Source: Dyella sp. SG609
GTDB taxonomy: Bacteria; Pseudomonadota; Gammaproteobacteria; Xanthomonadales; Rhodanobacteraceae
Direction of reading: 5' to 3'
Length of the DNA: 64,000 nucleotides
NCBI RefSeq assembly: GCF_012275375.1
Contig: NZ_JAAZQJ010000001.1
Coordinates: forward strand, 248,001 to 312,000
Both the position numbers and the translations under genes were made by a program. Position 1 is the first letter of the stretch, and every line of letters starts with the position of its first letter. Positions 1 through 64,000 of the stretch are shown here, piece after piece. The notes below the pieces were generated by a model that was not told where the DNA came from, searched no databases, and saw only the letters and a list, made by a program, of their open reading frames with translations.

Positions 1-2
1 TG

Positions 3-476
3 GCCGAATGCCGCGACGAGGACATCGAGCTGATGAAGTCGCTGCAGGCGCTGCTGGCGGAAGGCGAGGTGGACATGACGCTGTTCTTCCGCGCGCTGTC
101 CGAGGTGGATCCCTACCTGCCGTCGCTGGACCCGCTGCGCCACGCCTTCTACGGCGAGGCCGGCCTGTGGCGCACCGATGCCGGCTTCCAGGCCTGGCTG
201 GCGCAGTACACCGCGCGGCTGGTGGAGGACCCGCAGACGCGCGAGGCGCGCCGCGCGCTGATGCACGGCGTCAATCCGCGCTACGTGCTGCGCAACTACC
301 TGGCGCAGGAAGCGATCGACCGCGCGGAGCAGGGCGACTACGCCGGCATCCACGAACTGCTGGACGTGATGCGCCATCCCTACGACGAGCAGCCGGGCCG
401 CGAACGTTTCGCGCAGAAGCGGCCGGACTGGGCGCGGGAGAAGGCGGGCTGTTCCATGTTGTCGTGCAGTTCCTGA
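3..476 (+). CDS. selO: Protein adenylyltransferase SelO (YdiU), C-terminal part
   Basis: This is the last 157 residues of a SelO/YdiU pseudokinase-fold enzyme, which transfers AMP from ATP to Ser/Thr/Tyr of target proteins and is linked to redox stress. The frame is open to the window edge, so the kinase-like core lies outside. The visible part has the family's conserved C-terminal block ([15 protein letters not shown], then NPYDEQPG-like HPYDEQPG) and ends in the hallmark GCSMLSCSS. The CxxxxC there corresponds to the redox-active Cys (selenocysteine in animal SelO). Reading starts in phase at base 3. It ends inside a 12-bp hairpin. Identification is strong because the tail is diagnostic. 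Confidence 0.93.
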
Positions 477-495
477 CCTTCCGGGTCAGGAACTG
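467..495. repeat. Perfect 12-bp hairpin over the selO stop codon
   Basis: CAGTTCCTGACC (467-478) is followed by a 5-nt loop and its exact complement (484-495). The selO stop TGA (474-476) lies in the left arm. No T-run follows, so it is not a classical intrinsic terminator. It may stabilise the 3' end of the mRNA or act as a weak terminator. Confidence 0.55.
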
Positions 496-594
496 ACCTG
501 CCATGGCGGCGTGCCGCGTCGCTTCGCCGGCCGGCGAAACGACGGCGCGCGAAAGCGATCAAGCTGACGGGCAGTTCCCCACGAGGCCCGTCGC

Positions 595-1566
595 ATGTCC
601 CTGCTGCTCGCCATCGGCCTGTCCGCGCTCTCCGCCATCCGCACGTACGACCTGCCTGCGGGCGATGGCCAGCACGTGGCGCTGCATTGCATCGAGCCGG
701 AAGGTCCGGTCCGCCACGCCGCCTTGTTCGTGCACGGCGCCAGCTTTCCCACCATGCTCGCGGCCGGTTTCGAATTCGCACCGGGCGATTCGTGGATGGC
801 CTTCATGGCGCGCCGCGGCTTTATCTCCTGCGGGCTGGATTTTCTCGGCTTCGGCGCATCCTCGCGCCCGCCGGCGATGGCCGGTGCCGCCAATGCGGCG
901 ACGCCGGTGACGCGCGCGCCGGAAGCCGCGCGGCAGATCGCGCTTGCGATGCAGGAGCTGCGCGGCAAGCGCCATCTGGACGTCCATCTGATCGCGCATT
1001 CCTGGGGCACCATTCCCGCCGCCGAATACGCCGCCGAGCATCCCGGCACGCTGGTTTCACTCACCTTGTTCGGACCGGTGGTGCCGACCGGTGCCGCCGA
1101 CAAGCCGGACACCACCGCGTGGTGGAGCATCACCGCGCAGCAGCGCTACCGGCAGCTGCTGTTCGAGCAGGTGCTGCCGAAAGACCTGCGCCTGATCGAG
1201 CCGACGGTGACGCAGCGCTGGGCCGCGGCATTCGATGCCTCGGTGCCGAAGCTGCGCGGCGACGCGCCGGATGCGCTGCGGATTCCTTCGGGGCCGGGCG
1301 CCGATATCGCCCAGGCGCAGGGCGGCCGCTATCCCTATGACGCGGCCAGCATCGCGGCACCGGTGTTCGTGGTGTACGGCGACTACGACACGGTGGTGAA
1401 CGACGCCCAGGCGGCGGACTTCCTGCGCCGCTTCAGCGCCAGCCCGCTGGTCTGGCGCCTGCGTATCGACCACGGCACGCATGTGCTGCACCTGGAGCGC
1501 TATCGCCGTTCGCTCTACCGCAGCGTCGCCGCGTTTATCGATGCGGCGGAAGAGGCGAAGCCGTGA
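595..1566 (+). CDS. Alpha/beta-fold hydrolase
   Basis: A 323-residue alpha/beta hydrolase of unknown substrate. The oxyanion-loop region is LFVHGASF (about residue 46), the nucleophile elbow is AHSWGT (Ser near 139, in place of the usual GxSxG first Gly), an acid candidate lies in VYGDYDT (about 263), and the catalytic His is in DHGTHVLHLE near the C-terminus. The N-terminus has a short hydrophobic stretch (MSLLLAIGLSALSA) that could be a weak signal or anchor. The start ATG follows GAGG-type bases at a loose distance. The stop TGA overlaps the GTG start of the next gene, so the two are probably translationally coupled. The family also contains esterases, haloperoxidases and C-C hydrolases, and I cannot choose among them. 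Confidence 0.85.
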   Translation: MSLLLAIGLSALSAIRTYDLPAGDGQHVALHCIEPEGPVRHAALFVHGASFPTMLAAGFEFAPGDSWMAFMARRGFISCGLDFLGFGASSRPPAMAGAANAATPVTRAPEAARQIALAMQELRGKRHLDVHLIAHSWGTIPAAEYAAEHPGTLVSLTLFGPVVPTGAADKPDTTAWWSITAQQRYRQLLFEQVLPKDLRLIEPTVTQRWAAAFDASVPKLRGDAPDALRIPSGPGADIAQAQGGRYPYDAASIAAPVFVVYGDYDTVVNDAQAADFLRRFSASPLVWRLRIDHGTHVLHLERYRRSLYRSVAAFIDAAEEAKP

Positions 1567-1922
1567 TCGCGGTGATCTTCGAAGCGTGGCCGGCGCAAGG
1601 CTGCCGCGAAACGTATCTGGATATCGCCGCCGAGTTGCGGCCCTTGCTGGACGGGATCGACGGCTTCGTGTCGATCGAACGCTTCGAGAGCCTGGCCGAA
1701 CCGGGCAAGCTGCTTTCGTTGTCGTTCTGGCGCGATGAAGAAGCCGTGGCGGCGTGGCGGCGGCAGGAAGCGCATCGCACCGCCCAGGCCGAAGGCCGGC
1801 ACGGAGTTTTGCGCGACTACCGCCTGCGCGTGGCTGGCGTGCTGCGCGACTACGGCTTGGATAATCGTGGGGAGGTGCCGGAGGACAGCCGGCGGTATCA
1901 CGGGGCGGTGACGCGGCTATAG
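1563..1922 (+). CDS. Antibiotic biosynthesis monooxygenase (ABM) domain protein
   Basis: A 119-residue protein whose whole length fits a dimeric alpha/beta-barrel ABM fold: MIAVIFEAWPAQG at the start, a central block with FVSIERFES and LLSLSFWRDEEAVAAWRR, and a conserved HRTAQAEGR. ABM proteins include cofactor-free monooxygenases, haem-degrading enzymes and stress proteins. It starts at GTG 1563, overlapping the hydrolase stop (GTGA), so it is likely co-translated with it and perhaps acts on a related small molecule. The substrate is unknown. Confidence 0.85.
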   Translation: MIAVIFEAWPAQGCRETYLDIAAELRPLLDGIDGFVSIERFESLAEPGKLLSLSFWRDEEAVAAWRRQEAHRTAQAEGRHGVLRDYRLRVAGVLRDYGLDNRGEVPEDSRRYHGAVTRL

Positions 1923-2090
1923 CCGGCGCGGGCATTAGGGGGCTCAATTGTTGAGGCCTGAGTATCCATCTGTCGCGTTTTTCTGGAAGAGGCGTCGATT
2001 CGTATTTGTTGGTACTGAGGCCTATCTAAGGTGAGCCTGACCCAGACGGTTGTGCTGGGTCGGGCCAATCCTTAAATGAGGTCATCACCT

Positions 2091-3512
2091 ATGAAATGGC
2101 GATATGTTTCCTGGGTACATTGCGTCGCAATCATTTTTTCGTGCGCTTTCGCGGGCGGAGTTCGCGCGCAGGCTTATTACCATGATGGCGGGGAGTTGCC
2201 GCAGCGCGCGGATTGGATGAAGCAGCTGGCGGACACCACGCGTCTGTCCGAGATGAGCATTCCAGGTACGCACGATTCGGCGGCTTTCAAGAATGGCGGC
2301 GATATCGTTCTCACGCAATCGTTGACTATTACCCGGCAGTTGAACGGGGGTATACGTTTCCTGGATCTCAGGGTGCGCCATATCAATGATGTTTTCGCGA
2401 TGCATCACGGCCCCGTCTACCAGGGGGCGATGTTCGGCGACGTGCTGGGTGAGATGATCGATTTCCTGCGCCGGCATCCTTCCGAAACTATTGTCGCCCG
2501 CCTGAAGCAGGAGCACGATCCTGCTGGAAACACGCGCTCCTTCGAGCGGACTTTCAAGTCCTACTACGATCCGAACCGGCATTGGTTCGCCAGTCCTGGC
2601 GAGAACAACCCAACGCTGGGAGCGTTGCGCGGAAAGATTCTGATCCTCGCCGATTATTCGCGCTCCGATTTCAGCTATGGCCGCAACTACAGCGGGCTGA
2701 GTATTCAAGATGCTTATTCGGTTTCGACGAACTGGGATCTTTATGACAAATGGGAGAAGGTGAAGAGTCATCTCGGAAAGTCCGCCGAAGATCGCAGCGG
2801 CAGCATCTACCTCCATTATCTGAGTGCTTCCGGAGGAGCCTTCCCCTACTTCATAGCCAGCGGCAAATCTTCACCGGAAACCCATGCCCCCCAGCTGGTC
2901 ACGGGACGCACTACGATTGGAGCCTGGGCGGATTCATGGCCGGACTTTCCGCGAACTGCCTGCCTTGGCACCTGGTGCACGATCGAATTTCTGGGCACCA
3001 ATGGGTTGACCGTCAATTATTTGAAAGGCAAGTCATGGAGTGGGCTAGGCATCGTGGCAGCGGACTTTCCTGGCCCGGATCTGATCGGAGCGCTTGTTCG
3101 GGCTAATCCCCATACACGCCTGAATCGGATCGAGCAGGTATCGACGGGACGGTGCATCGACGCGGAAGGGACGCTGAGGCCGGGCGGCACCTTGCAGCTG
3201 ATGCCTTGCCGTCAGGATTCCGCGCAGGACATCAGGATCGATGACCTCAGCATGGCAGTAGGCGGAACATCGAGCCGGCTATGCATGGACATCCGTTCGG
3301 GCATCGTAACGGATCATGAGTCCGTGATCCTTTACGAATGCCATGGGGATACCAACCAGCAGTGGGTGACGCGCGAGGATGGCCGCATCGAGAGTCAGCG
3401 CCGATCGCTGTTCCTGCAATCCATGTGCCTGACCGTCGAAGGATTTCCTTCGCGCCTCACGGTGCGCCCGTGCGGGATTGGAGGGGGCGACCAGATCTTT
3501 GCCGTCAAGTGA
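2091..3512 (+). CDS. Secreted phosphatidylinositol-specific phospholipase C-like protein with C-terminal ricin-type lectin domain
   Basis: A 473-residue secreted protein. Residues 1-26 form a signal peptide (KWRYVS, a hydrophobic run, GGVRA-QA cleavage). The PI-PLC X domain follows: SIPGTHDSAAF (catalytic His about 61), RFLDLRVR, and MHHGPVYQG (second catalytic His about 106), as in bacterial PI-PLCs. From about residue 345 there is a beta-trefoil-like tail with repeated CxD and QxW signatures (GRCIDAEG, LQLMPC, CMDIRSG, NQQWVTR), probably binding carbohydrate. I chose ATG 2091 because TGAGG (2077-2081) lies 9 nt upstream; an in-frame ATG at 2076 lacks a ribosome site. G+C is visibly lower than in the neighbours, with many A/T-ending codons, suggesting recent transfer. 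Likely substrates are host or microbial phosphoinositides or GPI-like lipids (inference). Confidence 0.88.
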   Translation: MKWRYVSWVHCVAIIFSCAFAGGVRAQAYYHDGGELPQRADWMKQLADTTRLSEMSIPGTHDSAAFKNGGDIVLTQSLTITRQLNGGIRFLDLRVRHINDVFAMHHGPVYQGAMFGDVLGEMIDFLRRHPSETIVARLKQEHDPAGNTRSFERTFKSYYDPNRHWFASPGENNPTLGALRGKILILADYSRSDFSYGRNYSGLSIQDAYSVSTNWDLYDKWEKVKSHLGKSAEDRSGSIYLHYLSASGGAFPYFIASGKSSPETHAPQLVTGRTTIGAWADSWPDFPRTACLGTWCTIEFLGTNGLTVNYLKGKSWSGLGIVAADFPGPDLIGALVRANPHTRLNRIEQVSTGRCIDAEGTLRPGGTLQLMPCRQDSAQDIRIDDLSMAVGGTSSRLCMDIRSGIVTDHESVILYECHGDTNQQWVTREDGRIESQRRSLFLQSMCLTVEGFPSRLTVRPCGIGGGDQIFAVK

Positions 3513-3580
3513 GCCTATAAAACGTGGGCACTGAATGGTGGCCGGGCCGGGTTTGCTATTCGAATCCGGCCCGCTCCAGC

Positions 3581-4018
3581 TCAGCGCAAGCTGGCCTCGA
3601 TAAACCGCCGCAGCTGCGTTGCCGTCGTTGCACCGATCTGCCGTGCGGTCTCGTTGCCGCTGCGAAACACCAGCAAAGTGGGAATGCTCTGCACCCTATA
3701 GCGCTGCGCGAGATCCTGCTGGGCATCGACATCCACCTTGGCGAAGCGCACTTTCGGTTCCCACTGTTGCGCGGCCTCGGCGAACACCGGCGCGAAGCTG
3801 CGGCATGGCGCGCACCAGGTCGCCCAGAAATCCACCAGTACCGGCAGGTCGCCGCGCAAAGCCACCTTGTCGAAGCGCGCGGCATCCAGCTCCATCGCCC
3901 GGCCTTCGAACAGCTTCTGCTTGCAATGGCCGCAGGACGGCTTGTCGGCCAGCCGCTCCGTCGGCACGCGATTGAGCGAGCCGCAGTGGGGGCAGGGGAC
4001 ATCGGTGGTGGCGGACAT
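3581..4018 (-). CDS. trxC: Thioredoxin 2 (TrxC)
   Basis: A 145-residue cytosolic thioredoxin that reduces protein disulphides. It has the TrxC-specific N-terminal zinc site (CPHC at 9-12 and CGHC at 29-32), then the thioredoxin fold with WCAPC at 68-72 and the cis-Pro loop SIPTLL. The zinc site separates it from Trx1. The active site is WCAPC rather than the usual WCGPC, the change being in the second position between the cysteines. The start at 4018 is preceded by CGGAG; an in-frame upstream ATG at 4075 would run into the divergent neighbour's leader and has no ribosome site. TrxC genes are often OxyR-regulated, but I see no clear site here. Confidence 0.95.
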   Translation of the reverse strand: MSATTDVPCPHCGSLNRVPTERLADKPSCGHCKQKLFEGRAMELDAARFDKVALRGDLPVLVDFWATWCAPCRSFAPVFAEAAQQWEPKVRFAKVDVDAQQDLAQRYRVQSIPTLLVFRSGNETARQIGATTATQLRRFIEASLR

Positions 4019-4056
4019 GGCAGACTCCGGCGGTCGGATTCGACGCGAAGATAGCG

Positions 4057-4536
4057 ATGGCTGCAACGAAAGCAAGCACCGGCAGTATCGGCATGCGGGT
4101 CCTGCGCCTGGCCGGCGTGCTGTGGACGTCGCCCAACACTGCGCTGGGCCTGCTGGCCGGACTATGCTGCCTGATGGCTGGCGCCAGGCTGCGCTGGCGC
4201 GGCGCCGAACTGGCGCTCACCTTCGTCCGCGTGCCATGGCGCGGACGCGGTGCGCTGACCCTGGGCAACGTCATCCTGTACACCGGCGACGAACTGGATA
4301 CGCCCTGTCTCACCTACGCCCATCGCGCCGGCCGCGGCGCGGAAGCGCCGGTGTCGCTGGCCGCGCACGAACGCGCCCACGTCTACCAGTACATGCTGCT
4401 GGGGCCGCTGTTCCTGCCGCTGTACCTGCTGTGCGGCGGCGTCAGCGTGCGCAATCCGTTCGAGCGCGCCGCCGACCGCTATGCGCGCGACGGCGGCGCC
4501 TCCTGGTGGCCCTGGGTCAAGACAGCTACGGCTTAA
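4057..4536 (+). CDS. Small membrane protein with HExxH motif (conserved hypothetical)
   Basis: 159 residues. There is a hydrophobic segment at about 16-42, a polar middle, then HERAH at 104-108 followed by a second hydrophobic stretch (YMLLGPLFLPLYLL, 110-125) and FERAADRYARDG (135-146). HExxH followed about 28 residues later by ExxAD-like residues is the layout of a gluzincin zinc site in which the last Glu is the third ligand. Activity is inference; I know this block only as a conserved uncharacterised family. The gene starts 38 bp from the divergent trxC start. A later ATG at 4093 (MRVLRLAG) is a possible alternative. Its end overlaps the end of the convergent exporter gene by 4 bp. Confidence 0.72.
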   Translation: MAATKASTGSIGMRVLRLAGVLWTSPNTALGLLAGLCCLMAGARLRWRGAELALTFVRVPWRGRGALTLGNVILYTGDELDTPCLTYAHRAGRGAEAPVSLAAHERAHVYQYMLLGPLFLPLYLLCGGVSVRNPFERAADRYARDGGASWWPWVKTATA

Positions 4537-5948
4537 AGCGGGTAGCGCACCACCAGGTTGATGCTGTTGTTCCAGTAGCCGGAGCCGCCATTGCTGGCCG
4601 AGGCGGCGGAGCTGCGCCCCAGCTGCAGGTCGAGGCGGCCGTTGCCGGGCAGGCGCCCTTGCAGCGAGAGGCCGACGGTGTAGATGCCGGCGCTGTTGCC
4701 GTCGATCACCTGCCGCCCGCCCGACACCACCGCGCGCAGCTTCCATTCCGGATTGATGCTGTACACGCCGACCAGGCCGAACTGCCCCGAGCGGTAATTG
4801 CGCGGATTGAAATACACGCCGTGGCTCGGTTCGCTGCTGTGGAAGATGCGGCCGGAGAACTCGGCGCCGATCGCCGCGCGGGTGCCGGGAAGGTCGTAGG
4901 GGCTGAGCAGCACGCGCAGCACGCCGCCGTCGCGATGATTGCCGTCGTTGAAGTTCTGCCGGTAATAGGTGGGCAGCACGTACAGCCGTGGCGCGGGACG
5001 CACGCTGACGCCGGCGCTGAACAGGTTGTAGAGCAAGTGATGGTCGATGGCGGTGTCGGTCGGCACCGGCGCGCGCTCGGCACCGGCGCTGAAGCTGAAG
5101 ACGTCGCTGGGCTGCAGCGTCCAGTCGGCGTTGCCCTGCAGGTAATGCCAGCCGTTGGCGCGGCCCGGGCCCGCGTGCAGGTTGACGGTGTTGTCCTCGC
5201 CCACGCGCAGCTGCGCGGTCAGCGAGAGGTCGTCCATGCGGCGCGAGCGGCCGTCGTGGTCCAGGTGCGTGGTGCCGGCGGCGACGCCCCAACGCTGGCT
5301 GAAGTCCTCGCTGGACGAGGGCGCGAAACGATAGGCCGCGCCGAGGCGCCAGGTATCCAGGCCGTCGCTGTCGTGGCTGTAGCCGAAGCCGCCTTCCAGC
5401 TGCGCGGCGCGGTTGAAGGCGACGTCGTCCTTGAGCAGGCGGTATTGCGTGCCGACGTAGCCGGCGGCATCCGGCGCGGGCGCGGCATCGAGATACGGCT
5501 GGCCGCGGTCGAGCCAGCCCAGCGCCTGTTCGGCGCGCAGCAGTTCCACCGTGGGGCGGGTCTGGCTCATCGCATACGGCGCCACCAGGGCGCGTGCCTC
5601 GCGCGGGTAGTCGCGTGCATTCAGTGCCTGCGCCAGGCCGGTGGAGGCGGCCTGGCGCGCGGCGTCGTCCGGCGCCGCGTCGCGGGCGATGCGGAAGGCG
5701 CGGTCGGCGGCGGCGTAGTCGCCCAGCCACAAGGTGGACTGGCCCAGGCCCATGGCGGCGGCGTAGCGCTCCTCGGGCGAGCCTTGGCCGGCAAGCGCGG
5801 CGGCGAAATGATCGCGCGCCTGCGCGGGCTGGTTGGCGGCGATCGCCGCGCGGCCGGCGCGCAGTTCCGCCGCGGGCGCGGCGGCCTGCGCGTGCAGCGC
5901 CGCGACGGGCGCGAGCGACAAGGCGAACAGCAGGCGTGGCGCGTTCAT
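4533..5948 (-). CDS. PgaA-like outer-membrane polysaccharide exporter (TPR plus beta-barrel)
   Basis: 471 residues with a signal peptide (MNAPRLLFALSLAPVAALHAQA). Residues about 25-200 are alanine-rich TPR-like helices (RAGRAAIAANQPAQARDHFAAAL and repeats of that register). From about 215 the sequence turns into alternating aromatic/polar strands typical of an outer-membrane barrel (GGFGYSHDSDG, LYVLPTYYRQNF), ending in NSINLVVRYPL with a terminal-strand pattern. This matches the architecture of PgaA/HmsH exporters, though shorter than the roughly 800 residues of E. coli PgaA. Its ATG overlaps the stop of the upstream glycosyltransferase (ATGA), so the two are co-translated. It likely passes the polymer made by that enzyme across the outer membrane. 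Confidence 0.75.
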   Translation of the reverse strand: MNAPRLLFALSLAPVAALHAQAAAPAAELRAGRAAIAANQPAQARDHFAAALAGQGSPEERYAAAMGLGQSTLWLGDYAAADRAFRIARDAAPDDAARQAASTGLAQALNARDYPREARALVAPYAMSQTRPTVELLRAEQALGWLDRGQPYLDAAPAPDAAGYVGTQYRLLKDDVAFNRAAQLEGGFGYSHDSDGLDTWRLGAAYRFAPSSSEDFSQRWGVAAGTTHLDHDGRSRRMDDLSLTAQLRVGEDNTVNLHAGPGRANGWHYLQGNADWTLQPSDVFSFSAGAERAPVPTDTAIDHHLLYNLFSAGVSVRPAPRLYVLPTYYRQNFNDGNHRDGGVLRVLLSPYDLPGTRAAIGAEFSGRIFHSSEPSHGVYFNPRNYRSGQFGLVGVYSINPEWKLRAVVSGGRQVIDGNSAGIYTVGLSLQGRLPGNGRLDLQLGRSSAASASNGGSGYWNNSINLVVRYPL

Positions 5949-7345
5949 TTGGTCCCCCAGCGCTTGCGCAGCTTCAGCAGTTCGGACGCATAGCCCAGCA
6001 CGCAGCCCGGCTGCAGCACGATGCCGTAGAACAAGGTGTACACCAGCAGCCCCAGCGGGTTGTGGCGCACCTTCAGGCCCTGCGCGCGGAACATGCGCGA
6101 CTGGATGAAGAACATCAGGTAATTGACCAGGCCGGCCATCGGCAGCACCAGCAGGGTCATCGGGCCGGCCAGCCAGTAGATGCCGAAGCAGGCCAGCACC
6201 AGTCCCGGAATGAAGACCAGGGTGTAGACCAGGTCCATGTACGGAAACAGCAGGTTCCACCAGATGAAGAGCGTGCTCATGCGGCGCTGGAACAGCAGCG
6301 CGCCATGTTCCTTGAACGCTTCGATCAGGCCGCGCGACCAGCGCTGGCGCTGGCGGATGAACTGGCGGAAGGTGGCCGGCGCATTGGTGAACGCCACCGC
6401 GTCCTCGCAATAGCCCACGCGGTGGCCCATGCGCAGGATCGCCCAGGTCAGCACGATGTCCTCGCCCACGTCCTCGGGCCAGCCGCCGGCCTGGCGCAGG
6501 ATGTCGGTGCGGTACAGCGAGAACGCGCCCTGCGCCACCAGGGTGCCCTGGAACAGGCTCTGCAGGCGCTTCACCGCGGCGATGCCGTGGAAGTAATCCC
6601 ACTCCTGCATGCGCGTGATCAGGTTCTGCCGCGAATTGCGCACCAGCACGGCGCCCGCCACCGCGGCGGTGTTCGGCGGATCGCTGAGATAGCGCTCGAC
6701 CAGCCGGCGCAGCGCGTGCTTGTACAGATAGGAATCCGCGTCCAGCGTGATGGTCAGCGGCTGCGTCGCATGGCGCAGGCCGACGTTGAGCGCGTTGGCC
6801 TTGCCGCCATTGCACTTCAGGTCGATCACGTGCAGCCAGGGATGGCTGACGCTGCGCAGCCGGTCCATGGTGCCGTCGGTGGAGCCGTCGTTGATCACGA
6901 TCACTTCCAGCGTGCCGCCGTAGTACTGGCGCTCGATGCTGGCGATGGTGGAGAGGATGGAGTCCTCTTCGTTGTACGCGGCGACCAGTACGGTGATGCC
7001 GGGCAGTTCGGCGTCGGACACGTAGCGGCGCACCGGGCGGCGGTCCATCAGCAGGCCGAACACCAGGAAGGCGTTCATGAAGCCCGGCAGGATGGCGATG
7101 CCGAAGATCATAATCATGGCCAGCACGTTCCCTTCGACCGCGGCCAGGTCGTGCAGCCAGCGGCGCGCCAGCAGGTACGACACGATCGACCAGGCCAGCG
7201 CCAGCGCGACGGTGAGCGCGAACTTCAGGCGCACCGAAAGGTAGTAGCGGCGGTGCCGTTCGCCGTCGGCGGGCCTGGCCGGCGCGGATTCCAGCGGCGG
7301 CAGCGGCCGCGGATAGCTGGACCAGTCTTGTGCTTGCGTGCTCAT
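5945..7345 (-). CDS. Membrane family-2 glycosyltransferase, PgaC/HasA-like polysaccharide synthase
   Basis: A 466-residue processive beta-glycosyltransferase that would polymerise a UDP-sugar and extrude the chain through the inner membrane. Two N-terminal membrane segments (about 41-62 and 73-100) precede the GT2 domain: NDGSTD at 152-157, DAD at 202-204, GED at 294-296 (catalytic base Asp) and QRQRW at 332-336, the full D,D,D,QxxRW set of processive synthases. Several C-terminal membrane helices follow. The start at 7345 has GGGGA upstream. The nearest family by eye is PgaC (poly-beta-1,6-GlcNAc), but cellulose- or hyaluronan-like products cannot be excluded. No deacetylase (PgaB) or PgaD partner is encoded nearby. 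Confidence 0.85.
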   Translation of the reverse strand: MSTQAQDWSSYPRPLPPLESAPARPADGERHRRYYLSVRLKFALTVALALAWSIVSYLLARRWLHDLAAVEGNVLAMIMIFGIAILPGFMNAFLVFGLLMDRRPVRRYVSDAELPGITVLVAAYNEEDSILSTIASIERQYYGGTLEVIVINDGSTDGTMDRLRSVSHPWLHVIDLKCNGGKANALNVGLRHATQPLTITLDADSYLYKHALRRLVERYLSDPPNTAAVAGAVLVRNSRQNLITRMQEWDYFHGIAAVKRLQSLFQGTLVAQGAFSLYRTDILRQAGGWPEDVGEDIVLTWAILRMGHRVGYCEDAVAFTNAPATFRQFIRQRQRWSRGLIEAFKEHGALLFQRRMSTLFIWWNLLFPYMDLVYTLVFIPGLVLACFGIYWLAGPMTLLVLPMAGLVNYLMFFIQSRMFRAQGLKVRHNPLGLLVYTLFYGIVLQPGCVLGYASELLKLRKRWGTK

Positions 7346-7646
7346 AGGCTTTCCCCTGGGTGGCTCCCGCGGGCAAAGGCATCCCGGCCCCTGCCGGCAT
7401 GGCGCCGGAGTGGAACGTGTCGCTGTTCGATAAAGGCGGTCCCGCTGCGTGCTGTCGGCGGGCGTCGATCCCGGTGTTTCGCTGGATAGGCGGCAAAAGC
7501 TATGCCACGCGTGGCATGGCAAAAATATTTAAGTAAAACAAATGATTAGCTTTGAACCCCTGGCGCGGAATCCTGAACGGGATGCGAAAATTGTTTGCGC
7601 CAGGTCACAAAACGTCAGGGCCTGACTCGGCCTAAAGAGATAGGCC
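7346..7646. other. Intergenic region upstream of the exopolysaccharide operon
   Basis: This 301-base gap holds the promoter region of the synthase/exporter pair. It contains an A/T-rich block at about 7520-7560, unusual in this genome, and next to it a perfect 16-bp palindrome (7502-7517). On the minus strand TTCAAA and TTTACT/TACTTA-like hexamers can be read upstream of the palindrome, but spacing is poor (about 15 bp). No convincing gene is seen. Confidence 0.5.
7502..7517. promoter_or_regulatory. Perfect 16-bp palindrome, candidate operator
   Basis: ATGCCACGCGTGGCAT is identical to its own reverse complement. It lies about 155 bp upstream of the synthase start, directly downstream (in the operon's direction) of the A/T-rich promoter-like block. 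A site at this place would suit a dimeric regulator. Which regulator is unknown. Confidence 0.5.
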
Positions 7647-8951
7647 TCAGCGCTCCGGCGACACCCGCCGCGCCGCCGGCCGACAGCGTTGCCACAGGAA
7701 CACCGGCAAGCCCAGCAGCAACAGCACGCCGCCCCACAGCAAGGCCTCCGCGCCGGTGCCGATCAGCGCCCACAGGCTGTAGGCCAGCGCCAATGCGGCC
7801 GCGGTGCGGCGCGCCAGGCTGGCGCCGCGGTCGATGCGCCACCAGGCCAGCACGCTCAGCACGTAGGGCAGCAGGGTGGCCGCGGTCGACAGCAGGATCG
7901 ACAGCGTGAACAGCGCCACCAGCGACTTGCTGCCGTTGGCGGCGATCAGCACGCTGGCCAGCACGCTGCTGAGCAGCAGGCCGAACCACGGCGTGCCGCG
8001 TGCGTCGGTGCGCGCGAACGGCGCGGGGAACAGGCCGTCCTGCGCGGCGGCGTACGGCGTCTGGCCCTGCAGCAGCACCCAGCCGTTGAGCGCGCCAAGA
8101 CACGAGACCGTCGCCACCAGTCCCATCGCCCAGCCCGCCGCCGGGCCCCAGGTCTGCGCGGCCGCGGCGGCCATCGGTGCGGCCGAAGCCTGCGCCGCGC
8201 CATGCGGCAGCAGGCCGATCACCGCGGTGCAGGCGAGCATGGTGGCGACGCCGGCGATCAGCATGCCGGCCACGGTGGCGCGCGGCACCGTGCGCTGCGG
8301 ATCGCGCACCACGCCGGTGGGCACGGTGGCCGCTTCCAGGCCGAGAAAAGCCCACAGGGTGAGCGCGGCGGTGGCGGTGGTCACCGACGTGAGCGCCTGC
8401 CCGCTGGGATTGAAGGGGCGGTACGCCGCGCCGTGCACCAGGGCCAGGCCGCAGACGCCGAACACCAGCAGCGGAATCACTTTCAGCGCGGTGGTCACCA
8501 GCTGCATGCGGCCCGCCTCGCGCACGCCGGCCGCATTGATCGCGGTGCACAGCCACAGCACGCCCAGCGCCGCCGCGGTGCCGCGCCAGGGCGTGGCATT
8601 GGCGGCGGGCCAGATCGCGCCCAGGCTGCCGGCGAAGGCCACCGCGATCGCCGCGTTGGCCGTCCACACGCAGGTCCAGTAGCTCCACGCCGCGACGAAG
8701 CCGGCGCTGTCGCCGAAGGCCAGCCGCGCGTAGGCATAGGCGCCGCCGTGGTTGGCGACGATCTGCGACAGCCATGCGTGCACCAGCGCCAGCAGCAGGG
8801 CGCCGCCCATGGTGAAGGCCCAGCCGAGCAGGCTGGCCGCGCCGAACGGCGCCAGCGCCGCCGGCAGCACGAACACGCCCGAACCGATCATGTTGCCCAC
8901 CACCAGGGCGGTGAGCATCCACGGGCCCAGCAGCCGGGCCGGCGCCTTCAT
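7647..8951 (-). CDS. APC-family amino acid permease/antiporter
   Basis: A 434-residue inner-membrane protein with about 12 hydrophobic helices. The first helix carries GNMIGSGVFVLPAAL, the substrate-carboxylate binding GxG signature of APC transporters such as AdiC, PotE and YjeH. The length is normal for the family. It begins with ATG overlapping the stop of the upstream Rieske oxygenase gene (ATGA at 8948-8951), so the two proteins are made together. The permease may import the oxygenase's substrate or exchange its product (inference). Specificity cannot be read from the sequence. Confidence 0.88.
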   Translation of the reverse strand: MKAPARLLGPWMLTALVVGNMIGSGVFVLPAALAPFGAASLLGWAFTMGGALLLALVHAWLSQIVANHGGAYAYARLAFGDSAGFVAAWSYWTCVWTANAAIAVAFAGSLGAIWPAANATPWRGTAAALGVLWLCTAINAAGVREAGRMQLVTTALKVIPLLVFGVCGLALVHGAAYRPFNPSGQALTSVTTATAALTLWAFLGLEAATVPTGVVRDPQRTVPRATVAGMLIAGVATMLACTAVIGLLPHGAAQASAAPMAAAAAQTWGPAAGWAMGLVATVSCLGALNGWVLLQGQTPYAAAQDGLFPAPFARTDARGTPWFGLLLSSVLASVLIAANGSKSLVALFTLSILLSTAATLLPYVLSVLAWWRIDRGASLARRTAAALALAYSLWALIGTGAEALLWGGVLLLLGLPVFLWQRCRPAARRVSPER

Positions 8952-10033
8952 GCCTGCGCGCTTTCGCGGTACGCGCGGCGCAGCAGTTCGTGGAAGTGGT
9001 GCACGGCGTTCTCGCGCAGCGGATTCAGCCGGCCGGCTTCGTACGAGCCGGAAGCCAGCCCGCGCTGCACGTCCTCGCAGATGGTCACGTCTTCCACCTG
9101 CACCTCGTCGCTGAAGGCGATGTCGGCGGCGCGGCGCGCCTGTGCGGCGTCGCCCGGCTCCGGCGCGTAGTAGAAGTCGAATTCCACGCGGCAGCGGTCC
9201 ACGCCCAGCGGCAGCACGCGGTTGGTCTGCAGGCGGCCGGGCAGGATATTGAGCATAGCGTTGGGATACAGGAAGTAATACAGCGCCTCGCCGCTGCCAT
9301 AGAGATCGGACGCGCTTTCCAGCGGGCTGTACTGGTACGAATACCACTGCGCCGTCTCGGTGATGTAGCTGCGGTAATCCAGCAGGCTGTTGAGGCCCGG
9401 ATGGATGTGCGGCACGTGGTAACCCTCCAGGTAGTTGTCCACGTACACCTTCCAGTTGCAGGCCACGTCGTAGCCGACGCGGTGATGGAATTCGAAGTCC
9501 GCCAGCGAACGGTCCGGCCCCAGCCGCTGGTCGATGCCCGCCACGAACTGCTCGAACGGCGGCGCCTCGCCCACCGCCACGAATACCAGCCCCTGCCACA
9601 GCTGCACGCGCACTTCCGGCAGGCGGATCTGCGCGGGGTCGAAATCCGGCGTGCGGCCCATTTCCGGCGCGCCGCGCAGCACGCCGTCCAGGCCGTAGGT
9701 CCAGCCGTGGTAGCGGCAGCGCAGCGCCTTGGCGCCCTTGCCGTCGCAGCTGGCGATCGGGCCGGCGCGATGGCGGCAGACGTTGTGGAAGGCGCGGATG
9801 CTGCCGTCGTCGCTGCGCACCACCAGCAGCGGCAGGCCGGCGATCTGGGTCACCAGGTGGTCGCCGGTTTCCGCCAGCTGCGAGCGATGGCCGACCAGCT
9901 GCCAGCTCGGCGCGAACACCGCGCGCGCATCCAGCGCCGGCGCGGCGGGATGGGTGTAGAACCGGGCGGACAGCGCCAGTGCATGGTCCAGCGCCTGCGG
10001 CGCGAGCACGTCGGGCGAAAGCAGTTCGGTCAT
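8948..10033 (-). CDS. Rieske non-haem iron oxygenase, alpha subunit (choline/carnitine monooxygenase-like)
   Basis: A 361-residue ring-hydroxylating-type oxygenase. The Rieske [2Fe-2S] motif is CRHRAG (Cys86, His88) and CRYHGW (Cys106, His109). The mononuclear iron site is in NYLEGYHVPHIHPGL (His207, His212) with an Asp/Glu nearer the C-terminus. The sequence style is that of the choline/carnitine/stachydrine monooxygenase group, which oxidises quaternary ammonium or small amine substrates. No reductase or ferredoxin gene is adjacent, so electrons must come from elsewhere. It is coupled to the downstream amino-acid permease. The start at 10033 fits the family N-terminus; there is a longer in-frame extension without a ribosome site. 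Confidence 0.87.
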   Translation of the reverse strand: MTELLSPDVLAPQALDHALALSARFYTHPAAPALDARAVFAPSWQLVGHRSQLAETGDHLVTQIAGLPLLVVRSDDGSIRAFHNVCRHRAGPIASCDGKGAKALRCRYHGWTYGLDGVLRGAPEMGRTPDFDPAQIRLPEVRVQLWQGLVFVAVGEAPPFEQFVAGIDQRLGPDRSLADFEFHHRVGYDVACNWKVYVDNYLEGYHVPHIHPGLNSLLDYRSYITETAQWYSYQYSPLESASDLYGSGEALYYFLYPNAMLNILPGRLQTNRVLPLGVDRCRVEFDFYYAPEPGDAAQARRAADIAFSDEVQVEDVTICEDVQRGLASGSYEAGRLNPLRENAVHHFHELLRRAYRESAQA

Positions 10034-10118
10034 GGCGGATTCCGTCGGCGGCGAATCCCGAGTATCGACCCGGCGCGCCGGCGGCGTGAAGGAGCGCCGC
10101 AGCATGCGGCGCCGCAGG

Positions 10119-11990
10119 TTATTGCTGCAGCTGGGTCTGCACGTCGTTGATGGAGTTGCGGATGCGCACGGTGAAGATCGAATCGGCGTGGTGGATCATT
10201 ACCAGCCGCTCGGTGGCGCGCGTCATCGCCACGTACAGCAGGCGCGCTTCCTCCGCTTCGTCCTTGCCCGGCATCGGCAGCGAGCCCAGGCCCGGGATGA
10301 TCACCAGCGGGAATTCCAGGCCCTTGCTGGAATGCATGGTGACCAGCTTGACCGTATCCAGCCCCGGCTCGAACAGGGCGCGCTTGCCGTCGCCGTCGGC
10401 CAGCGTGCTGGGAACCTCCGCGCGCTGCAGCGCCTCGTGCAGGCGCTCGCCTTCCCACTTGTTGCGGAAGATCACCGCGATGTCGGCGAGCGGGCGGCCC
10501 AGCGTGCGCTCCTCGCGCAGGCGGTCGATGATGGCCGGCAGCTGGTCCTCGGTGCGTTCCACACGGACCAGTTCGGGCAGGGCGCCGCGGCGGCCGGCGC
10601 TTTCCGGCGCCACCAGCGGCACGCCGTCCTCGTCGGCGTCGTCGTGGCCGAGCAGCAATTCGTTGGCGAAGCCGCGCGCCACCGAAAGGATTTCCAGCGT
10701 ATTGCGGTAATTGAGCTTGAGGATGGTGGTGCGGCCCTGCGCCTGCACGCCCAGGCTTTTCCAGCTCAGGCGCTTGCGGTCCGGCTTGCCGTAGATGTTC
10801 TGCGCGTCGTCGTACAGCACCAGCAGCGAGTTGGTGCTGGGGTCGATCATCTGCACGATCAGCTTGTACCAGTCCGGCTCGAAGTCGTGGCCTTCGTCGA
10901 TCAGCACGGCGCCGTACTGGAAGCGCGGAATCTGGCCCTTGTCGACGCCCTCGATCACCGCCGGCGGCAGTGCGTCGAAGAAGCCGCGGCCTTCCGGCGG
11001 CAGCGGCACGTGGTAGGCGCTGAGCATGGCGCGGCACCACTTGTGGAAGTTGTAGACCTGCACCTTGTCGCTCAGGCCGCGCTCGCCCATCAGCTGGTCC
11101 AGCCGCGCGGCCAGCGTCTTGTTGTAGCAGAGCACCAGGATCGGCTTGCTCAGCGCACGCGCCAGGTGCATGGCGCGGAAGCCCAGGATCATGGTTTTGC
11201 CGGATCCGGCCACGCCGTGGATGATGCGGTGCTCGTCGCCGAGCGAACGCGCCAGCTGTTCCTGCTGCGCGTCCATCACCTTGATCAGGTCGGGAATCTC
11301 CACCTTGGCCACCGCGCCGGCGGTGGACGCGTCGAACAGGCCGAACTGGCCGGAACCCGGTTCCACGCGGATCTCCGGGAACAGGTGCCAGCGCACGCGG
11401 TCGATCTGCGGCAAGGTGAGCGCGGTGGGGAAGATCTGCGGGTACATCGCCCACAGGCGTTCCTGGAAACCCTCGGCGTCGACCGACTCGTACATCTCGT
11501 CTTGGCAGATCACCAGATGCGCGGGAATCACCGCATCCAGCCCGCCCGCGTCGAACTGCTTGCGGCTGATATTGGCCAGCACCACGCCGTAGCCCCAGGG
11601 CATGATCAGCTTGCCCTCGTACGGGTGGCCCGGCGGGTGGCGCAGCGCCGGGTCGCGCTGCAGCAGCTTGTAGACCTCGCTGGCGCAGTCGCGCGCCTGC
11701 ATCAGCGGGTTGTGCTCCTTCACGCTGGCGCGGCCGGTGAGCAGGGTGAACAGGGTAGGGTCGGCCTGCTGGATGGTGTCCGGCTTCCAGTCCTTCACTT
11801 CCAGCGCGAGCAGGCCGCGGCGGGGGTGGAACACGATGAAGTCCGGGCGGCGCTGGCGCGGGCCGATCGGCACGTCGTACCACAGCAGGTAGTCTTCCTC
11901 GAGCTTCTGTTCCAGGCGCTCGGAAAAGCGCTTTTCGCCGCTGGTCATGCGCGACAGGCAGCTGTTTCTGGTTGGAATGAGCGTTGCCAC
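10119..11990 (-). CDS. NERD-domain UvrD/PcrA-like superfamily 1 helicase
   Basis: 623 residues. The N-terminal NERD nuclease-like domain (about 15-160) shows PDFIVFHPRRGLLALEVKDW, with the D...ExK of restriction-type nucleases. The SF1 helicase follows: Walker A GVAGSGKT (259-266), Walker B LIDEGHDF, motif III-like LYDDAQNIY, LNYRNT, motif V MHSSKGLEFPLV and motif VI LLYVAMTRA. It probably unwinds and processes damaged DNA. I chose GTG 11990 (VATLIPTRNSC) because GGGAAG lies just upstream and this start block is family-like; the first in-frame ATG (11948) lacks a ribosome site. The divergent VOC gene lies about 140 bp away. Its exact cellular role is unknown. Confidence 0.88.
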   Translation of the reverse strand: MATLIPTRNSCLSRMTSGEKRFSERLEQKLEEDYLLWYDVPIGPRQRRPDFIVFHPRRGLLALEVKDWKPDTIQQADPTLFTLLTGRASVKEHNPLMQARDCASEVYKLLQRDPALRHPPGHPYEGKLIMPWGYGVVLANISRKQFDAGGLDAVIPAHLVICQDEMYESVDAEGFQERLWAMYPQIFPTALTLPQIDRVRWHLFPEIRVEPGSGQFGLFDASTAGAVAKVEIPDLIKVMDAQQEQLARSLGDEHRIIHGVAGSGKTMILGFRAMHLARALSKPILVLCYNKTLAARLDQLMGERGLSDKVQVYNFHKWCRAMLSAYHVPLPPEGRGFFDALPPAVIEGVDKGQIPRFQYGAVLIDEGHDFEPDWYKLIVQMIDPSTNSLLVLYDDAQNIYGKPDRKRLSWKSLGVQAQGRTTILKLNYRNTLEILSVARGFANELLLGHDDADEDGVPLVAPESAGRRGALPELVRVERTEDQLPAIIDRLREERTLGRPLADIAVIFRNKWEGERLHEALQRAEVPSTLADGDGKRALFEPGLDTVKLVTMHSSKGLEFPLVIIPGLGSLPMPGKDEAEEARLLYVAMTRATERLVMIHHADSIFTVRIRNSINDVQTQLQQ

Positions 11991-12128
11991 CGTCGCTTCC
12001 CTTTTGCGTGTGGCGGCGACGTTAGCGGATCGCGGATCGGTGTCAATTCGCGGTTGGCATGGCAGGCCGCATGGGACGGGGCCTGGCGGAGGGTGCATGA
12101 TGGCCGTTCCCACCCCGAGGAGCCTGTC

Positions 12129-12596
12129 ATGGATGCCTCTTCCTTGCCGCAGATCCACGAGCTCTACCCCTACCTGCGCGTGCACGACGCCGCGGCCGCG
12201 CTGGCCTTCTACCGGCAGGTGTTCGGCGCCACGCTGCGCCTGCGCCTGGACGAAGCCGGCACCGGCCGCATCGGCCATGCCGAGCTGGTGTTCGGCGAGC
12301 ACATGGTGCTGATGCTGTCCGACGAATATCCCGAATACGGCATCGTCGGGCCGAGATCCGTCGGCGGCACCAGCGTCACCCTGCATCTGCACGTGGACAA
12401 CGCCGACCGCCTGATCGACCGCGCGGTGGCCGCCGGCGCCGAGCTGGTGCGCCCGCCGGCGGATGCGTTCTACGGCGAGCGCGGCGGCACGGTGCGCGAT
12501 CCGTTCGGGCACGAGTGGCTGATCGGGCATTCGATCGAGGACGTGAGCCCCGAAGAGATGCAGCGGCGCTACGACGCGCTGATGGCCGGCGGCTGA
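12129..12596 (+). CDS. VOC-family (glyoxalase/bleomycin-resistance, PhnB-like) protein
   Basis: A 155-residue single VOC domain: LYPYLRVHDAAAALAFYRQVFGA at the start, HAELVFGEHMVLMLSDE, a second beta-alpha-beta-beta-beta module with VTLHLHVDNADRL, and the closing block RGGTVRDPFGHEWLIGHSIEDV typical of PhnB/YkcA-like proteins. These bind a metal or a small ligand; function ranges from isomerase to antibiotic binding. It starts at ATG 12129 with CGAGGAG 7-8 nt upstream. No partner gene gives a clue to the substrate. Confidence 0.85.
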   Translation: MDASSLPQIHELYPYLRVHDAAAALAFYRQVFGATLRLRLDEAGTGRIGHAELVFGEHMVLMLSDEYPEYGIVGPRSVGGTSVTLHLHVDNADRLIDRAVAAGAELVRPPADAFYGERGGTVRDPFGHEWLIGHSIEDVSPEEMQRRYDALMAGG

Positions 12597-12602
12597 TACA
12601 TT

Positions 12603-12618
12603 GGTTGCGATCGCAACC
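12603..12618. promoter_or_regulatory. Perfect 16-bp palindrome upstream of the DAHP synthase leader
   Basis: GGTTGCGATCGCAACC is its own reverse complement. It lies 7 bases after the VOC gene stop and about 70 bases before the aro leader peptide. It could be an operator for the aro promoter. No T-run follows, so it is a poor terminator. It does not resemble the TyrR box as I know it. Confidence 0.4.
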
Positions 12619-12689
12619 GTCGCCGGCATTTTCCGGATTTCACCATCGGGGGTTTGCATCGCCCGGATGCTGTGTTATCCATACGCCCC

Positions 12690-12770
12690 ATGACCTTCTC
12701 CTCCGCCCGCTATTACTTTTGGTTCTACGGCTATCCGATGCCGGCGGCGGAGGAAGAGGTGCGATCGTAA
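12690..12770 (+). CDS. Aromatic-rich leader peptide of the DAHP synthase attenuator
   Basis: A 26-residue open frame: MTFSSARYYFWFYGYP then MPAAEEEVRS and TAA. Codons 8-15 read Tyr-Tyr-Phe-Trp-Phe-Tyr-Gly-Tyr, an extreme run of all three aromatic amino acids, the end-products of the pathway started by the next gene. The only downstream gene is the DAHP synthase at 12866, and a rho-independent terminator lies between the two. That is the standard design of a transcription-attenuation leader. No Shine-Dalgarno is obvious before ATG 12690. TTGCAT (12654-12659) and TATCCA (12676-12681) with 16-bp spacing are a possible promoter, which would make the message almost leaderless. Function is inferred from sequence only. 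Confidence 0.85.
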   Translation: MTFSSARYYFWFYGYPMPAAEEEVRS

Positions 12771-12827
12771 GCAGAACCCGACGACCACACTTCCGAAAAG
12801 CCGCCAGCCACCACTGGCGGCTTTTTT
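12740..12827 (+). promoter_or_regulatory. Attenuator: antiterminator arm and intrinsic terminator before DAHP synthase
   Basis: The terminator is AAAGCCGCCAG (12797-12807), a 6-nt loop, CTGGCGGCTTT (12814-12824) and a run of six T (12822-12827). GCCGGCGGC (12740-12748), inside the leader frame just after the aromatic codons, can pair 8 of 9 bases with GCCGCCAGC (12800-12808), the left arm of the terminator. A ribosome stalled on the aromatic codons would leave this arm free to form the antiterminator; a ribosome that keeps moving would allow the terminator. Pairings are read from the sequence; the switching is inference. Confidence 0.8.
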
Positions 12828-12865
12828 CATGGCCGCCACTGGACCCCCACCCAGGAATCCGAGCC

Positions 12866-13963
12866 ATGACCTTGCCGCACACCGACGACCTGCGCATCCG
12901 CGCGATCACCCCCTTGAGTACGCCCGCCGACGTGATGCGCGACTGCCATGCCGGCGAACGCGCGCTCGACACCGTGGCGCATGCGCGCAGCGCCGTGCAC
13001 GACATCCTCGCCGGCCTGGACGACCGGCTGGTGGTGGTGATCGGCCCCTGCTCGATCCACGACACCAGCGCCGCGATGGAATACGCGCGCCGCCTGCTGG
13101 CGCAGCGGCGCCGCTATGCGGACACGCTGGAGATCGTGATGCGCGTGTATTTCGAGAAGCCGCGCACCACGGTGGGCTGGAAAGGCCTGATCAACGACCC
13201 GGATCTCGACGGCAGCTTCCGCATCGACAAGGGCCTGCGCCTGGCGCGCACCGTGCTGCGCGACATCAACGAGCTGGGCGTGCCGGCCGGCTGCGAATTC
13301 CTGGACATGATCACCCCGCAGTACATCGCCGACCTGGTGGCCTGGGGCGCGATCGGCGCGCGCACCACTGAGAGCCAGGTGCATCGCGAGCTGGCCTCGG
13401 GGCTGTCCTGCCCGGTGGGTTTCAAGAACGGCACCGACGGCAACGTCAAGATCGCGGTGGATGCGGTGCAGGCCGCCTCGCAGCCGCACCATTTCATGGC
13501 CGTGACCAAGGACGGCCGCACCGCCATCGCCAGCACCATCGGCAACGAGGACTGCCACGTGATCCTGCGCGGCGGCAAGCAGCCGAACTACGACGCGGAC
13601 AGCGTGGATGCCGCGTGCGAGGCGATCGCGCGCGCGGGCCTGGCGCCGCGCCTGATGGTCGACGCCAGCCACGCCAACAGCAGCAAGCAGCCGGAGAACC
13701 AGCCGCGGGTGATCGACGATATCGCGCTGCAGCTGGAAGACGGCGAGCGCCGCATCATCGGCGTGATGGTGGAAAGCCATCTGGTCGGCGGACGCCAGGA
13801 ACTGGTGGCGGGCGAAGCCTTGCGTTACGGCCAGAGCATCACCGACGGCTGCATCGATTGGGAGACGTCGCTCGGTGTGCTGGAACGCCTGGACGAAGCC
13901 GTGCGCCGCCGCCGCGCGGGTTCGGGCGTGGCGGCGCGGCTGCGGCAGGCGGTGGGTTGCTGA
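12866..13963 (+). CDS. aroG: 3-deoxy-7-phosphoheptulonate (DAHP) synthase, class I
   Basis: A 365-residue enzyme condensing phosphoenolpyruvate and erythrose-4-phosphate in the first step of the shikimate pathway. It has the AroFGH-type N-terminal regulatory segment (DDLRIRAITPLSTP), the active-site block VVIGPCSIHD, MRVYFEKPRTTVGWKGLINDP (split here), GARTTESQVHRELASGLS, GFKNGTDGN and the metal site DASHANSSKQ. The length is close to E. coli AroG (350). Whether it is feedback-inhibited by Phe or Tyr cannot be decided by eye, so the symbol is approximate. It stands alone and follows a leader-peptide attenuator covering all three aromatic amino acids, which suggests it is the main general-purpose isozyme. 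Confidence 0.95.
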   Translation: MTLPHTDDLRIRAITPLSTPADVMRDCHAGERALDTVAHARSAVHDILAGLDDRLVVVIGPCSIHDTSAAMEYARRLLAQRRRYADTLEIVMRVYFEKPRTTVGWKGLINDPDLDGSFRIDKGLRLARTVLRDINELGVPAGCEFLDMITPQYIADLVAWGAIGARTTESQVHRELASGLSCPVGFKNGTDGNVKIAVDAVQAASQPHHFMAVTKDGRTAIASTIGNEDCHVILRGGKQPNYDADSVDAACEAIARAGLAPRLMVDASHANSSKQPENQPRVIDDIALQLEDGERRIIGVMVESHLVGGRQELVAGEALRYGQSITDGCIDWETSLGVLERLDEAVRRRRAGSGVAARLRQAVGC

Positions 13964-14083
13964 GCCAAGGCCCGGGGCAGTTTCGCGTCGGCTCCGGTTG
14001 GGATCGGCCGCGAGCCGGCCTTTCACGGGCGCAGGCACGCGGCCTGCCCTAAGCTGCCTGCTTCATCCATTCCAGGCCACGCC

Positions 14084-14374
14084 ATGAACTACGAGATCAA
14101 GCATCAGCCGAACGAGCGACGCTTCTCCACCGCGGTCGAGCTGGAACTGAGCGTGCTCGACTACACCTTGTCGCCCACGCCTTCCGGTGAAGTGATGACC
14201 ATCACCCATACCGGCGTGCCGCAGCCGCTGGAAGGACGCGGCATCGCCTCGGCCCTGGTGAAAACCGCGCTGGACCATGCACGCGCGCAGCATTGGAAGG
14301 TGCGTCCCGCATGTTCCTACGCCGATGCATGGATGCGCCGCCATCCGGAGTACGAAGACCTGCGCGCGGGCTGA
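14084..14374 (+). CDS. Small GNAT-like N-acetyltransferase (YjdJ/NATD1 type)
   Basis: A 96-residue protein that fits the minimal GCN5-like fold of the YjdJ family: RRFSTAVELELSVLDYTL, then MTITHTGVPQPLEGRGIASALVKTAL with the acetyl-CoA pyrophosphate loop GRGIASAL, and the closing PACSYADAWMRRHPEYEDL. These proteins bind acetyl-CoA but natural substrates are unknown. ATG 14084 opens a compact gene with 60 bp to the next one in the same direction. Confidence 0.88.
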   Translation: MNYEIKHQPNERRFSTAVELELSVLDYTLSPTPSGEVMTITHTGVPQPLEGRGIASALVKTALDHARAQHWKVRPACSYADAWMRRHPEYEDLRAG

Positions 14375-14434
14375 CCGGCTCGCTATCATCGCGCGGTCGC
14401 TGCGATGGTCGCCGCGGCTTCCAGGGAGATCGCC

Positions 14435-15112
14435 ATGAACAGCACCGCCCCGGGCAAGCCCCGGCCCAGGACGTACCGGCGCTTCCATTATCTGCGCGCG
14501 CGTCCGCGCCTGATGGTGTCGATGGGCATCTTCGCCGCCGCGCTGGCCGCCTTGCTGGTGTATGGCACGCGCGCCTCGATGGCGCTGCTGCTGGCTTTCG
14601 ATTTCGCCGCGCTGGTCTACCTCAGCCTGCTGGCCGTGCTGTTCGGCCGCGCCAGCCCGGAGCTGATGCGCTGCCAGGCGCGCGCGCAGGACACGGGGCG
14701 CTGGGGGTTCCTGTGGAGCGCGATCGTGCTGACCGCGGTGGTGATGGTCGCGCTGGGCGCGGAACTGCACGGCGGCGCGGAAGGCGGCATGGCCTCGATC
14801 GTGCTGGCCGCCGGCAGCATCGTGCTGTCCTGGCTGTTCATGAACACCATGTTCGCCATGCACTATGCGCATGGCTATTACGGCGACTTCGGCAAGAAGC
14901 ACGAAGGCCTGCAGTTTCCCGAGACGCCGGAGCCGGACTACTGGGACTTCGCGTATTTCGCCATCGTGATCGGCATGACCTTCCAGGTCTCCGACGTGCA
15001 GATCACCAGCCGCTACCTGCGCCGCGTGGCGCTGCTGCACAGCGTGATCGCGTTCTTCTTCAACGTGTTCATCATCGCGTTGAGCGTGAATGTGGTGGCG
15101 GGCAAAGCGTAG
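14435..15112 (+). CDS. DUF1345 family integral membrane protein
   Basis: 225 residues with about five membrane segments. The family signature is clear: NTMFAMHYAHGYYGDF, then PDYWDFAYFAIVIGMTFQVSDV, and a closing FFFNVFIIALSVNVV. The function of DUF1345 is unknown. ATG 14435 is preceded by AGGGAG at a good distance; an ATG at 14405 is not. The stop codon TAG is the second to fourth base of a REP-like inverted repeat that follows, so the repeat has supplied the stop. Confidence 0.88.
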   Translation: MNSTAPGKPRPRTYRRFHYLRARPRLMVSMGIFAAALAALLVYGTRASMALLLAFDFAALVYLSLLAVLFGRASPELMRCQARAQDTGRWGFLWSAIVLTAVVMVALGAELHGGAEGGMASIVLAAGSIVLSWLFMNTMFAMHYAHGYYGDFGKKHEGLQFPETPEPDYWDFAYFAIVIGMTFQVSDVQITSRYLRRVALLHSVIAFFFNVFIIALSVNVVAGKA

Positions 15113-15200
15113 GTTGGGGTGAGCCGCCGGCGAACCCCAACGATGTGGCACGGTTGAATGTTGCGGTGTTGGGGTTCGCCGGTGGCTCACCCCAGCCTAC
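15109..15200. repeat. REP-like inverted pair, copy 1
   Basis: A 32-nt arm GTAGGTTGGGGTGAGCCGCC... (15109-15140) is followed after 28 nt by its near-complement (15169-15200). The same arms recur at 42335-42411 and 57066-57157. It lies between convergent genes (DUF1345 and yajQ) and supplies the DUF1345 stop codon. It resembles a BIME/REP pair or a small MITE. Confidence 0.85.
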
Positions 15201-15218
15201 GCCGTGGCGTTGGTGGCG

Positions 15219-15701
15219 TCAGTCGCGGAAATTGTCGAACTGCAGCGGCAGCTCCACTTCCGCCTTGCGCAGCACCTGCATCGCCAGCTGCAGGTCGTCG
15301 CGCTTCTTGCCGGTCACGCGCAGCTTGTCGCCGTTGATCTGCGCCTCGACCTTCAGCTTGGCCTCCTTCAGCGAGGCCACCAGCTTCTTGGCCACCGGCT
15401 GCTCGATGCCCTGCTTGACGGTGATCTTCTGCCGCGAACCGCCCAGGTTGGTTTCCGGATCGGCCACGTCCAGCGCCCGCACGTCGATCTTCCGCGACAC
15501 CAGGCGGCCGCGCAGGATGTCCAGCATCTGCTCCAGCTGGAATTCGCTGGGCGCGCTCTGGGTGATCACGAACTTGTCCAGCTCGAACTTGGCCTCGGTG
15601 CCCTTGAAGTCGAAGCGGGTGGACAGCTCGCGGTTGGCCTGGTCGACGGCGTTGGTGAGTTCGTGCTTGTCGACTTCGGAAACTACGTCGAAGGAAGGCA
15701 T
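15219..15701 (-). CDS. yajQ: YajQ family c-di-GMP/nucleotide-binding protein
   Basis: A 160-residue member of the YajQ family: MPSFDVVSEVDKHELTNAV at the start, STRFDFKGT, LRGRLVSRKIDV, KQGIEQPVAKKLV and TGKKRDDLQ, ending LPLQFDNFRD. All are standard blocks of this two-ferredoxin-fold protein. In Xanthomonas a YajQ homologue binds c-di-GMP and acts with a transcription factor in virulence control, and the same role is plausible here. Start at 15701 (MPSFD); a short upstream extension to 15716 is unlikely. Confidence 0.96.
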   Translation of the reverse strand: MPSFDVVSEVDKHELTNAVDQANRELSTRFDFKGTEAKFELDKFVITQSAPSEFQLEQMLDILRGRLVSRKIDVRALDVADPETNLGGSRQKITVKQGIEQPVAKKLVASLKEAKLKVEAQINGDKLRVTGKKRDDLQLAMQVLRKAEVELPLQFDNFRD

Positions 15702-15787
15702 GTCGGCATCTCGCAAGGGGAAAACGGTAGGGAAGTGTACGCGGGTAGGGGATAATCCGTCCCCTCGCAGCTAGGGTGGGTGATGGC

Positions 15788-16966
15788 GTGAAGGTGGATG
15801 TACTGGTGATCGGCGCGGGTGCGGCCGGCCTGATGTGCGCGATCGTGGCCGCGCAGCGCGGGCGCAGCGTGCTGGTGCTCGACCATGCCAACAAGCCGGG
15901 CAAGAAGATCCTGATGTCCGGCGGCGGGCGCTGCAATTTCACCAACCTGGGCGTGACGCCCGCGCAGTACCTGTCCGCCAACCCGCATTTCGCCAAGTCC
16001 GCGCTGGCGCGCTATACGCCGGCGGATTTCATCGCGCTGGTGGAAAAGCACCGCATCGCCTACCACGAGAAGGAGCTGGGCCAGCTGTTCTGCGATGAAT
16101 CGTCGAAACTGATCGTGCGCATGCTGCTGGACGAATGCGCCGCGGCCGGCGCGCGCGTGGAAACCAGTTGCGCGGTGGACCGCGTGCGCAAGACCGACGA
16201 GGGCTTCGCCGTGCACACCGCGCGCGGCGAGCTGCATGCGCAATCGCTGGTGGTGGCCAGCGGCGGCCTGTCGATTCCCAGCATGGGCGCCACCGGTTTC
16301 GGCTACGAACTGGCGAAGCAATTCGGCCACCAGGTCTTGCCCACGCGCGCCGGCCTGGTGCCGCTGACCCTGAGCGGCAAGCACCAGGAGCGCTACCAGG
16401 ATCTGTCGGGCCTGGCCTTGCCGCTGGTGGAGGCGCGCGTCGGCAAGCGCGCTTTCCGCGCCGGCATGCTGTTCACCCATCGCGGCGTAAGCGGGCCGGC
16501 GATCCTGCAGATTTCCTCGTACTGGCAGCCGGGCGACGACCTGCGTATCGATCTGTTGCCCGACCAGGACGCGGCCGGCTGGCTGCATGCGCAGCGCAAT
16601 GCGCGCCCGGCGATGGAACTGAAGAACGTGCTGGGCGACCTGCTGCCGCGCCGCCTCGCGCAGCGCCTGTGCGAGCTGTGGTTCGAGAGCCGGCCGATGA
16701 AGCAGTATCGCCCCGCCGAGCTGGATGCGATCGCCGCCCAGCTGCGCGACTGGCCGCTGGTGGCGAGCGGCACCGAGGGTTATCGCACCGCGGAAGTCAC
16801 GCTCGGCGGCGTGGATACCGATGGCCTGTCGTCCAGCACCATGCAATCGAAGCTCGTGCCCGGCCTGTACTTCATCGGCGAAGTGGTGGACGTGACCGGT
16901 TGGCTGGGCGGCTACAACTTCCAGTGGGCATGGGCCTCGGGCCATGCCGCCGGGCTGGCGGCCTGA
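15788..16966 (+). CDS. HI0933/BaiN-type NAD(P)/FAD-dependent oxidoreductase
   Basis: A 392-residue flavoprotein. The N-terminal FAD-binding motif is VIGAGAAGLMCAIVAA (GxGxxG), followed by the family block KPGKKILMSGGGRCNFTN. Later come GGLSIPSMGATGFGYELA, RAGMLFTHRGVSGPAILQIS, TAEVTLGGVDT and the C-terminal FIGEVVDVTGWLGGYNFQWAWASG. The reaction is not known for most members; one relative reduces bile-acid intermediates. I chose GTG 15788 (MKVDVLVIG) because AGGGTGGG lies 7 nt upstream. GTG 15776 in the same frame is possible and would add four residues. Confidence 0.92.
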   Translation: MKVDVLVIGAGAAGLMCAIVAAQRGRSVLVLDHANKPGKKILMSGGGRCNFTNLGVTPAQYLSANPHFAKSALARYTPADFIALVEKHRIAYHEKELGQLFCDESSKLIVRMLLDECAAAGARVETSCAVDRVRKTDEGFAVHTARGELHAQSLVVASGGLSIPSMGATGFGYELAKQFGHQVLPTRAGLVPLTLSGKHQERYQDLSGLALPLVEARVGKRAFRAGMLFTHRGVSGPAILQISSYWQPGDDLRIDLLPDQDAAGWLHAQRNARPAMELKNVLGDLLPRRLAQRLCELWFESRPMKQYRPAELDAIAAQLRDWPLVASGTEGYRTAEVTLGGVDTDGLSSSTMQSKLVPGLYFIGEVVDVTGWLGGYNFQWAWASGHAAGLAA

Positions 16967-17040
16967 GTCACGTGCCATCCACCTGGCGTGGCGCACGGTG
17001 ACCGACCTGTGTTCCGTTTTCCCTTGCTGAGGAATTCTCC

Positions 17041-17919
17041 ATGAAAGTCGGTTTTATCGGCCTGGGCGCGATGGGCAGCGCGATGGCCAGCAACCTGCTC
17101 AAGGCCGGCCACAGCGTGACCGTGTGGAATCGTTCGCCGGCCGCCACCGAACCGCTCGCTTCGCTGGGCGCCAAGGTGGCCAGCACGCCGGAGCGCGCGG
17201 CGCAGGGCGATGCGCTGTTCAGCATGCTGTCGAACGACCAGGCGGTGCGCGCGGTGGTGCTCGAAGGCGGCCTGCTCGAGGAGATGGACAAGGGCGCCGT
17301 GCACGTCAACCACGCCACGGTGTCGGTGGCGCTGGCGCGCGAACTGGCCGCCGCGCATGCGCAGCGCGGGATCGATTATCTCGCCGCGCCGGTGTTCGGC
17401 CGGCCGGACGTGGCCGCCGCCGGCAAGCTCAACATCGTCACGGCAGGCAAGCCCGCGGTGCTCGAACGCGTGCGGCCGCTGCTGGAAGCGATGGGCAGCG
17501 CGATCTGGCCGATGGGCGAGGAACCCGAGCGCGCCAACGTGGTGAAGATCGCCGGCAACTTCATGCTCGGCGCGGCGATCGAAAGCATGGCCGAGGCTTC
17601 GGCTTTGGCGCGCGCGCATGGCGTGAGCGCCGGCGATTTCCTGCATCTGATGACCAGCACGCTGTTCGCCTCGCCGCCGTACCAGGGCTACGCGAAACTG
17701 ATCGCCGAACAGCGCTTCAAGCCGGCCGGCTTCGCGCTGCCGCTGGGCTACAAGGACATCAACCTGGCGCTTGCGGCCGGTGACGCCGCGCGCGTGCCGC
17801 TGCCGTTCGCCAGCGTGCTGCGCGACAGCCTGCTGGAAACGCTGGCACTGGGCGACGAGGACGTGGACTGGTCGGCGCTGTCGACTGTCGCCGCGCGCCG
17901 CGCGGGCTTGAAGGACTAA
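17041..17919 (+). CDS. NAD(P)-dependent beta-hydroxyacid dehydrogenase (3-hydroxyisobutyrate dehydrogenase/glyoxylate-succinic semialdehyde reductase family)
   Basis: 292 residues. The Rossmann start [20 protein letters not shown] carries GxGxxG. Then come [16 protein letters not shown], the substrate-binding block [15 protein letters not shown] (a form of the DAPVSGG loop), and the catalytic Lys in [11 protein letters not shown]. The C-terminal helical part has [15 protein letters not shown]. The [11 protein letters not shown] variant suggests the glyoxylate/succinic semialdehyde reductase branch, acting on small aldehyde acids, rather than true MmsB (inference). Its TAA overlaps the stop of convergent yaiI by 4 bp. 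Confidence 0.9.
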
Positions 17920-18410
17920 GGCGCGGCTTTGCGGGCTTGGCGCAACCGCGCCAGCCACACGTCGAGCTGGTTGGCGAAGGCCTGCTTGTCGCGCGGATGA
18001 AAGGCGGCCGGGCCGCCGGTATCGACGCCGGCGCCGCGCAGTTCTTCCATGAAATCGCGCAGCCCCAAGCGCTGCGCGATGGTGTCGGGCGTAAACAGCT
18101 CGCCGCGCGGATGCACCGCCAGCGCGCCCTTGGCGATCACCTGCGCGGCCAGCGGAATATCCTGTGTCACCACCAGGTCGCCGGCGGCCACGCGGTTGGC
18201 GATCTCCGCGTCGGCCACGTCGAAGCCGCCGGGTACCTGGATGGCGCGTACGAAGCGCGACGGCGGCGTGCGCAGGAATTGGTTGGCCACCAGGGTGACG
18301 TGCACCTGTTCGCGCTCGGCGGCGCGGAACAGGATCTCCTTGATCGCCACCGGGCAGGCGTCGGCATCGACCCAGATCTGCGCATCCGCGTTGGCGGCGG
18401 GCAGCTTCAC
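17916..18410 (-). CDS. yaiI: YaiI/YqxD family (UPF0178) protein, NYN-like fold
   Basis: 164 residues: [16 protein letters not shown] near the start, [37 protein letters not shown] and HPRGELFT, all diagnostic of UPF0178. The conserved acidic residues ([13 protein letters not shown]) resemble the PIN/NYN nuclease-like active site, but the biochemical function is not established. It starts with GTG 18410, which overlaps the TGA of the upstream phzF-like gene (GTGA), so it is translated by coupling. Confidence 0.92.
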
Positions 18411-19291
18411 GGCTGGCCGTTCCAGTGCAGCGTGCCGTCGACCACGGTGTTGGTGCGGCCGCCGATCCAGACCGTGCCGTCGATGATGCGCACGCGCAGG
18501 CTGGCGTCGTGGCCGATCTCGCGGCCCTGGCTCACCGTATAGCCGGCGGCCAGCGTGCCCTGCGGCTCGGCGTGGGCGATATAGGCGGCGATCAGGCCGT
18601 TGGCGGCGCCGGAGGCAGGGTCCTCGACGATGCCCACGCCGGCGGGGAAGGCGCGCACCACCAGCTGGTAGTCCGGATGCGCGGCACGCGCGAACGCGCA
18701 CAGGCCCAGGCTGTCGGTGGCGCGGGCCAGCGCGCCGATGGCCGCATGGTCCGGCTGCCAGGCGCGCAGGCTGGCCTCGTCGGCGCATTCGGCCAGCCAC
18801 CAGTGGCGGCCGCCGGCGACGTAGGCCGGCGGCAGCGTGCCCAGCCCGATCCCGGACAGCGCCGCGGCGAGCAGCGGATGGGCGCCGGCGCCGGTCTTCT
18901 CGACCGTGGCCTGCGGTGATTGCAAGAGCAACTGTCGGCTGTCGCCCGTGCCTTCGATGCGGATCGGCAGCACGCCGGCGCCGCATTCCTGCCACAGCAC
19001 GCCGTCGCGCGGCGCGGCCAGGCCGCATTCGAGCACCGCATGCGCGCTGCCGATGCTGGGATGGCCGGCGAAGGGGATTTCCTTGTGCGGGGTGAAGATG
19101 CGCACGCGGTAGCTGGCCTCGGGACTGGACGGCGGCAGCAGGAAGGTGGTCTCGACCAGGTCGGTCCAGCGGGCGAAGCGCTGCATCTGCGCGTCGCTCC
19201 AGCCGGTGGCGTCGGTGACGACGCCGAGGTGGTTGCCGCCGCCGTGGGCAGCGGCAAAGACGTCCAGATGCAGATAGCGGATGGGGGGCAT
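18407..19291 (-). CDS. PhzF family isomerase
   Basis: A 294-residue two-domain PhzF fold: [20 protein letters not shown] at the start, VETTFLLPP with the family's active-site Glu, [21 protein letters not shown], and in the second half [17 protein letters not shown], the partner of the first-domain GHP motif. PhzF itself isomerises a phenazine precursor; most homologues have unknown small-molecule substrates, and no other phenazine genes are present here. Start chosen at 19291 ([10 protein letters not shown]), with an alternative ATG at 19321. Confidence 0.92.
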
Positions 19292-19427
19292 GAGGGGAAG
19301 CGTGTGGCGGGGAAGAAGCACTTAGCCGCGCATGATACGTCGCGCGGGCACGCCAGGGCGAGGTCGACAAGCTCCGGCCGGCCCGCCAAGATGCGCGCTT
19401 TGCCGTACCCGCGCACGGAAACCGTAC

Positions 19428-20033
19428 ATGCTGATCACCCTGCTGCTCATCGCCGTCAACTGCATCGTGTCCTTCATCGCGTTCAACAACGCGCGCCTGA
19501 TGCAGGACCTGATCCTGTGGCCGCCGGCGATCGAGAAGAAGAAGGAATACCACCGGCTGGTGACCTACGGCTTCATCCATGCCGACTTCTACCACCTGCT
19601 GTTCAACATGATCACGCTGTTCTTCTTCGGCCGCGCGATGGAGCCGAAGTACACGGCCTACCTGGGCAAGACCGGCTTCCTGCTGTTCTACCTCGGCGCG
19701 CTGGTGGTCTCGATCCTGCCGACCTATATCGCCAACCGGCATAACGAGCGGTACCGCAGCCTGGGTGCGTCGGGCGCGGTGTCGGCGGTGCTGTTCGCCT
19801 TCATCCTGGTGGCGCCGTGGGCGCGCATCGGGGTGTTCTTCGTGCCGATGCCGGCGATCGTCTATGCGGTGCTGTACGTGGCTTATTCGATCTGGATGGA
19901 CCGCCACGGCCAGGACAACGTCAACCACAGCGCGCATCTGTGGGGCGCGGCGTATGGCGTGGCCTTCACCCTGGTCATGAAGCCGGACCTGGTCTCACAC
20001 TTCCTTAGCGAACTGGCGCGCCCGCGTTTCTGA
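19428..20033 (+). CDS. Rhomboid-family intramembrane serine protease
   Basis: A 201-residue inner-membrane protein with about six membrane segments. [18 protein letters not shown] matches the conserved HxxxxHxxxNM block of rhomboid TM2. The catalytic Ser is in [13 protein letters not shown] (GASGA) and the catalytic His in [14 protein letters not shown]. All key residues are present, so it should be active. Substrates are unknown. The start codon is ATG 19428, directly before the first hydrophobic helix. It is divergent from phzF with a 136-bp gap. Confidence 0.93.
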
Positions 20034-20140
20034 ACGCCGCCGCCCGGGGTTCAACCGGCGCCGGAAGAGGGCGTTTCCGCTCAGTGCGCATTCAACGCAC
20101 CGGGCCTAGCGTGGCGCCATCAACCTCCGCGAGGTGCCCC

Positions 20141-20527
20141 ATGAAACGCCTGCTTGCCGGCCTGACCCTGGTCGCCGCCACCGCGGCCCTGTCGGGTTGC
20201 TACTACGATCCGGGCTACAGCTACGTCCGCAGCTCCAGCTATGTGGGCGACGCCTATTACGGCTCCGGCCGCACGGTGGTCTACGACGACGGCTATTACG
20301 CGCCGGCCTATCCCACCTATTACAGCGGCGGCTATTACGGCTGCTGCTACGCCCCGCCGGTGACGGTGGGCATCAGCGGCGTGTGGTACGGCGGCGGTTC
20401 GCGCTGGCACGACCGCGGCGGCCGCTATTACCGCGGCGGCGGCAACTGGCGCGGCGGCAACTGGAGCGGACATCGCGGCAATTGGAGCGGCGGCCGCGGC
20501 GGGCACTGGAGCGGCCACGGCCGCTGA
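20141..20527 (+). CDS. Gly/Tyr-rich lipoprotein, hypothetical
   Basis: 128 residues. MKRLLAGLTLVAATAALSGC is a lipoprotein signal peptide with lipobox LSGC. The mature part is low-complexity: Tyr/Ser/Gly-rich (YYDPGYSYVRSSSYVG, YYGCCYAPP), then a tail of GGNW(R/S)G-like repeats ending GHWSGHGR. No catalytic motif is seen. Such proteins are common in Xanthomonadales and are probably cell-envelope surface components. ATG 20141 is preceded by CGAGGTG, which decides the start over an upstream ATG at 20084. Confidence 0.85.
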   Translation: MKRLLAGLTLVAATAALSGCYYDPGYSYVRSSSYVGDAYYGSGRTVVYDDGYYAPAYPTYYSGGYYGCCYAPPVTVGISGVWYGGGSRWHDRGGRYYRGGGNWRGGNWSGHRGNWSGGRGGHWSGHGR

Positions 20528-20570
20528 GTCCGCCCTGGCCCGCTGAGGGCCGGCCCGGCACAATCGCCGG

Positions 20571-21662
20571 ATGGGCTATCCGGGTAAGCTTCTGCCGCAA
20601 CGACTCAACAGGCTCATCGTCCTCGTGGCGGTGGGCCTTTTGCTATCCGCCTGCGGCGGCCTGCGCTACTACGCCCACGTGGCGCACGGGCAGAGCCAGC
20701 TGCTGTTGAAGCAGCGCCCGGTCGACCGGGTGATCGCCGACCCCGCGACCAGCCCCGCCCTGGCCAGGCGCCTGGAGCTGGCCCGGCAGGCGCGCCGCTT
20801 CGCCTCGCAGCAGCTGGGCCTGCCCGACAACCGCAGCTATACCCGCTACGTGGAACTGGGCCGCCCCTACGTGGTGTGGAACGTATTCGCCACCCCGCGC
20901 TATTCGGTGGATGCCGTGCGGCATTGCTTTCCGGTCGCCGGCTGCGTGGCCTACCGCGGCTATTTCGACGAGGCCAAGGCCAAGGGCGAGGCCGCGCGGA
21001 TGAAGGCGGAGGGCGACGACGTCTACGTCGGCGGCGTGTCCGCGTATTCCACCCTGGGCTGGTTCGCCGACCCTATCCTCAGCAGCATGCTGCGCTGGGA
21101 CGACGACGAGCTGGCCGGCACCATCTTCCACGAGCTGGCGCACCAGCTGATCTACGTGCAGGACGACAGCGCCTTCAACGAATCCTTCGCCAGCTTCGTG
21201 CAGGAGCAAGGGCTGAAGGAATGGCGCGCCTCGCGCAAGCTGCCGCCGCTGCTGGGCCGCGAGCAGGCCGAAGACGACGGTTTTACCAGGCTGGTGCTGG
21301 ATCTGCGCAACCGCCTGCGCCAGGCCTATGCCAGGGGCGGCGACGAGGCGGCGCTGGAGGCGGCCAAGCAGGCGGAGATCGCCGCGTTCCGCGAACGCTA
21401 TCGGCAGTGGCGCGAGGCGAACTGGCCCGACGACCACCGCTACGACGCCTGGGTGGCGGCCCCGATCAACAACGCGCGCCTGCTGCCGTTCGGCCTGTAC
21501 GACCAGTGGAAACCGGCCTTTGCCGCGCTGTTCCACCAGGGCGAAGGGCAGTGGCCGGTGTTCTACGCCGACGTGCGCCGGCTGGCGAAACTGCCCAGGG
21601 ATGCGCGTGACGGCGAGCTGCGCCGTCTTGCCGGGGCAACGGCCGGCGGGCAGGCTCCATAA
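20571..21662 (+). CDS. Putative aminopeptidase (COG4324-type) lipoprotein
   Basis: 363 residues. The N-terminus is a lipoprotein signal with LLLSACGG (Cys about 27). The zinc-metallopeptidase motif is FHELAHQLIYV (HExxH) followed by NESFASFVQEQG, with the Glu of NESFAS as probable third ligand. The surrounding blocks (ELGRPYVVWNVFATP, VAGCVAYRGYFDEAKA, STLGWFADPILSSML) match the putative-aminopeptidase family. Substrate and role are unproven. It is most likely anchored facing the periplasm. Confidence 0.88.
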   Translation: MGYPGKLLPQRLNRLIVLVAVGLLLSACGGLRYYAHVAHGQSQLLLKQRPVDRVIADPATSPALARRLELARQARRFASQQLGLPDNRSYTRYVELGRPYVVWNVFATPRYSVDAVRHCFPVAGCVAYRGYFDEAKAKGEAARMKAEGDDVYVGGVSAYSTLGWFADPILSSMLRWDDDELAGTIFHELAHQLIYVQDDSAFNESFASFVQEQGLKEWRASRKLPPLLGREQAEDDGFTRLVLDLRNRLRQAYARGGDEAALEAAKQAEIAAFRERYRQWREANWPDDHRYDAWVAAPINNARLLPFGLYDQWKPAFAALFHQGEGQWPVFYADVRRLAKLPRDARDGELRRLAGATAGGQAP

Positions 21663-21763
21663 GCCTGGATCGTTCCTGAAACGAAACGCTGTGTTGCCGT
21701 ATGGACGTCCAGACGGCCATAACCGGTGTATGGTCGAGCCTTTCGCGTGCGTGGAGAAGGCCC

Positions 21764-23041
21764 TTGAAGCTGGTGTCCTGGTGGCTCGGTATCCGTTTCT
21801 GGAAGCGCGTGCTCGCGGGTTTCGTGCTGGGCGCGCTGGCCGGCTGGGCGTGCGGACCGGGCGCGGTGGCGTGGTTCCAGCCGCTGGGCGACGTGTATGT
21901 GGCCTTGATCAAGATGATCGCGGTGCCGCTGGTGTTCTTCGCCGTGGTCAACAGCGTATCGAGCCTGCACGGCGTGCAGCGCATGGCGGCGCTGGGCGGA
22001 CGCACCTTCCTGTGGTTCGCGGTGACGGCCGCGCTGGCGGTGGGCGTGGGGCTGCTGGTCGGGCATCTGACCAACCCGGGCCTGGGCGTGGGACAACTGG
22101 CGATGGCGGCCGACTACAAGGTGCGCGAAGTGCCCTCGGCGGTGAAGGTGCTGCTCGACGTGGTGCCGACCAATCCGTTCCGCGCGCTGTCCGAGGGCAA
22201 GATCCTGCAGGTGATCTTCTTCGCCGGCCTGCTCGGCCTGGCCCTGGTGAAGATCGGCGAGAAGTCCGCGCGCCTGCGCGAGCTGTTCGGCGAGGCCAAC
22301 GACGCCATGATCCAGGTCACCCGCTTCGTGCTGGAGATGACGCCGATCGGCACCTTCGGCCTGATCGCCGCCCTGGTGGCCGGCTACGGCTTCGAGAAGC
22401 TGCTGCCGCTGGGCAAGTTCGTGCTGGCCTTGTATGCCGCGTGCGCGGTGCAGATCGTGCTGGTCTACGGCGGCCTGCTGCTGGCGCACGGGCTCAGTCC
22501 GCGCCGCTTCTTCCGCGGCGTGCTGCCGGCGATGCAGGTGGCTTTCACTTCGTCCTCGAGCTTTGCCTCGATGCCGGTGGCGCTGCGCAGCGTGACGCAG
22601 AACCTGGGCGTGGCGCCGGCCTATGCCTCGTTCGCGGTGCCGCTGGGCGCCAGCATCAAGATGGACGGCTGCGGCGCGATCTATCCGGCGATCAGCGCGA
22701 TCTTCGTGGCGCAGTATTTCGGCCTGACGCTGGAACCCGCGCAGTACTTCGTGATCCTGCTGGCCTCGGTGCTCGGCTCGTTCGGCACCGCCGGCGTACC
22801 CGGCACGGCCACGGTGATGGTCACCCTGGTGCTCAGTTCCGCCGGTCTGCCGGTGGAGGGTATCGGCTATCTGGTGGCGATCGACCGCGTGCTGGACATG
22901 ATGCGCACCATGACCAATGTCACCGGCCAGATGCTGGTGCCGGTGCTGGTGGCGCGCGAGCAGGGGCTGCTGGATATGGACGTCTATCTGGGCGAGGCCG
23001 CGCCCACCGCCTTGCACGCGGAGCAGGAACCCGCGCGCTGA
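21764..23041 (+). CDS. Dicarboxylate/amino acid:cation symporter (DAACS family, GltP/DctA-like)
   Basis: A 425-residue inner-membrane carrier coupling H+ or Na+ to import of dicarboxylates or glutamate/aspartate. It has the TM pattern of the family and its signature loops: SSSSFASMPVALR (serine-rich hairpin HP1), ASFAVPLGASIKMDGCGAIYPA (TM7 with the NMDGT-like MDG), LGSFGTAGVPGTA (HP2) and the closing DRVLDMMRTMTNVTGQ. I chose TTG 21764 (LKLVSWW) because GGAGAAGG lies 7 nt upstream; an in-frame ATG at 21701 has no ribosome site but cannot be excluded. TM7 reads KMDG where family members have NMDG. Specificity is not determined. Confidence 0.9.
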   Translation: MKLVSWWLGIRFWKRVLAGFVLGALAGWACGPGAVAWFQPLGDVYVALIKMIAVPLVFFAVVNSVSSLHGVQRMAALGGRTFLWFAVTAALAVGVGLLVGHLTNPGLGVGQLAMAADYKVREVPSAVKVLLDVVPTNPFRALSEGKILQVIFFAGLLGLALVKIGEKSARLRELFGEANDAMIQVTRFVLEMTPIGTFGLIAALVAGYGFEKLLPLGKFVLALYAACAVQIVLVYGGLLLAHGLSPRRFFRGVLPAMQVAFTSSSSFASMPVALRSVTQNLGVAPAYASFAVPLGASIKMDGCGAIYPAISAIFVAQYFGLTLEPAQYFVILLASVLGSFGTAGVPGTATVMVTLVLSSAGLPVEGIGYLVAIDRVLDMMRTMTNVTGQMLVPVLVAREQGLLDMDVYLGEAAPTALHAEQEPAR

Positions 23042-23042
23042 C

Positions 23043-23867
23043 TCAGGGGCCGTGCTTGCGCCCGGCCATGTGGCGCAGGTAGGCGAGCAGGGCGTCCAGG
23101 TCGGCGTCGCTCAGCACCTTGGCGTCGAAGCCCGGCATCTTCGCCTGCGGCCAGTGGCGCAGCGACTGCGGATTGCGCACGTAGGCGCGCAGCAGGTCGG
23201 CGCGCAGGTATTCGGTGGGGTTGTAGGGCACGTTGAGGTCCGGTCCCAGCCTGGCGTCGCCCTGGCCGTTGAGCGTGTGGCAGGCCAGGCAGATGCGCTG
23301 GAACACCTCGAAGCCGCGGCGCTCGGGGCTGGCGGCGGCCAGCTTCGGGTCCGGCGCCATGGCCGGGAAGCGTGCCGCCACCGCATCCAGCTTGCGGATC
23401 GACGCCAGCTGGTAGGGCCACTGCTCGGGATTGATGCCGCCGGCCTCCGGCTGCGTCCACACCACGTAGAACGGCCCGGCGCTCTGGCTCTTGCCGGGCA
23501 GGGCGGGCCAGGGCTGGCCCGGGTCTTCAACAGCGAGCCAGGCCTGGGCGCCGTGACCGTCAAGGACGTGACCGTCCAGGATCAGTGCCGCCGGCACCTC
23601 AGCGGCGAAACCATCGCTGGCGACGAACTGCAGGTGGTCGCCCGCCGCCGCCCCGGCCAGCAGCGCCTTCAGCGGCACGGCGCGGTAGCGCATGGCGCGG
23701 TGGTAGGCGACGTCCTGGGGGATCTCGATGCCGCGGGTGTCGGGGCGCGCGGCCAGCTGGCGGCTGTCCAGCGTCTGCACACCATGGCCCAGGTCGATCT
23801 TGAGCTCGGCGGCGCCGGCGGGCAGGGCGATCAGGAGTGCGAGCAGGCACAGGCGGCGCAGAAGCAT
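23043..23867 (-). CDS. Secreted c-type cytochrome with N-terminal molybdopterin-oxidoreductase-like domain
   Basis: 274 residues. There is a signal peptide at 1-20 (LLRRLCLLALLIALPAGA). Residues about 20-150 resemble the fold of oxidoreductase molybdopterin-binding-like proteins (VPLKALLAGAAAGDHLQFVASDGFAAEVP) but without an obvious cofactor Cys. The C-terminal c-type cytochrome has CLACH (CxxCH) and a probable Met ligand in AKMPGF, with LSDADLDALLAYLRHM as the last helix. It probably acts in periplasmic electron transfer. It is convergent with the symporter, one base apart. The partner is unknown. Confidence 0.8.
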   Translation of the reverse strand: MLLRRLCLLALLIALPAGAAELKIDLGHGVQTLDSRQLAARPDTRGIEIPQDVAYHRAMRYRAVPLKALLAGAAAGDHLQFVASDGFAAEVPAALILDGHVLDGHGAQAWLAVEDPGQPWPALPGKSQSAGPFYVVWTQPEAGGINPEQWPYQLASIRKLDAVAARFPAMAPDPKLAAASPERRGFEVFQRICLACHTLNGQGDARLGPDLNVPYNPTEYLRADLLRAYVRNPQSLRHWPQAKMPGFDAKVLSDADLDALLAYLRHMAGRKHGP

Positions 23868-23962
23868 GGGTGGGTTCCCGGGAAGGAAAGCACGGCATTG
23901 TGGCATGCGCTTTCCACCCGGCACGGCCGCGGAGGCCGATGCCTGCAGCTCGAAACCCGTTC

Positions 23963-23983
23963 CCGGATTTTGCCCGGGTTTTC
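23963..23983 (+). terminator. Small terminator-like hairpin in the pncB upstream region
   Basis: CCCGG (23963-23967) and CCGGG (23975-23979) flank a 7-nt loop, followed by TTTT. A longer alternative pairs AAACCCG (23954-23960) with CGGGTTT (23976-23982). No plus-strand gene lies upstream within 900 bases, so its use is unclear. It may belong to the leader RNA that follows. Confidence 0.35.
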
Positions 23984-24028
23984 CGAAGCTGGCGGAAACC
24001 TGAACCGATCTAAATCCGCTCTTGAACT

Positions 24029-24191
24029 ATGTCCCGCCCGACCGCACTAACCACTCGTATCGCCGTGAGGCGAAATGAGATGGGGCAGAAGACCGCGCCA
24101 TCGGGGGCCGCCTCTGTTTCTCCCCCTCTTTGTTGAGGACGGCCTGACAAGACCCCGGTAGCTACTCCCCTGGCTACCGGGGTTTTCATTT
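24029..24191 (+). ncRNA. Structured RNA candidate (sRNA or pncB leader) ending in a terminator
   Basis: This 420-base gap contains a string of hairpins. TCGCC-GTGA-GGCGA, with a GNRA-type loop, begins near 24060. GATGG pairs with CCATC around 24080-24103. GGCCGCCTC pairs with GAGGACGGCC (one bulge) around 24106-24143. Last comes the strong terminator 24152-24191. The next gene, pncB, starts 99 bases after the terminator. So this is either a short independent sRNA or a terminator-controlled leader (riboswitch or attenuator) of pncB. A 35-codon frame with ATG 24029 and TGA 24134-24136 runs through it, without a ribosome site and without an obvious amino-acid bias. I do not recognise a known family. 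Confidence 0.5.
24152..24191 (+). terminator. Intrinsic terminator upstream of pncB
   Basis: ACCCCGGTAGC (24152-24162) pairs with GCTACCGGGGT (24173-24183) across a 10-nt loop, followed by TTTTCATTTTT. It is a strong plus-strand terminator placed before pncB and after the candidate structured RNA. Confidence 0.85.
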
Positions 24192-24289
24192 TTCCGGCCC
24201 TTGGAAAGGTTCCCAGGCTCGCGTTCCAGCGCGGCGCACGGGGATAATCGCGGACGGCTCGCGCCGCTTCCTTCCCCGCCGGATACCCG

Positions 24290-25483
24290 ATGATCATCCG
24301 CTCCCTGCTCGACACCGACCTGTACAAGTTCTCCATGATGCAGGTGGTGCTGCACCACTATCCGGCCGCCCAGGTCGAATACCGCTTCAAGTGCCGCAAC
24401 CCGGGCATCGACCTGGTGCCGTACATCGAGGAAATACGCGCCGAACTCGACGCGCTGTGCAGCCTGCGCTTCAGCGAGGAAGAGCTGAACTACCTGCGCT
24501 CCTGGCGCTTCATCAAGAGCGACTTCGTCGACTTCCTCGGGCTGTTCCAGCTCAATGCCAAGTACGTAAGCATCGAACCGGCGGCCAGCGGCAACGGCGA
24601 GATCGAGATCCGCATCGTGGGGCCGTGGCTGCACACCATCCTGTTCGAGGTGCCGCTGCTGGCCATCGTCAACGAGGTGTACTTCCGCACTACGCATCCT
24701 GGGCTCGGCCTGGACGAAGGCCGCCAGCGCCTGCGCGACAAGATCGCCCTGCTGCGCGACACGCCCGGCTACGAAGGCTGCCGCATCGCCGACTACGGCA
24801 CCCGCCGCCGCTTCTCGCGCGAGTGGCAGGCCGAGGTGGTGGAAGCGCTGCGCGACGGGCTGGGGCCGAAGCTGGCCGGCACCAGCAATGTGTGGCTGGC
24901 CTGGAAGCTGGGCCTGACCCCGCTGGGCACGCTGGCGCACGAATACCTGCAGGCGCACCAGGCGCTGGGACCGCGCCTGCGCGATTCGCAGGTGGCGGCG
25001 CTGGAAACCTGGGCCAAGGAATACCGCGGCGACCTGGGTATCGCACTGTCCGACGTCTACGGCCTCAACGCCTTCCTGCGCGATTTCGACATGTACTTCT
25101 GCAAGCTGTTCGACGGCACCCGCCACGACTCCGGCGACCCCTTCGCCTGGGGCGAGCGCGTACTGGCGCACTACCGCGCCAACCGCGTCGACCCCAGCAG
25201 CAAGGTGCTGGTCTTCAGCGACGGCCTGGACATCCCCAAGGTGATGCAGCTGTACCAGCACTTCCGCGGCCGCTGCCTGCTGGCCTTCGGCGTGGGCACC
25301 AACCTCACCAATGACGTGGGCCCGGCGCCGCTCAACATCGTGATCAAGATGATCCGCTGCAACGGCCAGCCGGTGGCCAAGCTCAGCGATTCGCCGGGCA
25401 AGAACATGTGCGAGGACAAGGCCTATGTGGCGTATCTGCGGCAGGTGTTCGAGATACCCGCGCCGGCTGAAGAAGCCGCCTGA
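24290..25483 (+). CDS. pncB: Nicotinate phosphoribosyltransferase
   Basis: A 397-residue enzyme of the NAD salvage (Preiss-Handler) pathway, forming nicotinate mononucleotide from nicotinate, PRPP and ATP. Diagnostic blocks: [20 protein letters not shown] at the start, [22 protein letters not shown] (catalytic region), [18 protein letters not shown] with the autophosphorylated His region [34 protein letters not shown] and [10 protein letters not shown]. The length is normal. It stands alone between a terminator and an inverted repeat, and is possibly controlled by the upstream RNA. Confidence 0.97.
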
Positions 25484-25508
25484 GAGACAGGTTGCGGTTC
25501 GCCACACG

Positions 25509-25647
25509 CTCGTCATTCCGGCGCAGGCCGGAATCCAGTGACGATACCGCTTGGTTATCGCAATGAACTTCAAGAGCGGCACTTTTAAGCGCATTCACTT
25601 CATTTGGCGTGTCGCCACTGGATTCCGGCCTGCGCCGGAATGACGAG
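25509..25647. repeat. 139-bp element with perfect 32-bp terminal inverted repeats
   Basis: The left arm CTCGTCATTCCGGCGCAGGC... (25509-25540) and its exact reverse complement (25616-25647) flank a 75-bp core with no frame of note. Each arm is itself partly palindromic (CATTCCGGC/GCCGGAAT). It lies between convergent pncB and metQ. It looks like a MITE or REP-type element; a shorter relative occurs at 48287-48316. Confidence 0.8.
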
Positions 25648-25648
25648 C

Positions 25649-25678
25649 AAAAAAAAGCCGGGCCAGGCCCGGCTTTTT
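25649..25678. terminator. Bidirectional intrinsic terminator between pncB and metQ
   Basis: A-run, GCCGGGCC, one-base centre, GGCCCGGC, T-run: AAAAAGCCGGGCC and GGCCCGGCTTTTT flank A at the centre. It can end both the plus-strand pncB message and the minus-strand metNIQ message. Confidence 0.9.
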
Positions 25679-25693
25679 CGCAGGTAACGCCGC

Positions 25694-26500
25694 TCAAAAC
25701 GCCGGCAGCACCGCACCCTGGTACTTCTGCTCGATAAAGGCCTTGATCTCCGGGCTGGTCAGCGCCTTGGCCAGCTTCTGCACGCGCGGGTCGTCCTTGT
25801 TGTCGGGGCGGCCGACCAGGTAGTTCACGTAGGGCGAATCCTTGCCTTCGATCAGCAGCGCGTCCTTGGTCGGATGGAGGCCGGCGGCCAGCGCGTAGTT
25901 GGTATTGATCAGGGCCAGGTCCACTTCGTCCAGCGTGCGCGGCAGCATGGCCGCTTCCAGCTCGCGGAACTTCAGGTGCCTGGGATTGGCGGTGATGTCC
26001 TTCTGCGTGGCCAGCTCGTCGTTCGGGTCCTTCAGCGTGATGATCCCGTGGTGCGCCAGCAGGAGCAGGGCGCGGCTGTTGTTGCTCGGGTCGTTGGGCA
26101 GGGTGACGGTGGCGCCGTCGGGCAGGTCGGCAATGTTCTCGAGCTTGCGCGAGTAGGCGCCGAACGGCTCGATGTGCACGCCGGTGACAATGGTGAGCTG
26201 GGTGCCGCGCTGGCGGTTGAATTCGTCCAGGTAGGGCTTGGTCTGGAAGTAATTCAGGTCGATCGCCTTCTCGGCCACCTGGGTATTGGGCTGCACGTAG
26301 TCGGCGAAGACCTTGATCTCCAGCTCCACTCCTTCCTTGGCCAGCAGCGGCTTGACCTGCTTGAGGATCTCCGCGTGCGGCACGGCGGTGGCGGCGACCA
26401 CCAGCTTCTGGCTGCCGCTGCCGGCAGCGTCGCCGGAACCGGAGGACGAGCACCCGGCCAGCGCGAGCAGGGCGGCGAGGGCGAGGAGCAGCTTCTTCAT
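25694..26500 (-). CDS. metQ: Methionine ABC transporter substrate-binding lipoprotein MetQ
   Basis: A 268-residue periplasmic binding lipoprotein of the NlpA/MetQ family. It has a lipoprotein signal with lipobox LAGC (Cys about 17). The mature fold shows the family blocks VVAATAVPHAEILKQVKPLL, NTQVAEKAIDLNYFQTKPYL, TVTLPNDPSNNSRALLLL, DVDLALINTNYALAAGL (as EVDLALINTNY) and YVNYLVGRPDNKDDPRVQKL. It is the last gene of the metNIQ operon, separated from metI by a repeat element. It delivers D/L-methionine to MetI-MetN. Confidence 0.96.
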   Translation of the reverse strand: MKKLLLALAALLALAGCSSSGSGDAAGSGSQKLVVAATAVPHAEILKQVKPLLAKEGVELEIKVFADYVQPNTQVAEKAIDLNYFQTKPYLDEFNRQRGTQLTIVTGVHIEPFGAYSRKLENIADLPDGATVTLPNDPSNNSRALLLLAHHGIITLKDPNDELATQKDITANPRHLKFRELEAAMLPRTLDEVDLALINTNYALAAGLHPTKDALLIEGKDSPYVNYLVGRPDNKDDPRVQKLAKALTSPEIKAFIEQKYQGAVLPAF

Positions 26501-26577
26501 GGGCGTCGGAATCCTTGATGCGATGCACCAGAATAGCCGTCCATACGGCTGGTTGCAAAGCGGCGATGCCGGCTTTG

Positions 26578-26670
26578 CGGGAATAGGGAATAGAGAATAG
26601 GGAATCGGAAGAGCAGTACGCTGCAAGCTTGCGGCACTCCGCTCTTCCTATTCCCTATTCCCTATTCCCG
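26578..26670. repeat. Inverted repeat of GGGAATA heptamers inside the met operon
   Basis: CGGGAATAGGGAATAG... (26578-26614) carries four GAATAG/GAATCG-type heptads and ends GGAAGAGC. Its near-complement GCTCTTCCTATTCCC...CCCG (26641-26670) carries three. The core is about 26 nt. It lies between metI and metQ and would form a long hairpin in the operon mRNA. Confidence 0.75.
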
Positions 26671-26688
26671 CCCAAGCCCCAGCCCCGC

Positions 26689-27372
26689 TCAAGACCGGGT
26701 ATAGCGCGCCACCACGCGGTCGCCGACCATCTGCAGCAGCTGCACCAGCACGATCAGAAGCACCACCGTGACGAACATGTAGTCCGACTTGTAGCTCAGG
26801 TAACCGTAGCGATACGCCAGGTCGCCCAGACCGCCCGCGCCGATCGCGCCGCCCATCGCGGTATAGCCGACCAGGGCGATGGCGGTGACGGTGGTGCCGG
26901 CGATCAGGCCGCCGCGGGCTTCCGGCAGCAGCACGTGCAGCACGATCTGCCAGGTGCTGGCACCCATCGCCTGGCTGGCCTCGATCACGCCGCGCTGCAC
27001 TTCGCGCAGCGCCGTTTCCACCAGCCGCGCGAAGAACGGCGCGGCGCCGATCACCAGCGGCGGGATCGCGCCGCGGATGCCCAGCTTGGTGCCGACCAGG
27101 GCATAGGTCAGCGGCATCAGCACGATCATCAGGATGATGAAGGGGATCGAGCGCAGCACATTCACCACCAGCGACAGCGCCGCATAGAACGCCGGCATCG
27201 CGCGCAGCTGGCCCTTGCCGGTGAGGTACAGCAGCACGCCCAGCGGCAGGCCGATCAGCACGGTGAGGGCGAGCGAGCCGCCCAGCATCAGCAAGGTGTC
27301 GATGCAGGCGTGGCCGATCTCCGCCCAGTCGTCGATGTTCGGAAACAGGCTTTGCAGCAGGGGCGCGCTCAT
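26689..27372 (-). CDS. metI: Methionine ABC transporter permease MetI
   Basis: A 227-residue inner-membrane permease with about five helices. The ABC-permease EAA loop is [26 protein letters not shown] (split: EASQAMGAS...LPEA). Other MetI blocks are [50 protein letters not shown] and [20 protein letters not shown]. Its ATG overlaps the metN stop (ATGA, 27369-27372), giving translational coupling. With MetN and MetQ it imports methionine. Confidence 0.96.
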
Positions 27373-28379
27373 CGGGTCAGTTCCTCGATCTCGATACCGG
27401 CGGCGCGCAATGCCAGCAGCGCCTGGTCCACGTTGTCGCCCTGCATCGCCAGGGTGAGCTGGCCGTAGGGCAGGTCCTTGATGCGGTCGATGCGGCCGGC
27501 CAGGATGTTGAAATCCACGCCGGTGTCGCGCGCCACGCGGCCCAGCGCCGGCGTCCACGTCGCCTCGCCGCGGAACGACAGGCGCAGGATGCGGCCCGGC
27601 ACGTGCGTGTACGGCGCCAGTTCGCCGGCGGCTTCCTCCGGCAGCGCCTCGTTGACAAAACGCTTCGTAGTGGGGTGCTGCGGATGCAGGAACACGTCCG
27701 CCACCGCGCCGTGCTCGACGATGCGGCCGGCGTCCAGCACCGCCACGCGGTCGCACACGCGGCGCACCACGTCCATCTCGTGGGTGATCAGCACGATGGT
27801 GAGTTTCAGCTCGCGGTTGATCTCGGCCAGCAGCTCCAGCACCGAGGCGGTGGTCTGCGGATCGAGCGCGCTGGTCGCTTCGTCGCACAGCAGGATGGAC
27901 GGCCGGTTGGCCAGTGCGCGGGCGATGCCGACGCGCTGCTTCTGGCCGCCCGAAAGTTGCGCCGGGTATTTGGCCGCATGGGCTTCCAGGCCCACGCGGC
28001 GCAGCAGTTCGTCCACGCGTGCGGCGATCCTGCCGGCGTCGCGCTCGCCGGCCAGGCGCAGCGGGAAGGCGATGTTGTCGGCCACCGTCTGCGAGGCGAG
28101 CAGGTTGAAATGCTGGAAGATCATGCCGATGCGCCGCCGCTGCGCGCGCAGCGCGGCATCGCCCAGGGTGGTCATCTCGGTGTCGCCGATGCGGATGCTG
28201 CCGCCGCTGGGGCGCTCCAGCAGGTTGATCAGGCGGATCAGCGTGGACTTGCCCGCGCCCGAATGCCCGATGATGCCGAACACCTCGCCGTCGGCGATGT
28301 CCAGGCTGAAGGGCTGCAGGGCGGGGATGTCCTTGCCGTCGACGCGGTAGGACTTGTGGACATCGGCAAAGCGGATCAC
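27369..28379 (-). CDS. metN: Methionine ABC transporter ATP-binding protein MetN
   Basis: 336 residues. ATPase domain: Walker [11 protein letters not shown]-loop IFQHFNLL, signature [15 protein letters not shown], Walker [13 protein letters not shown] and switch His in THEMDVV. The C-terminal NIL domain (about 265-336, from [14 protein letters not shown] to the end) binds methionine and gives trans-inhibition in the family. I chose GTG 28379 ([11 protein letters not shown]) because AAGG lies upstream and this is the usual family start; ATG 28412 would add 11 residues with no ribosome site. First gene of metNIQ. No SAM riboswitch fits in the 89-bp gap to the divergent gpx gene. Confidence 0.95.
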
Positions 28380-28468
28380 GACGGGCCTTGGACAGTGACC
28401 GGGAGGCGGCATTCTATGCCACGCGGGGCTTTGGCGTAGACTGCCGCCACCCTTGACGGAGCTTTGCC

Positions 28469-28954
28469 ATGACCACGGTCTACGACTTCAGCGCGCGCGA
28501 CATCGACGGCAACGAGCGTTCCCTCGCCGACTGGCGCGGCAAGACCCTGCTGATCGTCAACGTCGCCTCCAAGTGCGGCTTCACCCCGCAGTACGAGGGC
28601 CTGGAAAAGCTGTGGCGCGCCGGCCGCGACCGGGACCTGGTGGTGCTGGGCTTCCCCTGCGACCAGTTCGGCCACCAGGAGCCCGGAGACGAGGCCGAGA
28701 TCAAGAACTTCTGCAGCCTCAGCTACGACGTCACCTTCCCGATGTTCGCCAAGATCGAGGTCAACGGCGCCGGCACGCATCCGCTCTACAAGTGGCTGAA
28801 GAGCGAGGGCAAGGGCATCCTCGGCAGCGAGGCGATCAAGTGGAACTTCACCAAGTTCCTGGTCGGTCCCGACGGCGAGGTGGTGAAGCGCTACGCGCCC
28901 ACCGACACACCGGAAAAGATCGCCAAGGACGTCAAGGTTCAATTGGTCGGCTGA
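28469..28954 (+). CDS. Glutathione/thioredoxin peroxidase (BtuE/GPx family)
   Basis: A 161-residue enzyme reducing H2O2 and organic hydroperoxides. It has the GPx tetrad: Cys36 in [12 protein letters not shown], Gln in [13 protein letters not shown] (about 70), and Trp and Asn in [17 protein letters not shown] also carries the Cys that can act as resolving Cys in thioredoxin-dependent bacterial enzymes. Good ribosome site (CGGAG). The last 16 bp overlap the end of the convergent dacB-like gene. Confidence 0.95.
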
Positions 28955-30486
28955 GCCGCTACGGCTTTCTGTGGCAGCGGCGCTTCCGCGCGCAGCCCGG
29001 CCAGCATTTCGGCGATCGCATCGATGTCGCGGCTGGCGCCGGGCGCGCCGGCCGGCGGGTCGTAGTTGTTGAGCATGATGGCGAACGCCAGGCGTTCGCC
29101 GCCGGCGGTAGTGACATAGCCGGCCAGGCAATGCACCAGCGACATGCTGCCGGTCTTGGCGCGCAGGTTGTTGTTGGCCGGCGTGTCGCGCATGCGCCAC
29201 TGCAAGGTGCCGTCCACGCCGGCCAGCGGCAGCCCTTCGAACAGCACCGGCGCATACGACTGCGCGGCGAGGAAGGACAGCAGGCGCGCCATCGCGTTCG
29301 GCGTGCTGAGGTCGCGGCGCGACAGGCCGGTGCCTTCCTCGATCACCGTGCTGCCCGGCGGCAGGCCCATCTGTTCGAGCAGCTCGCGCAGGCCGCGCAT
29401 GCCCCAGTTCTCGGTGCTGAGAAAGCCGGTGGGCGGCGAGGGGCCTTGCATCGCCGCGGCCTGCGCGCGCACGCCGGCGATCAGCAGCAGGTTCTGCAGA
29501 TACAGGTTCTGCGAGCGCTTGAGGCCGCGCTGGAGAATCTCGCCGACCGGCGGCGATTGCACTTCGGCGATGATCCTGGCGTCCTCGCGCAGCTCTTCGT
29601 CGCTCTGCGGCCAGTGCAGCGCGCGCACGCCGCCTTGCAGCGCCACGCCATGCCGCGCCAGCGCGCTGCGCAACTGCTCGCCGGCGAACAGCGCCGGATC
29701 GTACGCGGCCAGCTTGAAGCGCTGCGGCGGCGTGCGCGCGGCGATGCTGCCGAACGCATACAGCGTGCGGTCGCCCGGCGCGCGGTAGAGATTGATGTCG
29801 TTGCGCACGCCGCGCGCGCTGGTGGCGATGCGGTTGGCGACCTCGGGCACGGCGCCGGCGGGGTCCAGCGTCACGATCGCCGGCCGGCCTTCCGCGCCGG
29901 GGGCGACCGTCACTTCGACCTGGTTTTCCTGCACGCTCAGCGCGGACGTGGGCACGGCGAACCAGCTTTGCAGGTCCGATGCTTCCCAGCCCGAACCCAT
30001 CGACGGACTGGCGAAATAGCTGTCGTCCGCGACCAGTCCGCCTTTGACGGTGCGGATGCCGCGCGCCGCCACCTGTTGCGCCATGTGTTCCGCCCAATCC
30101 GCCGTGGCGCGGTCCGCGCCCAGGGTGGGGTCGCCCATGCCGTACAGGATCAGCGGGCCGTCCAGCACGCCGTTGCGCACCTGCTCGCCGGCCAGCAGGC
30201 GGGTGGGGATGCGGTAGTCGGCGCCGATCTCGCTCAGCGCCAGCGCGGCGGTGAACAGCTTGGCGGTGGAGGCGGTCTGGTACAGCCGGTCGCCGTCGTG
30301 CGCGTACAGCGTGCGGCCGCTGTCCAGCGACACCACCGCGATGCCCCAGCGCGCGCCGGCGAAGCGCGGCTGCGCGATCTGCGCGTCGATGCGCGAGGCC
30401 AGCGACGAGGCTTCGTCGGCACGGGCGGCGCCGCACAACGCGGCGAACAGGGCGAGCAGGGAGCTGATCCGTAGCAGTTGGTTCAT
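28939..30486 (-). CDS. dacB: D-alanyl-D-alanine carboxypeptidase/endopeptidase, PBP4 (DacB) type
   Basis: 515 residues with a signal peptide (MNQLLRISSLLALFAALCGAARA). The three penicillin-binding motifs are QTASTAKLFTAAL (SxxK, Ser about 71), KRSQNLYLQNLL (SxN) and RAKTGSM (KTG). The large insert between SxxK and SxN is typical of the PBP4/peptidase S13 family. It trims peptidoglycan side-chains or cleaves cross-links in the periplasm. The 3' end overlaps the gpx gene by 16 bp, so the two genes share bases and transcription converges there. Confidence 0.95.
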   Translation of the reverse strand: MNQLLRISSLLALFAALCGAARADEASSLASRIDAQIAQPRFAGARWGIAVVSLDSGRTLYAHDGDRLYQTASTAKLFTAALALSEIGADYRIPTRLLAGEQVRNGVLDGPLILYGMGDPTLGADRATADWAEHMAQQVAARGIRTVKGGLVADDSYFASPSMGSGWEASDLQSWFAVPTSALSVQENQVEVTVAPGAEGRPAIVTLDPAGAVPEVANRIATSARGVRNDINLYRAPGDRTLYAFGSIAARTPPQRFKLAAYDPALFAGEQLRSALARHGVALQGGVRALHWPQSDEELREDARIIAEVQSPPVGEILQRGLKRSQNLYLQNLLLIAGVRAQAAAMQGPSPPTGFLSTENWGMRGLRELLEQMGLPPGSTVIEEGTGLSRRDLSTPNAMARLLSFLAAQSYAPVLFEGLPLAGVDGTLQWRMRDTPANNNLRAKTGSMSLVHCLAGYVTTAGGERLAFAIMLNNYDPPAGAPGASRDIDAIAEMLAGLRAEAPLPQKAVAAQPTN

Positions 30487-30497
30487 GGCGCGCAGTA

Positions 30498-31862
30498 TTA
30501 CGCAGCCTCGCGCAGATGCGGCAGCGGGGCGATCCACGCATCGCGCCGGCGCAGCCGCCAGGCGATCCAGCCCAGCCCGGCGCCGCGCACCGCCATGAAG
30601 GCCAGGAATGCCAGCCACAGGCCGTCGTTGCCCCAGCCGCGCGCGGCCCAGGCGAGCAGGGCGAACAGCGCCACCGCCAGCAGCATGCCGTCGCGCATTT
30701 CGCGTCCGCGCGTGGCGCCGATGAACAGGCCGTCCAGCAGATAGCTCCACACCGCTACCACCGGCAGCGCGGCCAGCCACGGCAGTGCGTGATAGGCCAC
30801 CGCGCGCACTTCCGGCAGGCTGGTCTGCAGGTCCACGAACAGTGGGCCGCCGCCGGCGAACAACAGCGCAAAGCCGATGCTGCCCAGCAGCGACCAGCCG
30901 CCGGCCACCACCAGCGCACGCCGCAGCGCCTGCGCATCGCGCGCGCCGATGGCGTGGCCACACAGCGCCTCCACCGCATTGGCCAGCCCGTCCAGGCCGA
31001 AGGCGGTGAGCATCAGCCCGTTGAGCAGCAGCGCATTGGCCGCCACGGTGGCGTCGCCCAGGCGCGCGCCGAGCAGGGAGATGCTGAAGAACACGCCTTC
31101 CAGCGCCAGCGTGCGGATGAAGATGTCGCGGTTGACCATCAGCAGCGGCCGCCAGTGCGCCCAGCCGCGCAGCGCCTGCCAGTCCACGCTGCCCGGCCAG
31201 CCTTGCACGGCGCGGCGCGCGCGCCACAGGCCGTACAGCGCGCCGCACCACTCGCCGCAGGCGGAAGCCAGCGCGATGCCGGGCACGCCCCAGCCGAAGC
31301 CGAGTACGAACAGCAGGTTCAGCGCGATATTCACCAGGTTGGCCACCAGCAGCAGGGCCAGCGTGGTGCCCGCCCGCTGCGCGCCGATGAACCAGCCGGC
31401 CAGCGCGTAATTGAGCAGGGCGGCCGGCAGGCCGAGCAGGCGCAGCTGCACATAGCCCTGGCCGCGTTCGGCCAGCGCCGGCGTGGCGTGCATCTGCCCG
31501 ATCAGCCACGGCAGCAGCGGCAGCATCAGCAGGCCCACCGCCACGCCCAGCACCGCGGCCAGCAGCAGGGCCTGCACCTGCACCGTGCGCAGCGCGGCGC
31601 GGTCGCCCGCGCCCTCGGCCTGCGCGGCGAAGCCGGTGGTGCCCATGCGCAGGAAGCCCAAGCTCCACACCGGCAGGGCGTAGATCGCGCTGCCCACCGC
31701 CACGGCGCCAAGATCCTGCGTCTGCGGCAGATGCCCGGCCACGGTGCTGTCGACCAGGGCCACCAGCGGCACGGTGAGGTTGGACAGGATCATCGGTACG
31801 GCCAGCGCCCACACCCGCCGATGGGTGGGACGGTGGCGCCAGGCTTCGAGGAGGGTCGACAT
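30498..31862 (-). CDS. MATE-family efflux transporter (DinF-like)
   Basis: A 454-residue inner-membrane protein with 12 hydrophobic segments in two similar halves. The start block RVWALAVPMILSNLTVPLVALVDSTVAGH is the DinF-branch signature of MATE antiporters. Further blocks are GTTGFAAQAEGAGD, GLPAALLNYALAGWFIGAQ and LLNGLMLTAFGLDGLANAVEALCGHAIG. It would export drugs or metabolites against Na+ or H+. It ends 11 bp before dacB, in the same direction, possibly as an operon. Start at 31862 (MSTLLEAW); upstream in-frame ATGs are not family-like. Confidence 0.92.
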   Translation of the reverse strand: MSTLLEAWRHRPTHRRVWALAVPMILSNLTVPLVALVDSTVAGHLPQTQDLGAVAVGSAIYALPVWSLGFLRMGTTGFAAQAEGAGDRAALRTVQVQALLLAAVLGVAVGLLMLPLLPWLIGQMHATPALAERGQGYVQLRLLGLPAALLNYALAGWFIGAQRAGTTLALLLVANLVNIALNLLFVLGFGWGVPGIALASACGEWCGALYGLWRARRAVQGWPGSVDWQALRGWAHWRPLLMVNRDIFIRTLALEGVFFSISLLGARLGDATVAANALLLNGLMLTAFGLDGLANAVEALCGHAIGARDAQALRRALVVAGGWSLLGSIGFALLFAGGGPLFVDLQTSLPEVRAVAYHALPWLAALPVVAVWSYLLDGLFIGATRGREMRDGMLLAVALFALLAWAARGWGNDGLWLAFLAFMAVRGAGLGWIAWRLRRRDAWIAPLPHLREAA

Positions 31863-32026
31863 GGGCGGCGGATGGCGGGGGACGACGCAGCGTAGCGCTG
31901 AGCGCGGCGCCGTGGAAAACAGCGCATTGACGCCCAAGCTGGTAGTCTTCCCGGCCATTGCCTCGCCGGCCCCCATCCATGCATGGGCCTGGACCGGTTC
32001 CACTTTTCCCCCTTTGCGAGATCACC

Positions 32027-32509
32027 ATGCAGATTGCCGAGAGCTCCGTCGCTTCCTTCCATTACACGCTGACCGACGACCAGGGTCAGGTGCTCGACAG
32101 TTCCGAAGGCCGCGAGCCGCTCACCTATCTGCACGGCGTCGGCCAGATCGTGCCGGGCCTGGAGAAGGCCATGACCGGCCGCCAGGCCGGCGACCAGTTC
32201 AAGGTCGACGTGGCGCCGGAAGAAGGCTACGGCGTGCACCACGCCGAGCTCACCCAGTCGGTGCCGCGCGAAGCGTTCCAGGGCGTGGAGGACATCCAGC
32301 CCGGCATGCAGTTCCAGGGCCACGGCCCGCAGGGCGTGATCAACGTCACCGTGACCGCAGTGGACGACCAGGTCGTGCATATCGACGGCAACCACCCGCT
32401 GGCCGGCAAGACCCTGCATTTCGCCATCGAGGTGACCGACGTGCGCGCGGCCACCGAGGAAGAACTGGCCCACGGCCACGTCCACGGCGAAGGCGGCCAC
32501 GAGCACTAA
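32027..32509 (+). CDS. slyD: FKBP-type peptidyl-prolyl isomerase SlyD
   Basis: A 160-residue cytosolic chaperone/prolyl isomerase. The FKBP half is FHYTLTDDQGQVLDSS, LTYLHGVGQIVPGLEKAM and DVAPEEGYGVHH; the insert-in-flap chaperone domain spans about 75-125 (VPREAFQGVEDIQPGMQF); the FKBP domain closes with HPLAGKTLHFAIEV. The C-terminal tail has a short His-rich metal-binding run (HGHVHGEGGHEH), less extensive than in E. coli. SlyD assists folding and nickel delivery. It is followed by a strong terminator. Confidence 0.96.
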   Translation: MQIAESSVASFHYTLTDDQGQVLDSSEGREPLTYLHGVGQIVPGLEKAMTGRQAGDQFKVDVAPEEGYGVHHAELTQSVPREAFQGVEDIQPGMQFQGHGPQGVINVTVTAVDDQVVHIDGNHPLAGKTLHFAIEVTDVRAATEEELAHGHVHGEGGHEH

Positions 32510-32521
32510 GCAGTGATGCGC

Positions 32522-32554
32522 GCCGGCCCGGTCTCGACCGGGCCGGCTTTTTTT
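32522..32554 (+). terminator. Intrinsic terminator of slyD
   Basis: GCCGGCCCGGT (32522-32532), tetraloop CTCG, ACCGGGCCGGC (32537-32547), then seven T. Confidence 0.95.
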
Positions 32555-32598
32555 ATGGGCGCCGTGCGCCCGCTTGCCCGCTCAAGGATCGAGTCGCC

Positions 32599-33786
32599 AT
32601 GCAGGACTCCCTGCGCATCGCCATCGTCGGCTACGGCGCCGCCGGCCAGGCCGCGGCGCTGTTTCTCGCCGCCCAGGGACACGCGCTGAGCGTGTACGAG
32701 CAGGCGGCCACGCCCGGCCCCGTCGGCGCCGGTTTCCTGCTGCAGCCCACGGGCCTGGGTGTGCTGTCGCGTCTGGGGTTGCATGAAGGCGCACTGGCGC
32801 AAGGGCAGCGCATCGAGCGCCTGCATGGCGAGAATCGCCGCGGCCGCCGCGTGATGGACATGCGCTACGCCGACCACGCGCCGGCCTGCTTCGGCCTGGG
32901 CCTCACCCGCGGTTCGCTGTTCACCCTGCTGCGCGATGCCTATGGCGATGCCGCGCGCATCCATACCGGCGTATGCATCGATGCAGTGGCCGAGGACGGC
33001 ATGCACCTGCGCGACAGCGCCGGCGGCATGCACGGCCCGTTCGATCTGATCGTGGTTGCCGACGGCGCGCACTCGCGCCTGCGGCGCCATCTGCCGCAAG
33101 CGCAGCGCCGGCGCGAGTCGGTCTATCCGTGGGGGGCGATGTGGTGCCTGCTGCCCGCGGGCGACTGGCCGCACCGCGGCGAACTGCGCCAGCGCTATGC
33201 CGGCACGCGCGAAATGATCGGCCTGCTGCCGGTGGGGCGGCGGGTGGACCGCGAGGGCGACTGGCTCACTTTCTACTTCAGCCTGCCGGGCGAGCAGGTG
33301 GACGGCTTCGACGACGCGGCGCTGGCGCGGCTGCGGCAGCGCGTGGAAGAGCTGTGGCCCGAAGCGCTGTATTTGCTGGACGGCATCGACACGCCCGCGC
33401 ACTTGCATCGCGCACGCTATCGCGACGTGGTGCTGCGCCATCCGGTGCACGGCCGCGTGGTCTTCGTCGGCGATGCGGCGCACGCGATGAGCCCGCAGCT
33501 GGGGCAGGGCGTGAACATGGCGCTGCTGGATGCGCAAGCGCTGGCCGATGCGCTCGCCGCGCAGGCCACGACCGATGCGGCCCTGGCCGATTACGCGCGC
33601 CGCCGCCGCCATCATCTGGCCGTGTATCAGCGCATCAGCCGCTGGCTGACGCCGCTGTTCCAGTCGCAGCGCGATGGCCTGGCGTGGTGGCGCGACGTGG
33701 CCTTCCATCCGCTGAGCCGCCTGCCGCTGGCGCGCGGGCAGACGCTGAAGATCCTTACCGGCACGAAAAAGGCCTGGTGGCGTTGA
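32599..33786 (+). CDS. FAD-dependent monooxygenase (PHBH/UbiH-like superfamily)
   Basis: A 395-residue class A flavin monooxygenase. FAD-binding GxGxxG is in RIAIVGYGAAGQAAALFLAA (GYGAAG), the DG motif is LIVVADGAHSRLRRHL, and the GD motif is VVFVGDAAHAMSPQLGQGVNMALLDA. The last is diagnostic. It hydroxylates an unknown, probably aromatic or polyketide-like compound. It stands alone after the slyD terminator, with AAGGA before ATG 32599. It is convergent with the OMPLA gene. Confidence 0.9.
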   Translation: MQDSLRIAIVGYGAAGQAAALFLAAQGHALSVYEQAATPGPVGAGFLLQPTGLGVLSRLGLHEGALAQGQRIERLHGENRRGRRVMDMRYADHAPACFGLGLTRGSLFTLLRDAYGDAARIHTGVCIDAVAEDGMHLRDSAGGMHGPFDLIVVADGAHSRLRRHLPQAQRRRESVYPWGAMWCLLPAGDWPHRGELRQRYAGTREMIGLLPVGRRVDREGDWLTFYFSLPGEQVDGFDDAALARLRQRVEELWPEALYLLDGIDTPAHLHRARYRDVVLRHPVHGRVVFVGDAAHAMSPQLGQGVNMALLDAQALADALAAQATTDAALADYARRRRHHLAVYQRISRWLTPLFQSQRDGLAWWRDVAFHPLSRLPLARGQTLKILTGTKKAWWR

Positions 33787-33817
33787 CCACCGGGCCTGCC
33801 CGGTAAAACGGCGGCGC

Positions 33818-34897
33818 TCAGTACCAGTCGAGCAGCGAGATGCCCACGCCGAGGTAGGTGGCGTTGTGGTTGTAGTCGATCATGCTCTCGCCGTAGCCCT
33901 TGAACAGTTCCATATAGGCGCGCAGGTTGCCGGTGATCGGGAAGGCCCAGCTGAGCTGCGCCGCACCGTGGCTGCGGTCGCCGCCGCGCAGCGAGTGGCG
34001 CAGCATCAGGCCGAATTCCTGGCCGTTCCATTCGTGCACGATCTGCACGTCGCCGCGGCCCATGTAGTCGCTGATGTCCGGATTGTTGTCGTCCTTGCCG
34101 TGCTCCGGCACGCGCCACCACGGGCGGAACATCACCGTCCAGCCGTCGCGCTCGAAGCCGATATTGCCCATCACGCGGTTCCAGCTGCGCGACAGCGGAT
34201 TGGAGCGGCCGTTGGATTCGTGGTTGATGCCGATGCCGAGCAGGCGGCCGTCCCAGCCTGCCACCTGATAGTTGGTGTTGAAGATCAGCAGCGCTTCGGG
34301 TTCGTAGTTGGTCTCGCGGAACGGACGCGAGATCTTGTTGTTGTAGACCTGCCAGCGGGACGACTGCGTATAGCCCACCCACAGGTCGCCTTCGTCGCCG
34401 AACACGCCCTGCCACACCTTGGTCTTCAGGCTGAGCTGGAATTTCGCTTCGACATTCTGCAGCTGCTGCGGCGTGCCGACCGTGTTCAGCGGATTGGGGC
34501 TGTGCGGCTGCGCGTTCTGGTTGCTGGTGGCGAATACCGGCAGCAGATAAAGCGGCTTGTAGCCGCGCACGTTGAAGGTGCCGAGCTTGCTCTCCGGCGA
34601 CAGCTCCCAGCGCGAATCGAGCAGGGACATCGGGCGGCTGACTTCCGGATTGCCCTGCGTGGCGCTCTTGTCGGAAGCGAACACGCCCGGCGCCGCGGCG
34701 TTCTCGTTCATGCGCTTCTGCGCGGTGGGCAGGTTCACGCGGCCGGTGGCGCGGTCGTAGCAGGCCAGCCGCTGCGCGTCGCTCTCGATCGCGGTGCAGG
34801 CGCGGATGTCCATCGGGTCGGGATTCTGCGCATGCGCGCGCGGGCCGAGCAGGCCGGCCGCCAGCAGCAGCGCCAGGGTGACGTTCGTTCGCGTCAT
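33818..34897 (-). CDS. pldA: Outer-membrane phospholipase A (OMPLA, PldA)
   Basis: 359 residues with a signal peptide (MTRTNVTLALLLAAGLLGPRAHA). The catalytic His-Ser-Asn layout of OMPLA is seen in GIGINHESNGRSNPLSRSWNR (His, Ser two residues later, then Asn). Amphipathic beta-strands fill the C-terminal two thirds, ending HNATYLGVGISLLDWY, a terminal-strand pattern. An N-terminal segment with CTAIESDAQRLACYDR (two Cys) is an Xanthomonadales-style extension. It removes mislocalised phospholipids from the outer leaflet as a calcium-dependent dimer. Start 34897 has GGAG 7 nt upstream; GTG 34909 would add four residues. Confidence 0.95.
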   Translation of the reverse strand: MTRTNVTLALLLAAGLLGPRAHAQNPDPMDIRACTAIESDAQRLACYDRATGRVNLPTAQKRMNENAAAPGVFASDKSATQGNPEVSRPMSLLDSRWELSPESKLGTFNVRGYKPLYLLPVFATSNQNAQPHSPNPLNTVGTPQQLQNVEAKFQLSLKTKVWQGVFGDEGDLWVGYTQSSRWQVYNNKISRPFRETNYEPEALLIFNTNYQVAGWDGRLLGIGINHESNGRSNPLSRSWNRVMGNIGFERDGWTVMFRPWWRVPEHGKDDNNPDISDYMGRGDVQIVHEWNGQEFGLMLRHSLRGGDRSHGAAQLSWAFPITGNLRAYMELFKGYGESMIDYNHNATYLGVGISLLDWY

Positions 34898-34972
34898 TGC
34901 GTACTCCACCAGAAACGGGGCGTGAGGAATTCATTGAGGGGAAGGCGCGGCCGAACGCGGGTGCCGCACACG

Positions 34973-35005
34973 AAAACGCCGGCCGCGGCGGACCGCGGCC
35001 GGCGT
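34973..35005 (-). terminator. Intrinsic terminator of the Pro/Gln-rich protein gene
   Basis: ACGCCGGCCGCGG and CCGCGGCCGGCGT flank a short loop; on the minus strand the stem is followed by TTTT. It lies just after the stop at 35021. Confidence 0.85.
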
Positions 35006-35020
35006 CAGGGTGCCGGAAGC

Positions 35021-35506
35021 TCAGCGCTGCTTCAACCAGCGCGCATAGGCGGCCTTGCTCAGATGCTGCGCGCCGCCGGACGCATGCAGGAAGTCGTTGG
35101 CGAGCGGCGGATAGGCGGAGGCATCGTCTTCGGTGACGTACGCCTTGCCGTTGGCGAGCGCGGCGAAGTCCGGCGGCGGACCGGCGTCCTTGACCGCGGG
35201 CATGCTGGAATTGACGGTGACCTGGCCTTGCGCACTGTTGAACTGCGCGCTGTCCTGGCCGGGTTGCGTTGCGGGTGCGCTCTGCGCCTGCGGCATGGGC
35301 TGAGGCATCGGCTGCGGCTGCGCTTGCGGCTGCGGCATGGGTTGCGGTTGCGCCGGTTGCGGCGGCGGCATCGGTTGCGGTTGTGCCTGCGGCGGCGGAG
35401 GCGGCAGAGGCATCGGCTGCGCGGGCTGGTTCTGCGCCATCAAGGTGCCGGCGAACAGCAGCGAGCCGGAGGCAAGAAAACTAAGCAGGGGATTGCGGGG
35501 ATTCAT
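35021..35506 (-). CDS. Secreted Pro/Gln/Met-rich repeat protein, hypothetical
   Basis: 161 residues. An N-terminal signal-like segment (MNPRNPLLSFLASGSLLFAGTLMA) is followed by about 60 residues of repeats built on PQPMP and QAQPQ units. A folded C-terminal part then has VTVNSSMPAVKDAGPPPDFAAL, GKAYVTEDDASAYPPLANDFLHAS and HLSKAAYARWLKQR. No enzyme motif is seen. The C-terminal block looks like a small EF-hand-free helical domain known from Xanthomonadales envelope proteins, but I cannot name it. GGAG precedes the start at 35506. Confidence 0.78.
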   Translation of the reverse strand: MNPRNPLLSFLASGSLLFAGTLMAQNQPAQPMPLPPPPPQAQPQPMPPPQPAQPQPMPQPQAQPQPMPQPMPQAQSAPATQPGQDSAQFNSAQGQVTVNSSMPAVKDAGPPPDFAALANGKAYVTEDDASAYPPLANDFLHASGGAQHLSKAAYARWLKQR

Positions 35507-35631
35507 CGTCGATGCTCCATGCCAGAATGACTGGCTCGAGGACGGAAGGCGCGAGGACGTGGAAGCGGCCGCAGTGCCGGGCCGGCATGGCTCGTCCCGC
35601 GCTGAGGACAACGCTAACAAAGGCCGGATAA

Positions 35632-36945
35632 ATGCCTGCACAACCATTCGATGTGGTCGGTGTGAAAACTTCGTCGTCGCCGTCTGCACTTCCGCCGGGC
35701 AAGCCGCGTCTCACGCTGGCGCAGGCGCAGCGCCTGCAATTGGCCGCACAGGGGCTGCTGCGCGCGCCGCGCCGCCGCGCACGGCGCGCCGACGTGCTGG
35801 ATGCGATCACGCGCATGCGGCTGCTGCAGATCGACACCATCCACGTGGTGGCGCGCAGTCCTTATCTGGTGCTGCATTCGCGCGTGGGCGATTACGAGCC
35901 GGCATGGCTGGACGAAGCGCTTGCGCAAGGCAAGCTCGCCGAATGCTGGGCGCACGAAGCCTGCTTCGTGCCGGCCGCCGACTACGCCTGGCATCGCGCG
36001 TGGGGCGTGCGCCGCGGCACGCATTGGGCATACCGCCATGCCGAGCGCATGCATCGCGAACAGCGCGCGGACATGGACGGCCTGCTCGAACGCATCCGCG
36101 CCAACGGCGCGGCGCGCGCGGCGGATTTCGAACGCGAGCAACCGGGTGCGGCCAGCGGCTGGTGGTCGTGGAAACCCGAGAAGCGCTGGCTGGAAGCGTG
36201 GTTCGCGCTGGGCGAGCTGATGGTGAGCCGGCGCGAGCGGTTCCAGCGCGTCTACGATCTGGCCGAGCGCGTGATCGCGCAGCTGCAGCCATCGTTCGAC
36301 GACGCGCCGCTGGGCATGGAGGAGGGCGCGCTGCGCCGCCGCTTCATCCTCGACGCCGTGCGCGCGCTCGGCATCACCCAGGCGCGCTGGATCGCCGACT
36401 ACCACCGGCTCAAGCCGGCGGTGACCGACAGCGAGCTGGCGCCCCTGGTGGCTTCAGGCGAGCTGATCGAAGTGGCGGTGGCGGACTGGAAGGTGCCCGG
36501 CTACGTGCACGCCGACCATGCGGACGAGCTGGCGCAGGTACTGCGCGGTGGCCTGCGCGCGACCTATACGGCCCTGCTGTCGCCGTTCGACCCGCTGGTG
36601 TGGGATCGCGCGCGGGCGCAGGCGATGTTCGGATTCGAATACACCATCGAGTGCTACGTGCCGGCGGCGAAGCGCCGCTACGGCTATTACGTGCTGCCGA
36701 TCCTGCGCCGCGGGCAATTGGTGGGCCGGCTCGATGCCAAGGCGCATCGAGCCGAATGTGTATTTGAGGTGAAGGCGCTTTACCTGGAAGAGGGCGAAAC
36801 GCCGACGCCGGCCTGGATCGCCGACGTGGCCGAGGCGATCGCGGCAACCGCGCGCTGGCACGGCACCCCGAAGATCCGCCTCGGCCGCTGCCGCCCCGCG
36901 AGCGTGGCGGCAGCGTTGCGCGCGCACTGGCGCGCCATGGACTGA
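35632..36945 (+). CDS. YcaQ/AlkX-type winged-helix DNA glycosylase (interstrand-crosslink)
   Basis: 437 residues of the HTH_42 family (YcaQ). ITRMRLLQIDTIHVVARS contains the QID form of the family's catalytic Q-x-D/Q motif (about 65-67). Next come LVLHSRVGDYEPAWLDEAL, CWAHEACFVPAADY, a set of winged-helix domains (GALRRRFILDAVRALGIT) and LLSPFDPLVWDRARAQAMFGFEY in the C-terminal part. E. coli YcaQ unhooks interstrand crosslinks, and the same role is likely here. It is slightly longer than the roughly 410-residue E. coli protein at the N-terminus, so a later start is possible. Confidence 0.9.
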   Translation: MPAQPFDVVGVKTSSSPSALPPGKPRLTLAQAQRLQLAAQGLLRAPRRRARRADVLDAITRMRLLQIDTIHVVARSPYLVLHSRVGDYEPAWLDEALAQGKLAECWAHEACFVPAADYAWHRAWGVRRGTHWAYRHAERMHREQRADMDGLLERIRANGAARAADFEREQPGAASGWWSWKPEKRWLEAWFALGELMVSRRERFQRVYDLAERVIAQLQPSFDDAPLGMEEGALRRRFILDAVRALGITQARWIADYHRLKPAVTDSELAPLVASGELIEVAVADWKVPGYVHADHADELAQVLRGGLRATYTALLSPFDPLVWDRARAQAMFGFEYTIECYVPAAKRRYGYYVLPILRRGQLVGRLDAKAHRAECVFEVKALYLEEGETPTPAWIADVAEAIAATARWHGTPKIRLGRCRPASVAAALRAHWRAMD

Positions 36946-36949
36946 CGGC

Positions 36950-37414
36950 TCAGTGCGAGCCGCCGCTGGCCGGCACCACCGGCTGCGGCGCGCAGGCCTT
37001 GCCGTGCAGGGCCTGGTGCAGCTGGTTGGCCAGCGAGGTGCAGCGGTTGCCGAGCTGCGGGCGGATATCCGGGTCCAGCGAATCGCGCAGCAGGCTTTCG
37101 CGCATCGCCTCGTAGCGACCCTCGATCTGGTCCGCCGGATAGATCGCCGCGGCCTGGTGGCAGGCGATATAGGTGTTCAGATAGTTGTCGCAGGCGGGGA
37201 TGCCGGTCTGGTCCGGCAAGGCCTGGCTGGGCGCGGTTTTCGGCTTGCTGGCGGGGGCGCGGGTGGTGCTGGCGGGCGCCGTGCCGCGGCTGCTGCTGGT
37301 GGTTGTGGTGGAGCTCCCGCTGGAGCTGGGTCGGGTGGTTTTGTCGTTGCATCCGGCCAGGACAAGTCCGCCGGCGAGCACGAGCAGGGCGAGGCGCGAG
37401 GGAAGTCTGGTCAT
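36950..37414 (-). CDS. Small Cys-containing lipoprotein, hypothetical
   Basis: 154 residues. Lipoprotein signal with LVLAGC (Cys 22), then a Ser/Thr-rich linker (SSSGSSTTTTSSSRGT) to about 70, then a small helical domain with four Cys (IPACDNYLNTYIACHQ, GNRCTSLANQ, GKACAPQP). The spacing suggests two disulphides. I do not recognise a named family. Start 37414 has AAGGAG 6 nt upstream; ATG 37420 would leave no spacing. It is convergent with the ycaQ-like gene, 4 bp apart. Confidence 0.8.
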   Translation of the reverse strand: MTRLPSRLALLVLAGGLVLAGCNDKTTRPSSSGSSTTTTSSSRGTAPASTTRAPASKPKTAPSQALPDQTGIPACDNYLNTYIACHQAAAIYPADQIEGRYEAMRESLLRDSLDPDIRPQLGNRCTSLANQLHQALHGKACAPQPVVPASGGSH

Positions 37415-37643
37415 GAGCATCTCCTTGACTGTCGGCCCCGGGCGGGCCGTGCCGCGATATGGAAAGTTGAGCAACGCCCGGTTGCCAAAAGGCAGTCGCA
37501 ATAGACACTGAGCGTCGTAAAGAAAAGCTGAATCGAATGGCGTTTTGGGTGAAGAACGGGCGGAAATGCTGCCGTGATTATTTCTGTTCAGTTTTCCCCT
37601 TGCACCTGGTTATTCGCTTTCCGCCCTTTGAAACAGCTATGAT

Positions 37644-37805
37644 GTGCGGACTGTGTTTGCCGGGGTCACCTGTTTTGTGACCCGATGCCGCTGATCAGCG
37701 ATCCGCTTCATCGCCTCACCCCTAGGGTTTTCCTTAGCAGCTCAGTAAGTCGGCCGTTCCGAAGGAACGGCTGAGCCTCAATCAAAACCTTTAGGAGTGT
37801 TTCAC
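37644..37805 (+). promoter_or_regulatory. Leader RNA of cold-shock gene 1
   Basis: The 391-base gap 37415-37805 contains no gene. Its 3' half is a long 5' UTR after TATGAT (37638-37643, probable -10). It shares CTGTGTTTG, CCCGATG and CAGTAAGTCG with the leaders of the next two csp genes and contains its own stem GCCGTTCC-GAA-GGAACGGC before AGGAG. A long, conserved, structured UTR is the hallmark of cspA-type cold control. The 5' half of the gap is A/T-rich with no recognised site. Confidence 0.65.
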
Positions 37806-38015
37806 ATGTCTGATCGTCAGATCGGTACCGTCAAGTGGTTCAACGATGCCAAGGGCTTCGGCTTCATCAGCCGTGACAACGGCCCGGACGTCTTCGTCCA
37901 CTTCCGCGCCATCCAGGGCAACGGCTTCAAGAGCCTGGCCGAGGGTGACAAGGTCAGCTTCAAGGTCGTGCAGGGCCAGAAGGGTCTGCAGGCCGACGAA
38001 GTGCAGAAGGCCTGA
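37806..38015 (+). CDS. Cold-shock protein, CspA family (copy 1)
   Basis: A 69-residue single cold-shock domain binding single-stranded RNA/DNA. RNP1 is KGFGFISRD and RNP2 is VFVHFRAI; the start [15 protein letters not shown] is typical. It acts as an RNA chaperone or antiterminator. ATG 37806 is preceded by AGGAG 8 nt upstream. First of three tandem paralogues, each with its own leader and terminator. The VHFRAI variant (rather than VHFSAI) is shared by all three. Confidence 0.95.
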
Positions 38016-38038
38016 TCCAAGGCATTCTTGATCGATTG

Positions 38039-38071
38039 AAAAGGCCGGGCAGCGATGCCCGGCCTTTTTTT
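38039..38071 (+). terminator. Terminator of cold-shock gene 1
   Basis: AAAAGGCCGGGC, a 6-nt loop, GCCCGGCC and seven T. Confidence 0.93.
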
Positions 38072-38131
38072 ACGCCTTTCGGCATGGGGTCTTCCCACAT
38101 ACCCGTGCGAAAAATCCGCTATGCTCGGGCC

Positions 38132-38269
38132 ACTGTGTTTGTCAGGTCACGCGTGCCCCGATGTACGGTTTCACCCGCATCGCTCCACCGATTCCCTGCA
38201 TGCCCAGTAAGTCGTCGGTCGCAAGGGGGAGACCGGCCTGTCTCAGTGTCGATTCGATCGGAGTGAGTC
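38132..38269 (+). promoter_or_regulatory. Leader RNA of cold-shock gene 2
   Basis: Probable -10 GCTATGCT (TATGCT 38120-38125). The downstream UTR of about 138 nt contains ACTGTGTTTG, CCCGATG, TTCCCTGCA, CCCAGTAAGTCGTCGG and AAGGGGGAG, then GGAG before the ATG. It aligns closely with the leader at 38605-38743. Confidence 0.7.
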
Positions 38270-38485
38270 ATGTCGGATGGTAATCGTGAAACCGGCACGG
38301 TGAAGTGGTTCAACGACGCCAAGGGGTTCGGCTTCATCAGCCGCGAAAACGGTCCCGATGTCTTCGTGCATTTCCGCGCGATTTCGGGTTCCGGATTCAG
38401 GAGCCTCAAAGAAGGCCAGAAGGTCACCTTCAAGGTGGTCACCGGCCAGAAGGGGCTGCAGGCCGAGGACGTGGCGCCTGCCTGA
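38270..38485 (+). CDS. Cold-shock protein, CspA family (copy 2)
   Basis: A 71-residue cold-shock domain with RNP1 KGFGFISRE and RNP2 VFVHFRAI, and the C-terminal [20 protein letters not shown] lies 6 nt before ATG 38270. It differs from copy 1 mainly at the N-terminus ([13 protein letters not shown]) and in the last third. It is transcribed from its own promoter. Confidence 0.95.
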
Positions 38486-38515
38486 GAGGTCGGGGTAAAA
38501 ACCGCCGCAAAGAAC

Positions 38516-38547
38516 GAAAGCCGGGCAGCGATGCCCGGCTTTCTTTG
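38516..38547 (+). terminator. Terminator of cold-shock gene 2
   Basis: GAAAGCCGGGC, loop AGCGAT, GCCCGGCTTTC, TTTG. The loop and stem nearly copy those of the first csp terminator, supporting duplication of the whole unit. Confidence 0.88.
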
Positions 38548-38604
38548 TTCATGGGCTCCGGCGGCATCACTTATCCTTGAAAAAAAATCGGCTATGCTCG
38601 CTTC

Positions 38605-38743
38605 ACTGTGTTCGCTGGCCACGCGCGTGCCCGATGTCCCGGCCCTTGCCTCGCATCGCTTCACCGGTTCCCTGCAGCCCAGTAAGTCGTCGGCCGTAAG
38701 GGGGAGGCTGACTTGTCTCAAATCGAATCGATTGGAGTAAGTC
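38605..38743 (+). promoter_or_regulatory. Leader RNA of cold-shock gene 3
   Basis: Probable -10 GCTATGCT (TATGCT 38593-38598). The UTR of about 139 nt shares CACTGTGTT, CCCGATGT, TTCCCTGCA, CCCAGTAAGTCGTCGG, AAGGGGGAG and TGTCTCA with leader 2, in the same order and spacing. Confidence 0.7.
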
Positions 38744-38965
38744 ATGTCGGAAGGTAATGGCCGTGAAACCGGCACGGTGAAATGGTTCAACGATGCCAAG
38801 GGGTTTGGCTTCATCAACAGGGGAAACGGCAAGGAGGACGTCTTCGTCCACTTCCGCGCGATCCAGGGCACGGGCTTCAAGAGCCTGAAAGAAGGTCAGA
38901 CGGTGACTTTCAAGGTGGTCAACGGCCAGAAGGGCCTGCAGGCCGAGGAAGTGATGCCGGCCTGA
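38744..38965 (+). CDS. Cold-shock protein, CspA family (copy 3)
   Basis: A 73-residue cold-shock domain with RNP1 KGFGFINRG, two extra residues in the following loop ([14 protein letters not shown]) and [20 protein letters not shown] precedes ATG 38744. The KED insertion near RNP2 sets it apart from copies 1 and 2. It is followed by its own terminator. Confidence 0.95.
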
Positions 38966-38986
38966 TCTTCAGGTCGAACCGAACGG

Positions 38987-39013
38987 AAAAGGCCGGCGCA
39001 AGCCGGCCTTTTT
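38987..39013 (+). terminator. Terminator of cold-shock gene 3
   Basis: AAAAGGCCGGC, loop GCAA, GCCGGCC, TTTTT. Confidence 0.92.
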
Positions 39014-39076
39014 CTTGCGCGCCGCCTGCACGGGAACGCGTGCTAGCCTGCCGTTTTTCCGCTGACGGAGTGCGCT

Positions 39077-39970
39077 GTGCAGGAAGCATCGGCCGAGCTA
39101 CCGACCGCCATCGCGCCCGCCACGGCCGGCGATGGCGCATCTTCCGAGCTGCTGCTGACGCTTCCCGCGCAGGCGCCGTCGGCCCTGTTGTACTGGCTGC
39201 CGGCGATGGGCGTGGCCGCGCGGCATTACCTGCCGCTGGCGCAGGCGCTGGCCGCGCGCGGCATCGCGGTGGCCTTGCACGAATGGCGCGGCATCGGCTC
39301 CAGCAACCGGCGCGCCGGGCGGCACAGCGACTGGGGCTATCGCGAACTGCTGCAGCTCGATCTCCCCGCCGGCCTGGCCGCGGCGCGCGAACGCTGCCCG
39401 GGCCTGCCCTGCGCCATCGGCGGGCACAGCCTGGGCGGCCAACTCGGCTCGCTCTATACCGGCCTGCATCCGCAGGACTTCGAGGCCCTGGTGCTGGTGG
39501 CCAGCGGCTCGCCGTACTGGCGGCGTTTCCGCCGTGGCGCGCTGATCGGTGCGGCCTATGCGCTGGCGCCCGTGCTGGCCGGCCTGGTCGGCCATCTGCC
39601 CGGGCGGCGCCTGGGCTTCGGCGGCAACGAGGCGCGCGGCGTGATCGCCGACTGGGCGCGCAGCGGCCGCACCGGCCGCTACGCCGCCGCCGGCCTGCCG
39701 GACGACCTGGAAAGCGCCATGGCGCGCGTGCGGCTGCCGATCCTGGCCCTGCGCCTGCGCGACGACTGGCTCGGCCCCCAGGCCTCGCTGGACTGGCTGC
39801 TGGCGAAGATGCCGCAGGCCCGGCCCATGCGCGCTGTCCTGGATCCCGACGAACTGGGCGTCCCCGCCGACCACTTCGCCTGGATGAAGCAGCCGGCCGC
39901 GGTCGCCGCAGCCATCGCCGATGGCCTGGCGCCGGTCCTGCGCCGCGACCGGGTGCAAGCCGCCTCTTGA
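39077..39970 (+). CDS. Alpha/beta-fold hydrolase (serine aminopeptidase-like)
   Basis: A 297-residue soluble hydrolase. The nucleophile elbow is AIGGHSLGGQLGSLY (GHSLG, Ser about 118). The oxyanion region is LLYWLPAMGVAARHYLPLA and HEWRGIGSSNR. A probable acid lies near DDWLGPQ, and the His is in VPADHFAWMKQ. The DHFAWMK end and the HEWRGxGSS segment are typical of an uncharacterised lipase/esterase-like group. GTG start at 39077 with GGAG upstream. Substrate not known. Confidence 0.85.
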   Translation: MQEASAELPTAIAPATAGDGASSELLLTLPAQAPSALLYWLPAMGVAARHYLPLAQALAARGIAVALHEWRGIGSSNRRAGRHSDWGYRELLQLDLPAGLAAARERCPGLPCAIGGHSLGGQLGSLYTGLHPQDFEALVLVASGSPYWRRFRRGALIGAAYALAPVLAGLVGHLPGRRLGFGGNEARGVIADWARSGRTGRYAAAGLPDDLESAMARVRLPILALRLRDDWLGPQASLDWLLAKMPQARPMRAVLDPDELGVPADHFAWMKQPAAVAAAIADGLAPVLRRDRVQAAS

Positions 39971-40025
39971 AGCGGGGAGCTTTCGCCGGCATGTGGCGGA
40001 TTCGATTCTTTGCCGGCATCTGCCC

Positions 40026-41078
40026 ATGAAACTGTTCACTCCGTTCGTCCAGCGCAGCCTCACGCTGCGCAACCGCATCGCCGTCGCGCCGATGTGCCAG
40101 TACTCCGCCGTCGACGGCATGCCCGACCACTGGCACCTGGTGCACCTGGGCAGCCGCGCCGTCGGCGGCGCCGCGCTGGTGATCGCCGAGGCCACGGCGG
40201 TGTCCGCGGAAGGGCGCATCTCGCCGCAGGACGTCGGCCTGTGGAACGACGCACAGCGCGATGCCTGGCGCCCGGTCACCCGCTTTATCGACATGCAGGG
40301 CGCCATCGCCGGCGTCCAGCTGGCCCATGCCGGCCGCAAGGCCAGCGCGCAGCGCCCGTGGGAAGGCGGCGGCGCGCTGCGCGAAGGAGCCTGGACGACG
40401 GTGGCGCCCTCGGCGATCCCGTTCGATCACGACTGGCACACCCCGCAGGCGCTGGACGACGCGGGTTTGCGCCAGGTGATCGAGGATTTCCGCCGCGCCG
40501 CCGAACGCGCGCTCGCCGCCGGCTTCCGCCTGATCGAGCTGCATGCCGCGCACGGCTATCTGCTGCACCAGTTCCTGTCGCCGCTGAGCAACCATCGCCA
40601 GGATGCCTACGGCGGCAGCTTCGAAAACCGCACGCGCCTGCTGCGCGAGATCATCGCCGCGGTACGCGAGGTGTGGCCGGCGGAACTGCCGCTGTGGGTG
40701 CGCATTTCCGCCACCGACTGGCACGAAGGCGGCTGGGACATCGAGCAGAGCGTGCGCCTGGCGCGCGAGCTGCCGGCGCTGGGCGTGGACCTGGTCGACG
40801 TCTCCAGCGGCGGCCTGGTCCCGCACGTCAAGATTCCGCTCGGCCCCGGCTACCAGGTGCCGTTCGCCGCGCGGATCCGCCGCGAGGCGGGCATCGCCAC
40901 CGGCGCGGTAGGCCTGATCACCGAAGCGGAGCAGGCCGCGCGCATCGTCGAACAGGACGACGCCGACATCGTGCTGATCGCCCGCGAAAGCCTGCGCGAT
41001 CCGTATTTCCCGCGCCGCGCGGCGCAGCAGCTGGGTGCGTCGATCGACGCGCCGGTGCAATATCGGCGGGCTTGGTAA
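40026..41078 (+). CDS. Old yellow enzyme family NADH:flavin oxidoreductase (YqjM/xenobiotic reductase type)
   Basis: A 350-residue FMN-dependent ene-reductase, TIM-barrel. MKLFTPFVQRSLTLRNRIAV and APMCQYSA (Cys about 24, modulating FMN) mark the YqjM class. The substrate-binding His pair is in ELHAAHGYLLHQFLSPLSN. Further blocks are DAYGGSFENRTRLL, VSSGGLVPHVKIP and IARESLRDPYFPRRAA. It reduces activated C=C bonds of enals or enones with NADPH, possibly for detoxification. The pirin gene follows 14 bp downstream. Confidence 0.94.
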   Translation: MKLFTPFVQRSLTLRNRIAVAPMCQYSAVDGMPDHWHLVHLGSRAVGGAALVIAEATAVSAEGRISPQDVGLWNDAQRDAWRPVTRFIDMQGAIAGVQLAHAGRKASAQRPWEGGGALREGAWTTVAPSAIPFDHDWHTPQALDDAGLRQVIEDFRRAAERALAAGFRLIELHAAHGYLLHQFLSPLSNHRQDAYGGSFENRTRLLREIIAAVREVWPAELPLWVRISATDWHEGGWDIEQSVRLARELPALGVDLVDVSSGGLVPHVKIPLGPGYQVPFAARIRREAGIATGAVGLITEAEQAARIVEQDDADIVLIARESLRDPYFPRRAAQQLGASIDAPVQYRRAW

Positions 41079-41092
41079 GCAGGAAAAACGAC

Positions 41093-41968
41093 GTGGACCA
41101 GAACCCGCTGCTGATCGAAGGCCGCCTGCACGACCTGGGCGACGGCTTCACCGTGCGCCGGCTTTTGCCGGTGCTGCAGGCCCGCCATGTGGGGCCGTTC
41201 GTGTTCTTCGACCTGATCGGGCCGGCTGCCTTCGCGCCGGGCAAGGGCATGGACGTGCGGCCGCATCCGCATATCGGCCTGGCCACCGTGACCTGGCTGT
41301 TCGAAGGGGCCATCCGCCATCGCGACACCGTCGGCAGCCTGGCCGACATCCGCCCCGGCGAAGTGAACTGGATGACCGCCGGCCGCGGCATCGCCCATTC
41401 CGAACGCACGCCGCCGGACGAGCGCCGCGACGGCCAGCGCATGCACGGCGTGCAGGTGTGGGTGGCGCTGCCGCGGCATGACGAGGAAGTGGAGCCGGAG
41501 TTCCACCATCACGGCGCCGATGCGCTGCCGCGCATCCGCCGGCCCGGCGCCGAGCTGGTGCTGATCGCCGGCACGGCTTACGGTGAACGCTCACCGGTGA
41601 AGGTGTTCGCGCCGATGTTCTTCGTCGAGGCCACGCTGGAAGCCGGCGCCGAGCTGCCCTGGCCGGACGAGCACGTCGAACGCGGCGTCTGCGTGATCGA
41701 CGGCGAAGTCAGCTGGGGCGGCTTGAACGTACCCGCCGCACACACGGCGGTGCAGACGGGAGACACCGCCGCCCCGCTGAAGGCCGCCACGCGCAGCCGC
41801 GTGATGCTGTTCGGCGGCGCGCCGCTGGATGGCGAGCGGCATCTGTGGTGGAACTTCGTGTCCAGCCGCAAGGAGCGCATCGAGCAGGCCAAGCTGGAAT
41901 GGCAGGAGCAGCGCTACGGCAAGGTGGCCGGCGACGAGGAAGAATTCATTCCGCTGCCGGTGCGTTGA
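41093..41968 (+). CDS. Pirin family protein
   Basis: A 291-residue bicupin. N-terminal cupin: RPHPHIGLATVTWLFEGAI, NWMTAGRGIAHSERTP with the metal-binding His/His/His/Glu set, and MHGVQVWVALP. The C-terminal cupin domain ends in LWWNFVSSRKERIEQAKLEW. Pirins are iron proteins; some oxidise quercetin, others regulate metabolism. GTG 41093 (VDQNPLLIEGRLHDLG) has AGGA about 8 nt upstream. It probably forms an operon with the ene-reductase, and both could handle flavonoid- or quinone-like compounds (inference). Confidence 0.92.
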   Translation: MDQNPLLIEGRLHDLGDGFTVRRLLPVLQARHVGPFVFFDLIGPAAFAPGKGMDVRPHPHIGLATVTWLFEGAIRHRDTVGSLADIRPGEVNWMTAGRGIAHSERTPPDERRDGQRMHGVQVWVALPRHDEEVEPEFHHHGADALPRIRRPGAELVLIAGTAYGERSPVKVFAPMFFVEATLEAGAELPWPDEHVERGVCVIDGEVSWGGLNVPAAHTAVQTGDTAAPLKAATRSRVMLFGGAPLDGERHLWWNFVSSRKERIEQAKLEWQEQRYGKVAGDEEEFIPLPVR

Positions 41969-42035
41969 TGCTGCGTCCGCGCATGCGCCCGCGGGGGCGC
42001 GGCGCTAGGCTGCAGCGATGCCAGAGGGAATCCGC

Positions 42036-42338
42036 ATGTCCGCTTATGCCAGCTTCCGCGAGTTCTATCCGTTCTATCTGGGCGAACACAGCGACGTGAA
42101 TTGCCGGCGCATGCATTTCGCCGGCAGCACCCTGGTGCTGGCGGTGGTCGCGTTCGCCGTGATCACCGGACACCTCGCCTGGCTGTGGCTGGTGCCCGTT
42201 GCCGGTTACGGCTTTGCCTGGGTCGGCCACTTCGTGTTCGAGAAAAACCGCCCGGCCACCTTCCGCCACCCGCTGTACAGCCTGATGGGCGACTGGGTGA
42301 TGTATTGGGACGTGCTGCGCGGACGAGTGAAATTGTAG
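42036..42338 (+). CDS. DUF962 (Mpo1-like) membrane protein
   Basis: 100 residues: FREFYPFYLGEHSDVNCRRM, then two or three membrane segments, and GHFVFEKNRPATFRHPLYSLMGDWVMY, the family signature with conserved His/Glu/Asp residues. In yeast the family member Mpo1 is an iron-dependent dioxygenase acting on 2-hydroxy fatty acids; bacterial roles are unproven. Start 42036 has AGAGGGA upstream, unlike ATG 42018. The stop TAG is part of the REP-like repeat that follows. Confidence 0.88.
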   Translation: MSAYASFREFYPFYLGEHSDVNCRRMHFAGSTLVLAVVAFAVITGHLAWLWLVPVAGYGFAWVGHFVFEKNRPATFRHPLYSLMGDWVMYWDVLRGRVKL

Positions 42339-42411
42339 GTTGGGGTGAGCCGCAGGCGAACCCCAACGTTGCCGCATCGTTGGGGTTCGCCTGCGGCTCA
42401 CCCCAACTTAC
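42335..42411. repeat. REP-like inverted pair, copy 2
   Basis: A 32-nt arm GTAGGTTGGGGTGAGCCGCA... (42335-42366), 13-nt spacer, complementary arm (42380-42411) with one mismatch region (ACTTAC for ACCTAC). It lies between convergent genes and provides the TAG stop of the DUF962 gene at 42336-42338. Confidence 0.88.
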
Positions 42412-42419
42412 GCTGGTTT

Positions 42420-42809
42420 TCAGCGGTATTTCTGGTGGCACGACTGGCACGTCTCCCCCACCGGCTTGAGCGCCGCCGCGAGCGCCGCGCAATCGGCCGG
42501 GGCGGCCTGCACCGCGGCCTGCAGCTGGGTATGCAGCTGGTTGGCCTCGTCGATAAAGCCCTGGTCCATGCCGGGGAAGGCGGGGACGATGTCCGACGAG
42601 GTCGACAGCAGCCGCTGCAGATGCACGGCATTCGCGGCCGCTTCGCAGCGCTGGCCCTTGACCGCGTTGCGCAGCGCGCCGGAGTGGTGCGCCATCACGT
42701 CCATCACCGCATGCGGGAAAGGATTGCGCTGCTTGAGCGCGTTCATGGCGAAGACGGTGCCGACGATGCCGATGGCCAGGCCGAGGACGATCAGAAGTGC
42801 TGCGCGCAT
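42420..42809 (-). CDS. Cytochrome c'-like protein with N-terminal membrane anchor
   Basis: 129 residues. An uncleaved-looking hydrophobic N-terminus (AALLIVLGLAIGIVGTVFAM) is followed by a four-helix-like domain, and CQSCHQKYR at the extreme C-terminus is a CxxCH haem site in the position used by cytochromes c'. HAVMDVMAHHSGALRNAVKGQRC is unlike the usual Met ligand loop. Probable role is periplasmic electron transfer or gas binding. It is convergent with DUF962 across REP copy 2. Confidence 0.75.
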   Translation of the reverse strand: MRAALLIVLGLAIGIVGTVFAMNALKQRNPFPHAVMDVMAHHSGALRNAVKGQRCEAAANAVHLQRLLSTSSDIVPAFPGMDQGFIDEANQLHTQLQAAVQAAPADCAALAAALKPVGETCQSCHQKYR

Positions 42810-42964
42810 GCTTTGCCTGATTCCTGCTATGAAACGGACCGCCCGCGAGGTTAGCACGCGGCCTCGCGGCGCCCGCCGCCCGCTCCCGCTAAAATGGCGG
42901 GCTTTACGCACCGAACGATCCACCCCATGTACATGATTCCTTCGACCCGCCGCGGAGCGCGCGC

Positions 42965-43762
42965 ATGAACGACGTGGCCTTTCCCGCCGAACGCTTCCAG
43001 GGCGTGGAGCGCCTGTACGGCGTGGGCAGCGTGGAGCGCCTGCGGCAGGCGCACGTCTGCGTGATCGGCATCGGCGGCGTCGGCTCCTGGGCGGCCGAGG
43101 CGCTGGCGCGCAGCGGGGTGGGGCGGCTGACCCTGATCGATGCGGACGAGGTCTGCGTCTCCAATACCAACCGCCAGCTGCATGCGCTGGATGGCGAGTA
43201 CGGCAAGCCGAAAGTCGAGGTGGTCGCGGCGCGCGCCAAGGCGATCAACCCGGCCATCCGGATCGATGCCATCGAACGCTTCCTCACCCCGTCCACCCTC
43301 GACGAACTGCTGGACCGCGGCTACGACGTGGTGCTCGACGCCTGCGACGCCTTCCGCGTCAAGCTCGAAGCCATCGCCTGGTGCCGCCGCCGCAAGCTGC
43401 CGGTGGTGAGCGTGGGTTCGGCCGGCGGGCGCACCGACCCGACCATGATCCGCGTGCGCGACCTCTCGCGCACCGAGCACGACGCCATGTTCAGCCTGAT
43501 CCGCAAGAAGCTCCGCCAGGACTTCGGCTTTCCGCGCAATCCCGACCGCTACTTCGGCGTGTCGGCGGTGTACTCGCTGCAGAACGTGCAGTACCCGCAG
43601 GCGGACGGCACGGTCTGCGGCACGCGCCCGCCGGGCGGCGATGCCTTGAACCTGGCCTGCGGCGGCGGCCTGGGCGCGGCCACCCACGTCACCGGCACCT
43701 TCGCCTTTGCCGCGGCGGGCAAGGTGCTGGAGAAGCTGCTGGAAAAGAAACCGGCGGCCTGA
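42965..43762 (+). CDS. tcdA: tRNA threonylcarbamoyladenosine dehydratase TcdA (CsdL)
   Basis: A 265-residue E1-like enzyme that cyclises t6A37 to ct6A in ANN-decoding tRNAs using ATP. Nucleotide-binding CVIGIGGVGSWAAEALARSG (GxGxxG), DADEVCVSNTNRQLHAL, DACDAFRVKLEAIAWC, and SVGSAGGRTDPTMIRVRDLS with the family Arg. GSAGG and the absence of a catalytic ubiquitin-activating Cys loop fit TcdA rather than ThiF/MoeB. It is followed by a hairpin overlapping its last codons. Confidence 0.95.
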   Translation: MNDVAFPAERFQGVERLYGVGSVERLRQAHVCVIGIGGVGSWAAEALARSGVGRLTLIDADEVCVSNTNRQLHALDGEYGKPKVEVVAARAKAINPAIRIDAIERFLTPSTLDELLDRGYDVVLDACDAFRVKLEAIAWCRRRKLPVVSVGSAGGRTDPTMIRVRDLSRTEHDAMFSLIRKKLRQDFGFPRNPDRYFGVSAVYSLQNVQYPQADGTVCGTRPPGGDALNLACGGGLGAATHVTGTFAFAAAGKVLEKLLEKKPAA

Positions 43763-43773
43763 AGCCGCCGGTT
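43744..43773 (-). terminator. Hairpin terminator between tcdA and the large modular protein gene
   Basis: AACCGGCGGC (43749-43758), loop CTGAA, GCCGCCGGTT (43764-43773). On the minus strand the stem is followed by TCTTTTCC, giving a T-rich tail for the large gene ending at 43819. The same hairpin includes the last codons of tcdA on the plus strand. Confidence 0.7.
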
Positions 43774-43818
43774 GTCGTGGTTGGCCATGCCAGGGCGATG
43801 GCGCATTCCTTCCGTGGG

Positions 43819-46800
43819 CTAGGCCAGGATCGTCAGTTCCATGGCCTTGGCGGTGACGCGGTTGGCGCCGGTCACCCGCACGAACAGCGGGAACCTGCCC
43901 GGCGTCGGCGGGATCAGCCATTCGCCCCAGGCGTGATCCGGCTCGCCCCCGGCCAGCGCGCTCAACGCCGTCATGCCCAGCAGTTGTCCACCGTGCTGCG
44001 GATCGCCGAGGAACACCTCGGCCCAGCCATCGGCACGCTGCACCGGGTCGGCACCGACGCTGATGCGGAAACCGGCGTACCGGCCGCCCGGCAGCTCCGC
44101 GTGGTCGGACACCAGTTCGCCATGCGCGTTGCGCACCGCCAGCGGCCTGGCCGGCAGCGTCAGCAGGGCGGGCGCGGCGGGTGCCGACGTGGCCCGCAGC
44201 GCCGTCGACGCGACCACCAGCGGGAACCATCCCTCCTTGTTCTGCGCCGGGCTGTCGTTGGTGATGCTGATGGCGTTGTGGGTGGTCGCCTGGCCGCTGG
44301 TGCTTTCGACGGTCGGCACGAAGTAGACGGCGCTGTTGTCCGCCAGCACCACGCCGGAGCGGTATTCGTTGCCCGGCTTGACCTTGGCGTTGCCGGTGCT
44401 GCTGGAGATGCGGATCACCGAGGCCGACGAGGTCAGCGCGTCGGGGTTGAGCTGCAATCCCGCGTTCTTGAATGCCGCCGACTTCTGCAGCGCCGCAGCC
44501 AGCGCATTGAGCACTTCGGCCTGGCCGCCGCCGCCCTGGCTGATGTACTGCACGGTATCCAGCACCCGCTTCTGCTGGTCCTGCAGCACGATCGTGTACT
44601 TGACGCCGGGCAGCGGGATATTGCGCAGGCGGATCACCGCGAAATCGGTATGGCGCACGTGCGTCTGCGGAGCCAGCGTGCCGTCCGTGCGTTTCCAGCG
44701 GATCTCGTTGTCGGGATCGACCACGGCGTAGATGCGGTATTCGCGCCGGGTGCTGCCCGCCGGCAGCGCGGGCGGTTCGAACGCGCAACGGGCCCGGCCG
44801 ATGCCGCGCGGCGGAATCACGTATTTGTCATCGGCTGCCGAGCGCTGGCTGTCGGGATGCGGACGCGACGGATCGGCCAGGTTCGCGTCGAGGAATTCGA
44901 CGGCGGCGGTGCCGATGGTGACGCGGGCGCCGGTTTCCTCGCGCGAGATGCTGTCGACCTCGACGTAGTCGAAGCGCACCTTGACCGGCTTGCTGGCGCC
45001 GCCGGGTGCCAGGCCGAGCTTGCTGCCGAGGCTGAAGTTATGCACGCGCACCTCGAGCATCAGCTTGGCGCCCGGCGCCACCGCACCCGATACCGGCGTA
45101 AGCAGGCCGGTCGTCTTGCTCGGGGTCGCGTAGTAGGCCAGGCCGCCCCGGATGCGGCGGGCATTGTCGAGCGTGTTGAAGCCCGAGCCATCCGGCAGGA
45201 AGCGATACGGCAGATTCAGCGCGGCGTCCGGCGCGGCATAGGTTTTCGCCCACCACTCCTGGCCGACGCCCTCGGTGAAGCTGGTGGCGCTGGACATCTT
45301 GAGGGTGCCGTCCTTGGTCGCGTAGAACAGCGGCTGGAACGCATAGCCCATGTTCTTGTTGAAGCTCGGCTTGGTCAGCAGCAGCTTGCGGGTGCGCGCG
45401 CCGGTGATGTTCTCCAGGCGCTGGTTGTTCCAGCCGTGGCTGCCGCCCGTCGAGGTCTTGAAACTGGCTTTGAAGTTCGTGCTCATGACGAGATAGTCGG
45501 CGTTCGCCTCGAACGAGACCGTCGTGTCGGAACTGCCGCTCAGGGTCTTGCTGTACTCGAAGCTCGAGGTGCCGGCCGCCGTGGTGCTCCAGCTGATGTC
45601 CTGGGTTTCGCTGTTGCCGTTGCAGAAATACAGGATCGGCGTGGTCAGCGGTTCGGTCACCGTGACGGTTTGCCCGGGCGTGTCGCCGGGGCGGCGGATT
45701 TCGCCCATGTCGGCGGGCGCGTAGGCGACGTTCATTCCCGGCGCCAGCACCGGATAGCTCAGCGCGTTGCCGTTCTGATGGGTGGGCTGGTAGACGTCCG
45801 GCAGCGTGCTGCCGTCGCAGGAAACCGCCTGCTGCGGAAACGGGCGCGGCATCGAAATATCGACGAATACGAAGTCGCCGTTGTCCGCGGTGCGCCCCAG
45901 CAAGCGGTAGCGATAGATGTCCACGGTGCGCAGCACATAGCTCAGCGCGTCGTCGCTGTTGGTGCTTGCCGACAGCTTGGTGGAAAGGCTGCTGACCGCG
46001 CTGCTGAATTCGGTGCTTTTTTCGTTGTAGGCATAGCCGAACTTGACGGTCTCGGTCACGTTCAACGACATGCCGGTTTTCTTGACGTCGCCCATCGTGA
46101 CGCCCGCGCCGATGGTGAGCTCGTCGCTGTGGTTGAAGGTGTTCGCCACGGTGCTGGTGTGGGTGGTGGTCACCTGTTTGCTCTGCTCGTCGGTATAGGT
46201 GACGTTGAAGCCCGCCTGGAGGCTGACGTTGACGATGCCCAGCGGACTCGGCGGATCGTTGTTGGGCAGGTAGTCGATATGCTTGGGCGGCTCCTGCAGG
46301 ATGTAATTGGTGCTGACGATATTGTTGATGGTGATGCGCACCGGCGGCGCCAGCCGGGTCGAACGCCCCTTGAAATCGTAGGCAACGATGGCGATGCCGG
46401 TGTTGCTGGCGTTGTCGAATCCGGGATCGCTCGATGCGTTCTTCTCGTCATAGCCGGCGACGGTGATCCCCTGGTCGCCATCGATGTTGAGCGTGCCCCG
46501 GTGCAGCGTGACCACGCCGGGCTTGCCTGAGCCGTTGTTGGTGAGGCTGGCCACTGCCAGGGTGTCGGTCGGCGACGGTGGATTGAGCTGGCCGTCGAAC
46601 AGATTGGCCGCCTTGGCATCGAGCTGGACGATCAATTCGCCGGTGTCCTGGGTCTGGACTTGTCCATACCAGGCGAAATTCCACGCCGGCGCCGCCGAAC
46701 CATCGCCTCCGGCCTGCGCCGCCGAGATGGAGAAGCCGACCGCCTTGACGTAGTTGTAAGTCCCTTCGTAGAAGTCGAACTTTCCCCGATTGGTGGCCAG

Positions 46801-48081
46801 CACCGAATACACCACCGCCAGCTGTTTGCGGCCGAGCGTGTAGCCCTTGGCCGGGTCCAGCCGGTACTGGCCTGCGGCCAGCGCGAACACCTGCTTTCTC
46901 GGGCCCTGCAGAAAGACCGGATCCGGCGTCGTGCGGCGGGCCCGGAAGTCGTCCCGGTTGACCGCCTTGTGGTGGTGCCGCACCGCCAGCACCGCGCCCT
47001 CTTTGGCGGCGTAGTAAGGATCGCGATCGAGCATGGTGACGATCAGGTTGCAGATGTTGTCGTTGTTTCCGCTGCGGCGGCCGTCGGCGTGATAGATCAC
47101 CGCTACCTGCTCGCGTCCCAGGCCGGTCAGCACGCCATCGATCCTGCGCTGTCCGGTCAGGCCCAGGAAATCGCCCACCGCCACGTCCAGCCCCGTATTG
47201 CCCGTGACGTTGTCGGCGACCGTGATCTTCTCGCGTTGCGCCAGGCTGGCCGTGCGCCTGTCGGCATCGACCGAGTAGTCATAGACGACGGCCTGGATAC
47301 GGATCTTCTCGGGGTTCGCGCGTTCCGCCGCGTGGTAGACCACCAGGATCTGCCGCTTGCCGTTGCCGCTGAAGTCGCCCGTCTTCACGATCACCGTGCC
47401 GGGCCGGCGCTGCGACTCGCCCAGGCGAGGCAGGAAAGCCAGCGGATCCGGCAGTCGGATCGCCGTGTGCGAGCCCGGCAGGCCCCATGCGAAGTTGAAC
47501 ACTTCCAGCGTCAGGTCGCTGCCGGTGGTCTCGCGCACGGTAATGATCTCGTCGCGCGTGCGGCCGCCGACCACCAGGCCGTCGAGGTCGGCAATCGCCA
47601 GGGCCCCCGGGGTCTGCATATGCATGTGGTCGGCACGCAGGTCCACGTTGTCCGTGAAGATGAAGGAGGGAAGCGCCGTGCCGGCCGCCGCGGCGGCGCC
47701 GCCAAGATTGGAGATCGTCCACGTGACCCGGGCATGCTGGTTATTGATCTTCACCAGCGCATGGCGCTTGAGCGCAAAACATTCGTCGTAGTCGTCCGTC
47801 ATGACCCGCCCCACGGCGACGGCATGGCGCAGATAAGCATCCGATGTGCCATCGGCGGCGTCGAAGTCGTGGGACTTCGACTCTTTCAGCTGTCGATTGT
47901 CCTTGAACAGATGCGCGTTGAACCTGGCTCGCGCATCGTTTCTGGACCAGGTCAGCACGCCAAGGCCTTCGTCGCGAAACAGTACGCGGCTGTTGGCAGT
48001 CCCGAACGGATCGGCGGCGCCCGGACCGGCCGCTGCATGGAGCGACGGCGTGGCAAGAACTTCTTTCGCATCGACGGACAT
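43819..48081 (-). CDS. Very large modular protein: FG-GAP/VCBS-like N-terminal half, Ser/Thr beta-rich middle, CARDB-like C-terminus
   Basis: 1420 residues from ATG 48081 (AGGGGA upstream). No signal peptide: it starts MSVDAKEVLATPSLHAA. About 150-560 contain FG-GAP-like blades (ALAIADLDGLVVGGRTRDEI, VKTGDFSGNGKRQILVVY, DVAVGDFLGLTGQ, DTLAVASLTNNGSGKPGV), suggesting a beta-propeller. About 620-720 and 825-885 are alternating Ser/Thr strands (TTTHTSTVANTFNHSDELT; GTSSFEYSKTLSGSSDTTVS) like the membrane hairpins of beta-pore-forming proteins. About 1020-1070 and the end have CARDB/Ig-like features (MLEVRVHNFSLGSK; GRFPLFVRVTG). Function is unknown; a surface or secreted toxin-like or adhesive role is possible. 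It stands alone. Confidence 0.8.
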   Translation of the reverse strand: MSVDAKEVLATPSLHAAAGPGAADPFGTANSRVLFRDEGLGVLTWSRNDARARFNAHLFKDNRQLKESKSHDFDAADGTSDAYLRHAVAVGRVMTDDYDECFALKRHALVKINNQHARVTWTISNLGGAAAAAGTALPSFIFTDNVDLRADHMHMQTPGALAIADLDGLVVGGRTRDEIITVRETTGSDLTLEVFNFAWGLPGSHTAIRLPDPLAFLPRLGESQRRPGTVIVKTGDFSGNGKRQILVVYHAAERANPEKIRIQAVVYDYSVDADRRTASLAQREKITVADNVTGNTGLDVAVGDFLGLTGQRRIDGVLTGLGREQVAVIYHADGRRSGNNDNICNLIVTMLDRDPYYAAKEGAVLAVRHHHKAVNRDDFRARRTTPDPVFLQGPRKQVFALAAGQYRLDPAKGYTLGRKQLAVVYSVLATNRGKFDFYEGTYNYVKAVGFSISAAQAGGDGSAAPAWNFAWYGQVQTQDTGELIVQLDAKAANLFDGQLNPPSPTDTLAVASLTNNGSGKPGVVTLHRGTLNIDGDQGITVAGYDEKNASSDPGFDNASNTGIAIVAYDFKGRSTRLAPPVRITINNIVSTNYILQEPPKHIDYLPNNDPPSPLGIVNVSLQAGFNVTYTDEQSKQVTTTHTSTVANTFNHSDELTIGAGVTMGDVKKTGMSLNVTETVKFGYAYNEKSTEFSSAVSSLSTKLSASTNSDDALSYVLRTVDIYRYRLLGRTADNGDFVFVDISMPRPFPQQAVSCDGSTLPDVYQPTHQNGNALSYPVLAPGMNVAYAPADMGEIRRPGDTPGQTVTVTEPLTTPILYFCNGNSETQDISWSTTAAGTSSFEYSKTLSGSSDTTVSFEANADYLVMSTNFKASFKTSTGGSHGWNNQRLENITGARTRKLLLTKPSFNKNMGYAFQPLFYATKDGTLKMSSATSFTEGVGQEWWAKTYAAPDAALNLPYRFLPDGSGFNTLDNARRIRGGLAYYATPSKTTGLLTPVSGAVAPGAKLMLEVRVHNFSLGSKLGLAPGGASKPVKVRFDYVEVDSISREETGARVTIGTAAVEFLDANLADPSRPHPDSQRSAADDKYVIPPRGIGRARCAFEPPALPAGSTRREYRIYAVVDPDNEIRWKRTDGTLAPQTHVRHTDFAVIRLRNIPLPGVKYTIVLQDQQKRVLDTVQYISQGGGGQAEVLNALAAALQKSAAFKNAGLQLNPDALTSSASVIRISSSTGNAKVKPGNEYRSGVVLADNSAVYFVPTVESTSGQATTHNAISITNDSPAQNKEGWFPLVVASTALRATSAPAAPALLTLPARPLAVRNAHGELVSDHAELPGGRYAGFRISVGADPVQRADGWAEVFLGDPQHGGQLLGMTALSALAGGEPDHAWGEWLIPPTPGRFPLFVRVTGANRVTAKAMELTILA

Positions 48082-48220
48082 GGCATTCCCCTGGGTGATG
48101 ACGGTCGCCCGGCGGATGCCGGGTGCAACCACGGAGGGGCGACGCTATCGCCTCGAACGGGCGCGGTATGTAGCACAAATGCGCCACATGGCCGGGGCGG
48201 CGGCGTCCGCATCGAAATGC

Positions 48221-48248
48221 AAACGGGCAGGCCCAAGGCCCGCCCGTC
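48221..48248 (-). terminator. Hairpin terminator downstream of phaB
   Basis: On the minus strand ACGGGCGGGCC-TT-GGGCCTGCCCGT (one bulge) is followed by TTGCATTT. It lies about 100 bases after the phaB stop. Confidence 0.6.
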
Positions 48249-48286
48249 AGGGGGCGCGCCCGCAGCGCGCCGTTCGATTTTCCTCA

Positions 48287-48316
48287 CCGTCATCCCGGCC
48301 CGCGCCGGGATGACGG
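48287..48316. repeat. Hairpin of the CGTCATYCCGGC repeat family
   Basis: CCGTCATCCCGGC (48287-48299) and GCCGGGATGACGG (48304-48316) form a perfect 13-bp stem with a 4-nt loop. The arm resembles the outer part of the 32-bp inverted repeat at 25509-25647 (CGTCATTCCGGC). It lies between phaB and the large modular gene. Confidence 0.65.
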
Positions 48317-48346
48317 CTTCGTGCTATTTGAGAAGACGCAACGCTC

Positions 48347-49087
48347 TTACCAGCCCATGTAATGGCCACCGTTGATGGCCAGGTTGGTGCCGGTGATCCA
48401 CGCCGCCTCCTCGCCGGTGAGGAAGGCCACCGCATGGGCGATCTCCTCCGGCTTGCCCAGGCGACCGACCGGGATCTGCGCCACGATCTTCTCGCGCACT
48501 TCCTCCGGCACCGCCATCACCATGTCGGTGGCGACGTAGCCCGGCGACACCGTGTTCACGGTGATGCCGAACTTGGCGTTCTCCTGCGCCAGCGAAATGG
48601 AGAAGCCGTGCATGCCGGCCTTGGCCGCGGCGTAGTTGGCCTGGCCGTACTGGCCCTTCTGGCCGTTGATCGAGCTGATCTGCACGATGCGGCCCCACTT
48701 GCGCCCGCGCATGCCGTCGATCACCGGGCGGGTGACGTTGAAGCAGGCGTTGAGGTTGGTGTTCACCACGTCCATCCACTGCTGGTAGCTCATCTTGTGG
48801 AAGGTGGTGTCGCGGGTGATGCCCGCGTTGTTGACCAGGATCTCGACCGGGCCGGCCTGGGCCTCGATCTCGCGCACCATGGTTTCGCACGAAGCCGGAT
48901 CGGACACGTCGCCCTGCACCAGCACCACGTCGTAGCCTTCCTGTTTCATCGCGGCGCGCCACGCCTCAGCCTTGGCCGGGTCGCGGTAATTGGTGGCGAC
49001 GCGATGGCCCTGGCGGGCCAGATACCGAACGATGGCGGTGCCGATGCCGCCCGTGCCACCCGTGACCAATGCCGTGCGCTGCGTCAT
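48347..49087 (-). CDS. phaB: Acetoacetyl-CoA reductase PhaB (SDR family)
   Basis: A 246-residue short-chain dehydrogenase making (R)-3-hydroxybutyryl-CoA for polyhydroxybutyrate. NADPH-binding TGGTGGIG (12-15 region), NNAGITRDTTFHKM, catalytic Ser/Tyr/Lys in ISSINGQKGQYGQANYAAAKAG, and the PhaB-typical YQQWMDVVNTNL and GYVATDMV. The TNYRDPAKAEAW segment after beta-2 fits NADPH use. No phaC or phaA is in the window. It is preceded by a 174-bp region with an inverted repeat. Confidence 0.93.
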   Translation of the reverse strand: MTQRTALVTGGTGGIGTAIVRYLARQGHRVATNYRDPAKAEAWRAAMKQEGYDVVLVQGDVSDPASCETMVREIEAQAGPVEILVNNAGITRDTTFHKMSYQQWMDVVNTNLNACFNVTRPVIDGMRGRKWGRIVQISSINGQKGQYGQANYAAAKAGMHGFSISLAQENAKFGITVNTVSPGYVATDMVMAVPEEVREKIVAQIPVGRLGKPEEIAHAVAFLTGEEAAWITGTNLAINGGHYMGW

Positions 49088-49143
49088 GCCGTTGTCTCCA
49101 TAGATGCGCGAAGAGTGCGAGAAAGCCGAACCAGTGTTGCCAA

Positions 49144-49167
49144 GCCATGTTGATAGGGAAACATGGC
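49144..49167. promoter_or_regulatory. Inverted repeat upstream of phaB
   Basis: GCCATGTT (49144-49151) and AACATGGC (49160-49167) are exact complements 8 bp apart, about 60-80 bp upstream of the phaB start. It is a candidate operator; the regulator is unknown. Confidence 0.45.
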
Positions 49168-49261
49168 AATTCGTCGACGTAAGGAAACCGCCATGCGCGC
49201 GATGCGCTGCGCCGTGGCGGCTCGGTCTTTATAGCGGTTTATGCGGCCGGAAGGCAGCGCT

Positions 49262-50128
49262 TCAGCAGGCCAGGCGTTCGCTGCAGTGCGGCAAACGCGT
49301 GGGATCGAAATGCGCGAGCGCCTGGGACAGCAAGGCCTCGGGATGGTTCGCTTCCATCCCGCAGGGAAGTTCGAGAAAACGCAGGGCGCGGCGTAGGGCC
49401 GGCAGCGGATCGCGCGGATCGACCGGATGCGCATTTTCAGACTTCGAGAGCTTGCGCCCCTGCGCATCCACCGCCAGCGGCAGGTGCAGATAGGTCGGCG
49501 AGGCCAGTCCCAGGCAGCGCTGCAGCCAGAGCTGGCGCGGAGTGGAATCGAGCAGGTCGTTGCCGCGCACCACCTGGGTGACGCCCTGCCAGGCATCGTC
49601 CACCACGCAGGCCAGCTGGTAGGCGTAGAAGCCTTCCACCCGCCTGATCACGAAATCGCCGGCCGACTCGCGCAGGTTCTGCCGCTGCGGGCCTTGCAGG
49701 CCGTCCACGAAGCCCACCTCCACGTCAGGCACGCGCAAGCGCCAGGCCGGCGCGCGCGACGGATCCGGCGCCGCCACGCAGCGCCCGTCGCGATGCATGC
49801 CGCCGGCCGCGGCCAGGTCGGCGCGGCTGCACCAGCAGGGGAAGACCTGGTCGCGCTCGCGCAGCTGCTCGAAGGCCGCTTCGTAAGCGTCAAGGCGATG
49901 TGATTGGAACAAGGCCGGTTCATCGGCGACGAGTCCGAAGGCGGGCAGGGCGTCGAGGATGCCGCGTGCCGAATCGGGCACTTCGCGCGGCGGGTCGATG
50001 TCCTCCATGCGCAGCAGCCAGCGGCCCCCGGCGTGGCGCGCGCACAGCCAGCTGGCCAGGGCGGCGACGAGGGAACCGAAGTGGAGTTGGCCGGTCGGAG
50101 AGGGGGCGAAGCGTCCGCGATAGGTCAT
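49262..50128 (-). CDS. gluQ: Glutamyl-Q tRNA(Asp) synthetase
   Basis: A 288-residue GluRS-like enzyme without the anticodon-binding domain; it attaches glutamate to queuosine in tRNA(Asp). RGRFAPSPTGQLHFGSLVAAL contains the HIGH-like HFGS, followed by LRMEDIDPPR. The zinc-binding Cys set is FPCWCSRADL and the KMSKS-like loop is KLSKSENA. The short length and FPCWCSR separate it from GltX. Start 50128 (MTYRGRF). Confidence 0.95.
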   Translation of the reverse strand: MTYRGRFAPSPTGQLHFGSLVAALASWLCARHAGGRWLLRMEDIDPPREVPDSARGILDALPAFGLVADEPALFQSHRLDAYEAAFEQLRERDQVFPCWCSRADLAAAGGMHRDGRCVAAPDPSRAPAWRLRVPDVEVGFVDGLQGPQRQNLRESAGDFVIRRVEGFYAYQLACVVDDAWQGVTQVVRGNDLLDSTPRQLWLQRCLGLASPTYLHLPLAVDAQGRKLSKSENAHPVDPRDPLPALRRALRFLELPCGMEANHPEALLSQALAHFDPTRLPHCSERLAC

Positions 50129-50243
50129 CCATGCATTGTAGGGGGCAGCGGCGCGGCCGCTCTTGAAACCGGTACGCTTTGCCACGATTACTTGCGTGCG
50201 GCCTCGCCGCATTCCCTTTTCATGACTGCCCAGAGAGACAGCC

Positions 50244-51131
50244 ATGCGTCGCATCGCACTGTTCCTGCTTACCAATATCGCCGTCCTGTTCCTGCTCAGC
50301 ATCGTGTGCCGGCTGCTCGGCATCGACCAGTGGGCCGCCTCGCGCGGGCTGGGCGGCATGCCCGGCCTGCTGGCCTACGCCGCCGTGTTCGGCATGGGCG
50401 GCGCCTTCATCTCGCTGGCCATGTCCAAGTGGATGGCCAAGATGTCCACCGGCGCCCGCGTGATCGAGCAGCCGCAGAACGAGGGCGAGCGCTGGCTGCT
50501 CGACACCGTGCGCCGCCACGCGCAGAACGCCGGCATCGGCATGCCCGAGGTGGCGATCTACGACGCGCCGGAAATGAACGCCTTCGCCACCGGCATGAGC
50601 AAGAACAGCTCCCTGGTGGCGGTCAGCACCGGCCTGCTGCAGCAGATGGACCGCGAGCAGGTGTCGGCCGTGCTGGCCCATGAGATCGGCCACGTCGCCA
50701 ACGGCGACATGGTTACCCTGACCCTGATCCAGGGCGTGCTCAACACCCTGGTGATCGTGGCGGCGCGCCTGGTCGGCCGCGCGGTGGACAGCTGGCTGTC
50801 CGGCGGGCGCGAGCGCGACGGCGGCGGCATCGGCTACTTCGTGTCGGTGATGGTGCTGCAGCTGGTGTTCGGCCTGTTCGCCTCGATGATCGTGATGGCC
50901 TTCTCGCGCTGGCGCGAGTTCCGCGCCGACGCCGCCGGCGCCCAGCTGGCCGGCCGCGGCGCCATGATCTCGGCCCTGCAGCGCCTGCAGGCCAACCACG
51001 GCGAGAGCACCCTGCCGCAGACCATCGCCGCGTTCGGCATCTCCGGCCACCTGGCCTCGGGCTTCCAGCGCCTGTTCATGAGCCACCCGCCGCTGGACGA
51101 GCGCATCGCCGCGCTGCAGCAGCGGGCCTGA
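50244..51131 (+). CDS. htpX: Membrane zinc protease HtpX
   Basis: A 295-residue M48 protease of the inner membrane that degrades misfolded membrane proteins with FtsH. Two N-terminal membrane helices, then NAFATGMSKNSSLVAVSTGLL, VLAHEIGHVANGD (HEIGH zinc site) and two more helices with SRWREFRADAAGAQL providing the third ligand Glu (EFRAD). It ends in SHPPLDERIAAL. All signature residues are present. A GC-rich terminator separates it from htpG. Confidence 0.97.
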   Translation: MRRIALFLLTNIAVLFLLSIVCRLLGIDQWAASRGLGGMPGLLAYAAVFGMGGAFISLAMSKWMAKMSTGARVIEQPQNEGERWLLDTVRRHAQNAGIGMPEVAIYDAPEMNAFATGMSKNSSLVAVSTGLLQQMDREQVSAVLAHEIGHVANGDMVTLTLIQGVLNTLVIVAARLVGRAVDSWLSGGRERDGGGIGYFVSVMVLQLVFGLFASMIVMAFSRWREFRADAAGAQLAGRGAMISALQRLQANHGESTLPQTIAAFGISGHLASGFQRLFMSHPPLDERIAALQQRA

Positions 51132-51148
51132 GCACAGGGTTTTTCCCA

Positions 51149-51178
51149 GGAGGCGGGCGCGCGGCGCCCGCCTCCCTT
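51149..51178 (+). terminator. GC-rich hairpin terminator after htpX
   Basis: GGAGGCGGGCGC (51149-51160), short loop, GCGCCCGCCTCC (51164-51175), then CTTGTT. The stem is strong and the T-run weak. Confidence 0.65.
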
Positions 51179-51235
51179 GTTATGGTTCGACATCGTCAAC
51201 GTTCCGCATCAGCCATCCACGCCAACACAGCGTCC

Positions 51236-53104
51236 ATGACTATGACCACCGAAACCCGCAAGTTCGAAGCCGAAGTCGCCCAGGTCCTGCACCTGGTCAC
51301 CCATTCGCTGTACTCGCACAAGGAAATCTTCCTGCGCGAGCTGATTTCCAACGCCTCCGATGCCTGCGACAAGCTGCGCTTCGAGTCGATCGCCCAGCCC
51401 GAACTCCTGGCCGGCGACGGCGAGCTGCGCATCGACGTGAGCTGGGACCCGGCCGCGCGCACCGTCACCGTGCGCGACAACGGCGTCGGCATGAGCCTGG
51501 ACGAAGTGGTGGCCAATATCGGCACCATCGCCAGTTCCGGCACGCGCCGCTTCCTGGAGGCGATGAGCGCCGAGCAGAAGACCGACGCGCGCCTGATCGG
51601 CCAGTTCGGCGTGGGCTTCTATTCCGCCTTCGTGGTGGCCGACCGCGTCACCGTGCTGACCCGCCGCGCCGGCGCGCCGGCCGGCGAGGGCGTGAAGTGG
51701 GAGAGCGACGGCAAGGGCGAGTACTCGCTGGAGGGCCTGGATCTGGCCGAACGCGGCACTACCGTGATCCTGCATCTGAAGGCCGGCGAGGACGAATTCC
51801 TGCAGCCGTGGACGCTCAAGTCCCTGATCACCCGCTATTCCGACCACGTGGCCTTCCCGATCCGCATGCCGCTGGAAGCGGACGGCAAGCCGGGCGAGGA
51901 ATGGGAAACCGTCAACGCCGCCTCGGCGCTGTGGACCAAGCCCAAGTCGGAGATCAGCGACGAGGACTACCAGAGCTTCTACAAGTCGCTCGGCCACGAC
52001 TTCAACGACGCGCTGGCCTGGACGCACAACCGCGTCGAAGGCAGCCAGAGCTTCACCACCCTGCTGTACATCCCGGCGCAGCCGCCGTTCGAGCTGATGA
52101 TGGGCGGGCGCGACGAGCGCAAGGGCCTGAAGCTGTACATCAAGCGCGTCTTCATCATGGACGCCGCCGAGGAGCTGCTGCCGAACTACCTGCGCTTCGT
52201 GCGCGGCGTCGTGGACGCGGACGACCTGCCGCTCAACGTCAGCCGCGAGATCCTGCAGCAGAACCGCCAGCTCGAGCGCATCAAGAGCGCCTGCGTGAAG
52301 CGCGTGCTCGACCTGCTGGAAAAGCTGGCGCGCGACGAACCCGAAAAATTCGCCACCTTCTATAAGGCCTTCGGCAACACGCTGAAGGAAGGCATCGTCG
52401 AAGACCACGCCAACCGCGAACGCATCGCCAAGCTGCTGCGCTTCGCCTCGACCAAGGGCGAGGGCGCGGCGCAGACGGTGTCGCTGGACGACTACATCGG
52501 CCGCATGGCGCCGGGCCAGGAAACCATCTGGTACATCACCGCCGACAGCCACGCGGCGGCGCTGGGCAGCCCGCAGCTGGAGGCGTTCAAGGCCAAGGGC
52601 ATCGAAGTGCTGCTGATGTCCGACCGCATCGACGAATGGATGCTCGGCAGCCTCAGCGAATACGCCGGCAAGAAGCTGCAGAACGTGGCCAAGGGCGAGC
52701 TGCCGCTGGACGAGGCGGACAAGCAGCGCCAGGAAGAAGCCAGCAAGGCCGCCGAGCCGCTGCTGCACAAGCTGAAGGAGCTGCTGGGCGAGCGGGTGAA
52801 GGACGTGCGCGTGTCGGCGCGCCTGACCGATTCGCCGTCCTGCCTGGCGCTGTCGGATTTCGAGATGGCCCCGCATCTGGCCCGCCTGCTGCGCGAAGCC
52901 GGGCACGACGCGCCCGAGAGCAAGCCGACGCTGGAGATCAATCCGCGCCACGCCCTGCTGCAGCGCGTGGAAGCGGAGGGCGACGAAAGCAAGGCGCGCG
53001 ACCTGGCCAACCTGCTGCTGGAGCAGGCGGAGATCACGGCCGGCGCGCAGCTGCCGGATCCGGCGGGCTTTGTGCAGCGCATGAACCGCGTGCTGCTCGG
53101 CTGA
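51236..53104 (+). CDS. htpG: Molecular chaperone HtpG (Hsp90)
   Basis: A 622-residue bacterial Hsp90. N-terminal ATPase: HSLYSHKEIFLRELISNASDA, VRDNGVGM, GTIASSGTRRFLEAM, IGQFGVGFYSAFVVAD. The middle domain has NYLRFVRGVVDADDLPLNVS and REILQQNR with the catalytic-loop Arg; the C-terminal dimerisation domain ends FVQRMNRVLLG. It assists folding of clients with DnaK. The start is uncertain: ATG 51236 or 51242 (MTTETRKF), with no clear ribosome site. Followed by a strong terminator. Confidence 0.97.
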   Translation: MTMTTETRKFEAEVAQVLHLVTHSLYSHKEIFLRELISNASDACDKLRFESIAQPELLAGDGELRIDVSWDPAARTVTVRDNGVGMSLDEVVANIGTIASSGTRRFLEAMSAEQKTDARLIGQFGVGFYSAFVVADRVTVLTRRAGAPAGEGVKWESDGKGEYSLEGLDLAERGTTVILHLKAGEDEFLQPWTLKSLITRYSDHVAFPIRMPLEADGKPGEEWETVNAASALWTKPKSEISDEDYQSFYKSLGHDFNDALAWTHNRVEGSQSFTTLLYIPAQPPFELMMGGRDERKGLKLYIKRVFIMDAAEELLPNYLRFVRGVVDADDLPLNVSREILQQNRQLERIKSACVKRVLDLLEKLARDEPEKFATFYKAFGNTLKEGIVEDHANRERIAKLLRFASTKGEGAAQTVSLDDYIGRMAPGQETIWYITADSHAAALGSPQLEAFKAKGIEVLLMSDRIDEWMLGSLSEYAGKKLQNVAKGELPLDEADKQRQEEASKAAEPLLHKLKELLGERVKDVRVSARLTDSPSCLALSDFEMAPHLARLLREAGHDAPESKPTLEINPRHALLQRVEAEGDESKARDLANLLLEQAEITAGAQLPDPAGFVQRMNRVLLG

Positions 53105-53126
53105 GCGAAGCATCCATTCGCGCATG

Positions 53127-53159
53127 AAAAAAGCCCGCCGGTGACGGCGGGCTTTTTTT
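53127..53159 (+). terminator. Intrinsic terminator of htpG
   Basis: AAAAAAGCCCGCCG, loop GTGA, CGGCGGGC, seven T. It may also serve the convergent gene on the minus strand because of the A-run. Confidence 0.95.
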
Positions 53160-53178
53160 GTGGACTCGGGCCTGAGGC

Positions 53179-53736
53179 TCAGCGGCCCCGGCTGGCCGGA
53201 GGCGTACCGCCCGGATTGCCGGCCGGCGCGTTCATGGACGGCATCGACTGCAAGGCGCGCTCGGCACCGGTCGGATAGCCGAACCCGCCCTGGTGGCCGT
53301 CGAAGCGCGGAGCATGCATGCGCCGCGGCCAATCGTCATTGGCCAGCATCAGCCGGCGCCCATCCAGGTTCACCCAGTGCCAGCGGCCGATCGGCACCGG
53401 CTGCGCGGACAGATAGGCGAAGCCGGCGTCGTACTTGCCGTCGTCGCGCGGCGAAGCTTGCAGCGCGACGTTGATGATGCACTGGCTGCTGATCGCCTTG
53501 CCCTTCCAGTGCGCGGGGCCGGAGACCATCTCGTCCAGGTTGGTGCGCAGCAGCCGTTCCATCACGGGAGGCAGCTCGCGCGCCGGCGAGGCGCTGGTGA
53601 TCTTGCCCGCGGCGTCGACGTTGACCAGGACGGGCAGGGTTCTTAGGGGAAAATCGCTGAGCGATTCGCTCGCCATCGCCGCCTGCGAGGCGACGAGCGA
53701 CAAGCCCAGTACCGCGAGGAAATGCATGCGCTTCAT
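53179..53736 (-). CDS. Secreted hypothetical protein
   Basis: 185 residues with a clear signal peptide (MKRMHFLAVLGLSLVASQAAMA). The mature part begins SESLSDFPLRTLPVLVNVDAAGKIT and continues RLLRTNLDEMVSGPAHWKGK and CIINVALQASPRDDGKYDAGFAYL, then a Gly/Pro-rich tail. VLVNVDAAGKITSASP and the later beta-rich pattern resemble TonB-C-type or related periplasmic domains, but not enough to name. AAGGAG precedes the start. Convergent with htpG. Confidence 0.78.
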   Translation of the reverse strand: MKRMHFLAVLGLSLVASQAAMASESLSDFPLRTLPVLVNVDAAGKITSASPARELPPVMERLLRTNLDEMVSGPAHWKGKAISSQCIINVALQASPRDDGKYDAGFAYLSAQPVPIGRWHWVNLDGRRLMLANDDWPRRMHAPRFDGHQGGFGYPTGAERALQSMPSMNAPAGNPGGTPPASRGR

Positions 53737-53824
53737 GGCTGGCTCCTTGGCTGGAGGGTGGGGGCCTCCGGGCCGCTGTCGCGGCCTCCTCCCGCGCGGA
53801 CTGTGATCCTGGCCCGGGCCGGTG

Positions 53825-54967
53825 TCAACGCGGCAGGGCCGCGGCGAGCCGGGCGATGCGCCGCGCCTCGATGCCGATCTCGCGCAGCTGCCCCGTTGGC
53901 GAGGGACTCTGGCCGCAGAAGAACAGCCCCGGCGCGGCGGCCGCACCGGTGACGCGCGGCTGGCCCTGTGCATCGAGCGCTTCGGGCGTGCCAGGCAGCA
54001 GCGTGCGCAGGTCGGGGCGGAAGCCGGTGGCGAGGATCACCGCGTCGAAGGCTTCGGTTACCGCCTTGCCGCCGGTAGCAGGCGAGGGTTCGAACGCCAC
54101 GCCCTCGGCGGTGAAGTGTCCGATGCCGCCGCGCACCTTGATCCGTCCGGCGCGGATCGCCGCCACCGTGCCGATATCCAGCAGCGGAATCTTGCGGTCC
54201 TCGGCGATCATCCGGCGCGGCCCCTTGGATGCCTTCACCAGGCCCAGGCGTTCGATGGAACCGACGGCGAGGCGGATCGCCGGCGCGTTGAGCGCATCGG
54301 CCAGGGCTGGCGGCAGGGCGGCCTGGCTGACCGCCCAGGTGAGGATGGGCAGGCCAAGGAGCTCGCGCGGCAGGATGCAGACCGGACTGCGCACTGCCAG
54401 GGTGGTATCGACGCCGGCATCGGCCAGGTCCAGCGCGATCTCGCCGCCGGAGTTGCCGAAGCCCACCACCAGCACGCGGCGGCCGGCGTAAGGCGCGGGG
54501 TTGCGGTAGCTGCTGCTGTGGATCACGTCGCCGCGGTATTGGGCCTGCCCGGGCCAGGCCGGTACGTGCGGGAAATCTGCCCAGCCGGTGGCGATCACCA
54601 CGATCGGCGCGTTCCATGCGCGCGTCGGCGTTTCCACCCGCCAGCCGTGTTCCGTGCGCAGAACGGCGCGCGCGGCGCTGCCGAATTCCGGCCGCAGCTC
54701 GAAGTGCGCCGCATAGCTTTCCAGATACGCCACCACCTGCGCCCGCGACGGATAGCGCGGATAGTCGCGCGGCATCGGCAGCCCCGGCAGGCCGGAATGG
54801 CCGCGGTCGGTGTGCAGGTGCAGGCGGTCGTAGTGGCGGCGCCAGACCGCGCCCACCGTGGCGGCCTTCTCCAGGATGACGCTGCGCAGGCCCTGCTCGC
54901 CGAGCATGGCGGCGCAGGCCAGGCCGGCGGGGCCGGCGCCGATCACCAGGGCGTCCGTGTCGCTCAT
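53825..54967 (-). CDS. FAD/NAD(P)-binding flavin monooxygenase-like protein (YUCCA/CzcO type)
   Basis: 380 residues. FAD site ALVIGAGPAGLACAAML, second dinucleotide site RVLVVGFGNSGGEIALDLADA (GxGxSG), ATG-like ATGWADFPHVPAWPG and ATGFRPDLRTLLP. This pattern is that of group B flavin monooxygenases such as bacterial CzcO-like and plant YUCCA proteins (indole-3-pyruvate oxidation). The next divergent gene is an auxin-carrier-family transporter, but that family name does not prove an auxin link. Start 54967 (MSDTDALVIG). Confidence 0.87.
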   Translation of the reverse strand: MSDTDALVIGAGPAGLACAAMLGEQGLRSVILEKAATVGAVWRRHYDRLHLHTDRGHSGLPGLPMPRDYPRYPSRAQVVAYLESYAAHFELRPEFGSAARAVLRTEHGWRVETPTRAWNAPIVVIATGWADFPHVPAWPGQAQYRGDVIHSSSYRNPAPYAGRRVLVVGFGNSGGEIALDLADAGVDTTLAVRSPVCILPRELLGLPILTWAVSQAALPPALADALNAPAIRLAVGSIERLGLVKASKGPRRMIAEDRKIPLLDIGTVAAIRAGRIKVRGGIGHFTAEGVAFEPSPATGGKAVTEAFDAVILATGFRPDLRTLLPGTPEALDAQGQPRVTGAAAAPGLFFCGQSPSPTGQLREIGIEARRIARLAAALPR

Positions 54968-55097
54968 CGGTGCATGCCTTCGTCGGGTGGCGGTGCGGCG
55001 ATTATGGGCATTCCATCGCGCCTTCGCGCCGGGCCGGCGAAGGTCGTGGCGAAGCTGCGAAACTAGCGGCCTGGTTTCTCTCCAAGCTCCGGTGCCG

Positions 55098-56000
55098 ATG
55101 ACCGCCCTGATCCTGCTGTTCGCCTGTCTCCTGCTCGGCCTGCTGGTGCAGCGCCATGCGCGGCCGCCGGCCGGCACGGTGCAGGGCATCAACTGGTGGG
55201 TGATCAATATCGCGCTGCCGGCGCTGGTGCTGCAGCTGGTGCCGAAGGTGCAGGTGAATGCGCAGCTGTGGTTTCCGGTGGCCGCCATGTGGATCACCTT
55301 CTTCGGCGCCTGGGCCTTGTTCGCCGCGCTGGGGCGCGGGCTGGGCTGGTCGCGCGGGCGCGTCGGCGCGCTCACCCTGGTGTGCGGGCTGGGCAATACC
55401 TCGTTCATGGGCTACCCGATGATGCAGGCCCTGCACGGCTCGGAAGGCCTGACCCTGGCGGTGGTGGCCGACCAGCTCGGCTGCTTTCCGCTGCTGGCTT
55501 CGGCCGGCGTGGTGGTGGCCAATCTCTACGCGGGCGGCTCCACCGATGCGGGCGCGATCGCGCGGCGCATCCTCACTTTTCCGGCGTTTCTGGCGCTGGT
55601 GCTGGGCGGCATCGTCGGTGCGCTGGGCGGCTGGCCGCCCGTGGCCGACGGCGTGCTGGGCGCGGTCGGCAATACGCTGACGCCGCTGGCGCTGTTCTCG
55701 GTGGGCCTGCAGTTCAAGTTCAGGCTCGGCGAACGCCAGGCCGCGCCGCTGGCGCTGGGCCTGGCCTGGAAGCTGGCGCTGGCGCCCTTGATCAGCCTGG
55801 CCGTCGGCGTGGCGGCGGGCGTGGGCGGCCTGGTGCTGATGGTGGGCGTGCTGCAGGCGGCGATGGCGCCGATGATCTCGGCGGCGATCCTGGCCGACGA
55901 GCACGGGCTGGAACCGTCGCTGGCCAATACCGTGCTGGGCGCGGGCATCGTGCTCTCGCTCGCCACCGTGCCTTTGGCCAATCTGCTGCTCGGCGGATAA
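55098..56000 (+). CDS. AEC family (auxin efflux carrier-like) transporter
   Basis: A 300-residue inner-membrane protein with about ten hydrophobic helices in two halves of five: NWWVINIALPALVLQLVPK, LTLVCGLGNTSFMGYPMMQAL with the crossover Pro/Gly, VVADQLGCFPLL, LTPLALFSVGLQFKFR and QAAMAPMISAAILA. These are standard AEC blocks. Bacterial members move malonate, malate or other carboxylates. It lies divergent from the flavoprotein gene and 7 bp upstream of hslR in the same direction. Confidence 0.9.
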   Translation: MTALILLFACLLLGLLVQRHARPPAGTVQGINWWVINIALPALVLQLVPKVQVNAQLWFPVAAMWITFFGAWALFAALGRGLGWSRGRVGALTLVCGLGNTSFMGYPMMQALHGSEGLTLAVVADQLGCFPLLASAGVVVANLYAGGSTDAGAIARRILTFPAFLALVLGGIVGALGGWPPVADGVLGAVGNTLTPLALFSVGLQFKFRLGERQAAPLALGLAWKLALAPLISLAVGVAAGVGGLVLMVGVLQAAMAPMISAAILADEHGLEPSLANTVLGAGIVLSLATVPLANLLLGG

Positions 56001-56007
56001 TGCCGGC

Positions 56008-56400
56008 ATGACCGCATCGACCGAACTCAACGCCGTGCGCGTGGACGTATGGCTCTGGGCCGCGCGCCTCTTCAAGACCCGCAGCCTGGCCAAGCAGGCC
56101 ATCGACGGCGGCAAGATCGACGTCAACGACGCCGGCTGCAAACCCGCCAAGACCCTGCACGCCGGCGACCGCCTGCGCATCAGCCGCGGCGAGGAACGCC
56201 TGGAAGTGGAGGTGCTGGCGCTGAGCGAAAAGCGCGGCCCGGCCCCAGCGGCACAGGCCTTGTACCGCGAGACCGAAGCCAGCGCCGCGGCACGCGAACA
56301 GGCGCGCGAACAACGCCGCCTGGTCGGCGCCGCCGGCCCGCTGCGGCGCCCGGACAAGCAGGAACGCCGGGAATTGCGACGCTTAAAGGACTCTCTCTGA
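56008..56400 (+). CDS. hslR: Heat-shock protein 15 (S4-domain RNA-binding protein HslR)
   Basis: A 130-residue protein. The S4 domain is VRVDVWLWAARLFKTRSLAKQAIDGGKIDVN and KPAKTLHAGDRLRI; the basic tail is PDKQERRELRRLKD. It binds stalled 50S subunits carrying nascent peptidyl-tRNA and helps recycle them. Length and motif match E. coli Hsp15. Seven bp after the AEC gene, so likely co-transcribed. Confidence 0.95.
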   Translation: MTASTELNAVRVDVWLWAARLFKTRSLAKQAIDGGKIDVNDAGCKPAKTLHAGDRLRISRGEERLEVEVLALSEKRGPAPAAQALYRETEASAAAREQAREQRRLVGAAGPLRRPDKQERRELRRLKDSL

Positions 56401-56509
56401 GCAGCGCATCGCAGTTTGTCCGGCGCTTCTGAGCGAGCATGCGCATCGGCTACGGCGCGGCGCGATGGCGTTCCGCCCCGGCAGCCAGCGGAAAAAGGGG
56501 CCGCGCATC

Positions 56510-57058
56510 ATGTCTGGAATCGGATTCTTCAAGCGCCTGCTCGGTGCCGCGGCACAGGAGCAGGCAGAGGCCGTGCGGCTGCAGGCACCGGAAGGCGCGC
56601 GCGTGCTGATGGTCGACGACTCGCCCACCTTGCTGGCCGTGCTCGGCCGGCAGCTCGGCCAGGAAGGCTATGCCACGCTGCGGGCGCTGGACGGCGAAAG
56701 CGCGCTGGAGGTGGCGCGCGCCGAACAGCCGGCGCTGATCTTCCTGGACATCGTGCTGCCCGGCATCAACGGCTTCGCCGTGCTGCGCACGCTGCGCCAC
56801 GACCCGCTCACCCGCGACATCCCGATCGTGATGATCAGCGGCAACCAGCAGGCCACCGAGCAGTTCTACGTGCAGCGCTTCGGCGCCGACGACTTCCTCA
56901 AGAAGCCGTTCGGCCGGCGCGAGGTGCAGGTGTGCATCGACCGCCTGGTGCGCACCGGCCGCCTGCCGGCGCGTGTGGCGGAAGCGGTGGAGGTGGCGGC
57001 GATGCCGGAGCTGCCGTGCGAGGAGCTGCCGTCCGGCCTGTCCGGCCTGGCCGTATGA
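56510..57058 (+). CDS. Single-domain response regulator (CheY/PilG-like receiver)
   Basis: 182 residues. An N-terminal stretch ([21 protein letters not shown]) precedes a CheY-like receiver: acidic pair [14 protein letters not shown], phospho-Asp in [20 protein letters not shown], Thr/Ser site [11 protein letters not shown] and Lys in [13 protein letters not shown]. The C-terminal about 40 residues have no output domain. The receiver resembles twitching-motility PilG/PilH types, but no pil genes are nearby. Which kinase phosphorylates it is unknown. Start 56510 (MSGIGFFK); ATG 56465 is possible. Confidence 0.88.
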
Positions 57059-57065
57059 CGGCGGC

Positions 57066-57157
57066 GTAGGTTGGGGTGAGCCGCAGGCGAACCCCAACGT
57101 GGCGAAGCGTACGAAGGCACCGATGTTGGGGTTCGCCTGCGGCTCACCCCAACCTAC
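57066..57157. repeat. REP-like inverted pair, copy 3
   Basis: A 32-nt arm GTAGGTTGGGGTGAGCCGCA... (57066-57097), 28-nt spacer, perfectly complementary arm (57126-57157). Between the convergent response-regulator gene and katG. Here the response regulator stop (TGA 57056-57058) lies 8 bases before the repeat. Confidence 0.9.
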
Positions 57158-57177
57158 GCCGGATGTCCGGTCCCGAC

Positions 57178-57213
57178 AAAAAAGCGCCGCAGCGTCATCA
57201 CGCTGCGGCGCTT
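57178..57213 (-). terminator. Intrinsic terminator of katG
   Basis: AAAAAAGCGCCGCAGCGT, loop CATC, ACGCTGCGGCGCTT. On the minus strand the stem ends in a T-run (six T). It lies about 30 bases after the katG stop. Confidence 0.92.
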
Positions 57214-57245
57214 CGCTTTTCCAGCCTTTCAGGCTGCGAACAACA

Positions 57246-59477
<2,232 letters not shown>

Positions 59478-59544
59478 CTAGTCGGAGTGGCTGGCGTCGG
59501 CTGGCTTGCCGTCCCAATCTACGCAGATGGGTTCCTTAGGTGAA

Positions 59545-59581
59545 CTAGATTGTTCTGATCTTTCTGATAGCTTCGAGCTAT
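59545..59581 (-). promoter_or_regulatory. OxyR-type binding site upstream of katG
   Basis: ATAGCTTCGAGCTAT (59567-59581) fits the OxyR element ATAGnTnnnAnCTAT exactly. Seven bases further toward katG a second, weaker element covers 59545-59559 (minus strand ATCAGAACAATCTAG, about 6 of 10 fixed positions). The two are in the spacing of a tetramer site. Located 80-116 bp before katG and just after the tetR stop. Confidence 0.75.
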
Positions 59582-59584
59582 GAC

Positions 59585-60184
59585 TTAAGCCGCCTCGGGG
59601 CCGATCAGCTTCAAGGCCATCTCGCGCGCCGCCAGCCGCACTTCCTCGACGAAGGCCGGATCGTCGATGGTGCGCGCCAACACCATGCCGCCCACGCACA
59701 GCGCGGTGATGGCCAGGCCGCGCTTGCGCGCCTCCTCGCCCTCGCAGCCTTCCAGGCCGCCGCTGAGCATGCCGGCCATGTGCTCGACCAGCTTGCAGTA
59801 GGCCATCCGCGCCTGCGGCCCGGCGCGCGCCGCGTCGGCGGGCAGGGCCACCAGCGGGCAATGGCCTTCGACATCTTCCAGGTGCGCGGTGGACAGGTAG
59901 ATGTTCACCATCTGCTGCGCGCAGGCGGTGCCTTTGGCGTCCGGGTCGAACTCGATACCGCTCCAGCGCTGCGACGGATCGAAGTGCATATAGGCCGCGA
60001 CCGTCTCGGCATACAGCTCTTCCTTGGCCTTGAAGTGGTTGTAGAAGCCGCCGCGGGTCAGCCCCGCCTGCCGCATGATTTCGTCAATAGATACGTCGGA
60101 AAAACCGCGGCGATTGAACAGCTCGCGCGCGGATTCGACGATGCGCTCGCGGGTTTTCTGCTTGTGTTCGGCGGTATAGGGCAT
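59585..60184 (-). CDS. TetR/AcrR family transcriptional repressor
   Basis: 199 residues. N-terminal helix-turn-helix: KTRERIVESARELFNRRGF, SIDEIMRQAGLTRGGFYNHF, KAKEELYAE. The C-terminal ligand-binding domain contains CAQQMVNIYLSTAHLEDVEGHCPLVAL with Cys residues, as in TetR proteins sensing electrophiles or reactive aldehydes. It is divergent from the GST gene 138 bp away, with a palindrome between them, so it most probably represses the GST gene and itself. The ligand is not known. Confidence 0.92.
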   Translation of the reverse strand: MPYTAEHKQKTRERIVESARELFNRRGFSDVSIDEIMRQAGLTRGGFYNHFKAKEELYAETVAAYMHFDPSQRWSGIEFDPDAKGTACAQQMVNIYLSTAHLEDVEGHCPLVALPADAARAGPQARMAYCKLVEHMAGMLSGGLEGCEGEEARKRGLAITALCVGGMVLARTIDDPAFVEEVRLAAREMALKLIGPEAA

Positions 60185-60236
60185 GGCGGCGTCATGCAGG
60201 GGAAGGGAAGCCGCGCAAGCGTACTCCCGCCGCAGA

Positions 60237-60254
60237 ATATGTTCTTGAACATAT
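60237..60254. promoter_or_regulatory. Palindromic operator between tetR and gst
   Basis: ATATGTTC-TT-GAACATAT: perfect 8-bp arms around a 2-bp centre. It lies in the divergent promoter region, 53 bp from the tetR start and 68 bp from the gst start. An A/T-rich palindrome in this setting is very likely the TetR protein's binding site. Confidence 0.75.
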
Positions 60255-60321
60255 GAAGTTCGCCGGCAGACTTCGTGGCCATCCCCCGGGGCAGGAGCCC
60301 CTCACCTATGGAGGCACGACC

Positions 60322-60951
60322 ATGAAGCTGTACTACGCAGAGACCATGAATCCGCGCAAGGTCTGCGCGGTGGCGAAGTACCTGGGATCCCCGGTGGAAT
60401 TCATCCGCGTGGACCTCAGCAAGGGCGAGCATCGCGCGCCGGCCTTCCTGGAGCAGAACCCGAACGGCAAGGTGCCGCTGCTGGTCGATGGCGAGCTGCG
60501 GCTGTGGGAGAGCACCGCGATCATGGCGCACCTGGCTGTGCAGGCCGGTTCCGATCTGTGGCCCGCGGATGCGGCCAGCCAGGTGGAAGTGCTGCGCTGG
60601 CTGTCCTGGGACATGGTGCATTTCTCGCGCCACGGCAGCTCGCTGTACTTCGAGCACATCATCAAGCCCTGGGCCGGCCTGGGCGAGCCCAATGCCGCGG
60701 CGGTGGAAGAGGCGACCGGCTTCTTCAAGCGCTTCGCCGCGGTGCTCGACGCGCACCTGGCGACGCGCGATTACCTCGTAGGCAACCAGCTCAGCATCGC
60801 CGACTTCGGCGCCGGCGTGCTGTTGCCGTGGGCGAAGGAAGCGCGCCTGCCGGTGGCGGGCTTCGCCAACATCGAGCGCTGGCATGAGCGGCTGATGGCC
60901 TTGCCGGGCTGGCGCGATCCGTTCCCGGCGCCGGTGCCGGCAGCCGCTTAA
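60322..60951 (+). CDS. Glutathione S-transferase family protein
   Basis: 209 residues. Thioredoxin-like N-domain (MKLYYAETMNPRKVCAVAKYL; QNPNGKVPLLVDGELRLWESTAIMAHLA with cis-Pro and the ES motif binding gamma-glutamyl) and an all-helical C-domain with the N-capping box LSIADFGAG. The likely role is detoxification of electrophiles, in line with the adjacent TetR regulator. Good ribosome site (GGAGG). The first catalytic residue could be Tyr5 or Asn10/Pro11, so the class is not certain. Confidence 0.92.
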   Translation: MKLYYAETMNPRKVCAVAKYLGSPVEFIRVDLSKGEHRAPAFLEQNPNGKVPLLVDGELRLWESTAIMAHLAVQAGSDLWPADAASQVEVLRWLSWDMVHFSRHGSSLYFEHIIKPWAGLGEPNAAAVEEATGFFKRFAAVLDAHLATRDYLVGNQLSIADFGAGVLLPWAKEARLPVAGFANIERWHERLMALPGWRDPFPAPVPAAA

Positions 60952-60962
60952 GACAGCACGGT

Positions 60963-60995
60963 GTACCGTCTCAAAGCAGGGCTTTGAGACGGTAC
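60963..60995. repeat. Perfect 15-bp hairpin over the mutS stop codon
   Basis: GTACCGTCTCAAAGC (60963-60977), loop AGG, GCTTTGAGACGGTAC (60981-60995). The mutS stop (60971-60973 on the minus strand) lies in the stem, and gst ends 12 bp away. No T-run on either side. It could end both convergent messages or protect their 3' ends. Confidence 0.7.
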
Positions 60996-63559
60996 AAAAC
61001 CTCCAGCGCCTCGCGCGGCGTCAGCGCATCCGGATCCACTTCGTCCAGCGCACGCTCCGCCGCCGACGGTTCCGCCGGCGCGAACAGGCCCAGCTGCGGC
61101 GAGCTGTCCGCCTTCGGCTTCGCCGCCGACGCCTGCTGGTGCATGCCGCGCTCCAGCTCCGCCAGCGTGCGCCGAGCATCGGCGATCACCGACTTCGGCA
61201 GGCCGGCCAGCGCCGCCACCTGCAGGCCGAAGCTGCGGTTGGCCGGGCCTTCCTTCACCGCGTGCATGAAGACCAGCTGCTCGCCGTATTCCACCGCGTC
61301 CAGATGCACGTTCGCGATAGTGGGATATTCGCTGGCCAGTTCGGTCAGCTCGAAATAATGCGTGGCGAACAAGGTGTACGCACGGCTGCTCGCCGCCAGG
61401 TGCACCGCCGCCGCGCGCGCCAGCGCCAGGCCGTCGTAGGTGCTGGTGCCGCGGCCGACTTCGTCCATCAGCACCAGGCTGGAAGCGGTGGCGTTGTGCA
61501 GGATATTGGCCGTCTCGCTCATCTCCACCATGAAGGTGGACTGCCCGCGCGACAGGTCGTCGCCCGCGCCGATGCGGGTAAAGATGCGGTCGACCGGGCC
61601 GATCGCCGCCGCGCTGGCCGGCACGTAGCTGCCGATATGCGCGAGCAGCACGATCAGCGCGTTCTGCCGCATGTAGGTGGATTTACCGCCCATGTTCGGG
61701 CCGGTGATCACCAGCATGCGGCGCGCGTCGTCGAGATGCAGGTCGTTCGGCTCGAACGGTTCGGCGCGCACTTTCTCCACCACCGGATGGCGGCCGCGCT
61801 CGATGTGCAGGCCGGGCTCGTCGGTGAGCGTGGGCGCGCTCCAGTCCAGCGTCGCGGCGCGTTCGGCCAGGGTGGACAGCACGTCCAGCTCGGCCATCGC
61901 GGCGGCGGCGGATTTCAGCGGTTCCAGGCGCTGGGTCAGTGTGTCGAGCAGCGCTTCGTACAGCGCGCGCTCGCGCATCAGCGAGCGCTCCTTGGCCGAG
62001 AGCACCTTGTCCTCGAAGGTTTTCAGTTCTTCCGTGATGTAGCGCTCGGCGTTCTTGGTGGTCTGGCGGCGCGTGTAGTGCGTGGGCGCTTTTTCCGACT
62101 GCGCCTTGCTGATCTCGATGTAGTAGCCGTGCACGCGGTTGTAGCCGACCTTGAGCGTGGCAATGCCGCTGGCGGCTTTCTCGCGCTCTTCCAGTTCGAC
62201 CAGGTACTGGTCGGCATGCGTGGACAGGCGGCGCAGTTCGTCCAGCTCCGCGTCGTAGCCGTCGGCGATCACGCCGCCGTCGCGCTGCAGCACCGGCGGC
62301 TGCGGCACCACCGCGGCGGCGAGCAGGGCGGCGTTGTCGGCATGGTCGCCGATGCGTTCGACCAGCGCGTGCAGCAGCGGGCTGTCCAGCGCGGCGATTT
62401 CCGCGCGCAGCAGCGGTGCGGCGGCGAGGCCGTCGCGCAGCGTGGACAGATCGCGCGGACGCGCCGAGCGCAGCGCCACGCGGGCCAGGATGCGTTCCAG
62501 GTCGCCGATGCCGCGCAGGCGTTCGCGCAGGCTTTCGTAACCGCGGCCGTTCATTGACGCGTTGTCGAGCAACGCGCCGATCGCCTGGTGGCGCCGGCGC
62601 AGCGCCTCGCGCGAGCGCAGCGGGCGGTTGAGCCAGCGGCGCAGCAGGCGCGCGCCCATCGGCGTCACGCTTTCGTCCAGCACGCCGAGCAGGGTGTGTT
62701 CGGTGCGGCCGCTGGGGTGCGTGTCCAGCTCGAGATTGCGGCGCGTGGCGGCGTCCATCGCGATGGTCTCGCTGGCGCTTTCCACCGACATGCCGGAGAC
62801 GTGCGGCAGCGCGCTCTTCTGCGTTTCTTCCACGTAGCCGAGCAGGCAGCCGGCCGCGGCGATCGCCAGCGGCAGGTTGTCCACGCCGAAGCCGCCGAGG
62901 TCGCGCGTGCCGAAGAAGCGGTTCAGTTCGCGCCGCGCGGCATCGCTGTCGAAATGCCACGGCGGGCGCCGGCGCAGGCCGGGCAGGCCGCTGACCAGCT
63001 TGGGCCAGGCCACGGCTTCGTCGACCAGGGTCTCGGCCGGCTGCAGCCGCGCCAGCTCCGCGGCGAGGGCTTCGGCGCTGGGCACTTCGCTGAGCAGGAA
63101 GCGGCCGCTGCCCAGGTCCACCCAGGCCAGGCCGTAGCTGGCCTGCGGACCGGCGGCTATGGCCAGCAGCAGGTTGTCGCGGCGTTCTTCCAGCAGGGCG
63201 GCGTCGGTGACCGTGCCCGGCGTGACGATGCGCACCACCTTGCGTTCGACGATGCCCTTGGCCAGCGCCGGATCGCCGATCTGCTCGCAGATCGCCACCG
63301 ACTCGCCCAGGCGCACCAGCTTGGCCAGGTAATTCTCCACCGCGTGATACGGCACGCCCGCCATCGGAATCGGCTGGCCGGCCGACTGGCCGCGCTGGGT
63401 GAGGGTGATGTCGAGCAGCCGCGCCGCCTTGCGCGCGTCGTCGTAGAACAGCTCGTAGAAATCGCCCATGCGGAAGAACAGCAGCACCTCGGGGTGCGCG
63501 GCCTTGGCCGTCAGGTACTGGCGCATGAGCGGGGTGTGTTCGAGATGCGTGTCCGTCAT
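60971..63559 (-). CDS. mutS: DNA mismatch repair protein MutS
   Basis: An 862-residue mismatch-recognition ATPase. The mismatch-binding domain has [15 protein letters not shown] (Phe-x-Glu motif in DFYELF). Connector and lever domains follow. The ATPase has Walker [29 protein letters not shown] (N-3/signature-like), Walker [17 protein letters not shown] and [11 protein letters not shown]. Length is the same as E. coli MutS (853). It starts at 63559. The last codons form a hairpin. mutL is not in this window. Confidence 0.97.
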
Positions 63560-63836
63560 CGGTGTCCGTGCAATCCGGTGGCTCTTCCGGCTGGCGCTGG
63601 CGGGCAGGCGCGGGCCGCGAAGAGTGCGGCGGCCGGGGAAGATGGAGCGAAAGCGCCGAAGCATACGGCCTGGGGCAGCTTCGATCCATGCCGCTTTCCG
63701 GCGCCATGCCGTAAGCCCGACGTAAGTCGCTGACGCGGCAGCTATCGGCCGCACGCACGGCGCGATCCCGGGGTATTTCAAAAACGCCGCGCGAGTTCGT
63801 CCTCCGGGGGTCTTTGGTCACTCGCGAGCTTTCCGC

Positions 63837-64000
63837 TTGAACATCCGTCTCACCGTCTCCGATGGCGGCGCCTTGAAGCTGGCGCCGGGCTTGCGCCGCC
63901 CGGCGCCCGCCGTGCCGGGGCGCGGCTGGCTGGCCTCGCTGCGGCAGCGCCAGGACTGGCCGCGCGCGCCACGCGCCCGCCTGCGCGAAGCGGCCAAGTA
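63837..64000 (+). CDS. Unidentified open frame running off the right edge
   Basis: From TTG 63837 the frame is open to the window end: about 54 residues, NIRLTVSDGGALKLAPG at the start, rich in Arg/Ala/Pro after that. No ribosome site precedes the TTG and the same frame is open further upstream, so the true start is uncertain. No family is recognised. It is divergent from mutS. It may be a real partial gene or only an open stretch in GC-rich DNA. Confidence 0.3.
   Translation, partial: MNIRLTVSDGGALKLAPGLRRPAPAVPGRGWLASLRQRQDWPRAPRARLREAAK

What the first reader, a model, noticed from the sequence alone, without database searches (positions are those of the whole stretch)
12690..12865. Complete-looking transcription attenuator for DAHP synthase with a leader peptide sensing Tyr, Phe and Trp together
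A 26-codon leader reads Tyr-Tyr-Phe-Trp-Phe-Tyr-Gly-Tyr at codons 8-15. It is followed by an intrinsic terminator (12797-12827) and an alternative arm (GCCGGCGGC, 12740-12748) that pairs 8/9 with the terminator's left arm. The next gene makes the first intermediate common to all three aromatic amino acids. Classical aromatic attenuators (trp, pheA) watch one amino acid; here one short run carries codons for all three, so starvation for any one could release the operon. It may also be translated almost leaderless, since no ribosome site is visible. I cannot say whether this exact leader is described.
Basis: partly seen in the sequence, partly recalled or inferred. Interest (0 to 1): 0.86.

Follow-up and report, generated by a model that had tools for sequence, protein, structure and literature searches.

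The report
Leaderless aromatic attenuator before DAHP synthase
A tiny gene rich in tyrosine, phenylalanine and tryptophan codons sits before the gene for the first enzyme of aromatic amino acid synthesis, and its conservation in many bacteria suggests that it switches the enzyme gene on when these amino acids run short.

Summary
In detail: a 26-codon ORF (12690-12770), an intrinsic terminator (12796-12827) and a type I DAHP synthase gene (12866-13963). I read it as a ribosome-mediated transcription attenuator. A relative precedes 96 of 97 deduplicated Xanthomonadales type I DAHPS loci; all 96 hold Phe, Tyr and Trp codons. It recurs in beta- and alphaproteobacteria. Terminator pairs covary. The antiterminator core GGCGG is kept in 36 of 36 although the codon that opens it varies among ten amino acids. 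The leader looks leaderless: a -10-like box ends 6-10 nt before its start in 96 of 96, and 0 of 96 have a Shine-Dalgarno-like tetramer.

Nearest precedent: aroR of Corynebacterium glutamicum (Phe-Tyr-Phe). Ten searches of an open-access library found no description of this family, but key subscription papers were not held. New variant of a known kind. That lack of any single amino acid releases it is inferred, not shown.

The parts
12654..12681 (+). Proposed promoter: -35-like TTGCAT 12654-12659, 16-nt spacer, TGTG then -10-like TATCCA 12676-12681, ending 8 nt before the leader ATG
   Evidence: Sequence; a GnTA box ends 6-10 nt before the leader start in 96 of 96 Xanthomonadales leaders. Not found by the consensus scan; no 5' end mapped.
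12690..12770 (+). Leader ORF, 26 codons plus stop, probably leaderless
12711..12734 (+). Aromatic run, codons 8-15: Tyr Tyr Phe Trp Phe Tyr Gly Tyr
   Evidence: Trp present in 78 of 78 distinct Xanthomonadales leader ORFs
12699..12707 (+). Arm 1 (TCCTCCGCC), pairs with arm 2 in the 1:2 hairpin
   Evidence: Fold; 1:2 energy below the synonymous-null mean in 33 of 38 and 25 of 35 representatives, p<0.05 in 13 and 9; pair counts inconclusive
12746..12754 (+). Arm 2 (GGCGGAGGA); conserved antiterminator core GGCGG 12746-12750.
   Evidence: the other register fits relatives less well
12796..12807 (+). Arm 3, left arm of the terminator (AAAAGCCGCCAG, core CCGCC 12801-12805)
12814..12827 (+). Arm 4, right arm of the terminator (12814-12825), with the T run 12822-12827
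12866..13963 (+). Type I DAHP synthase (3-deoxy-7-phosphoheptulonate synthase), the regulated gene
   Evidence: Pfam PF00793; TIGR00034 530.6 bits against a cut-off of 173.2

Best explanation
A ribosome-mediated transcription attenuator. Transcription probably starts at or next to the leader AUG, so ribosomes load on the bare 5' end. With enough charged tRNA-Tyr, tRNA-Phe and tRNA-Trp the ribosome crosses the aromatic run, arms 1 and 2 re-pair behind it, and arms 3 and 4 form the terminator. If a ribosome waits at Tyr8, Tyr9, Phe10, Trp11 or (depending on the footprint) Phe12, it covers arm 1, arm 2 (GGCGG) pairs with arm 3 (CCGCC), the terminator cannot form and the DAHP synthase gene is transcribed. 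Shown by computation: anatomy, conservation, terminator covariation, coding-independent constraint on arm 2, conserved aromatic codons, lack of a ribosome site. Inferred: the transcription start, the stalling, the 1:2 hairpin as off state, and that lack of any one of the three amino acids is enough. The confidence given is for the attenuation mechanism; I put the three-way OR gate at about 0.5.
For: Leader and terminator in 96 of 97 deduplicated Xanthomonadales loci, in 50 of 72 named loci outside the order and in 25 of 26 loci of a phylum-wide draw, two of them counted before. F, Y and W in 96 of 96; Trp in 78 of 78 distinct ORFs, and the codon after it Tyr in 41 and Phe in 36. Terminator covariation: 11 cells changed on both sides, 0 of 500 shuffles as many. 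Arm 2: codon before GCG ends in G in 36 of 36 with ten different amino acids, GCG in 36 of 36. 2:3 energy below the synonymous-null mean in 34 of 38 and 32 of 35. A Trp11 stall sequesters arm 3 with probability 0.9996 against a mean of 0.64 for recoded arms, 7 of 200 as high. Leader Phe and Tyr codons shifted to TTT and TAT. No other full-length match of the RNA model in the genome.
Against: No expression data. 2:3 single-locus p<0.05 in only 12 of 38 and 11 of 35; its core is invariant, so covariation is weak. In the terminator count, further pair types were matched by 171 of 500 shuffles. The off state is poorly predicted: over 37 loci arm 3 is sequestered with mean probability 0.58 with the ribosome at the stop and 0.59 with no ribosome, against 0.20 and 0.18 in the window, and with the largest footprint the window's stop-codon state also reaches 0.77. 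With the smallest footprint a Trp11 stall gives only 0.46. 1:2 pair counts are inconclusive. L098 and L288 have DAHPS of this kind without the leader.
Confidence: 0.87

Rival explanations
1. An attenuator of the same build that in practice answers mainly to one amino acid (for example Phe), the other aromatic codons adding little.
For: The C. glutamicum aroR leader holds Phe-Tyr-Phe but answers to Phe and not to Tyr (PMC11802643 passage). In the masking model Tyr13 and Tyr15 do not help and Trp11 depends on the footprint.
Against: Trp is present in 78 of 78 distinct Xanthomonadales leaders although a single codon change would remove it, and Phe and Tyr replace each other freely next to it. In beta loci Trp comes and goes between close relatives.
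Confidence: 0.3
2. Nascent-peptide arrest: the aromatic-rich peptide itself stalls the ribosome in response to a free ligand, as TnaC does with Trp.
For: A conserved peptide with an invariant Trp and often a following Pro-x-Pro.
Against: Phe/Tyr exchange, variable length and variable flanking residues; downstream residues vary where the RNA does not. Beta leaders differ widely in sequence.
Confidence: 0.05
3. An incidental terminator, or a source of a trans-acting small RNA or peptide, without tRNA-dependent control of the downstream gene.
For: The terminator is strong, and an attenuator RNA can act in trans (rnTrpL of S. meliloti, PMC7298713 passages).
Against: The ORF and its aromatic codons are conserved far beyond chance, the element follows the DAHPS gene, and arm 2 is constrained within the ORF. 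A trans role in addition is not excluded.
Confidence: 0.05
4. The leader acts on translation of the gene or through Rho rather than through the intrinsic terminator.
For: Leader ORFs near genes can act by ribosome reinitiation (PMC4833913, first of three parts read).
Against: Leader stop and gene start are 95 nt apart in the window, far beyond the 10-11 nt that paper discusses, and an intrinsic terminator with covariation lies between them.
Confidence: 0.04

Closest known systems
aroR leader before aroF (DAHPS) of Corynebacterium glutamicum (Neshat et al. 2014, not held; known here from passages of PMC11802643 and PMC4046766)
   Same: Leader peptide with aromatic codons before a DAHP synthase gene; transcription attenuation.
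   Different: Phe-Tyr-Phe without Trp; reported to answer to Phe, not Tyr. Actinobacterium. Leader sequences were not compared here.
trp and pheA attenuators of enterobacteria (trpL, pheL; general knowledge and PMC11802643 passage)
   Same: Short leader ORF with product codons, 1:2, 2:3 and 3:4 arms, intrinsic terminator.
   Different: They watch one amino acid and precede branch genes; the present gene makes the precursor of all three. Rfam Phe_leader scores 18.1 bits against a gathering score of 55; no Trp_leader match was listed.
Leaderless leader peptides: trpL of Sinorhizobium meliloti (PMC7298713 passages) and leuL, trpL, ilvL of Streptomyces lividans (PMC8079986 passages)
   Same: Leader ORF at the 5' end of the transcript, without Shine-Dalgarno sequence.
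   Different: Other genes and amino acids; there the 5' end was mapped, here it is predicted.
Predicted RNA elements before aroF and aroH of Shewanella (PMC2659441 passages)
   Same: RNA control proposed before DAHPS genes; aroF listed as 'Attenuator sensing tyr-tRNA'.
   Different: Other lineage and isozymes; sequences were not compared here.

Membership tests
Ribosome-mediated transcription attenuator (trp/phe type) | Short leader ORF rich in codons for the pathway's products | tested here: met
   7 of 8 codons aromatic in the run; F, Y and W in 96 of 96 Xanthomonadales leaders
Ribosome-mediated transcription attenuator (trp/phe type) | Intrinsic terminator between leader and gene | tested here: met
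   12796-12827; covariation
Ribosome-mediated transcription attenuator (trp/phe type) | Antiterminator pairing that excludes the terminator | tested here: met
   GGCGG/CCGCC invariant in 36 of 36 and constrained independently of the peptide; single-locus energies only sometimes significant
Ribosome-mediated transcription attenuator (trp/phe type) | Anti-antiterminator (1:2) hairpin | tested here: inconclusive
   Strong in the window; mixed elsewhere
Ribosome-mediated transcription attenuator (trp/phe type) | Downstream gene makes the amino acids that are sensed | tested here: met
   DAHP synthase
Ribosome-mediated transcription attenuator (trp/phe type) | Read-through rises on starvation for the amino acid | not testable with these tools
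   Needs an experiment
Rfam Phe_leader (RF01859) | Score at or above the family's gathering score | tested here: not met
   18.1 bits against 55, E 0.97
T-box or known riboswitch | Rfam match at the leader | tested here: not met
   No match at gathering score near the leader; the matches listed up to E 10 are all below gathering and none is a T-box or riboswitch
C. glutamicum aroR family | Common descent of the leader | not tested
   The aroR sequence was not fetched; only paper passages were seen
Leaderless leader peptide | 5' end of the transcript at the start codon | not testable with these tools
   Predicted from promoter spacing in 96 of 96 and absence of Shine-Dalgarno-like tetramers in 96 of 96, and in 24 of 26 alpha loci from the box position

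The most novel reading that the evidence does not exclude
One ancient attenuator family before DAHP synthase genes of alpha-, beta- and gammaproteobacteria works as an OR gate on three charged tRNAs, loaded in many lineages without a ribosome site. It is an evolvable sensor: the Trp input is fixed in the clade of Xanthomonadales and alphaproteobacterial enzymes and is gained or lost by changes of single codons in the beta groups, while the RNA arms stay fixed.
Probability: 0.5. Interest if true: 0.66.

Novelty: new variant of a known kind. Interest (0 to 1): 0.52.

Why it matters
It would put the entry step of the shikimate pathway in several proteobacterial groups under a compact, protein-free sensor of all three end products. 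The gain and loss of the Trp codon between close relatives is a natural experiment on how an attenuator changes what it senses. The leaderless start means that the sensing ribosome would load without a Shine-Dalgarno sequence, which raises the testable question of how it keeps pace with RNA polymerase.

Tried and rejected
Antiterminator register 12740-12748: 67% of cells paired in relatives and no covariation; replaced by the 12746-12750 register. Other copies in the genome: the RNA model's only full-length match there is this one; the second (model positions 47-141) is a terminator behind a gene that I take for fusA (EF-G) from its translation, by recall. Class-wide model search: 133 of 370 genomes have a match at E up to 0.1, mostly to the terminator part alone; of five genomes outside the order whose match loci I read, G539, G388 and G494 have an aromatic leader before a DAHPS-like frame, G344 and G495 do not. 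Leaders before the matches of a trpE family (three loci) and of prephenate dehydratase (one) in the same genome: at most 1, 3, 1 and 2 aromatic codons in 8. A like leader before type II DAHPS: 30 loci read, best runs 0 to 5 aromatic codons in 8, those of 4 and 5 being a small hydrophobic ORF of another kind; L194 and L199 had misplaced flanks and were read again, L194 with only 120 nt. Nascent-peptide arrest and incidental terminator: see rivals.

Rows dropped or mishandled: L122 left out as a duplicate of L008; L083 and 16 other minus-strand loci were read on the wrong strand and corrected; L038, L050, L055 and L072 were dropped as implausible leaders although the script proposed ORFs; 36 of 38 Xanthomonadales representatives went into alignment A1 (L162 and L169 left out by me); L162 was left out of the masking model (37 of 38); L246, L250 and L268 were left out of the tree as too short and, like L288, read again at the right offset. 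G041 was not fetched; G169 is a 53-residue partial match. L083 and L140 are probably the same genomes as L001 and L007 (equal contig lengths) and stayed in the count of 97; the 78 distinct ORFs are the safer number.

Full report
What is there. The leader ORF runs from ATG 12690 to TAA 12768-12770, 26 codons, with Tyr-Tyr-Phe-Trp-Phe-Tyr-Gly-Tyr at codons 8-15. A terminator follows (12796-12827), then a type I DAHP synthase at 12866-13963 (Pfam DAHP_synth_1; TIGR00034 well over its cut-off, NF006723 below its own). The genome lies in the same genus, by the tool's grouping, as G291, whose contig has the same length as that of Dyella sp. OK004; I take it for a Dyella or a close relative. It has one type I DAHPS and two type II DAHPS matches; type II is found in 150 of 151 genomes sampled from the order, type I in 92 of 299, one of these a 53-residue partial match. 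The attenuated enzyme is thus an additional isozyme.

Chance. In 1000 dinucleotide shuffles of the 300 nt before the gene no short ORF reached 7 aromatic codons in 8; the best had 5. The leader folds at -58.9 kcal/mol, z -4.5, none of 200 shuffles as stable.

Conservation in the order. I examined 90 upstream regions (30 loci returned, 60 fetched; G041 not fetched, G169 partial) plus 8 named Xanthomonadales loci; less one duplicate, 97. A leader with terminator was found in 96; L098 has none and shows only a decayed stretch. All 96 leaders contain F, Y and W. Among 78 distinct ORFs Trp is always present, at the aligned position in 77 and elsewhere in the run in L160; the next codon is Tyr in 41 and Phe in 36. 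Leader starts were assigned by rule (nearest ATG, else GTG or TTG), which is a choice.

Conservation beyond. Of the 72 named loci outside the order, 50 have an accepted leader, 4 proposals were dropped by me as implausible, and 18 gave none or no start (L071 had only 49 nt upstream). Of these 50 leaders, 32 hold F, Y and W, 17 F and Y, one F and W. In a phylum-wide draw of 299 genomes, 26 newly returned loci (DAHPS 66-74% identical; two are Xanthomonadales counted before) were read: 25 have leader and terminator, L288 does not. In a class-wide draw, 0 of 25 loci with 61-66% identity have an aromatic run of 5 or more in 8, three have 4. Only the best-scoring loci of each draw were read. The leader follows one part of the type I DAHPS family.

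Tree. A FastTree of 138 DAHPS proteins (92 with leader, 46 without) needs 11 changes of leader presence and, among rows with a leader, 9 changes of Trp in the run. In a clade of 49 rows, mainly Xanthomonadales and alphaproteobacteria, all 47 rows with a leader have Trp in the run. In beta groups Trp comes and goes between close relatives (L022 and L280; L033 and L279; L016 and L273). Support is local only, and deep forks are weak.

RNA arms. In alignment A1 (36 of 38 Xanthomonadales representatives) the invariant columns are, besides one T of the start codon, GGCGG (arm 2), CCGCC (arm 3), GGCGG (arm 4) and TTTT. The terminator has 96.0% of cells paired, three pairs with changes on both sides (8 of 500 shuffles as many) and 11 such cells (0 of 500); further pair types do not exceed shuffles (171 of 500). 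Over 145 of 146 terminators (L057 lacks the core) the pair next to the core is GC 93, AT 48, GT 4. Its best support is coding: the codon that supplies the first G encodes Leu, Ala, Gln, Pro, Thr, Arg, Ser, Trp, Met or Lys, yet ends in G in 36 of 36 (one is split by an alignment gap, and Trp and Met allow nothing else), and the next codon is GCG in 36 of 36; the window's DAHPS uses GCG for 57% of Ala, and G-ending codons for 88% of Leu but 21% of Thr and 14% of Arg. Against synonymous recoding, 2:3 energy beats the null mean in 34 of 38 and 32 of 35 representatives, with single-locus p<0.05 in 12 and 11; for 1:2 the figures are 33 and 25, with 13 and 9. Pair counts for 1:2 are inconclusive.

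Masking model. Masking a stalled ribosome (15 nt before to 12 nt after the first base of the A-site codon) and folding the RNA before arm 4 is made, arm 3 of the window is sequestered with probability 0.86-1.0 for stalls at codons 1-12, 0.15-0.30 for codons 13-19, 0.35-0.97 for codons 20-26, 0.20 at the stop and 0.18 without ribosome. Footprint 12/10 gives 0.46 for Trp11 and 0.15 for Phe12; footprint 17/14 gives 1.00 for both but also 0.77 at the stop. Over 37 loci, stalls from three codons before Trp to Trp itself average 0.96-0.97 and three codons after it 0.68, but the stop and naked states average 0.58 and 0.59, so the off state is not well predicted in relatives. For a Trp11 stall, random synonymous recoding of arm 2 lowers the mean to 0.64; 7 of 200 recodings are as high as the real sequence. 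This is an equilibrium model and weak evidence.

Leaderless start. In 96 of 96 Xanthomonadales leaders a GnTA box ends 6-10 nt before the start (7-9 in 94), and 0 of 96 have a Shine-Dalgarno-like tetramer at -20 to -4; 75 of 96 DAHPS starts have one in a 40-nt window, which is wider, so that comparison is loose. In 24 of 26 alpha-type loci (some unnamed, classed by their leaders) a TA hexamer ends 4-13 nt before the assigned start. In many Burkholderia-type and Oxalobacteraceae loci the box lies further upstream, by eye. No 5' end was mapped.

Codon choice. In 29 leaders and the DAHPS genes of the same 30 loci, Phe is TTT 55: TTC 17 in leaders and 13: 143 in genes; Tyr is TAT 56: TAC 38 and 35: 119. 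The loci are related, so the Fisher p values (3e-25, 7e-9) overstate it. Sensitivity of wobble-read codons or avoidance of structure could both explain it.

Elsewhere in the genome. The RNA model finds one full-length match, this one. No aromatic leader precedes the trpE-family or prephenate dehydratase matches.

What is known. Passages of PMC11802643 and PMC4046766 describe the leader before aroF in C. glutamicum, Phe-Tyr-Phe, answering to Phe and not Tyr by the former. Passages of PMC8079986 and PMC7298713 describe leaderless leader peptides. PMC2659441 passages list Shewanella aroF and aroH predictions. PMC2965389, PMC4842269, PMC1262725 and PMC1273637 were only searched for terms; of PMC4833913 the first of three parts was read (terms). 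Ten literature searches listed nothing that I recognised as this leader. The subscription papers most likely to hold one are not in the library, so absence from print is not shown.

Verdict. A conserved, probably leaderless attenuator with codons for several aromatic amino acids: a new variant of a known kind. The mechanism class is well supported; which amino acids trigger it is open.

Noticed in passing
window 37661-38071 (+): Rfam cspA thermoregulator RNA just over its gathering score (78.3 against 78 bits).
   Followed up: no
window 10119-12080 (-): Protein with NERD nuclease-related and UvrD-like helicase domains, upstream on the other strand.
   Followed up: no
window 14084-14371 and 14432-15109 (+): Downstream frames match a GCN5-related acetyltransferase (PF14542) and DUF1345.
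   Followed up: no
L173, L175-L179, L182, L184-L189, L191, L196, L199, L200, upstream of type II DAHPS: A small hydrophobic ORF of about 23-33 codons that begins MPxW precedes type II DAHPS in 17 of 30 loci (an 18th pattern match, L194, looks spurious); by eye no terminator lies between. It may be a small membrane protein.
   Followed up: partly
L098, upstream of DAHPS: The one Xanthomonadales locus of 97 without the leader; only a decayed stretch remains before an otherwise related DAHPS.
   Followed up: partly
L030 (Candidatus Burkholderia humilis), upstream of DAHPS: The leader appears broken: the two halves of the peptide known from relatives lie in different frames.
   Followed up: no
Leaders of L081-L110: Leaders prefer TTT and TAT where the DAHPS genes of the same loci prefer TTC and TAC.
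   Followed up: partly
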